From positions 1-32,358 of the forward strand of contig JAHLFR010000046.1 of NCBI GenBank assembly GCA_018883755.1: a stretch of DNA of 32,358 nucleotides. The letters run 5' to 3'. This stretch comes from Candidatus Methanocorpusculum faecipullorum (GTDB lineage: Archaea; Halobacteriota; Methanomicrobia; Methanomicrobiales; Methanocorpusculaceae). The notes below the pieces were generated by a model. The model had not been told where the DNA came from and made no database searches. It was given only the letters and a program-made list of their open reading frames with translations. Below, piece after piece: positions 1 to 32,358 of the stretch (position 1 is its first letter; every line of letters starts with the position of its first letter). The position numbers and the translations under genes are program-made.

Positions 1-929
1 TCCCTGTACTCTGTATATGCAACAGCAAAACCCTCTGTGTCTTCAGCAAGCTTTTTCGTGTTCTCTTCAAGCATCTCAATTTTGTTTCGTGATACTGAAA
101 GTTCCTCTTTGATGAGGGAAACAGATGACTCTTTGGATCGGATCTGCTGTGTAAACGGTCCGTCTTCTGCAAGTTTTTCCAGCAGGGCTGACCGCGTTGC
201 AAGAATTCTGGCAACTTGAGAAATACTTCCATACCGTTTTGAACCGTGTCCTACGAAAAATACCTTCGGACGGGATGCAAGTTTTCTGATTTTACCATCT
301 CCTGCCGGGAACACTCCTTCCGCATCTCCAACATACCCGAGGGCCGTTGATTCGATCACGGCACACCCGCAACCGCGAAAGTCGTATCCATCCTGCACGG
401 GAATTCCTACTGCAAGATGATTTTCTGCTGAAAAGTGCAGTACCGCAACTGCATATCCTTCATGTGCCAGGAGTCCTGCTAGCAGTAGTGATTTATCGCT
501 GCATATGCCTTTTTTGTCCACTACTGTTTCCACAGGAAACCGCGGTGCGCGATTAATGGAGGCAACCTTCTCTGTATCATACGGGATGGACTGTACAAAT
601 GCTGCAATTAGCTCAAGGTATGAATCATCATCATAGTTCTGCGATGAACGGATCTTCCGTAGTTTTGCAAGTATCGTTTGGTAAAACGGCACAAGTGCCG
701 GATCAGTGGTGAATGCTGTATAGTATCCTGCAAGCCACGCATCCCCTGTTCTTGCAGGGACACGTGCTGTTTTTCCGGATGTGCGCGCTCCATCATAGAG
801 TGCTCTGGATACTGCAATCGTAAAAGTATGGTGCAGGTGGCGAAACGGAAATGTGAGCCTGACACAAACATTGCCTTCTGTACTGCTGGGGCCGATTACC
901 GGGTACTGTACATTTTTCGCACGCCGCAT
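1..929 (-). CDS. Transglutaminase-like domain protein (3' end outside window)
   Basis: The reverse strand is open from the ATG at 929 to the window edge, giving at least 309 codons with no stop. A transglutaminase-like fold is suggested by KKGICSDKSLLLAGLL (Cys143), ENHLAVG (His171) and VIESTALGY (Glu193), which resemble the Cys-His-acid triad of papain-like transglutaminase domains. Residues from about 245 onward are charged and helical (for example SVSLIKEELSVSRNKIEMLEENTKKLAED), so a coiled coil follows the catalytic region. No signal peptide is obvious at the N-terminus. The gene lies 23 bases after the glutamine synthetase stop on the same strand, but a T7 run (937-943) separates them, so a separate transcript is possible. 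The substrate is unknown; such domains in archaea can be proteases or cross-linkers. The call rests on motif spacing only. Confidence 0.75.
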   Translation of the reverse strand, partial: MRRAKNVQYPVIGPSSTEGNVCVRLTFPFRHLHHTFTIAVSRALYDGARTSGKTARVPARTGDAWLAGYYTAFTTDPALVPFYQTILAKLRKIRSSQNYDDDSYLELIAAFVQSIPYDTEKVASINRAPRFPVETVVDKKGICSDKSLLLAGLLAHEGYAVAVLHFSAENHLAVGIPVQDGYDFRGCGCAVIESTALGYVGDAEGVFPAGDGKIRKLASRPKVFFVGHGSKRYGSISQVARILATRSALLEKLAEDGPFTQQIRSKESSVSLIKEELSVSRNKIEMLEENTKKLAEDTEGFAVAYTEYR

Positions 930-952
930 ATTTTTCAAAAAAAGAGATGGGA

Positions 953-2434
953 TTATGCCACGTGGAGGTAGCGTGCTACAAGCTCGGCGAATGCGTCTGT
1001 ATTACCGAGCAGACTGTCGGATAATCCCTTGTCACCGAATGCTTTCAGCTTCTTTGCCTGTGCATCAATCACTCCTGCTGGGAAGATGCCGTCCGCTTCA
1101 AAGAGTGCGCGTTTTGCAAGAAGTACATCTGCAGATTCGTCACAGCAGGTCGGCAGCTGGCGGAGCGTCTTCAAGAAGGCTGCATACTCGGCATTGAAGA
1201 TGTTACCGCTTGCATACAGTTTCTGTGCCTGCTCAAGTGCGTCCGGCATTGCAAGACCATGCATTGCACCGACAATCAGGCAGGCAACGGTCTCGTAGAT
1301 GTCAGCCGATCCGTCAGCCACGCGGTACTCGAACGTCTGTTTGGATGCTTTGTTCACCTTGCGGCGGATACCAAAGTTTGCCTCCGCTGCCATGTCTGTA
1401 GAACCAGTCCATCCCAGCGGGACACGGACAACAACCGACCGGTTCCTATCTCCCCAGCAGATGTAAGTCGGTGCTTCCTGGTGCGGAACCAGCCGCAGGT
1501 AAGAGGTCGGAATCGGGTTGCCGAATGCGGTAACCGCATCGCCGACGTCCAGAATACCTGCAATCATTCTCTTTGCTATGTCGGAAAGCTGGCCGTCTTT
1601 TACCATCATGTTCTTGCCGTTCTTTTCTGCAAGCATGTGGAAGTGCAGACCTGATCCTGCCTTGCCGACGGTGATCTTCGGTGCATAGGAAACCTCGACG
1701 CCGTACTTGTAACCAAGCATCCGCAGTACCCATTTTGCGATCACAATCTGCTCAACGGCAAGAATTGGATCGGTCGGCAGGAACTCAATCTCGTGCTGCT
1801 CGTAGTAGTAGCCGTCCTTGGTGAAGCAGCCTACCTCAGAGTGACCGTACTTGATCTGTCCCCCAGCGCGTGCAACCATCAGCATAGCTTCGGTACGCAT
1901 CTCCTCAAATTTGCAGAACGGACCGGATGCATGATAGCCTTTCTGATCAAGGCCAGGATACAGATCCTCCTCGGGACAGATTACATAATACTCAAGTTCA
2001 CCCAGACATTTGAAGTCCATACCGGTGTTTTTCTTAAACGCATCGCGCGCACAGCGCAGGATGTACTCTGGAGAGGATGCAAGAGGCTTACCTTCATTGT
2101 CATAGTAGGAACAGAGAATGTCAAGCGTCGGCACCTCTGCAAACGGGTCTACAAATGCTGTGCCGTAGCGCGGTACAACATACAGATCGGAACTGCCTGC
2201 CTCGATGAACGGGAAGATGTTACTGCCGTCAACACGCTCGCCGTCCGAGAGGATAGTGTCTAAGTATTCTTTGGAAGAAATTACAAAATTCAGTGTCTTG
2301 AGTTTTCCATCGCCTGCAACGTAGCGGAAGTTCACCATCTCGATTCCGTTTTCCTCGCAGAACCGGATGATATCGTCCTTCGTAAAATCAGCAGGGTTTT
2401 TCTTCAGGAACTGTACCAGCTCGTTAGGATTCAT
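953..2434 (-). CDS. glnA: Glutamine synthetase homologue (GlnA-like)
   Basis: Glutamine synthetase family, which makes glutamine from glutamate, ammonia and ATP in the cytoplasm. Visible signatures are the N-terminal beta-grasp region (RFCEENGIEMVNFRY), DGSNIFPF, the metal-binding ELEYYV and EQHEIEF segments, GSGLHFHM with the conserved His, and NRSVVVRVP with the substrate and ATP Arg region. The open frame continues upstream to 2482. I prefer the ATG at 2434 because AGAAGTG lies a few bases before it and the family fold starts soon after; 2455 and 2482 are alternatives. The C-terminal quarter is unusual: the segment corresponding to the common KNLYDLP motif is not recognisable, so a GlnA-like enzyme using another amine cannot be excluded. 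It has its own TATA element at 2512-2521 and is downstream of moaA. Confidence 0.85.
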   Translation of the reverse strand: MNPNELVQFLKKNPADFTKDDIIRFCEENGIEMVNFRYVAGDGKLKTLNFVISSKEYLDTILSDGERVDGSNIFPFIEAGSSDLYVVPRYGTAFVDPFAEVPTLDILCSYYDNEGKPLASSPEYILRCARDAFKKNTGMDFKCLGELEYYVICPEEDLYPGLDQKGYHASGPFCKFEEMRTEAMLMVARAGGQIKYGHSEVGCFTKDGYYYEQHEIEFLPTDPILAVEQIVIAKWVLRMLGYKYGVEVSYAPKITVGKAGSGLHFHMLAEKNGKNMMVKDGQLSDIAKRMIAGILDVGDAVTAFGNPIPTSYLRLVPHQEAPTYICWGDRNRSVVVRVPLGWTGSTDMAAEANFGIRRKVNKASKQTFEYRVADGSADIYETVACLIVGAMHGLAMPDALEQAQKLYASGNIFNAEYAAFLKTLRQLPTCCDESADVLLAKRALFEADGIFPAGVIDAQAKKLKAFGDKGLSDSLLGNTDAFAELVARYLHVA

Positions 2435-2511
2435 CAGCACTTCTGAATCATTCATTGCCGTAACTATTCGAAGGGACGGCATAAATACCCAACCATGCGA
2501 TTGTGTGACAT

Positions 2512-2521
2512 GATATATATC
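2512..2521 (-). promoter_or_regulatory. TATA element of the glutamine synthetase gene
   Basis: The palindromic GATATATATC lies about 80 bases before the preferred ATG. A start site about 25 bases downstream would fall near 2490. Position and sequence support it; the transcript start is inferred. Confidence 0.6.
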
Positions 2522-2526
2522 AAAGG

Positions 2527-2533
2527 AAAAAAA
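2527..2533 (-). terminator. T-run terminator after moaA
   Basis: Seven T in a row on the minus strand, about 18 bases after the moaA stop and just before the next TATA element. This is the usual archaeal intrinsic terminator form. Confidence 0.5.
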
Positions 2534-2550
2534 GGTACTTGGCAGAAGTT

Positions 2551-3528
2551 TCAGACTTTGGGTGCAGGAGTGAAGTAAGGAGCACGGTTCTGTACTGCCT
2601 TGGCAATTGCCGCCTTTAAGTCCTCTCCGTGCAGTCCCCGGATATCCACTTCATTTCCGGTACGGAGAAGGCATGGCTTGAGTTTACCGTCCGAGGTTAC
2701 CCGGAGGCGGTTGCAGTTTGCACAGAACTCAAGATTGTGCATTGGCCGTACGACTTCCACCTCGGCGTTGTCCAGACAGTATTTTCTGCGGTGATGCATC
2801 CTGCGGGTGGTGACTTTGGTTGAACGTGAGGCAATGTCCTTTTCCAAATCTCCAACAAGATCTGCATTTCCGCGGATAAGATCGTCGACGTGATCGATGT
2901 TGTCCGCCCAGCCGTTGATGTCCATGAGTTCGATTATCTGGAGGATGAGATCCTTTCTTCCACGGACGTAAGCGAAGAAATCCTCAATTTCATCATCGTT
3001 GATTCCCTTGAGTATTACCATATTGAGTTTGACCGGAGTCAGGCCTGCAGCGATTGCCGCATCAATTCCTGCAAGAACATCCGGCAGGAGATCACGGCCG
3101 GTGATCTTCAGGTACCGGTCCCGGTGCAGTGTGTCAAGGCTGATGTTGACACGGGAAAGCCCTGCCTCTTTGAGATCTGCTGCCATCTTTGCAAGCAGTG
3201 TTCCGTTGGTGGTCATTGAGGATTCGATATGCGGGGGAATGGAACGAATAATATCAAGGAGATCGGATCGAAGTGTAGGTTCCCCGCCGGTGAGTTTTAT
3301 GGTGGTCACGCCGAGCTCTGCAAAGACACCGATCAGTTCGGCGATCTCCTCTTTCGTCATCTGGATGTGGGTATTGTTTCGTGAGCAGCCGTTGATCTCT
3401 TCGCCTTCGTGGTGGCAGTAGATGCACCGGAGGTTACAGGCGTTGGTCAGGGCAATCCTCACATTAGTGATGGTTCTGCCGTATGGGTCGGTAAGAATCT
3501 CATTCACTGGTTTTTTTCCGGTCGTCAT
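2551..3528 (-). CDS. moaA: GTP 3',8-cyclase MoaA
   Basis: Radical SAM enzyme that starts molybdopterin synthesis by converting GTP to the cyclic pterin precursor. This fits a methanogen, whose formylmethanofuran dehydrogenase needs molybdopterin or tungstopterin. The N-terminal cluster motif is CNLRCIYC (CxxxCxxC), followed by KLTGGEPTLR, which binds SAM. The second, C-terminal cluster site is shown by CANCNRLRVTSDGKLKPCLL. The frame extends upstream to 3558, but the ATG at 3528 is chosen because GGAGACGC lies directly before it. That start overlaps the end of rlmE by 29 bases, so the two genes are co-transcribed and probably coupled. The protein ends in TPAPKV; the C-terminal Gly-Gly of bacterial MoaA is absent. 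Confidence 0.93.
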   Translation of the reverse strand: MTTGKKPVNEILTDPYGRTITNVRIALTNACNLRCIYCHHEGEEINGCSRNNTHIQMTKEEIAELIGVFAELGVTTIKLTGGEPTLRSDLLDIIRSIPPHIESSMTTNGTLLAKMAADLKEAGLSRVNISLDTLHRDRYLKITGRDLLPDVLAGIDAAIAAGLTPVKLNMVILKGINDDEIEDFFAYVRGRKDLILQIIELMDINGWADNIDHVDDLIRGNADLVGDLEKDIASRSTKVTTRRMHHRRKYCLDNAEVEVVRPMHNLEFCANCNRLRVTSDGKLKPCLLRTGNEVDIRGLHGEDLKAAIAKAVQNRAPYFTPAPKV

Positions 3529-4114
3529 CAGCGTCTCCGATAAAGTTCTTAGCCACAATATAACACTCGGTACTTCCCCGGCGGGTGGCAGTGGATCGGA
3601 TCACCCTGACGGAGTAGAAACGTTCTTTGACAAGTTCAAGGAGTTCGTTGAAATCAGTTCCCTGGAAGGATTTCATAACAAAGTTGCCGCCCTGTTTCAG
3701 GAGCTTCTCAGCAAACCGCAGTGCTTCCTCATTTAGTGCCATCACCCGTGCCTGATCATACGCCTTTGCCCCGGAGAGGTGTGGTGCGGCATCACAGACA
3801 ACAACGTTGACGAGCGGCATGAGTTCCCGGACTTTTTCCTGAATTTCCGGAGTTGTGAAGTCGCCTGTCAGGGTTATGACACCTTCCATGGGAACTATTG
3901 GGTTGAGATCTACGCCGAGCAGCTGGCCGTCGGTCATGGTTTTGAGTACCTGCAGCCAACTTCCTGGAGCAGCACCGAGATCAACCACGTTGTCGGTTTT
4001 ACGGATTATATTGAACCGCTGGTTGATATCGATGAGTTTGTAGGCGGAACGGGCACGGTATCCGTCACGCACGGATTTTCGATAGATATTGTCTTTTGTC
4101 CACTGCGATCCCAT
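3500..4114 (-). CDS. rlmE: 23S rRNA 2'-O-methyltransferase RlmE (FtsJ/RrmJ family)
   Basis: SAM-dependent RNA 2'-O-methyltransferase, expected to modify the ribosomal A-loop uridine; a tRNA target of the related Trm7 group is an alternative. At 204 residues it has the usual length. VVDLGAAPGSWLQV is the SAM-binding loop. The K-D-K-E catalytic set is visible as ARSAYKL (Lys), VVCDAAPHLSG (Asp), NFVMKSFQG (Lys) and STECYIVAKNF (Glu). A GGAG sequence about 10 bases before the ATG supports the start at 4114. It is the first gene of a two-gene unit with moaA, with a TATA-like element at 4157-4165. Confidence 0.93.
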   Translation of the reverse strand: MGSQWTKDNIYRKSVRDGYRARSAYKLIDINQRFNIIRKTDNVVDLGAAPGSWLQVLKTMTDGQLLGVDLNPIVPMEGVITLTGDFTTPEIQEKVRELMPLVNVVVCDAAPHLSGAKAYDQARVMALNEEALRFAEKLLKQGGNFVMKSFQGTDFNELLELVKERFYSVRVIRSTATRRGSTECYIVAKNFIGDADDDRKKTSE

Positions 4115-4428
4115 TGCGGCTGTCTCCGTTTTAGTATTATTATAGCGCGGTGTGGTGATATAATGTAGCCGGTTCTTGCAACCTCTGTGATTTTCGGGAA
4201 AAGGTTCTGTGGATTTTACTTATGCAATACTCATTTTTCTAAAAACAGTCATTCAGTGGGTATTATTGTTAGGAGGAGTCTGTTCTATTTTGCATGCGAT
4301 ATTTTCTTCCGCGTTGGCTGTTGTGTTCCTGCACATTAAGATCCTCCTTCTTCTTTTGTTCCATTTTCACGGACCAGATGGTTATGCCGCCAAAGAATTA
4401 TACCCAAATACGGACAACATTTTCTACC
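4115..4428. other. Intergenic region between divergent rlmE and purC
   Basis: The left part holds the rlmE promoter. The rest is T-rich on the plus strand and forms the purC leader. A possible long-range pairing joins AGGAGGA (4271-4277) and TCCTCCT (4342-4348), and a short dyad GGTT/AACC lies at 4171-4183. TATA-like candidates for purC are the TTTTACTTATG region near 4215 and AATTATAC near 4397; I cannot choose between them. No convincing gene is present. Confidence 0.45.
4157..4165 (-). promoter_or_regulatory. TATA element of rlmE-moaA
   Basis: CATTATATC on the minus strand lies about 45 bases before the rlmE ATG. The expected start site is near 4136, giving a leader of about 20 bases that contains the GGAG ribosome site. 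Confidence 0.5.
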
Positions 4429-5109
4429 ATGAAACTGGTATACACCGGCAAAACAAAGAACGTTTTCGCACTTGATGACGGAAACTATCTGCTGAAGTTT
4501 AAGGACGACTGCACCGGTGCTGACGGAGTCTTCGACCCGGGCATGAACACAGTTGGCCTCACCATTGACGGCGCGGGCCGTGCCGGTCTCCGGTTGACAA
4601 AACACTTCTTTGAGATCCTCAACAAGAAGGGCATTCCGACTCACTACATCGACTGCAACATTGATGAAGTTACAATGACCGTCAAACCGGCCAAGACCTT
4701 TGGGAAAGGTCTTGAGGTTATCTGCCGGTTCCGTGCTGTTGGCAGTTTCTACCGCCGTTACGGCGACTTTATCGAAGAGGCAGCTGCCCTCCCCGCATTT
4801 GTTGAGACGACCTTAAAGGATGACGCACGCGAGGACCCGCCGATTACCAAAGACGCACTTGACATCCTTGGCATTGTTTCTGCAAAAGACTATGAAACCT
4901 TAAAAGAGCTTACCCAGAAAATTGCCACTATCATCAAAGAGGAACTTGCCAAGAAGAACATCGAACTTTACGACATTAAATTCGAGTTCGGAAAAATCGG
5001 CGATCAGATTGTTCTCATCGATGAAATCTCCGGCGGAAACATGCGTGCGTACCGTAACGGTGAGTACATTCTCCCGCTTGACCTTGAAAAACTGGTCCTG
5101 GAAGAGTAA
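4429..5109 (+). CDS. purC: SAICAR synthetase PurC
   Basis: Phosphoribosylaminoimidazole-succinocarboxamide synthase, which joins aspartate to CAIR in purine synthesis using ATP. The protein of 226 residues begins MKLVYTGKTKNVF, which matches the family start (a short strand followed by the G-K-T-K nucleotide loop). An upstream in-frame ATG at 4294 would add 45 T-rich-encoded residues unlike the family, so 4429 is chosen. Further family features are DCTGADG, GIPTHYI, VICRFRAVGSFYRRYG, DDAREDPPITKD and the C-terminal DEISGGNMRAYRNG. No other purine gene is adjacent. A T-rich stretch at 5130-5141 follows the stop. Confidence 0.95.
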   Translation: MKLVYTGKTKNVFALDDGNYLLKFKDDCTGADGVFDPGMNTVGLTIDGAGRAGLRLTKHFFEILNKKGIPTHYIDCNIDEVTMTVKPAKTFGKGLEVICRFRAVGSFYRRYGDFIEEAAALPAFVETTLKDDAREDPPITKDALDILGIVSAKDYETLKELTQKIATIIKEELAKKNIELYDIKFEFGKIGDQIVLIDEISGGNMRAYRNGEYILPLDLEKLVLEE

Positions 5110-5129
5110 CACTCTTCCCTTTAAACACA

Positions 5130-5141
5130 TTTTTATTTTTT
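5130..5141 (+). terminator. T-rich terminator after purC
   Basis: TTTTTATTTTTT follows the purC stop by about 20 bases and overlaps the stop region of the convergent gene. Confidence 0.45.
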
Positions 5142-5781
5142 AGATCTCTGCTCCAAGCAGAATCACCACATCATCTTCATCCTGCAAAACTCCGTCCAGG
5201 TACACTGCGCGCAGATTTTTCAGATATGCTGGGCGTGTGGAAAACCATTCGGTGATCATCATTGAGATGTACTTTGCTCCCTGTCCCGATCCAGCAAGAA
5301 CATACGGGCGATCATTGTTTTCCTCTGATATATAGTAGTGGAACGCCGCTTTTGCATCCGCATATGCAAGTGCTTCTGCTGTTTTTTCTGAAATATCTGT
5401 GGAGGATTGTTTGGCATATTCAGTCACCTGACGGTAGTAGGGAATGTAAGCATTCATCTCGTCGGGGTATTCGTTCACAGCACCCAGTATTGAGTCATGC
5501 ACATTCTGCCGAACCTCAAAAACGGTGACATCCACGTTAATTGCATGAGGTTTGATTTCAGAAATATCCACATCCCCGTGCAGATAGAACACATCCATTT
5601 CCGCATTGGGATTCGTGCCTTCCGCGTACCAGTTGTACGGATCCGCATAGTTGATCGCAAGTGTCTCAGGTGTGTCCCCCGAGATGTAAATTGCAGCAAC
5701 ACCAATCACCGCAAGAAGAATCATACCGATTCCCAGCCAGAGAAATGGTTTCCAGTCCATTTTGGTTTTATCGTCTGTCAT
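5140..5781 (-). CDS. Membrane-anchored DUF3089-like alpha/beta hydrolase
   Basis: A 213-residue protein with a charged N-terminus (MTDDKTKMDWKP) and one hydrophobic segment at about residues 13-33, so a membrane anchor with the rest outside is likely. The body resembles DUF3089 alpha/beta hydrolase-like proteins: DVFYLHGDVD near the start of the domain, AKAAFHYYI before the nucleophile strand, then RPYVLAGSGQGAKY, where the Ser in GSGQG is the probable nucleophile (most relatives have GHSQG). The protein stops soon after LLGAEI and may lack the terminal parts of longer relatives, so activity is uncertain. Its ATG overlaps the nreA stop as ATGA, so it is the last gene of the cbiZ-nreA operon. 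Confidence 0.7.
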   Translation of the reverse strand: MTDDKTKMDWKPFLWLGIGMILLAVIGVAAIYISGDTPETLAINYADPYNWYAEGTNPNAEMDVFYLHGDVDISEIKPHAINVDVTVFEVRQNVHDSILGAVNEYPDEMNAYIPYYRQVTEYAKQSSTDISEKTAEALAYADAKAAFHYYISEENNDRPYVLAGSGQGAKYISMMITEWFSTRPAYLKNLRAVYLDGVLQDEDDVVILLGAEI

Positions 5782-6947
5782 GAAAAGAAGTCTGCAAGTG
5801 TTTTCTGTTGTTTAATGTCTTTCAGCATTTTTGCATACGGAATCCAGAAGTTCGTTCGAAGACCGGCAACCGCAGCTGTGGTAGCCTCTCCCAGAGTCCC
5901 CACCCGTATGGGTGCTGTTCTCAGGGATACGTGTGATGCTTCGCGAATAACCCAGGTACCCAACGGCGCCCAGTAATCACCGGATATGTCACGAACGCAG
6001 AGTACTTTTGCACACCTGCCGATGGATTTCAGGTACTCAAGCACTGCAAGCCGTGCCGAGTAGTATACCCCGCCAATAGGAGAGTACTTGCTTTTTGAAA
6101 GACCGGTCTCTCCATCCTCAATCACAGTCTCTTCGTCACCCGACCACAGAGAATGTTTCTGCCAGCGTTCGATCATCTCAAACCGCCACTCCTCGGATGG
6201 TATCAAAAGGAAACAGAGTGTGTTTCCGTAAAGTGTTGCACAGAACACCTGATATTCAGGAAGTGCTGGCATCCGGATCACGTCCTTTTTCATCCCGGAG
6301 GAGATCATGTCATCCGTTGCAGTAATTGCCCACCGTGTGGGGACAACCTTTCTTTGTACTCCGAGAAGGCCAGCGGTGAGAAGATTTGTGATCTTGTACA
6401 CATCTGTCCCATTTTCGAACAGGATGCGTGCTGCTTCTGTTGCTCTGAGATCCGTGTCTGAAGTACAACGATCAACAACGCGGGATACTCTGGCGTTGTC
6501 AATCACATCCAGCTTTTTCATTGTGCCAGACATTCCTACAGGTGCAACCGTCCCGTCGAAGTTGAGATCAAACTGTACCGGTTTGGTAAATGCAACCTCG
6601 ATGTCAAGCGGTTTTTCGGACAATGCTATCTCCTGCACTTTTCCAACGTCCGGAACCTTGACGTCGAGCTCTTTACTTCCGCGAATTGTTCGGGAACGGA
6701 TACTCACAATGTCATCGATGGATAATCCGTCCCGTACCCACTGGAGAGGGTTGTCTGAGTCGTTGATCATCAATGGACCTCCGACCACTCGCGGATATCC
6801 ATAACTGCCGACGAAAACGGACGGGGACGCTCCCATGTACTCATTGACCGGCTTTACATCTTTGAGGGCATGAAACCGGCGGGTGATGGGACAGGTCGGC
6901 AAACCGCAGAGACCTTTTCCTTTGCAGACGGCACACTGGGACGGCAT
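5778..6947 (-). CDS. nreA: Archaeal DNA repair protein NreA
   Basis: Nre family protein, an archaeal repair factor that works with the sliding clamp. The N-terminus carries a four-Cys motif (Cys5, Cys8, Cys14, Cys19 in CAVCKGKGLCGLPTCPI), a likely zinc site. Conserved stretches include SPSVFVGSYGYPRVVGGP and DNPLQWV. The last residues are QKTLADFF (381-388), a textbook PCNA-interacting peptide (QxxLxxFF), one residue before the end. At 389 residues it has the usual family length. It starts 4 bases after the cbiZ stop and overlaps the DUF3089 gene by 4 bases, so all three are co-transcribed. The biochemical activity of Nre proteins is not settled; a role in DNA damage tolerance is known for the haloarchaeal homologue. 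Confidence 0.92.
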   Translation of the reverse strand: MPSQCAVCKGKGLCGLPTCPITRRFHALKDVKPVNEYMGASPSVFVGSYGYPRVVGGPLMINDSDNPLQWVRDGLSIDDIVSIRSRTIRGSKELDVKVPDVGKVQEIALSEKPLDIEVAFTKPVQFDLNFDGTVAPVGMSGTMKKLDVIDNARVSRVVDRCTSDTDLRATEAARILFENGTDVYKITNLLTAGLLGVQRKVVPTRWAITATDDMISSGMKKDVIRMPALPEYQVFCATLYGNTLCFLLIPSEEWRFEMIERWQKHSLWSGDEETVIEDGETGLSKSKYSPIGGVYYSARLAVLEYLKSIGRCAKVLCVRDISGDYWAPLGTWVIREASHVSLRTAPIRVGTLGEATTAAVAGLRTNFWIPYAKMLKDIKQQKTLADFFS

Positions 6948-6951
6948 AGTA

Positions 6952-7839
6952 TTAGTTCTGTTGGGCTTTCAGTTCATCAAGAGTTGCTTCTGGATGTTTC
7001 TTCAGATATGCGGCAACTTCGGGCTTGTGGAGAAGAAGACAGTTGGTACACGCCCAGACTTTTCCTCCAGATGAGCTGTCCACATACTCTCCAAGGTCGC
7101 TGTCACAACAGGGGTAGAATGGACAGTAGCAAAAATCACAGGCCTGACCCTTGAAGTGACAGGGATAATACGGACAACCCTTTTTCTGCCATTCCACCCA
7201 GTGCTCTCCTCCATAGCGGGAGAAGATGAAGTAGGAGGGTCCGCTGCGCAGCACACGTCCTTCATGACGATCAAGGGAGGCAGCAACTCCTTTCCGAACC
7301 GCAGTATACACGCGGCGGCCCGCATCGGTCAAGGTTCCTGCATATACATGCTTTGGCTTTGGTTCACTTTCCAACACTGCGGCAACCACAACTGCATCGG
7401 AGGTTGTCCCGGTGAAATCACGTTCGAGATCTCTGAGTGCATGGGCTTTTGCTTCGGTTGCGGTCATGATCGTCTCTAGAATGGCAGCATCGGACATACT
7501 CTCATCAGAGGTAACAATGATGTTGATTGTATGGGGTTTTGCAGGGTCTGGGTTTGGATTAGAGACACCGGCAGTAACAAAGACGGTGATGTAGTCGTAC
7601 TGGAGAATACAGAGATTCTGCATCTGTACTGCGGTCAGCAGGCCAAATGCATCGGTTCCATATCCCTTCTGGTCAAGGATCTCGTTGATCACGTTTTCCG
7701 GTTTGTTGTGACTAAAGTCTTTTGGAACGGTGTGGTTGAGAATAGTGGTGATGTTTTTGAGTCCTCCGTCTATGCCGGTACTTGCTGCCCGGAACGTTCC
7801 CCGGATGTAGACGGTGTCTTTGTCATAATGATATCGCAC
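6952..7839 (-). CDS. cbiZ: Adenosylcobinamide amidohydrolase CbiZ with cysteine-rich C-terminal domain
   Basis: CbiZ removes the aminopropanol side chain from adenosylcobinamide so that archaea can salvage it as adenosylcobyric acid; methanogens need corrinoids for methyl transfer. Residues 1 to about 190 match the family: RGTFRAASTGIDGG, VTAGVSNPNPDPAKP, TINIIVTSDESMSDAA and MTATEAKAHAL. Residues 222-267 hold nine Cys (222, 227, 234, 237, 239, 244, 245, 264, 267), like the small cysteine-rich domain attached to some archaeal CbiZ proteins; metal binding is likely. The start is GTG at 7839, chosen because a strong GGAGGA (7845-7850) precedes it. It heads the operon with nreA and the DUF3089 gene. 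Confidence 0.88.
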   Translation of the reverse strand: MRYHYDKDTVYIRGTFRAASTGIDGGLKNITTILNHTVPKDFSHNKPENVINEILDQKGYGTDAFGLLTAVQMQNLCILQYDYITVFVTAGVSNPNPDPAKPHTINIIVTSDESMSDAAILETIMTATEAKAHALRDLERDFTGTTSDAVVVAAVLESEPKPKHVYAGTLTDAGRRVYTAVRKGVAASLDRHEGRVLRSGPSYFIFSRYGGEHWVEWQKKGCPYYPCHFKGQACDFCYCPFYPCCDSDLGEYVDSSSGGKVWACTNCLLLHKPEVAAYLKKHPEATLDELKAQQN

Positions 7840-8120
7840 GTGTCTCCTCCCCGTAATCAGTATTACATATGTTCCTTGGAATTGTTATTTTTACTCTGAT
7901 ATTACGCTGCGGTGTATCTCGTGGGTGCAATATAGTTGGAATCCCTGTGAAACACACATTTTACCCATCCGCCTCCGGTAAAGGGGGTGTCTCTCCTTTT
8001 TTCACAATCCCTGCATTTTTCATCCATGGGTCACGGTCTAGTCTGCAAAAAATGTGTAATTGATTTGAGGGAGATTTATCCTGGATAACGTAAATAGCAT
8101 CAGAACCAAAATAGATACTC
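7840..8120. other. Divergent promoter region between cbiZ and hisD
   Basis: The left edge holds the cbiZ ribosome site (7845-7850) and a possible minus-strand TATA element ACATATGTAATA (about 7860-7870), although that spacing to the ribosome site is tight. The right edge holds GATTTATCC (8072-8080), a possible TATA element for hisD. No gene is convincing in the middle; the short frames there lack ribosome sites and family features. Confidence 0.4.
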
Positions 8121-9371
8121 ATGTTGTGGCAGCCGCTCTCGGTTGAGTCATGGATTGGTATGCGGAGAGGATCTCTTTCTGATGTCAAAGATACAGTGAA
8201 TACGATCATTGAGGATGTAAAGACAAATGGTGATGCCGCACTGTTTGCCCTTACGGAAAAGTTTGATCATCAGAAACTTGCATCACTTCGTATTTCCCGG
8301 GAAGAAATTGATGCAGCCTATGACAGTGTTGCACCCGAACTGGTGCAGGCTCTGATTGAAGCAGAAGCCCGCATCACTCAGTTCCATGAGCTGCAGAAAA
8401 GCAAAACGCTGTGGCTTGAGGAGATGGAGCCTGGAATCACTCTTGGTGTCAAGACCACACCGCTGGACCGTATTGGTGCATATATTCCCGGAGGACGTGC
8501 CGCGTATCCGTCCACCGTTCTCATGACAACCGTTGCTGCGCGGGTTGCCGGCGTTCCGGAAATTGTCGTTTGTACTCCGCCGCCGGTAAACCCGCTGACA
8601 CTTGTGGCTCTCGATATTGCCGGGGTTGAGGAGGCATATCAGATTGGCGGTGCCCAGGCGATTGCGGCCATGGCTCTCGGAACTGAGACTATCAAACCAG
8701 TCCAGAAAATTGTCGGACCCGGCAACGTCTTTGTTACTCAGGCAAAGATGATGCTCCGCGAGTATGCGGACATCGACTTTCCGGCAGGACCAAGCGAGAT
8801 TGGAATCATTGCTGACTCCTCTGCAGAACCTGCCTTCATTGCGGCAGATGTCTTGGCTCAGGCTGAGCATGATCCAAACGCAGCCTGTGTTTTGGTGACC
8901 GACAGTGATGATCTTGCCTCATCCGTTGGAGAAGAGATCGCAGCACAGATTGCAACAGCCCCGCGCCGGGAGATTATGGAAAAGGCGCTTGCCCACTCTG
9001 GATATGTGATTGCGGAGGATATGGAGGATGCGGTTTCTTTAATGAACCTCATTGCGCCAGAACATCTTTCCATCCAGACAGCCGATCCGCTTGCAACGCT
9101 TTCCGGTATTCATCATGCGGGTTCAATCTTTATTGGTCCCTACACGCCGGTTGCCTGCGGTGATTACGCATCAGGAACCAACCATGTGCTTCCAACCGCC
9201 GGGTATGCGAAAAGCTACTCCGCGCTTGATGTCAACCACTTTATGAAAAGATCGCAGGTACAGATCGTCACCCGTGAAGGGCTTGAGACCATCGGCGATG
9301 TGATCGAAACCCTTGCAACCGCCGAAGGCCTTGCAGCTCATGCGAACTCGGTCCGTGTTCGCAGACAATAA
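8121..9371 (+). CDS. hisD: Histidinol dehydrogenase HisD
   Basis: Catalyses the last two oxidations of histidine synthesis, L-histidinol to L-histidine with NAD and a bound zinc. At 416 residues it has the normal length. Family signatures in order are PLDRIGAYIPGGRAAYPSTV, KIVGPGNVFVTQAK, FPAGPSEIGIIAD, QAEHDPNAACVLVT, LIAPEHLSI and CGDYASGTNHVLPTAGYA, which together give the zinc and catalytic His/Asp/Glu residues. The ATG at 8121 is the first in frame and gives the expected N-terminus; no strong ribosome site is visible. It stands alone, with no other his gene nearby, and its stop is 2 bases from the stop of the convergent exonuclease gene. Confidence 0.96.
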   Translation: MLWQPLSVESWIGMRRGSLSDVKDTVNTIIEDVKTNGDAALFALTEKFDHQKLASLRISREEIDAAYDSVAPELVQALIEAEARITQFHELQKSKTLWLEEMEPGITLGVKTTPLDRIGAYIPGGRAAYPSTVLMTTVAARVAGVPEIVVCTPPPVNPLTLVALDIAGVEEAYQIGGAQAIAAMALGTETIKPVQKIVGPGNVFVTQAKMMLREYADIDFPAGPSEIGIIADSSAEPAFIAADVLAQAEHDPNAACVLVTDSDDLASSVGEEIAAQIATAPRREIMEKALAHSGYVIAEDMEDAVSLMNLIAPEHLSIQTADPLATLSGIHHAGSIFIGPYTPVACGDYASGTNHVLPTAGYAKSYSALDVNHFMKRSQVQIVTREGLETIGDVIETLATAEGLAAHANSVRVRRQ

Positions 9372-9373
9372 TA

Positions 9374-10045
9374 CTACTCCCTATTTTTTTGGCACAGGCC
9401 GGTCATCACATTCATCATGGCAACCATCTCCCGGACCTCTCCCTCACACCGCTTTTCGATTTCTGCATACTCCATCTCGTCTGCCATCTCCCAGACCCGC
9501 TTCCCGGTCGGCTTTTGATCGCGTTCCCCCAGAAACCCGTTGGCAAGCTCATTGTGCGTACATGGATGCAGAACCGGTCGTGGAATCTGTAAAAATCCAA
9601 TGCCCGCAGTTGCAAGATCCACAACCCGAAGTTTGCAGACGGTTTCATAGATGATCTCAGGCGCTGCGACCCGATATTCCTGACACTTTGCCGCAAGGAA
9701 CGGCAGATCAAATGTGGATATTCCTATACCAAGAACGAGCGGGTCACAGTGAACACGTTTTTTTGTAGAGACATGTTCCCAGGCATCTGAAAATACGGAA
9801 AACAGATGTTTTACCACCTCCTCTTCCGAACCATCCCGCCAGATCCAGTGATGTTCAAAATCTGCGATAACCACACCTTCCAGCGGTCTTGCACGATAGA
9901 TTACCCCGCCGAGCAGCGTGTGTCCTGCTCGGTACGGATTAACCGCAAGAGATGCCCCGTTTTTTCGTTTTCGATCACACGGCGGCACAAATGCCTCAAG
10001 ATCAAACACGATGACTTCTGTCAGATCAGGCTGGAAGACTACCAT
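9374..10045 (-). CDS. Predicted DEDD-family 3'-5' exonuclease-like protein
   Basis: A 223-residue protein with a ribonuclease H-like exonuclease pattern. VIVFDLEAF near residue 12 gives the DxE of motif I, LGIGISTFDLPFLAAKC gives the Asp of motif II, and the C-terminal segment EMEYAEIEKRCEGEVREM sits where motif III (Tyr/His-x3-Asp) is expected, with Glu apparently replacing Asp. A nuclease acting on DNA or RNA ends is the likeliest role, but I do not recognise a named family and the weak motif III leaves activity open. The gene starts 1 base after the marC stop, so the two are almost certainly co-transcribed. Confidence 0.6.
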   Translation of the reverse strand: MVVFQPDLTEVIVFDLEAFVPPCDRKRKNGASLAVNPYRAGHTLLGGVIYRARPLEGVVIADFEHHWIWRDGSEEEVVKHLFSVFSDAWEHVSTKKRVHCDPLVLGIGISTFDLPFLAAKCQEYRVAAPEIIYETVCKLRVVDLATAGIGFLQIPRPVLHPCTHNELANGFLGERDQKPTGKRVWEMADEMEYAEIEKRCEGEVREMVAMMNVMTGLCQKNRE

Positions 10046-10046
10046 C

Positions 10047-10709
10047 TCAGAGACCTGCCACAGTCAGTCCGATAAGGCCTACAACACCGCTCCATATTGT
10101 GTGCACGGCAATTGCTGTGAGCAGCAGCCCGACAATCTTTGACAGAATCACAATCACTGTCTCTCCAAGGACGGCGGTGATACGTGAGGAAAATGCCAGA
10201 ATCATCCAAATGACCAGCAGGGCAAGAATAATTGCTACTGCGGTTATGAGAATACCATACTCTGATCCGATGATCATAACCGTTGTGATCGTTCCCGGAC
10301 CACACATGATCGGTGTCCCTATAATGACACCTGCCATGGATTTTCTGACAGTTCCGGGAAGAAGTTCTGCCCCGTCACGAGCCTGCTCCGCCCGTGCCTC
10401 GTGCGCAGCTTTTCCTCCTATTTCCAGACCCAGCACAATCTGCAGACCCAATATGAAGAGGATGATACCTCCGGCAACTTTGAAGCTGTCCAGTTCAATG
10501 TTGAGAATGGAGAAGATGACGTCATTAAACACCAGAAATACCAGCATCAGTACCCCGGCTACTGATGTTGCAATTCCTGCCTGTTTCAAAACCTCTTTTC
10601 CGGAAAGTCCGCGAGTCAGATCAATAAACATGGATGTGGAAAGAAGCGGATCCAGAATGATAAACAGCGTAATTGCTGATGAAACAATGGCAGTGAGTAT
10701 CTCCAGCAT
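10047..10709 (-). CDS. MarC family integral membrane protein
   Basis: A 220-residue membrane protein of the MarC (UPF0056) family with about six transmembrane helices. Signatures are TLFIILDPLLSTSMFIDLT, GGIILFILGLQIVLG in the third helix region, and IIGTPIMCGPGTITTVMII, the conserved G-T-P-x-x-x-G-P-G segment. Family function is unknown; the old link to antibiotic resistance was not confirmed. The frame extends upstream to 10844, but that part is hydrophilic, unlike the family and runs into the divergent gene; the ATG at 10709 gives the normal N-terminus. It probably uses the TATA element at 10739-10747 and is followed by the exonuclease gene. Confidence 0.88.
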   Translation of the reverse strand: MLEILTAIVSSAITLFIILDPLLSTSMFIDLTRGLSGKEVLKQAGIATSVAGVLMLVFLVFNDVIFSILNIELDSFKVAGGIILFILGLQIVLGLEIGGKAAHEARAEQARDGAELLPGTVRKSMAGVIIGTPIMCGPGTITTVMIIGSEYGILITAVAIILALLVIWMILAFSSRITAVLGETVIVILSKIVGLLLTAIAVHTIWSGVVGLIGLTVAGL

Positions 10710-10738
10710 AGATGTAATTAGAGAATGTGTGTTTCTCT

Positions 10739-10747
10739 GATATATAC
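10739..10747. promoter_or_regulatory. Near-palindromic TATA element shared by marC and the MFS gene
   Basis: GATATATAC reads GTATATATC on the other strand. It lies about 33 bases before the marC ATG and about 40 bases before the MFS ATG at 10782, suitable for both, and no second TATA element is evident in the 72-base gap. Confidence 0.5.
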
Positions 10748-10781
10748 GTGGGGACTGTCCTGTTTTCCCGCCGGATTGATT

Positions 10782-12248
10782 ATGGAAAACGGTCAATGTA
10801 CTAACGCAAAACCGATGTACTCCGTTATCAAGAACCAGCATCACCAGAAGATGATTCTTTTAATTGCAGCATTTGCCATCTTCATGGATGGTCTTGACAG
10901 TTCCATCGTCAACGTTGCACTTCCGGTAATTGCAGGTGATTTCGGGGTTGATATCTCGGGAAGTTCCTGGATTGTGATGGCCTATCTCCTTATTATGGCA
11001 GGATTTATTCTGGCGTTTGGAAAGATTGCCGATCAGGGACGCATCCGACAAATTTTTTCAATTGGATTTGCGTTGTTTGCGCTCGGTTCGTTTATCTGTG
11101 CGATATCTCCAACTCTGTCGTGCATGATAGCAGCACGTGCACTTCAGGGACTTGGTGCATCGATGATAGCAGCTGCTGCCCCGCTTCTTGTTACCCGGTT
11201 TTTGCCGGAGGGCATGCGCGGGCTTGGAATGGGTGTCATCGCCACTACTGGTGGTGTTGCTCTGACGTTCGGTCCTCCGATTGGCGGACTGATTACGGCA
11301 TATCTTGGATGGCACTGGATATTTTTGATCAATGTGCCGATTGGAATTGCTGCAATTGTTCTTGGACGTTCTGCAATCCCTGCTCCGCATGTTCCGGTAA
11401 AACTGGAAAAGTTTGACTTTTTCGGAACATTTGTACTGTTCTTTGCAATTGCAGGATTTATCATGGCGCTTGAACGCGGCCCGGAATTTGGCTGGACCTG
11501 TCCTGAGATCCTGTTCTTTGTGGGAGTGTTTGCGGTATGTTCTGCGGTATTCTGTTTCCACTCACTGCGAAGCAGGGATCCCTTATTAAATATCAGAATT
11601 TTCCGCTATTGGAAGTTCTCTGCGGTAACGGTCTCGTATCTTCTGACATGCATGGTGTTTGCAGGCGTGATGTATATGGTTCCGTTTTACATGCACACTG
11701 CACTTGGTCTCGACTCGGCAGTGTCTGGTCTGCTGCTAATGATCTCGTCCGTCATTACTGCCCTTATCGGTATTCCTGTTGGCGCCTGGTGTGATCGGAT
11801 TGGATGCCGTACTCCGTGCATTCTTGCGGCAATCTGTCGAATAGCATTTTGTACTGTTCTTTTGCTGATTGTTCCGTCGTACGGTATTTTGGCACTGCTT
11901 CCTGCCCTTATCTGTATGGGTCTTGCATTCGGTATCTCCGGAGGTCCTGCAACCACCCGTATTGTGCAGCATGCACCAGAAGGTGAAGCAGGTACCGGTA
12001 CATCAGTGATGATAACTTCGGATTTTCTTGGGGGAGTTATTGGGGTTGCCGCATATGCAGTGGTGTTTTCTCTTGCAGTTCCTGCGTCTGTCGGCGTTGC
12101 GGTGAGTGACGTTCCTGCATCTCTGTTTGTGGAGGGTTTCCACGCAACCGCAGTTCTTGGTCTGCTCTGCGGCATTGTAACACTGATTCTGTCAGCAGTT
12201 GTTCCGAACTTGGTTACCAAGAGAGAGGATCTGGTAGTCAGCGAATAA
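10782..12248 (+). CDS. MFS transporter, DHA2 (14-helix drug:H+ antiporter) family
   Basis: A proton-driven exporter in the cell membrane. The first helix has FMDGLDSSIVNVALPVIAGDF, the D1 motif of the 14-helix family, followed by SGSSWIVMAYLL. GKIADQGRIRQ in the second loop corresponds to motif A, and TTGGVALTFGPPIGG in helix five is antiporter motif C. About 14 hydrophobic segments are visible across 488 residues. The frame opens at 10725, but ATG 10782 is chosen because it lies after the expected transcript start; ATG 10815 is an alternative. The substrate cannot be read from sequence. It is transcribed divergently from marC and stands alone. Confidence 0.88.
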   Translation: MENGQCTNAKPMYSVIKNQHHQKMILLIAAFAIFMDGLDSSIVNVALPVIAGDFGVDISGSSWIVMAYLLIMAGFILAFGKIADQGRIRQIFSIGFALFALGSFICAISPTLSCMIAARALQGLGASMIAAAAPLLVTRFLPEGMRGLGMGVIATTGGVALTFGPPIGGLITAYLGWHWIFLINVPIGIAAIVLGRSAIPAPHVPVKLEKFDFFGTFVLFFAIAGFIMALERGPEFGWTCPEILFFVGVFAVCSAVFCFHSLRSRDPLLNIRIFRYWKFSAVTVSYLLTCMVFAGVMYMVPFYMHTALGLDSAVSGLLLMISSVITALIGIPVGAWCDRIGCRTPCILAAICRIAFCTVLLLIVPSYGILALLPALICMGLAFGISGGPATTRIVQHAPEGEAGTGTSVMITSDFLGGVIGVAAYAVVFSLAVPASVGVAVSDVPASLFVEGFHATAVLGLLCGIVTLILSAVVPNLVTKREDLVVSE

Positions 12249-12281
12249 AGATCTTCGTTGAATGACGTAAGATGCTGTATC

Positions 12282-12289
12282 TTTAATAC
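12282..12289 (+). promoter_or_regulatory. TATA-like element before the ATPase/DUF4276 pair
   Basis: TTTAATAC lies about 28 bases before the ATPase ATG, allowing a nearly leaderless transcript. This suggests the pair has its own promoter rather than reading through from the MFS gene. Confidence 0.4.
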
Positions 12290-12313
12290 CATTTGCAGCG
12301 ATACTGACAAATA

Positions 12314-13357
12314 ATGACTGCTGCAGACATCTCAAGAATACGGGTTACGGGATTTCGCTCTATTGCGGATGCTGCGTTTCCTCTTGACCGCATAAATATC
12401 CTGATCGGATCGAACGGATCGGGGAAAAGCAATATTCTTGGTATTTTTGAGCTTCTTCACGCGGCCACTACCGGAAATCTGCAGGCGTATGTCACTGAAT
12501 GCGGCGGAGCAGAGATACTGTTCCGGTATGGTTCTGGGCAAACAAAAACGATTATGTTGCGCGTGGAGTTTGGAGATAGTTATTATGAACTCCATCTTCT
12601 TCCCTCTGGAAATGGATGCCGCATTGATCGTGAACATCTTACCCTTATTACTGATGATGCAACGCTGCAACTGGTGTCATCCAATACTGCTGAGACCGGA
12701 ATATTTGCAGGCGTTCAGGCTGATGCATCATGGGAAAGTTTCCGGCTCCGCCTGCAGAGCTGGACAACCTATCGGTTCCAGAGCAGATGTACTGGAGCAG
12801 AGGATGAGAGACGGCTGACTGAATTTTTACATCGATTACAGGAAACTGCCCCTGAGCATTATGAAAAGATTGTTGACACCATTCGGCTGGTCTTTCCGCA
12901 GTTTGGAACTTTTCAGTTCCGGGAAGTAAACGGGGTGGTAAAGCTGTTCTGGACGGATGCCCTGGTTAAGGATCACATGTTCGGCCTTGGTGCTCTCTCC
13001 GGGGGAACTGCCCGTTTCATCAATCTCGCAGTCCTTCTCCTTCAACCCTCTCCCCCGCATCTGATTCTGATTGATGAACCCGAACTTGGTCTTCATCCAT
13101 ATGCAATACTGGTGCTTGCAGATCTGATGAAACTTGCAAGCAGAACCTCACAGCTGATAGTCTCCACACAGTCAGTACAGCTTCTGAACGCGTTTGGACC
13201 GCATGAGGACAATGCTGGTTCCAGGATTCTGATTGTAGAACAGGATCACGGTGCAACGGCGGTTACTGTTCCAACCCCTGAGAGTCTTGCTGACTGGATC
13301 GAAGAATATACTATCGGTGACCTGTGGCAGATGAATATTCTGGGAGGAAATCCGTGA
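12314..13357 (+). CDS. AAA family ATPase (ABC/OLD-like) of a probable defence pair
   Basis: A 347-residue ABC-class ATPase of the AAA_15/AAA_21 type. RIRVTGFRSIADAAFPLD is the usual N-terminal strand-turn, GSNGSGKS (32-39) is Walker A, ALSGGTARF is the signature motif, HLILIDEPELGLHP is Walker B followed by the D-loop, and IVSTQSVQLL is the switch region with Gln where many relatives have His. The middle is shorter than in SMC or RecF proteins and has no long coiled coil. The protein has no nuclease domain; the next gene, which overlaps it by 4 bases, supplies a TOPRIM-like partner. Such pairs resemble the ATPase-plus-TOPRIM systems PARIS and AbiL, so phage defence is inferred. Confidence 0.82.
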   Translation: MTAADISRIRVTGFRSIADAAFPLDRINILIGSNGSGKSNILGIFELLHAATTGNLQAYVTECGGAEILFRYGSGQTKTIMLRVEFGDSYYELHLLPSGNGCRIDREHLTLITDDATLQLVSSNTAETGIFAGVQADASWESFRLRLQSWTTYRFQSRCTGAEDERRLTEFLHRLQETAPEHYEKIVDTIRLVFPQFGTFQFREVNGVVKLFWTDALVKDHMFGLGALSGGTARFINLAVLLLQPSPPHLILIDEPELGLHPYAILVLADLMKLASRTSQLIVSTQSVQLLNAFGPHEDNAGSRILIVEQDHGATAVTVPTPESLADWIEEYTIGDLWQMNILGGNP

Positions 13358-14052
13358 CCCTTCTGTTGAAGATTCATGTGGAAGGATTCACCGAGGCATC
13401 ATTTGCATCACGAATTCTGCGGCCTCACTTTGAGGAGTACGACTGCAGTATTGCAGTTATTATCAACAAGACAAGCAACAGCCATGGTATTGCCCATCGC
13501 GGAGGATTGAGTCATTACGAACAGTTCCGGGTAAACACCCGTCGCCTGCTGAAAAATAAAAATGCCGTGGTGACAACAATGATCGACTACTACGGGCTCC
13601 CGACTGATTTTCCCGGCATGACAGACTGTGGGAAATTTTCTACGGCACCCGATCGAGTTTCGTATCTTGAGCGGATGCTTGATGAGGATATCAGTGGCGA
13701 CTGGCTTTCCGAGGAGAATTTTATTCCATATATTCAACTGCATGAGTTTGAAGCACTGCTTTTTTCGGATATTTCAGTTGTGGATCGTGTTTTGTCTGTA
13801 GGTCGCGAGTCTAAGTATGCAGAACTTGAAGAGATCCGGAGAATGTACGCACCCGAAGAGATCAACACAAGCCCGGAGACTGCTCCCTCAAAACGGTTGA
13901 AAAAACTGTATCCGCACTATTCAAAGACCGTGGAAGGAATGGCCATTGCTGAACGGATCGGTCTTGCAAAGATGCGGAAATGTTGTCCGCACTTTAATGC
14001 GTGGGTTACAGAGCTGGAACAGGTCGCAATATCACGGCGCGAAAAGGAGTAA
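13354..14052 (+). CDS. DUF4276 family protein (TOPRIM-like effector)
   Basis: A 232-residue protein matching DUF4276. HVEGFTEASFASRIL at the N-terminus has the E-G-x-x-E pattern of TOPRIM-type proteins, VTTMIDYYGLPTDFPGM supplies the acidic second motif, and FIPYIQLHEFEALLFSD is the conserved central stretch. It begins with GTG overlapping the ATPase stop as GTGA, and GGGAGGA lies just before it, so the ATG 30 bases further upstream is rejected. Tight overlap means coupled translation with the ATPase. It is the probable nuclease or toxin half of the pair; catalytic activity is inferred from fold assignment. A T7 run follows at 14057-14063. Confidence 0.82.
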   Translation: MTLLLKIHVEGFTEASFASRILRPHFEEYDCSIAVIINKTSNSHGIAHRGGLSHYEQFRVNTRRLLKNKNAVVTTMIDYYGLPTDFPGMTDCGKFSTAPDRVSYLERMLDEDISGDWLSEENFIPYIQLHEFEALLFSDISVVDRVLSVGRESKYAELEEIRRMYAPEEINTSPETAPSKRLKKLYPHYSKTVEGMAIAERIGLAKMRKCCPHFNAWVTELEQVAISRREKE

Positions 14053-14056
14053 GCTG

Positions 14057-14063
14057 TTTTTTT
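14057..14063 (+). terminator. T-run terminator after the DUF4276 gene
   Basis: Seven T on the plus strand begin 5 bases after the stop, in the convergent gap with nusA. Confidence 0.5.
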
Positions 14064-14139
14064 GTCGTGAAAACTATCTGTTCACAAAAATCAAACTATT
14101 CTGTGTGTATTACCCAGCAGTTCATTTGCGGGAATGTGT

Positions 14140-14152
14140 AAAAAGAGAAAAA
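14140..14152 (-). terminator. T-rich terminator after nusA
   Basis: Minus-strand TTGTTTTTCTCTTTTT follows the nusA stop by about 10 bases. It implies that the rpl30e-nusA transcript ends here and does not continue into other ribosomal genes. Confidence 0.5.
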
Positions 14153-14162
14153 CAAGCTGTGT

Positions 14163-14636
14163 TTACAGCTCGTCGTCAAACTCGTCTTCTTCCTCTACTT
14201 CGTCCTGTTTGAGCTCAACGTTGCTGACATCAAACTGACGGAATGCGAGTTTCTTTGCTTTGATAATATTTCTTCCTTCTTTGCCGATTGCAAGGCCGCG
14301 ATCATCATCACGAACCTCAACATATGCGATCTCACCGTCCTCGTCCTCCTCAAACGTGACGGTCATAACCTGCACTGGCAGGAAACAGTTACGAATAAAC
14401 TGAACTTTGTCAGGGTTGTACTCCACAACCTCGACCTTCTTGCCAAACGCATCGGATGCCTTCTTAATGCTTGCACCCTTCTTTCCGATTGCAAGCCCCA
14501 TCTCTCCCGGGTTGATAACGAAGAGAATTCGGCCGAATTTGTCGTCAACCACACAGTCGCGTGCACCTGCGCCAGTCAGATTCTCGAACTGCGCGATCAT
14601 ACGCATTGCATCTTCGGAAATTGTTATTTCACTCAT
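14163..14636 (-). CDS. nusA: Archaeal NusA-like KH-domain transcription factor
   Basis: A 157-residue archaeal NusA, which consists only of the two KH RNA-binding domains and lacks the bacterial N-terminal and S1 parts. Both KH loops are visible: GEMGLAIGKKGASIKKA and RGLAIGKEGRNIIKAKKLA. The protein ends in an acidic tail (QDEVEEEDEFDDEL). It starts 1 base after the rpl30e stop, so the two are coupled. In many euryarchaea this pair follows rpoA2 and precedes rpsL and rpsG; here it is upstream of and opposite to the polymerase operon, and the ATPase/DUF4276 pair converges on it. Confidence 0.93.
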   Translation of the reverse strand: MSEITISEDAMRMIAQFENLTGAGARDCVVDDKFGRILFVINPGEMGLAIGKKGASIKKASDAFGKKVEVVEYNPDKVQFIRNCFLPVQVMTVTFEEDEDGEIAYVEVRDDDRGLAIGKEGRNIIKAKKLAFRQFDVSNVELKQDEVEEEDEFDDEL

Positions 14637-14637
14637 A

Positions 14638-14928
14638 TTATGCTCTCTTCAGGCTCAGAATGTCGGATTCGCCTGCATCAACGATAGCAAGAACACTGAT
14701 CATGTGATCGCGACCGCACTCTTTACCGAGCTGACGGGAGCTGCCGTTGAACTCATAGAGCGGGAGATTGTCTGCTGCGTTAATGATTGCCCGGACCTTT
14801 GCCGGTGCATTCTTTGCAACGATGACAAGTTCTGCTTTGTTTTCTGCAATGACTTTCTCAACGCTGTTCTGTCCTAAAACGACCTTCCCGGTCTTGATTG
14901 CCCTTCTCAGGGATAAGTTGAAATCCAT
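14638..14928 (-). CDS. rpl30e: Ribosomal protein L30e
   Basis: A 96-residue large-subunit protein of the L7Ae/L30e fold. MDFNLSLRRAIKTGKVVLGQNSV is the standard N-terminus, with the RNA-contacting G-K-V-x-x-G region, followed by AELVIVAKNAPA and LPLYEFNGSSRQLGKECGR. The frame opens with GTG at 14940, but the ATG at 14928 gives the family start and has GGTGA about 10 bases before it. It is the first gene of the rpl30e-nusA unit. Its promoter must lie in the 14941-15152 gap; TTTTATGG near 14992-15002 is a candidate. Confidence 0.93.
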   Translation of the reverse strand: MDFNLSLRRAIKTGKVVLGQNSVEKVIAENKAELVIVAKNAPAKVRAIINAADNLPLYEFNGSSRQLGKECGRDHMISVLAIVDAGESDILSLKRA

Positions 14929-14940
14929 TTGTAGATTCAC

Positions 14941-15152
14941 CAGTTTTTGTGGTTAGTTCTGCACTCCGACCCGGCACCAGGGGAGGTGGCCCCCATAAAA
15001 TCCGAATCTTCCCGCAGGTCCCGCAGTATAGATACAACTGCGGCAGTTATCCGGTCAGTCAACTGAACTTCCCGAGGAAACTCTGTACATATTGTATCTC
15101 GCAGATAATGAATGTATTCTACATCTGAAAAATAGTGTGTGTAGTATGGCTT
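14941..15152 (-). other. Gap between DUF89 and rpl30e with a stop-free frame and a 23-bp dyad
   Basis: On the minus strand the frame of the DUF89 gene stays open for 71 codons after its TAA, ending in a TGA at about 14937. The encoded peptide includes EFPREVQLTDRI and AAVVSILRDLREDSDF, which look protein-like, but there is no ATG near its beginning; a TTG before TDRITAAV could start a 41-residue peptide. Within it, CCGCAGT (15021-15027) and ACTGCGG (15037-15043) form a perfect 7-bp dyad. The gap must also carry the rpl30e promoter. I cannot decide between a small gene, a remnant and chance. Confidence 0.3.
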
Positions 15153-16010
15153 TTACTGGTGTCTCAGCACCGCAATCAGATCGCCTTTCTTTGCTCCCAC
15201 ATGCCGCGCAACAGGTTCGCATTTTACCGTCATCAGGTATGCAATCGGCGGTAGTCCTGTGTACTCCGTTAAGCTTTCATAGTTTGCCAGACCCTTTGCA
15301 ATAATCAGGGTTGCATTCCGCATTGCAGCAACAACCTCAGGAGGATACAGGTCCGGGTGCAGGCCAAGTTGGGCTCCTCCTCCTGCGTGGTACACCGCGT
15401 CTGCTGCCTCGTCCAGGTGCAGGCTTTTTGCTTCCTGCATTGTTACATCATTGAGCATCGGCTGATCTTTTACCACAATCGTCACATGGCTGCCGTGTTT
15501 CCGAAGTTCCGCACACAGCAACCTGTCAAATACCGCCTCACCGCAGTTGTCGGTACAGTACACCACACGTTTGGCGAGCGCAAGAATTTTTTCCGTGTCA
15601 TCCTGCGCAAGACCCTGCTCGAACATTTTACGGAAATAACCTGTGAAATCTTTTGCAATCTCATGACCGGCCACACCGTAATCCATTGCATTTCCAATAA
15701 CTGCTGCAACAATATGGTCATGCACATTCGAAAGCATCGGCTGTACATCTTGTACAACTTTCTCTGCAATTGCGTTGTCCTGTACCTTGAGATCAGCATA
15801 CGGATCTTTCGATCCGATCACTGCATAGCAGCAGCGGTGTACTGCGCCTGCAATTACTGATGCGCCGATCGGTTCATCCGCGCGGGAGTCATACAACTCC
15901 GTACAACGTTCAAGCGCGGCAGATACTGTATCTGCATCCGCTCCTGCATGCTTTGCTTCTGCAACAACCCTTGAGAGCAGACATGCTCTGCATTCCGGTG
16001 CAAGTCTCAT
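15153..16010 (-). CDS. DUF89 (ARMT1-like) metal-dependent phosphatase
   Basis: A 285-residue member of the archaeal DUF89 group, metal-dependent phosphatases thought to remove damaged phosphometabolites. Residues near the start carry PECRACLLSR with a C-x-x-C pair typical of this subfamily. VVYCTDNCGEAVFDRLL provides the metal-binding Asp-Asn, VTIVVKDQPMLNDVT the central acidic loop, and IIAKGLANYESLTE the conserved Lys and Glu region. The frame opens at 16031, but the ATG at 16010 (MRLAPECRAC) is the family start. It lies 28 bases after tRNA-Pro on the same strand, with a short T5 run between. The natural substrate is unknown. Confidence 0.87.
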   Translation of the reverse strand: MRLAPECRACLLSRVVAEAKHAGADADTVSAALERCTELYDSRADEPIGASVIAGAVHRCCYAVIGSKDPYADLKVQDNAIAEKVVQDVQPMLSNVHDHIVAAVIGNAMDYGVAGHEIAKDFTGYFRKMFEQGLAQDDTEKILALAKRVVYCTDNCGEAVFDRLLCAELRKHGSHVTIVVKDQPMLNDVTMQEAKSLHLDEAADAVYHAGGGAQLGLHPDLYPPEVVAAMRNATLIIAKGLANYESLTEYTGLPPIAYLMTVKCEPVARHVGAKKGDLIAVLRHQ

Positions 16011-16038
16011 AACATTATCACCCAAACACAAAAACGAG

Positions 16039-16111
16039 TGGGGCCGCCGCGATTTGAACGCGAGTCAGAAGACCCCCAGTCTCCTAGGATTCCAGGCTAC
16101 CCTACGGCCCC
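16039..16111 (-). tRNA. tRNA-Pro (anticodon GGG)
   Basis: The 73-base cloverleaf reads from 16111 to 16039. Acceptor GGGGCCG pairs with CGGCCCC; the anticodon stem GGAGA pairs with TCTTC around the loop CTGGGGG, giving anticodon GGG; the T arm has GTTCAAATC in a stem TCGCG/CGCGG; the discriminator is A. CCA is not encoded. No intron is seen. A TATA element lies at 16142-16153. Confidence 0.93.
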
Positions 16112-16141
16112 TCATACAACATCCTATTGATGAAGTATCAT

Positions 16142-16153
16142 ACATATAGGATG
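16142..16153 (-). promoter_or_regulatory. TATA element of tRNA-Pro inside an inverted repeat
   Basis: CCTATATGTA on the minus strand lies about 35 bases before the tRNA. It falls in the right arm of a perfect 9-bp inverted repeat, ACATCCTAT (16119-16127) and ATAGGATGT (16146-16154); a second dyad GAAGTA/TACTTC (16132-16137, 16154-16159) interleaves with it. Confidence 0.5.
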
Positions 16154-16187
16154 TACTTCCCTTATTAGTTTTTACTTTGACATCGGC

Positions 16188-16194
16188 AAAAAAA
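16188..16194 (-). terminator. T-run terminator after the PsiE-family gene
   Basis: Seven T on the minus strand directly after the PsiE-family stop and before the tRNA-Pro promoter. Confidence 0.5.
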
Positions 16195-16197
16195 GGA

Positions 16198-16662
16198 TTA
16201 CTGATCCTCTGAACGCTTCATATCTTTCAGATGCTCCATCATCTCCATCTCATCGCGACCAACGTATACCATTGCAACGGTCAGTCCGAGAATTACAATC
16301 GTTGTTCCGATGATATCGATAAACGTCAGATCGCTTACCAGCAGTCGCCGGACCATTGTTGTGATTCCTGCAATGAGAATCGGCCGGACCAGAACCCGTC
16401 CGGCGCGGACATAGGAGGCAACCATATCCACCAGCGTTGCAATTACGATGATCAAAAGAATTGCCTGCAGCACATTTGACAACGCGTGCTGTGTGGGGTC
16501 CTGCAGTGCTGTCATCACCAGCGTTACAGTCTCAGCCACGCCCATCAGTGCTGCTACTACCAGCAGTATTGCGATCAACACATAGATCGCAATGGTTACT
16601 GCACCACAACCCTGCGCAAGGGCAAAGCGAGTGCGGGTAAACGGTTCGGGATCCTGCATCAT
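16198..16662 (-). CDS. PsiE-family membrane protein
   Basis: A 154-residue membrane protein with four hydrophobic segments, at about residues 22-45, 65-84, 92-106 and 112-132. It resembles the phosphate-starvation-inducible PsiE family, whose function is unknown; LVDMVASYVRAGRVLVRPILIAGITTMVRRLLV is the family-like region between helices two and three (residues about 79-110). The C-terminus is charged and cytoplasmic. The start at 16662 is supported by GGAAGGA upstream; a second ATG follows directly. It has its own TATA element (16722-16733) and a leader dyad at 16679-16694. It stands alone before a T7 terminator. Confidence 0.75.
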   Translation of the reverse strand: MMQDPEPFTRTRFALAQGCGAVTIAIYVLIAILLVVAALMGVAETVTLVMTALQDPTQHALSNVLQAILLIIVIATLVDMVASYVRAGRVLVRPILIAGITTMVRRLLVSDLTFIDIIGTTIVILGLTVAMVYVGRDEMEMMEHLKDMKRSEDQ

Positions 16663-16678
16663 GTCTTTCCTTCCGGTA

Positions 16679-16694
16679 CGCAGATATTTCTGCG
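16679..16694. repeat. Perfect inverted repeat in the PsiE-family leader
   Basis: CGCAGA and TCTGCG flank TATT. The dyad lies just downstream of the expected transcript start of the PsiE-family gene (near 16701) and upstream of its ribosome site, a fitting place for a repressor operator. Confidence 0.45.
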
Positions 16695-16721
16695 TGATGT
16701 ACTCTTACTATGGCGGTCGCA

Positions 16722-16733
16722 GTAATATAAGAA
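16722..16733 (-). promoter_or_regulatory. TATA element of the PsiE-family gene
   Basis: TTCTTATATTAC on the minus strand, about 65 bases before the ATG; the expected start site is near 16701. Confidence 0.5.
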
Positions 16734-16811
16734 TGAGGTTTTGCGCCAAATTCCCTGTGTTCCTTTCGTCGCAGACCCGACACTTTATTATTTGCGAACG
16801 AACAATCTACT

Positions 16812-16897
16812 TAACGCGAAGGCATAATTGGGGGCTGTGCGGAAGAGATTGTATTCTCTTCTCGAAGCATGCCGTGTAGTCATCTGGAATGACTAAC
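16812..16897 (+). ncRNA. Candidate structured small RNA upstream of tRNA-Lys
   Basis: Three nested or consecutive perfect pairings occur here: GGCAT (16821-16825) with ATGCC (16869-16873), enclosing GAAGAGA (16842-16848) with TCTCTTC (16855-16861), followed by TAGTCAT (16877-16883) with ATGACTA (16889-16895). TTTATTATTTG (about 16780-16790) could be its TATA element, with a start near 16808-16815. The outer stem, large internal loop and inner hairpin recall H/ACA guide RNAs, but no ACA box follows the lower stem in the usual place, and C/D boxes are absent. Assignment as a real RNA is inference. Confidence 0.28.
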
Positions 16898-16903
16898 CGG
16901 TAT

Positions 16904-16914
16904 GTATATATATT
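16904..16914 (+). promoter_or_regulatory. TATA element of tRNA-Lys
   Basis: GTATATATATT lies about 45 bases before the tRNA, so a start near 16935 with a short 5' leader is expected. Confidence 0.55.
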
Positions 16915-16955
16915 TTTCAATCCCAATAATGATGCTACCTTCCAGAGGACAACAA

Positions 16956-17029
16956 GGGCCAGTAGATCAGTCAGGCAGATCGTCGGACTTTTAATCCGCA
17001 GGTCGGGGGTTCAACTCCCTCCTGGCCCG
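16956..17029 (+). tRNA. tRNA-Lys (anticodon TTT)
   Basis: The 74-base cloverleaf has acceptor GGGCCAG paired with CTGGCCC, D stem GATC/GATC, anticodon loop CTTTTAA (anticodon TTT), T arm with GTTCAACTC and discriminator G. CCA is not encoded. The anticodon stem TCGGA/TCCGC pairs at four positions, with a T-C mismatch at the outermost pair (27-43). It lies about 200 bases before rpoH. Confidence 0.94.
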
Positions 17030-17154
17030 CTTACACGTCGCCATGGGTTTTTAGGATGTCGTTGGAATCAACAGGACAATCCTATTTACTTTTCGGCAGC
17101 GTGTATTGGCGCGTCCGTTGGACATCTGTACAAGCGTCAATAAAAAACTCTGAG

Positions 17155-17166
17155 ACTTTTATGTGG
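17155..17166 (+). promoter_or_regulatory. Possible TATA element of the RNA polymerase operon
   Basis: ACTTTTATGTGG lies about 65 bases before the rpoH ATG; a start near 17187 would give a leader of about 40 bases containing GGAG at 17220-17223. The TATA match is modest. Confidence 0.35.
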
Positions 17167-17227
17167 TGAGAACTCTGAACACAAGCACAGACATCCGTAT
17201 CTATCAAGATCTTAAATTAGGAGCTCT

Positions 17228-17476
17228 ATGACACGACTAAACGTATTACTCCATGAGATGGTTCCCGATCACCAGATCATGACTCCGGAAGAAGTTGCAA
17301 AACTCCTTGCCGACTATGACATTACCGAAGAGCACCTTCCCAAAATGTATCATGACGATCCTGCCGTCAAAGCCTGCGGAGCAAAACCGGGAATGGTCAT
17401 CCGCATTACACGCAAAAGCCAGACTGCGGGTGAAGCAACATCTTACCGCCTTGTGGTCAGACGGCCGAAAAAATAA
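17228..17476 (+). CDS. rpoH: RNA polymerase subunit H (Rpo5)
   Basis: An 82-residue archaeal counterpart of the C-terminal domain of eukaryotic Rpb5. The sequence [23 protein letters not shown] is the standard N-terminus, [22 protein letters not shown] the core, and SYRLVV near the end the conserved terminal strand. It sits in the lower jaw of the polymerase near incoming DNA. A GGAG 5 bases before the ATG supports the start. It is the first gene of the polymerase operon; the next start codon is 15 bases away. Confidence 0.96.
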
Positions 17477-17491
17477 CCAGAGTGGATATAC

Positions 17492-19045
17492 TTGATTGAT
17501 AGAAGTGTACTTTCCGGAGCGTACTTCTCCCAGGAGCACGTTGCCCGTCACCAGCTAGATTCGTTCAACAACTTTGTGGAATACAACCTTCAGAAAGTTG
17601 TCAACGAACAGCGTATTGTTGAGACGGAGATCGTAAACCGGGGAAAGAACCAGGAACCCGTATGGGTCGAACTCGGAGAAATCCGAGTAGAAAAGCCGAT
17701 TGTCCGTGAAGCGGACGGATCACAGAGTAAGTTATACCCAACCGAGGCACGTCTGCGCAACCTTACCTATGCAGCCCCGATGGTTCTTACCATGACGCTC
17801 CACCAGGGCGAGAAAGAGTTTGAACCGCAGGAGACCACGATCGGTCAGCTTCCGGTTATGATTGGATCCAAGGTCTGCAACCTCTGTGGACTTAGTGATG
17901 CGGAGAGAACCGAACAGGGCGAGGATCCCAGTGATCCCGGAGGATATTTCATTGTCAACGGAACCGAGCGTGTGTTAATGACGCTTGAGGATCTTGCCTC
18001 CAACAAGATCATGACCGAGTACACCGAGCGGTACAATGAGCAGATTCATGTGTCAAAGGTATTCTCGCAGTTCCGCGGATACCGTGCGCTCGTTGTTGTC
18101 GAGAAAAACAAGAAGAATCTCCTCGATGTCAGCTTCCCGTCCGTTGCCGGTCACCTCCGTTTCGCAGACCTGATGCGTGCCTTAGGTCTTGAGACTGATG
18201 AGGAGATTGTGTCCGCAGTCTCCCTCTCTGAAGACATTCTGACCTACATGATGCAGAACCTGGAAGAGTCTGAGTGTGCAACCTCCGAGGAAGGTATCAT
18301 GTATGTCGGTAAGAAACTCGCACCGAACCAGACCAAGGATTACCAGAGGAAGCGTGCCGAGTTTGTTCTTGACAGCTACCTCCTGCCGCACTTGAACTAC
18401 CTCATCCCGTCCCACTTAAAGCCGGGAGACGAGAGTTATGAGCTGTATGCCAAAGATGTCCGCGTCGCAAAGGCAGAGTTCCTCGGCAGAATGGCGGAAG
18501 CATGTTTCGATCTCGCCTTAAACAAGAGGAGAATCGACGATAAAGATCACTACTCCAACAAGCGTCTGAAGCTTGCGGGAGACCTGATGGAAGATCTCTT
18601 CCGTATCTCCTTAAACAGACTCACCCGCGATGTGAAGTACCAGCTTGAGCGTGCGAGCATGCGCCACAGAGAGCTTGCCATCGGTACCGTGGTTCGTGCT
18701 GATGTGCTGACCGAGCGGTTAATTCATCCGCTTGCAACCGGAAACTGGGTGGGCGGCAGAACTGGTGTGTCGCAGCTGATGGACCGTGTGGATCACATGT
18801 CCGTTATCTCCCACCTGCGTCGTGTCATCTCGCCGCTGTCTCGGTCCCAGCCTCACTTCGAGGCCCGTGATCTGCACCCGACCCAGTGGGGCAGAATCTG
18901 TCCGTCCGAGACACCGGAAGGACCTAACTGTGGTCTGGTGAAGAACTTTGCCCAGCTTGTTGAGATCAGCAAAGGAATCGAGGACGAAGAAGAGATGCTG
19001 CACATTATCCGCAGTATGGACATTGAACCAATCCGGAGTGAGTAA
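17492..19045 (+). CDS. rpoB2: RNA polymerase subunit B'' (Rpo2 N-terminal part)
   Basis: N-terminal half of the second-largest polymerase subunit, which is split in this lineage. At 517 residues it has the normal length. GAYFSQEHVARHQLDSFNNFVEYNLQKVV is the typical first segment; KLYPTEARLRNLTYAAPM, GGYFIVNGTERVLM, SQFRGYRALV and the C-terminal HFEARDLHPTQWGRICPSETPEGPNCGL are conserved across archaeal and eukaryotic B subunits, the last being in the fork region. The start is TTG at 17492; no ATG or GTG in frame lies near and the first residues match the family start. The next gene begins directly after its TAA. Confidence 0.95.
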   Translation: MIDRSVLSGAYFSQEHVARHQLDSFNNFVEYNLQKVVNEQRIVETEIVNRGKNQEPVWVELGEIRVEKPIVREADGSQSKLYPTEARLRNLTYAAPMVLTMTLHQGEKEFEPQETTIGQLPVMIGSKVCNLCGLSDAERTEQGEDPSDPGGYFIVNGTERVLMTLEDLASNKIMTEYTERYNEQIHVSKVFSQFRGYRALVVVEKNKKNLLDVSFPSVAGHLRFADLMRALGLETDEEIVSAVSLSEDILTYMMQNLEESECATSEEGIMYVGKKLAPNQTKDYQRKRAEFVLDSYLLPHLNYLIPSHLKPGDESYELYAKDVRVAKAEFLGRMAEACFDLALNKRRIDDKDHYSNKRLKLAGDLMEDLFRISLNRLTRDVKYQLERASMRHRELAIGTVVRADVLTERLIHPLATGNWVGGRTGVSQLMDRVDHMSVISHLRRVISPLSRSQPHFEARDLHPTQWGRICPSETPEGPNCGLVKNFAQLVEISKGIEDEEEMLHIIRSMDIEPIRSE

Positions 19046-20959
19046 ATGGAAAAGAAAATGGCAAGGGTATTCGTCGACGGTGCGCTGTTCGGCAAGGTTG
19101 ATGATGCAGAGGGATTTACCAGAAACTTCCGCCAGATGCGCCGGAATGGCCAGATTCCAACCGAAGTCAACATCTCCTACAAAGACTACAGTAACGAGAT
19201 CGTTATCAATACCGACCGCGGACGCGCCCGCCGCCCGCTGATTGTTGTGGAAAACGGTGTTCCTGCCGTCACCGATGAGGATATTGAAAAGGTCCGGTCT
19301 GGTGAGTATGAGTTCATGACGCTTGTCCAGCAGGGCAAGATCGAGTTCATTGATGCAGAGGAAGAGGATGATCTCTACATTGCCGTCTATGAAGAGGACT
19401 TAACCCCGGAGCACACTCATCTGGAAATTGACCCGTCGCTTATCCTCGGTATTGGTGCTGCACACGTCCCCTTCCCAGAGCACAACGCATCTCCGCGTGT
19501 CACCATGGGAGCAGGAATGATTAAGCAGGCCCTCGGATTTGCCCAGTCAAATATGAAGCTGCGGCCGGATACCCGTGGTCACATGCTCCACTACGCCCAG
19601 GTCCCGATGGTTCACACGCAGGCAGCAGAACTGATTGGTTCCGACAACCGCCCGCAGGGTCAGAACTTCTGTGTTGCAATCATCTCGTATGAAGGATACA
19701 ACATTGAAGATGCACTCATTTTCAACAAAGCCTCTGTGGAGCGTGGTCTTGGACGTTCCCACTTCTTCAGAACCTATGAAGGGGAAGAACGCCGCTATCC
19801 GGGAGGACAGGTTGACAGAATCGAGGTTCCGGACGATGATGTCCAGGGATCCCACGGTCCGGGTTCTTATGCAAACCTCGATACCGATGGTATCATCAAC
19901 CCCGAGACCCGTGTGCTTGAAAAGGATGTTCTGATCGGTAAGACCTCTCCGCCCCGGTTCCTTGAAGAACCTACCGGCGAGCTGATCGCTGTTGAGAAGC
20001 GTCGCGATACCTCAATCACCATGCGCAGTAACGAGACCGGTATTGTGGACACAGTGATTGTGACCGAGTCTGAGAACTCCTCACGCCTGGTGAAAGTCCG
20101 GACCCGTGATCTCAGAGTGCCGGAGATCGGTGACAAGTTTGCATCCCGTCACGGTCAGAAGGGTGTCTGCGGACTGATTACACCGCAGGAAAACATGCCT
20201 TTCACTGAGGCAGGTATCGCACCGGATCTCGTCATCAACCCGCATGCAGTTCCGTCCCGTATGACCATTGGACATATGCTGGAAATGATCGGCGGTAAAG
20301 CCGGATCCCTGATGGGAACCCGTGTCAATGCAACCTCATTCCGCAGAAAGCCGGTTCAGCAGATCTTTGACAGTCCGTTTGCGCAGCAGCGTCTGCTCGA
20401 TGACAAGGAGATTGGAAAAGGTGTTGCGGACAGCACGCTTACCCGTGAACAGGTTCTCCGCCATGAACTGGCTGAAGCCGGATTTGCCCACACCGGTCGT
20501 GAAGTCATGTATGATGGTATCACCGGCCGCAGATTCCAGGCTGATATTTACATCGGCGTCATTTATTACCAGAAGCTGTACCACATGGTATCCACGAAGA
20601 TGCACGCACGTTCACGCGGACCGGTCCAGGTCTTAACGCGTCAGCCGACCGAAGGACGTGCCCGTGAAGGAGGTCTTCGTTTCGGAGAAATGGAGCGTGA
20701 TGTGATGATCGGACACGGTGCAGCAATGGCTCTGAAGGAACGTCTGCTTGATGAGTCCGATGCAGTGAAACAGTATGTCTGTGCCCGGTGTGGTATGGTT
20801 GCGATGTACGATGCAAAGCAGAAGACCACCCGCTGTCTTGCCTGCGGTGCCGAGACTGATATCTACGAAGTCGAGATGAGTTATGCGTTCAAGCTGCTGC
20901 TTGATGAAATGAAGAGTATGGGAATTGCACCCAGACTGAAACTGGAGGATATGGTGTAA
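19046..20959 (+). CDS. rpoB1: RNA polymerase subunit B' (Rpo2 C-terminal part)
   Basis: C-terminal half of the second-largest subunit (637 residues). Conserved parts include [43 protein letters not shown] with active-centre residues, [17 protein letters not shown] with the NTP- and hybrid-contacting Lys and Arg, [18 protein letters not shown], and [29 protein letters not shown], the switch and anchor region. [10 protein letters not shown] and CLACGAETD form the C-terminal zinc site. The ATG follows the rpoB2 stop with no gap, so translation is coupled; the next gene starts 1 base after its stop. Confidence 0.97.
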
Positions 20960-20960
20960 C

Positions 20961-23630
20961 ATGACCAGCCCAAAGAGAATCGGAAAGATTGAGTTCGGTC
21001 TGCTCTCCCCAAAAGCGATCCGCGATATGAGTGTCTGCAAGGTCATCTGGCCAGACACCTATGATGATGATGGTTTCCCGTACCCGAAAGGTCTGATGGA
21101 CCCGAGCCTTGGCGTTATCGATCCGGGTCTCCGCTGCAAAACCTGCGGTCAGAAGCAGGGAGACTGTCCAGGTCACTTCGGTCACATTGATCTCGCCAAA
21201 CCGGTGATTCACGTAGGATACACCCGACTCATCAGAAAACTTCTGCGTGTGACCTGCCGCAACTGCGGCAGACTCCTGCTTGACAAAGAGGAGATTGAAC
21301 GCTTCAGTGCACTTGAAGACGATCCTTACTCGGCTGAGACCATCGGCGAGAAGGATATTAAGAAGGAGCGTGTCTGCCCGTACTGTGGTGATCAGCAGTT
21401 CAAGATTAACTTTGAAAAGCCGACGAGCTTTGTTGAAGTTGTAACCGAGACCGGTGAGGATGGCAAGGTTCACAAGACCGAGCACAAACTCACCTCCGCA
21501 GACATCCGTGAGAGACTGGAGAAGATCACCGATGATGATCTCCGTCTGCTTGGAATTGACCCGACCGTTGCCAGGCCGGAGTGGACCATTCTTACTGTTC
21601 TTCCGGTGCCGCCGGTGACCGTTCGTCCGTCAATTATTCTGGAAAACGGTCAGAGATCAGAGGATGATCTGACCCATAAGCTGGTGGATATTATCCGTAT
21701 CAACCAGAGGTTCAAGGAAAACCAGGACGCAGGTGCACCGCAGCTGATCATTGAGGATCTGTGGGAACTTCTGCAGTACCACGTGACGACCTATCTGGAC
21801 AACGAAGTTGCTGGATGCCCGCCCGCCCGTCACCGGTCGGGAAGACCGCTGAAGACGCTGTCTCAGCGCCTGAAAGGTAAGGATGGCCGGTTCCGTGGAT
21901 CTCTTTCCGGTAAACGTGTGAACTTCTCCTCACGTACCGTTATCTCACCTGATCCGAACCTTTCGATTGGTGAGGTTGGTGTGCCGCTTGCCATTGCAAA
22001 TGAGATGTCGGTTCCGGTTCGTGTCACCAAGCAGAACATCGAGGATATCCGGTCTATGATCCGCATCGGTCCAAACCGTCCTACCCTGCGTGATCCTTGC
22101 GGAGCAAACTATGTCAACCGTCCGGACGGTCGGCGTATCCGCCTGATTGCTGGCCCAGAAGGTAACTGCGAAACGGTTGCAGAGATGATCGAGCCGGGAT
22201 GGAAGGTTGACCGCCAGCTCCGTGACGGAGATATTGTGCTGTTCAACCGTCAGCCGTCCTTACACAGAATGTCGATCATGTCCCATCACATCAAAGTGAT
22301 GAACGGCAGAACCTTCCGCCTGAACCCGGCTGTCTGTCCTCCGTACAACGCAGACTTTGATGGTGATGAAATGAACCTGCACGTTCCGCAGACCGAAGAG
22401 GCCCGTGCGGAAGCAGAGCTTCTCGTGGCTGTGCAGGAAAACATTCTCTCCCCGCGTTTCGGCGGTCCGATTATCGGCGGTCTGCACGACCATATTTCGG
22501 GAATTTTCCTCCTGACAAACCAGACCAAATGGTACACCAAGTCCCAGTTCCTGTATCTGCTGAAGTACACGAACATGGAGCATCTGCCTGAACCCGGAAA
22601 GATTGAGGATGGAGTGCCCTACTGGAGCAACAAACAGGCCTTCTCAATGATTCTGCCGAATGATGTCAACATGTTCTACAAGGCAACCTGCTGCAGAAAC
22701 TGTGATCCCTGTACAAAGGACACGCACTGCCCGCATGATGCATATGTGAGAATTGTTGATGGTCAGCTGCTTTCCGGAACAATTGACAAGAAGTCTGTCG
22801 GTGCAATGGACGGTGCGATTCTGAACCGTATCATCCGTCTCCATGGTGTGAAACGCGCCCGTGAGTACATTGATGATCTGACCAAGCTGTCGATTCGTGC
22901 AATCATGATCAACGGTTTCTCCTACGGTATCAATGATACTGATCTCGGTAAAGAGGAGTACAAACAGATCCGCGATGTCCTCGACAAGGCAGAGGCGGAT
23001 GTGGCCCAGCGTATCAACATCTATGAACAGGGACACCTTGAACCGATGCCGGGAAGAACGCAGGAAGAAACACTTGAAATGCAGGTGATGAAAGAACTGG
23101 GTAAGGCTCGTGACCGTACCGGAGAAATTGCATCCCGTCACCTTGGATTCGAGAACTCCGCAGTGGTGATGGCTGTGTCCGGTGCCCGTGGTTCTATGCT
23201 GAACATGGCACAGATGGCCGGTTGTATCGGTCAGCAGGCAGTGCGTGGTGAGCGTATCGTTCGTGGATACGAGGACCGTACTCTGCCGCACTTCAAACGC
23301 GGTGACAAAGGATCGGATGCACACGGTTTTGTCCGTAACTCCTACAAGTCCGGTTTAACGCCAACCGAGTTCTTCTTCCATGCAATCGGTGGTCGTGAAG
23401 GTCTTGTGGATACTGCAGTTCGTACATCCCAGTCCGGTTATCTCCAGCGGCGTATGATTAATGCTCTGCAGGATCTGAAGGTCGCATATGACGGTACTGT
23501 CCGCAGTACCGGCGGCAAGATCATTCAGTTCAAGTATGGTGAAGATGGAACGGATCCGGCTAAATCCGCATCCGGTCTGCCGGTTGATGTGAAGGGTATT
23601 GCTGAGTCCGTGTTAAAGGAGGCTGTGTAA
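20961..23630 (+). CDS. rpoA1: RNA polymerase subunit A' (Rpo1 N-terminal part)
   Basis: N-terminal part of the largest subunit, 889 residues, with the catalytic loop [15 protein letters not shown] near residues 461-475, whose three Asp bind the active-site magnesium. The clamp zinc site is [18 protein letters not shown], and a second zinc site uses CRNCG and [40 protein letters not shown] covers the lid and rudder area, and [20 protein letters not shown] with [19 protein letters not shown] reaches the bridge helix. No intein interrupts these motifs. It lies 1 base after rpoB1 and 2 bases before rpoA2. Confidence 0.97.
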
Positions 23631-23632
23631 CT

Positions 23633-25237
23633 ATGGCGCCAAGAAAGAAGAAGTCTGATGATGAAATGGCACCGTATGCAGAACCTTCCCTTATTGAAGA
23701 GGATGTTCTCATGGATCCGGTCGAGGAGGAAGACCGTTTTGGTGACTCTCTGGAAGACGCAGTGATTGGTGAATACGAGGCAGGTATTCCTGAGTCGGAA
23801 GAGGAAGTCGAGGAGATCGAAGAGGAGATCGAAGAGGCAGCGGAGTCCGAGGATGAGTCCGACGCAGAGAGTGTAGCAAAATCCCGCAAAGGAAAGAAAA
23901 CTGCAGGTGCCGAGGAGGAGATTCCTGAAAGCGAGATTGCAAAGCTTCTGCACACATGGGATCTTCCAAAGACACTGTTTGATCAGATCCGTGTCTGGCT
24001 TGAGGCCAAGACTCCTGAGGAGATGGAGACTGTTGATCTTGACCGGTTAAAGACCCGTGTCTGCCGTCTGGTGGATGAGGACATGCCGGTCTCAACCACG
24101 ACCGAACTGACGAAGATCCTGATCGCCAAGCACGACGCAGGACATGATGTCACGAATGAACAGTTCGAAGAGATCGTGTCCCGTATCAATGCGGAGTATG
24201 AACGTACCCGTGTTCAGCCGTGCGAAGCTGTGGGTATTAATGCCGCTCACTCCATCGGTGAACCGGGTACGCAGATGACGATGCGTACGTTCCACTATGC
24301 GGGTGTGGCTGAAATTAACGTTACCTTAGGTCTGCCGCGTCTCATTGAGATTATGGACGCACGCAAGGAGCCGTCCACACCGACGATGACCATCTTCCTT
24401 GAGAAGGGGTACCGCGAGGATCGTGACAAGGCCCGTGAGGTCTCATGGAAGATCGAGGCTGCTCCGCTGCACGAGTTCGGTGATATCGAGACGGACATTG
24501 CGGATATGTGTGTGATTGTGCAGATCAACCGCGAGGTGTGCAAGAAGAGAAAGATCTCCGTTGCCGAGATCTTAGAGCGCGCTCCGCAGAAGATTAAAGA
24601 CAAGCGCCACTACCGTGATTTCGAGGTGGAGGTTGACGAGAAGGAGGCTATCCTCCGTTTCCTCCCGAAAAACGAGGAGTCATACCAGAACCTGTTCCAG
24701 CTTGCCGAGCATGTCCGCCAGGTAATTGTGCAGGGTATTGATGATATCCGCCGTGTGGTGGTCCGAAAGGAGAATGATGAGTACATTCTCCATACGGAAG
24801 GTTCTAACCTGAAAGACGTCTTTGAGATTGATGGTGTGGACTGTACCAGAACGCGTACAAACAACATTGCAGAGATTGCAAACACGCTTGGTATTGAGGC
24901 AGCACGTTCCGCAATTATCTACGAGGCATTCTCAACCCTGAAGGAACAGGGTATCTCCGTGGATCTCCGCCACATCATGCTTGTTGCAGATATTATGTGT
25001 ATGGATGGTGAGGTCAAACAGATCGGTCGTCACGGTATTGCAGGAGAAAAAGAGTCGGTTCTCTCCCGTGCATCCTTCGAGGTTACAGTTAACCACCTGC
25101 TGGACGCCGCAGTTGCCCACGAGTTTGATGAGCTGTCCGGTGTGACGGAGAACGTTATCGTTGGTCAGCCGATTCTTCTCGGTACAGGCGATGTGAAGCT
25201 GATGGTTCGCCGGGTTAACCCGACGAAATCAGCATAA
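23633..25237 (+). CDS. rpoA2: RNA polymerase subunit A'' (Rpo1 C-terminal part) with acidic N-terminal extension
   Basis: C-terminal part of the largest subunit with the trigger loop. [21 protein letters not shown] (about residues 207-227) contains the catalytic His and the NTP-contacting Gln; [18 protein letters not shown] follows, then the jaw and the C-terminal [10 protein letters not shown] and [14 protein letters not shown] segments. At 534 residues it is about 130 longer than typical archaeal A'' proteins, and the extra part is N-terminal: a basic start (APRKKKS) and an acidic stretch rich in Glu (about residues 50-75), encoded partly by a tandem 12-bp repeat. The AAQ preceding SIGEP in most polymerases reads AAH here (His206). 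Last gene of the operon, followed by a T-rich terminator. Confidence 0.96.
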
Positions 25238-25240
25238 TAC

Positions 25241-25260
25241 TTCTTTTCTTTTTTGATGTT
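25241..25260 (+). terminator. T-rich terminator of the RNA polymerase operon
   Basis: A run of T broken by single C and G residues begins 4 bases after the rpoA2 stop. It indicates that rpl30e and nusA, found elsewhere, are not part of this transcript. Confidence 0.5.
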
Positions 25261-25327
25261 TTCCTGTTGTGTAGCGTTCACGCGAAACAGTTTCTTTTCC
25301 GAAATTACTTAACTTCACACAACCCAC

Positions 25328-25768
25328 ATGAGCGGTATGTCTGTTACAAACGGCAATACGATACGCGTTCATTATACCGGAACTCTCACCGACGGTACAC
25401 AGTTTGACTCTTCGGAGGGCCGTGACCCGCTGGAGTTTGTTGTCGGCAGCGGCATGGTGATCCCCGGATTCGACAAAGGTGTTGTCGGTATGGAAATAGG
25501 GGAGACCCGAACTCTGGAGATCCCTGCAAAGGATGCCTATGGGCCAAGATCTGATGATATGACTGTCGCCATCCCGCGCAGCGAGTTTGGTTCTGATTTT
25601 ACCGCAGAGATCGGAGAGCAGCTGTTAATTCAGCTGGGTGACGGAAATCAGATTCCTGTGACCATTACCCAGATTGATGACAAAACTGTTACGCTTGATG
25701 CAAACCACAAGCTGGCAGGAAAGGATCTGATCTTTACCGTGACGCTTGTGGAGATCGTTGCAGAATAA
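25328..25768 (+). CDS. FKBP-type peptidyl-prolyl isomerase (short archaeal SlyD-like)
   Basis: A 146-residue cis-trans prolyl isomerase and probable chaperone in the cytoplasm. VHYTGTLTDGTQFDSSEG carries the FKBP-domain Tyr, Asp and Phe; EFVVGSGMVIPGFDKGVVGMEIGE is the conserved centre. The insert-in-flap domain occupies about residues 75-125, and KDLIFTVTLVEI closes the FKBP fold, as in SlyD-like archaeal proteins. No metal-binding His tail is present. Two in-frame ATGs, 25328 and 25337, are both possible. It stands alone after the polymerase operon. Confidence 0.92.
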   Translation: MSGMSVTNGNTIRVHYTGTLTDGTQFDSSEGRDPLEFVVGSGMVIPGFDKGVVGMEIGETRTLEIPAKDAYGPRSDDMTVAIPRSEFGSDFTAEIGEQLLIQLGDGNQIPVTITQIDDKTVTLDANHKLAGKDLIFTVTLVEIVAE

Positions 25769-25860
25769 GATATCCTTCAAAAATATTTTTCCGGGTGATG
25801 AAGACAATTCATTTCATCCTGTCAACTGCATCCGTTTTTTTTCGTGAGTTACAGATCCTG

Positions 25861-26436
25861 TTACGATTTTTTCAGTATCTTTCCCGCGGAAAATGCCCGT
25901 CCCAGTACCTGCCCCTGCGCGAGATAAAGATATTTTGCGTGATCATATGCCAGAGGCCGCAGTAACACCACATCGATCTTTCCTTCCGCGTCCAGAATGC
26001 GCTCGTCGGCATGTACTGCGAGAATCTCTGCAATAAACACCGAGTGTGATCCGATCTCCTGTCGTGAGACGACCCGGCATTCAAGAGAGAGCGGGAACTC
26101 TGCAATCATGGGGGCGTGCACGTGCTCAGCAGGCATCGGCGTCAGACCGAGATCCTCGAATTTATTCGTCTTTCTGCCGCTGGTGATTCCGAAATAATCC
26201 GCCTGGCACATCTGATTTTCTGAGGGGATATTCATCGTGAACTCTCCCCGCTCACAGAGTGCCGCATGGCTGTATCGGCCGGGACGCACGGCAATCATCA
26301 CATGCGGCGGTTCGGACACGGCAATCCCTGTCCATGACACTGCAAGGCCGTTTGGTTTTTCATCGGCATCATACGTACAGACAACGGTTACCGGGCATGG
26401 AGGCAGAACCGCATAGGCAGGCAACTCACGCTTCAT
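25861..26436 (-). CDS. Flavin reductase-like / flavoredoxin family protein
   Basis: A 191-residue FMN-binding split-barrel protein. NGLAVSWTGIAVSEPPHVMIAVRPGRYSHAAL is the flavin-binding segment, ERGEFTMNIPSENQ is the conserved next strand, and FGITSGRKTNKFEDLGL is typical of archaeal and sulfate-reducer flavoredoxins. The expected role is electron transfer or flavin reduction in the cytoplasm; partner and substrate are unknown. The gene is divergent from the PspC gene with 35 bases between the ATGs. TAACATATTG (about 26460-26467, minus strand) is a suitable TATA element. Confidence 0.87.
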   Translation of the reverse strand: MKRELPAYAVLPPCPVTVVCTYDADEKPNGLAVSWTGIAVSEPPHVMIAVRPGRYSHAALCERGEFTMNIPSENQMCQADYFGITSGRKTNKFEDLGLTPMPAEHVHAPMIAEFPLSLECRVVSRQEIGSHSVFIAEILAVHADERILDAEGKIDVVLLRPLAYDHAKYLYLAQGQVLGRAFSAGKILKKS

Positions 26437-26438
26437 AC

Positions 26439-26449
26439 AACTATATTTT
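26439..26449 (+). promoter_or_regulatory. TATA element of the PspC gene
   Basis: ACTATATTTTT lies about 28 bases before the PspC ATG, implying a very short leader. It overlaps the start of the divergent flavoredoxin transcript. Confidence 0.45.
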
Positions 26450-26471
26450 TGCAGCAGGACAATATGTTAGT

Positions 26472-26729
26472 ATGGAAAAACCTCTCTACCGTTCTGCAAA
26501 CGACCGCTGGCTTGCAGGAGTCTGCGGAGGCATTGCTGAATACGCAAAAATTCCGTCAATACTTGTCAGGCTGATCTTTATTGCCCTGTGCCTTGTTCTG
26601 CTCCCGTTCTGGACCATCATTCTGATCCTGTTTTACATTGTGGCATCCTTCTATCTCCCTGAAGCACCTTCGCGAAAAACCATTGAAGATCCCAATGTTA
26701 TCGATGCAGAGTTCGAGGTAAAGGAGTAA
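26472..26729 (+). CDS. PspC domain small membrane protein
   Basis: An 85-residue protein. Residues 1-26 are MEKPLYRSANDRWLAGVCGGIAEY and following, the PspC signature (short basic start, then L-x-G-V-C-G-G-I-A). A long hydrophobic stretch at about residues 30-57 spans the membrane once or twice, and the C-terminus is acidic. PspC proteins act in membrane stress in bacteria; the archaeal role is unknown. The frame opens far upstream at 26259, but that part lies opposite the flavoredoxin gene; ATG 26472 gives the family start. The DUF5591 gene follows after 6 bases. Confidence 0.87.
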   Translation: MEKPLYRSANDRWLAGVCGGIAEYAKIPSILVRLIFIALCLVLLPFWTIILILFYIVASFYLPEAPSRKTIEDPNVIDAEFEVKE

Positions 26730-26735
26730 TACCGC

Positions 26736-27338
26736 ATGCCGTCCGGCTCCCGCAGTGATCTTACCGAACCACCGTTTTATCTTCCGCAGTTCGAGCAGGC
26801 CTACCGCTACATCATCGATGAATATTTGGTGCAGTCGCGTGAAACCGCGATTTTTATTCCGTGTGCTGTTCGAAAGCCTTACAGTCAAAGCCCGAGCCAC
26901 AAACTGTTTCATGGCATGTTTCACGACGTTTTTCCCGATCAAGGGAGGTATCATGTTGTCATATTTGGTACCTGCGGTACGGTTCCCGCAGAGCTTGAGC
27001 TGATGTATCCCTATGCCCATTATCACTACATGCTTGGCAACGTGAAGGACCAGCGTATCAAAGATGATTTTCTCCGGATTGAGACCAGGCGTCTTATCGG
27101 GTATCTCGAAAAAACGAGGTTCACCTATGAAAAACGCATTGCCTACTGTATCGGCATCTTCCGCGCCGCAATGGAGGTTGCAACTGCTGAAACAAAAATT
27201 CCGGTTGAGATTTATCCAACCCGTCCGGTGATCGAAAAACTCTATGATGCTGACTGTCCGTTTCCGGAAGGAAGCCTTTCCATGCAGGAGTACCTTGATG
27301 AGTTCCGCACAGCACTGATTCGTGTGAGGGATGCGTAA
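26736..27338 (+). CDS. DUF5591 (archaeosine synthase-like domain) protein
   Basis: A 200-residue protein consisting of the domain found in the middle of archaeosine synthase ArcS. IFIPCAVRKPYSQSPSHKLFHGMF is its hallmark (P-C-x-x-x-K-P-Y-S-x-S-P-S-H), followed by YHVVIFGTCGTVPAELELMYPYAHYHYMLG. The tRNA-binding PUA domain and the N-terminal part of full ArcS are absent. It may supply one half of a split ArcS-type enzyme acting on 7-cyano-7-deazaguanine tRNA, or have a separate role. It is preceded by pspC and followed 2 bases later by the UPF0029 gene, so the three are probably one transcript. Confidence 0.78.
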   Translation: MPSGSRSDLTEPPFYLPQFEQAYRYIIDEYLVQSRETAIFIPCAVRKPYSQSPSHKLFHGMFHDVFPDQGRYHVVIFGTCGTVPAELELMYPYAHYHYMLGNVKDQRIKDDFLRIETRRLIGYLEKTRFTYEKRIAYCIGIFRAAMEVATAETKIPVEIYPTRPVIEKLYDADCPFPEGSLSMQEYLDEFRTALIRVRDA

Positions 27339-27340
27339 GC

Positions 27341-27718
27341 ATGGCCGTCCGCGAAGTTTCCGTTGTCCGGCTGGATGAAAAAAAGTCCAAGTTCTATGCG
27401 CATCTCTATGAGATTGACACAGTCGACGATGTTTTGGAGGTGCGTGCAATCCATGAAAAACTCTACAAAAAAGCTGCCCATCACTGTTATGCAATGGTCT
27501 GCGGAAATGTTACCGACAGTCGTGCCGACGGTGAGGTTGGCTCTCCCGGCCGCGCACTTGCCGAAGTGATGGAGAGAAACAATCTCGGATCGCATGTTCT
27601 TATGGTTTCCCGCATCTTCGGCGGCATCAAACTCGGACCAGCGGGTGTTGCCCGTGCATTCCGTGAGGCTGGTGCAGGTGCAGTGGCGGAGTACCAGAAG
27701 ACGCGGAAGAAGTTATAG
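27341..27718 (+). CDS. UPF0029 / IMPACT (YigZ-like) family protein
   Basis: A 125-residue protein covering the N-terminal domain of the YigZ/IMPACT family. KKAAHHCYAMVCG, RADGEVGSPGRALAEVMERN and VLMVSRIFGGIKLGPAGVARAFREA are the family motifs; the usual S-D-D-G-E-P-x-G-T-A-G is present in altered form. The C-terminal ferredoxin-like domain of bacterial YigZ is missing, as in many archaeal members. The role is unknown; the fold resembles ribosomal protein S5 domain 2. It starts 2 bases after the DUF5591 stop. Confidence 0.88.
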   Translation: MAVREVSVVRLDEKKSKFYAHLYEIDTVDDVLEVRAIHEKLYKKAAHHCYAMVCGNVTDSRADGEVGSPGRALAEVMERNNLGSHVLMVSRIFGGIKLGPAGVARAFREAGAGAVAEYQKTRKKL

Positions 27719-27741
27719 CTCCAAAAAGAAAACATAGTAGC

Positions 27742-27930
27742 ATGGATCAATTACGCGGATGCCCGATGGCGAACGGCAGTACCTGTACTGCGGAGAACTG
27801 CCAGTGGTGGAACGATGAGTGGAAGGACTGTGCAGTGAATGTGATGGTCCGTTATCTGCGGGCACAGGATGTTCGTGCAACCTTTGATCATGCGGTTCCT
27901 GCTGAGTTCCTTGAAGGCAGCAGGAAATAA
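27742..27930 (+). CDS. Small cysteine-containing protein of unknown function
   Basis: A 62-residue protein I do not recognise. Four Cys (GCPMANGSTC, AENCQWW, DCAV) in the first half suggest a small metal or disulphide site; the second half (VMVRYLRAQDVRATFDHAVP) is probably helical. Its TAA is directly followed by the surE ATG, and it starts 23 bases after the UPF0029 gene, so it is part of this plus-strand run. The tight coupling to surE and biased amino-acid content favour a real gene. Confidence 0.65.
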   Translation: MDQLRGCPMANGSTCTAENCQWWNDEWKDCAVNVMVRYLRAQDVRATFDHAVPAEFLEGSRK

Positions 27931-28722
27931 ATGCGGCCAAAAATTCTTCTCACAAACGATGACGGTGTGAACTCCGGAGGTCTGTGGGCAGCTTATGAGG
28001 CACTGTCAGCGTTTGCGGATGTGACAGTGGTAGCACCTGCTGTGCAGCAGAGTGCGGTCGGCAGATCGATCTCGATCTTTGAACCGCTCAGGATGAATGA
28101 GGTATGGATCGGTGATCGGTCAGCGTACAGTGTGGAAGGCAGACCTACTGATGCGCTGCTGCTTGGCCTTTACGGTCTGAATCTCAAACCTGATCTGGTG
28201 GTGAGCGGGATCAATCTCGGTGAAAATATTTCGTACGAATCGATCACCACCTCCGGAACGGTCGGTGCTGCGATGGAAGCCGCAAACCAGGGGGTTCCGG
28301 CACTTGCCTACTCGCTGCAGATGAGTGATCAGGGAAACAAGTTTACCGATCCGCGCTGCCACACGCAGGACTTTTCCCAGGCCAAAGAGGTTGTAGCAAA
28401 GCTGACGCGGATCTTTCTTTCATCCGGTCTTCCGAAAAACTGCCATCTGGTAAATATCAATATCCCTGCCTGCCGTATGGAGGGCTATGAGGTTACCACA
28501 CTTGGGACACGTCTGTTTGATACGTATGTGGAAAAACGAATCGATCCCCGCGGTAAGCCGTACTACTGGATAAACGGGGATGTGATTTATACGCCAGAGC
28601 CGCATTCGGATGTAACGGCGCTCCGGAACAATCGTGTGTCGGTGACCCCGCTGACGCTGGACAACACGGCCTTTGCTGCGTGTGGGGATCTCAAAAAACT
28701 GTTTGCGGATCAGGGACTCTGA
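27931..28722 (+). CDS. surE: 5'-nucleotidase SurE
   Basis: Metal-dependent phosphatase releasing phosphate from nucleoside 5'- or 3'-monophosphates. ILLTNDDGVNSGGL gives the Asp-Asp metal pair, PAVQQSAVGRSIS the second conserved loop, and LVVSGINLGENISYESITTSGTVGAAMEA the remaining metal-binding Asn and the active-site Ser/Thr region. At 263 residues it is of normal length. It begins immediately after the stop of the small Cys protein gene, and its last 13 bases overlap the end of the convergent zinc-ribbon gene. Confidence 0.96.
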   Translation: MRPKILLTNDDGVNSGGLWAAYEALSAFADVTVVAPAVQQSAVGRSISIFEPLRMNEVWIGDRSAYSVEGRPTDALLLGLYGLNLKPDLVVSGINLGENISYESITTSGTVGAAMEAANQGVPALAYSLQMSDQGNKFTDPRCHTQDFSQAKEVVAKLTRIFLSSGLPKNCHLVNINIPACRMEGYEVTTLGTRLFDTYVEKRIDPRGKPYYWINGDVIYTPEPHSDVTALRNNRVSVTPLTLDNTAFAACGDLKKLFADQGL

Positions 28723-29069
28723 TCTTCAAGCATTTCACCGCAGCAGGAACAAAACCGTGCATCAACCGGATTTTCTGCGCTGCATCCCGGGCAGATTTTT
28801 GTTTTCTTTACCTCCGCAGCCTCTGCGGGTAGTTTTTCTTCTTCTGCTTTGATATCAGTTAAGAGTACCTGCAGCTTGTCGCCGAGTTCGCCGTATTTTT
28901 CCAGACCATTTTCCTGAACTGCACGTTTTCCTATCTCGGCATATACCGCATCCGCCTCTTTTTTGAGACTGCTGATCTTTGACTGAATCTCCAGTGTTTT
29001 CACTGATTTGTTCAGGTCTTCAACGGATTTGTTGATGCCCTTCTTTAAATCACCCAGAAAATCGCCCAT
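28710..29069 (-). CDS. Coiled-coil protein with C-terminal zinc ribbon
   Basis: A 119-residue protein. Residues 1-85 are helical and charged (INKSVEDLNKSVKTLEIQSKISSLKKEADAVYAEIGKR), a likely coiled coil, and residues about 93-113 hold CPGCSAENPVDARFCSCCG, a four-Cys zinc ribbon. Such proteins are common in archaea and bacteria without known function. The TATA element at 29099-29112 supports a separate transcript. It is the first of five neighbouring zinc-ribbon genes and ends inside the surE stop region. Confidence 0.75.
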   Translation of the reverse strand: MGDFLGDLKKGINKSVEDLNKSVKTLEIQSKISSLKKEADAVYAEIGKRAVQENGLEKYGELGDKLQVLLTDIKAEEEKLPAEAAEVKKTKICPGCSAENPVDARFCSCCGEMLEDQSP

Positions 29070-29098
29070 GACTATCTTCTCTCAACTTGGGAAATCTG

Positions 29099-29112
29099 CG
29101 AATATATACTTT
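29099..29112 (-). promoter_or_regulatory. TATA element of the coiled-coil zinc-ribbon gene
   Basis: AAAAGTATATATTC on the minus strand lies about 36 bases before the ATG at 29069. Confidence 0.55.
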
Positions 29113-29183
29113 TATCTCTGTATGATCCTGATGTTCAGAACCAGTTTTGTAGAACACGAATCAAGTCTAATTCCTCTGTGGGA

Positions 29184-29199
29184 GAAAAAGGAAAAAGAG
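29184..29199 (-). terminator. T-rich terminator after the 176-residue zinc-ribbon gene
   Basis: CTCTTTTTCCTTTTTC on the minus strand begins about 5 bases after the stop and separates the two minus-strand zinc-ribbon genes. Confidence 0.45.
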
Positions 29200-29203
29200 A
29201 ATA

Positions 29204-29734
29204 TTATCTTTGCGGGATGCAGTCATCACAGAAGTACTCAACGGATGGTTCCGGCTCAAAGAGATCACCCGAGACAATTTTTCTGCCTCCTGTGGTAAAT
29301 GTTCTGCCGCAGACTTTGCACTGTTTTTCTGCTGCTTTTTCTTCGGGTGTCATCCGTGCAGTAAAGGAGAATGCAGTTGTCCTGCCGCTTTTCACCGGGA
29401 TATTTTCCTGTTCACAGACCCTTGATGCAATCCGATACGCTGCAAGTGGTGCTGCTCCCAGATCCATCAGCCAGGAGAGAAGCGTCCGCTGGAGATTCTG
29501 TGTGAGCATCCATGTGAGTTCCTCATCCCCTGATCCAAGGATCTCATCATCCATCTCCTCCGGCGAGAGCCGGTATCCGCAGAGGGGACATTTGTTTCCG
29601 ATGAGTTCCTCTTTTGCCATCTCTTCAAAGCAACTGGGGCAGATGATCTGTTTGAATCTGCTGCTGATTTCGGAGGGTGATGTGGGGTTTTCCTCTTTTT
29701 TGTTCGGGGAGTCACCGCTGCTGCCAAGTGTCAT
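29204..29734 (-). CDS. Protein with two zinc ribbons, unknown function
   Basis: A 176-residue protein with two Cys4 sites: IICPSCFEEM with KCPLCGYRL (about residues 31-55) and QCKVCGRTF with FCDDCIPQR (about 138-176). The region between has WMLTQNLQRTLLSWLMDLGAAPLAAYRIASRV, a hydrophobic-patterned helix pair rather than a clear membrane segment. The N-terminal 25 residues are polar and probably disordered. GGAGACAC about 11 bases before the ATG supports the start. I do not recognise a family. It lies between the coiled-coil zinc-ribbon gene and the divergent three-gene zinc-ribbon run. Confidence 0.65.
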   Translation of the reverse strand: MTLGSSGDSPNKKEENPTSPSEISSRFKQIICPSCFEEMAKEELIGNKCPLCGYRLSPEEMDDEILGSGDEELTWMLTQNLQRTLLSWLMDLGAAPLAAYRIASRVCEQENIPVKSGRTTAFSFTARMTPEEKAAEKQCKVCGRTFTTGGRKIVSGDLFEPEPSVEYFCDDCIPQR

Positions 29735-30053
29735 GTATGTTTTGTGTCTCCATTGTATTGTTCACGGTGGATATTCGTTGAGGTTTTCAGCCTCAGTATT
29801 TCTGTACCGCTTTTGGTACTGTTTGGGTTAGTAGTATGGCATGTGACATAATACGTCTTCTTATTGAGGATCTTTTTTTGGATTCGTCTCATCAGACATG
29901 CAGATAGTACCTTGGTACATATATCGTTATAGAGTTTATCAACATGATGTTGCTTATTGTAGATACGGTGTTTCGCATGGAATATTCCAGGTCCGTGCAT
30001 TTTAGCTACCAACAAGATTAACTCCCAGTCAGCGCCACATTATCTCTATATTC
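29735..30053. other. AT-rich divergent intergenic region between zinc-ribbon genes
   Basis: The 319 bases are more AT-rich than the neighbours. They hold two copies of a GTACC/GGTAC dyad (29804-29819 and 29907-29918), TGAGG/CCTCA (29789-29805 area), the palindrome CAACATGATGTTG (29940-29952) and ACATATATCG (29917-29925), a possible TATA element for the plus-strand genes with a leader of about 100 bases. A minus-strand frame of 94 codons (29731-30015) has no family features and overlaps the next gene's start. The layout fits a regulated promoter region. Confidence 0.4.
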
Positions 30054-30815
30054 ATGTCGCAACTCCGTTGTCCGAAGTGTGGTGCTCCGGCAATGGCAGA
30101 GCACGGAAAGCAGTACACCATCTGTGAGAACTGCGGAACCGTCATCTACATTGATCGAAGCAGCGTCATCTTTCACTACATCATGCCTTTCATCCTCGAT
30201 GAAGACAAGGCGCGTGCCGTCTTCCGTCGGTGGTGTGCGGGTCCCTCGCTTGCAAAGGATCTTGAACGGGAAGCACAGATTACCTCAGTTGAAAAAATAT
30301 ACTTCCCGGTCTTTCTTTTCCGCCGCGTTGTTGATGGTCAGGAGAAGTCCATCATTAAACCCGCCAAAGGAACAACGCTGCCCGGTCTTCAGAGTCAGGT
30401 AATCCCGCCGGGAGATATTCAGGTGTTTGACTCTACCGTCTCCACTGCGGGTGCTGAGGTAATTCATCCGGAGATCAGCGTTGAGACGTATCTCTCGGAT
30501 CTTCCAGGCACTGCAAAGGAACAGGCCCTGCTTTATCTGCCGTTCTTCGTCTTCCGCTACCGGTATCAGGGAGTCGAGTACATCTCCGTCATGGGAGGGA
30601 CATCCGGACGTGTTCATACGTCCGGGTTTCCCGGACGGTCCGCCGCCCCATATGCGCTTGTTGTCGGCGGCGGGTTTGGTCTGGCCTTTATCGGCGGAAT
30701 CCTCGGATTTGTTACAACACCGCTCTTCTATGTCCTTGTCTTTGCGGGGGCGGCTTTGGCTGTTCTGACGGGGCGTGCAGTGGTCCGGACTCCTGATGGA
30801 GGTGAGAGCAAATGA
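30054..30815 (+). CDS. Zinc-ribbon membrane protein 1 of a tandem family
   Basis: A 253-residue protein. Residues 6-27 hold CPKCGAP and CENCG, a zinc ribbon. A soluble region follows with FILDEDKARAVFRRWCAGPSLAKDLE and ITSVEKIYFPVFLFRR, then a second YLPFFVFRYRYQG. Two membrane helices lie near the C-terminus (about residues 200-240). The pattern of helix, then Y-F-P-x-F-x-x-R, recurs in the next gene, so the two are paralogues. Function is unknown; a membrane-bound protein with a cytoplasmic metal site is the plain reading. The ATG of the next gene overlaps its stop by 4 bases (ATGA). Confidence 0.78.
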   Translation: MSQLRCPKCGAPAMAEHGKQYTICENCGTVIYIDRSSVIFHYIMPFILDEDKARAVFRRWCAGPSLAKDLEREAQITSVEKIYFPVFLFRRVVDGQEKSIIKPAKGTTLPGLQSQVIPPGDIQVFDSTVSTAGAEVIHPEISVETYLSDLPGTAKEQALLYLPFFVFRYRYQGVEYISVMGGTSGRVHTSGFPGRSAAPYALVVGGGFGLAFIGGILGFVTTPLFYVLVFAGAALAVLTGRAVVRTPDGGESK

Positions 30816-31819
30816 GCAGTGTGCCAAAACTTCTTATCGGCCTCTCCTGCCCCGGGTGCGGCGGTACAATCGAGGTGACCGAGGGAAGCAGACTTGCGTT
30901 TTGTCCCTACTGTGGCTCGGCTCTTGCTATCACTGCTGACGATGCCGGTGTTACCCGCCTTATGTACAAAATGGAGATCACCGAGGCTGAGGCGGAGCGT
31001 TCTGCCCGTAAATGGTTCGGGGCGTTCCCGAAGGCACGTGATCTTTCCGCAACTGCGGTGATTACCGAGATCTTCCCTATGTATCTTCCGTTTTGGCGCG
31101 TTGTAGGTACTGGGAAAGGAGTGGCCTGCGGGTACTCCACCCACACTGACAAGGATGGACATACACAGAGAACCTATCATGAGGACAGCTCCGATGCGGA
31201 GTATCTCTGGAGTGTCATTGCCTGTCAGACAGGTGATCTCGGTATCGCAACACCGCCTGAGCTGAAAGGTACCCTCCTGCCGTACACCGACGGTGACATC
31301 CCAGTCTTTGAGATAACCTCCTCGCGTGATGAGGCCTATGATCAAGCAGATACCGACATTCGCATGGAAGCCCACAGGCGTGCTGCATCAGGAATTGAGA
31401 CACTCACGTTCTCCAAAACCTTCTGCATCCCCCGTGAGTTTTCGCTCCTCTATTACCCGTACTGGATTGTCCGCTACCAGTACCGCGAACGCGATTACTT
31501 TGTTGTCCTTGACGGCGTCTCGGGAGATCCTGTTTCCGGGCGTGCACCGGGAGATCAGACGTATCAGGCACTTGCCGCAGGTCTTGGTGCAGGGTTCGGA
31601 GGTCTGTTTGCGGGTCTTGGTGTTGCCTATGCTGTGTTTTCCAACTCCGAGTATGCACTTGCCGGTCTTTCCGGTCTTGTCATTGGTCTCATCCTTGTTC
31701 TTGCCGGGTACTGGATGTTCCGGTTCGGATCAGAGGTTACGGAAGGAAAGCTCACCGGAGGTGTGACATTTTCCATGAAAGGATTTGGACAGAAAACTGT
31801 CCGGGAGATTGAACGATAA
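30812..31819 (+). CDS. Zinc-ribbon membrane protein 2 of a tandem family
   Basis: A 335-residue protein with SCPGCGGTIEVTEG and FCPYCGSAL (residues about 13-36) as the zinc ribbon, then EITEAEAERSARKWFGAFPKARDLSATA and ITEIFPMYLPFWRVVG, matching the equivalent parts of the preceding protein. FSLLYYPYWIVRYQYRERDYFVVLDGVSG repeats that theme. Two Gly-rich membrane helices follow at about 248-270 and 277-300, and the C-terminus is soluble. It overlaps the preceding gene by 4 bases and is followed after 1 base by a third relative. The function is unknown. Confidence 0.78.
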   Translation: MSSVPKLLIGLSCPGCGGTIEVTEGSRLAFCPYCGSALAITADDAGVTRLMYKMEITEAEAERSARKWFGAFPKARDLSATAVITEIFPMYLPFWRVVGTGKGVACGYSTHTDKDGHTQRTYHEDSSDAEYLWSVIACQTGDLGIATPPELKGTLLPYTDGDIPVFEITSSRDEAYDQADTDIRMEAHRRAASGIETLTFSKTFCIPREFSLLYYPYWIVRYQYRERDYFVVLDGVSGDPVSGRAPGDQTYQALAAGLGAGFGGLFAGLGVAYAVFSNSEYALAGLSGLVIGLILVLAGYWMFRFGSEVTEGKLTGGVTFSMKGFGQKTVREIER

Positions 31820-31820
31820 T

Positions 31821-32358
31821 ATGGCAATGATGGTTAAACCACTCAAATGCAGCAGCTGCGGCTCACCGCTTAAGGCAAAGGAAGCGGACCTTGTGCTTTT
31901 CTGTTCTGCCTGCGGAAAAACCATGGAGTTTCTCGACAGCGACGTCGGCGAGATCTCGTTTCACATTCTTGCCCCTAACTGGGAGGATAAAGATCTCATC
32001 TATCTTCCCTTCTGGGGAATTGATGCAAATGTTGACGTTACCCATGAGGATGTTGTCGGAGGGTTCCTGCGTATCACCAAAAAACCGATGAGGGGAGTCT
32101 GTCGCTTTTATGTCTGTGCAGCTGATCTGCTCCCGAGAAAAACCAACGGATGGAACCTTGAGTTTACCCGGGAGTTCCCCAAGGCCTCCGAGATCTCTGA
32201 TTTCCGCAGTATTCCTCACATGCCTGCACTGAAGAGTTCCAAAAATGCCGAGAAGGATGCGGAGTTCCTGTTCCTGAAACATGAGATCGATCTTTCCGGA
32301 ACCCTGCAGGAGCTGGAGTACACCTTCTCCGTTGTTGGGCATGAACTGTATTATATCC
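31821..32358 (+). CDS. Zinc-ribbon protein 3 of a tandem family (3' end outside window)
   Basis: The frame is open from the ATG at 31821 to the window edge, 179 codons. Residues 10-31 hold CSSCGSP and CSACG. IYLPFWGIDANVDV (about 62-75) is the same Y-[LF]-P-[FW] element seen in the two preceding proteins. No membrane helix is reached within the window; by analogy it would be in the missing C-terminal part. It starts 1 base after the previous stop. The third gene of the run; more may follow. Confidence 0.75.
   Translation, partial: MAMMVKPLKCSSCGSPLKAKEADLVLFCSACGKTMEFLDSDVGEISFHILAPNWEDKDLIYLPFWGIDANVDVTHEDVVGGFLRITKKPMRGVCRFYVCAADLLPRKTNGWNLEFTREFPKASEISDFRSIPHMPALKSSKNAEKDAEFLFLKHEIDLSGTLQELEYTFSVVGHELYYI

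Follow-up and report, generated by a model that had tools for sequence, protein, structure and literature searches.

SPFH and zinc-ribbon systems in bacteria and archaea

In Bacillus subtilis, YdjI is an SPFH protein without a membrane anchor, and the membrane proteins YdjG and YdjH are needed to localise YdjI and PspA to the membrane (PMC8581546). YdjG has been described as a combination of zinc ribbons, a YpeB-related domain and a transmembrane segment (PMC11237479). Related themes are found in the Meth_adaptin loci of methanogens, which encode an SPFH protein with a coiled coil and a zinc ribbon together with a Zn-ribbon appendage protein (PMC10936438), and in SPFH-NfeD operons, in which a bacterial or archaeal SPFH scaffold is paired with a membrane partner gene (PMC2636767). 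A survey of Psp and envelope-stress networks called those of archaea largely unknown and reported that more than half of archaeal genomes lack any Psp domain (PMC9239133).

Here we analyse a group of zinc-ribbon genes from Candidatus Methanocorpusculum faecipullorum, three of which probably supply an archaeal SPFH scaffold complex with its zinc-ribbon membrane and adaptor subunits. A literature search found no paper describing this module in methanogens.

A tandem triplet of zinc-ribbon paralogues

The window (the whole stretch of DNA that was analysed) is the entire contig C39, 32,358 bases long, from a genome of 1.25 Mb that is 80% complete. Among named relatives, Methanocorpusculum petauri came closest in our search (94% identity for P0004). 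The initial annotation reported that every gene from position 28710 to the window end encodes a Cys4 zinc ribbon, and we find this ribbon in the translations of all five called genes. P0001 (28710-29069, minus strand) combines a coiled coil with a ribbon of the form CPGC..CSCC, and P0002 (29204-29734, minus strand) carries two Cys4 sets, CPSC..CPLC and CKVC..CDDC. On the plus strand, P0003 (30054-30815; 253 aa) has an N-terminal Cys4 ribbon, a soluble domain and two C-terminal transmembrane helices; P0004 (30812-31819; 335 aa) has a Cys4 ribbon, two half-repeats and two transmembrane helices; and P0005 (31821-32358), which is cut by the contig end, has a Cys4 ribbon and a soluble domain with a YLPFW element. 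The coordinates also reproduce the reported tight packing of the last three genes, with a 4-base overlap between P0003 and P0004 (30812-30815) and a 1-base gap between P0004 and P0005 (position 31820). Compared with M. petauri, each of the five shows strong purifying selection (dN 0.04-0.08, dS 0.87-1.2). Since a CxxC-x8-30-CxxC pattern occurs in only two of the 29 other called genes in the window, five ribbon genes in a row are not a chance occurrence, with the caveat that three of the five represent one duplicated family.

The initial picture of a five-gene cluster needs correction for P0001 and P0002, which are encoded on the other strand and come from different families. Of 61 Methanomicrobiales genomes, 38 have P0002 homologues, with or without the triplet but mostly without it. 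Within the genus, P0002 lies close to the triplet in some genomes (G004, G017, G019 and G021); in G007 the distance is about 7 kb, and in G015 the gene is on a separate contig. The in-frame stops seen in P0002 homologues proved to be terminal stops in the seven inspected. P0001 is confined to the genus, where most genomes have it on other contigs. The five genes thus lie together by coincidence, and we rejected a single five-gene zinc-ribbon system because P0001 and P0002 are unlinked families. The unit is the triplet P0003-P0004-P0005, with P0001 and P0002 as unrelated neighbours outside the system.

Comparison of profiles revealed that the three triplet proteins are paralogues, members of one family grown by duplication (hhalign 99.7% for P0004-P0003, 97.4% for P0004-P0005 and 97.1% for P0003-P0005, the last mainly over the ribbon and a Y-x-P-F-W segment), in agreement with the expansion proposed initially. 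The soluble domain of P0003 contains two Y-x-P-[FVY] half-repeats, and the half-repeats of P0004 read YLPFW and YYPYW. The C-terminal membrane helices that had been noted in the two complete proteins are present as two hydrophobic helices in each of P0003 and P0004; complete P0005 homologues are about 192 aa long and lack transmembrane segments (e.g. L040:9010-9588 and L042:9010-9588). Ribbon cysteines are invariant across the P0004 family, and in the P0005 family three of the four are invariant and the fourth is at least 90% conserved.

Searches of Pfam and NCBIfam with the triplet returned nothing beyond the ribbon, with ribbon matches below cut-off, including the top Pfam match of P0003 (Zn_Ribbon_TF). 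In sequence searches of the PDB, P0004 and P0005 matched ribbons only, and the best non-ribbon match was a weak one of P0003 to 4exr. A structure search with P0003 had YpeB (5boi) as its top match (E 0.37) and 4exr also among the best, both non-significant. AlphaFold models of P0004 and P0003, built on shallow alignments, had pLDDT values of 42 and 48 and are taken as a hint only. In our own reading, the second motif of the ribbon proteins is hairpin-like and resembles PepSY/YpeB repeats.

The triplet is associated with an SPFH gene in archaea

We identified two conserved gene orders that place the triplet beside an SPFH gene. The operon order P0003-P0004-P0005-4TM-D178-SPFH is found in Methanocorpusculum, a sister genus (f1) and a further family (f2), and the order D178-SPFH-P0003-P0004-P0005 is found in three other archaeal families (f14, f27 and f31); in two genomes (G089 and G316), some members of the gene run are detected as profile hits and not as called genes. 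Where the initial annotation had treated a lack of conserved linkage as speaking against its reading, linkage thus recurs across archaeal families f1, f2, f14, f27 and f31. The partner SPFH protein is about 400 aa long, soluble, matched by PF13421 and equipped with C-terminal zinc ribbons, and is of the YdjI kind. The copy at L056:12527-13711, for example, scores 135 bits with PF13421 and has three DZR stretches and no transmembrane segment, and the copy in the genome under study (G000:C19:3231-4451) scores 128 bits. In a control search, B. subtilis also scored with PF13421, presumably through YdjI. D178 is a helical protein of about 178 aa with a weak match to LIMLP_15305; neither D178 nor the 4-TM protein has a Pfam match, and sequence searches for the fold of D178 gave no significant PDB match.

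Across 391 genomes of the phylum, the P0004 family is present in 25 and full-length PF13421 in 22: 21 genomes have both, 4 the P0004 family only, 1 the SPFH gene only and 365 neither (Fisher 9e-30, a test that ignores shared ancestry). Among 61 relatives, the corresponding counts are 25, 6, 0 and 30. The pairing of SPFH gene and triplet is seen in five archaeal families, and the module is kept in nearly every Methanocorpusculum genome. There are exceptions on both sides. In one genus, three genomes (G045, G050 and G060) contain arrays of 4-5 P0004-like genes in tandem but lack PF13421, one genome (G407) has the SPFH gene without the triplet, and another (G310) encodes a triplet-like pair and D178 along with an SPFH-like gene that is highly divergent. 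In Methanorbis basalitermitum (L043/G015) the triplet has decayed, with internal stops, and PF13421 is absent; this would fit joint loss, but the genome is incomplete. A viral origin was considered and rejected, a pattern search of a viral contig collection having returned no relative.

In the genome under study, the triplet on C39 is not linked to the SPFH gene, which lies on C19 in the arrangement 4TM-D178-SPFH. The window-type triplet and this stand-alone SPFH locus occur in the identical seven Methanocorpusculum genomes. In the P0004 tree the seven triplets fall into a single clade, as do the six intact SPFH copies in the SPFH tree, the copy in G001 being broken by a stop. A second, divergent set is encoded in the same genome on contig C37, where a P0003-like protein without a ribbon is followed by a 498-aa fusion of P0004-like and P0005-like parts. 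Sets of the C37 type are found in most genomes of the genus, and in the two genomes where both triplet types coexist, the SPFH gene is likewise present in both types. On C37 the paralogues of both P0003 and P0004 lack the N-terminal ribbon, although the genes are intact. The P0004-like/P0005-like fusion supports physical association, and together with the conserved gene order it fits the proposal that the last three genes encode subunits of one complex.

Bacterial plasmids encode single-copy homologues

Plasmids of Paracoccus, Pseudorhodobacter, Comamonas, Vibrio and Tsukamurella also carry PF13421-like SPFH genes, with genes for zinc-ribbon or hypothetical proteins directly 3' of them. Over ribbon and soluble domain, these bacterial proteins gave hhalign values of 98.7 with the P0004 profile and 99.1 with the P0003 profile, and hmmsearch of the SPFH-linked TFIIB-type ribbon proteins gave E values down to 4e-24; P0005 matched the bacterial proteins over the ribbon only. 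The common pattern consists of the ribbon, [IL]PF-x-I followed by W, Y-x-P-[FY]-W, a second element P-x-W..Y..Y..[ND]G-x-[TS]-G and a transmembrane segment. Bacterial proteins annotated as 'TFIIB-type zinc ribbon-containing protein' (e.g. WP_224153207.1 from Comamonas) share both the domain order and the adjacent SPFH gene with the archaeal proteins, and the C-terminal transmembrane segment is common to them and P0003/P0004, but not P0005. Those examined from bacteria carry a pair of N-terminal ribbons, stop shortly after one hydrophobic stretch and are single copy, whereas the archaeal set has one ribbon per protein, two transmembrane segments (P0003/P0004) and three paralogues.

Comparison with described systems and alternative explanations

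The initial annotation, which knew of no described system with such a layout, overlooked the SPFH partner and the bacterial homologues, both of which connect it with the SPFH/zinc-ribbon systems typified by pspA-ydjGHI (PMC8581546, PMC11237479). Both pspA-ydjGHI and the archaeal module include an SPFH protein with a C-terminal ribbon and no transmembrane segment that is linked to zinc-ribbon membrane proteins, and the link between the ribbon transmembrane gene and the SPFH gene is present in most relatives and in families f14, f27 and f31, though not in the genome under study. The systems differ in that no TPM (YdjH-like) protein was recognised in the archaeal operon, which has D178 and the 4-TM protein instead, and in that three ribbon paralogues stand against one in B. 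subtilis; the likeness to YdjG is drawn from its published description. The archaeal module also differs in the absence of PspA (PF04012), which was detected in one of 61 genomes, itself without the module, and in neither the genome under study nor the module-bearing relatives. SPFH-NfeD operons are more distant, as the partner there is NfeD and most of the SPFH subfamilies have their own N-terminal transmembrane segment (PMC2636767).

An ESCRT-type system for vesicle formation or membrane remodelling, akin to the Meth_adaptin loci, would account for the shared presence in methanogens of an SPFH protein with zinc ribbons beside a Zn-ribbon protein. Those loci also carry Vps4, ESCRT-III, an adaptin appendage and GOLD domains (PMC10936438), though, and none of these was recognised in the module. 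Sequence comparison revealed no adaptin homology, no AAA ATPase was recognised beside the module among the neighbours scanned, and neither PspA nor Snf7 was found in the genome under study, the Snf7 model (0 of 61 genomes) being weak in controls. We regard this explanation as quite unlikely. It seems no more probable that the ribbon proteins are membrane-tethered transcription regulators that contact DNA or RNA polymerase through their TFIIB-like ribbons and signal the state of the envelope. The below-cut-off match of P0003 to Zn_Ribbon_TF and the DNA binding suggested for the YdjG ribbon (PMC9239133) are in keeping with such a role, but no HTH or other nucleic-acid-binding domain reaches the Pfam cut-off and the partner is a scaffold protein and not a regulator. 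Moreover, the loss of the N-terminal ribbons from the P0003 and P0004 paralogues on C37, in genes that stay intact, makes nucleic acid binding by the ribbon improbable as a core function.

The patchy distribution of the module (25 of 391 genomes) and the TIR genes that adjoin some PF13421 SPFH loci (L092 and L097) might instead point to an anti-virus or conflict module. This is very unlikely given that PADLOC found no match for P0003-P0005, the SPFH protein or D178, that the pattern search turned up no viral-contig relative and that nearly every Methanocorpusculum genome conserves the module. Finally, the triplet might be a duplicated family with its own function and a loose SPFH association, as the tandem arrays without SPFH in one genus and the separation of triplet and SPFH gene in seven genomes would allow. 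Against this, 21 of the 22 SPFH genomes carry the P0004 family, the split affects both sides in exactly the same seven genomes and linkage to SPFH also occurs in bacteria. We consider this last explanation unlikely.

A proposed membrane-anchored SPFH scaffold

The triplet travels with an SPFH gene in archaea and a single homologue does so in bacteria, which makes its products probable membrane-side components of an archaeal relative of a bacterial envelope-stress complex. Homology, gene order, co-occurrence, one-to-one matching of partners and the fusion are observed, and most likely reflect an archaeal version, lacking PspA, of the SPFH/zinc-ribbon membrane module that pspA-ydjGHI represents in B. 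subtilis. We infer a physical complex, together with its topology, recruitment, stress role and biochemical function. As the archaeal SPFH protein lacks a transmembrane segment, the simplest reading is that P0003 and P0004 serve as anchors and P0005 as a soluble adaptor. P0003 and P0004 would be held in the membrane by their C-terminal pairs of helices, with ribbon and soluble domain in the cytoplasm, and P0005 would be a soluble paralogue that joins the two. Their partner would be the soluble PF13421 SPFH protein encoded with D178 and the small 4-TM protein, and the ribbon proteins may recruit the oligomeric SPFH scaffold to the membrane, as YdjG/YdjH do for YdjI. Once bound, the scaffold might organise or protect the membrane under envelope stress. 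Since PspA is missing from the module genomes among the 61 relatives, the stress analogy is indirect, and any stress action in these members of the order would be PspA-free.

D178 is the obvious candidate for a putative effector. A more elaborate version, which is possible if doubtful, would be a PspA-independent machine in which SPFH rings are recruited by the three-paralogue ribbon anchor, D178 takes PspA's place as effector and C37 supplies a second, fused receptor set for the same scaffold.

These analyses give a place to proteins hitherto without a family assignment and show that the pairing of SPFH proteins with zinc-ribbon anchors recurs in bacteria and archaea. The module thereby provides a concrete, genetically testable candidate for a Psp-like job in methanogens without PspA.

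PspC-domain gene and divergent archaeal zinc-ribbon sets

A few genes upstream of the zinc-ribbon genes, the window encodes a PspC-domain protein (26475-26729, + strand; PF04024, 70 bits), and M. petauri has the same neighbourhood. No PspA was found in the genome carrying the PspC-domain gene.

The genome also contains a second, divergent set of genes of the P0003/P0004/P0005 type (G000:C37:20106-22335, equivalent to locus L010:4607-6836), which comprises a P0003-like gene lacking the ribbon and a 498-aa P0004-P0005 fusion. An AMP-ligase/ECF-transporter gene group is divergently oriented to this set in the three genomes looked at.

Loci L051 (genome G045), L052 (G060), and L053 (G050) present P0004-like genes in tandem arrays of four to five, with several of the encoded proteins having four transmembrane helices. 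The PF13421 SPFH gene is absent from these three genomes and was likewise not found in that of Candidatus Methanorbis basalitermitum (G015), which contains a decayed triplet with internal stops (L043:7932-9321; contig G015:C8).

Other SPFH loci

On Paracoccus plasmid pFER4 (L093:2254-6972), the SPFH and zinc-ribbon genes have genes for TelA (toxic anion resistance) and DUF2927 immediately upstream. On a Novosphingobium plasmid (L144:3959-8711), the genes grouped with SPFH encode two DUF4178 proteins, DUF350, and a polyamine aminopropyltransferase, an arrangement that resembles polyamine/PspA operons (PMC11237479) but lacks PspA.

TIR genes accompany SPFH at two loci. A divergently oriented TIR-domain gene (L097:2045-2914) lies near the SPFH/zinc-ribbon pair of a Vibrio plasmid. 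At L092 (G002:C62:1-12000), the SPFH protein is 575 aa long and contains many CxxC motifs; its gene is followed by a multi-transmembrane gene, three TIR-TPR genes (two of the three products with C-terminal transmembrane pairs), and a GLUG/TPR gene. In appearance, L092 is a locus for conflict or signalling.
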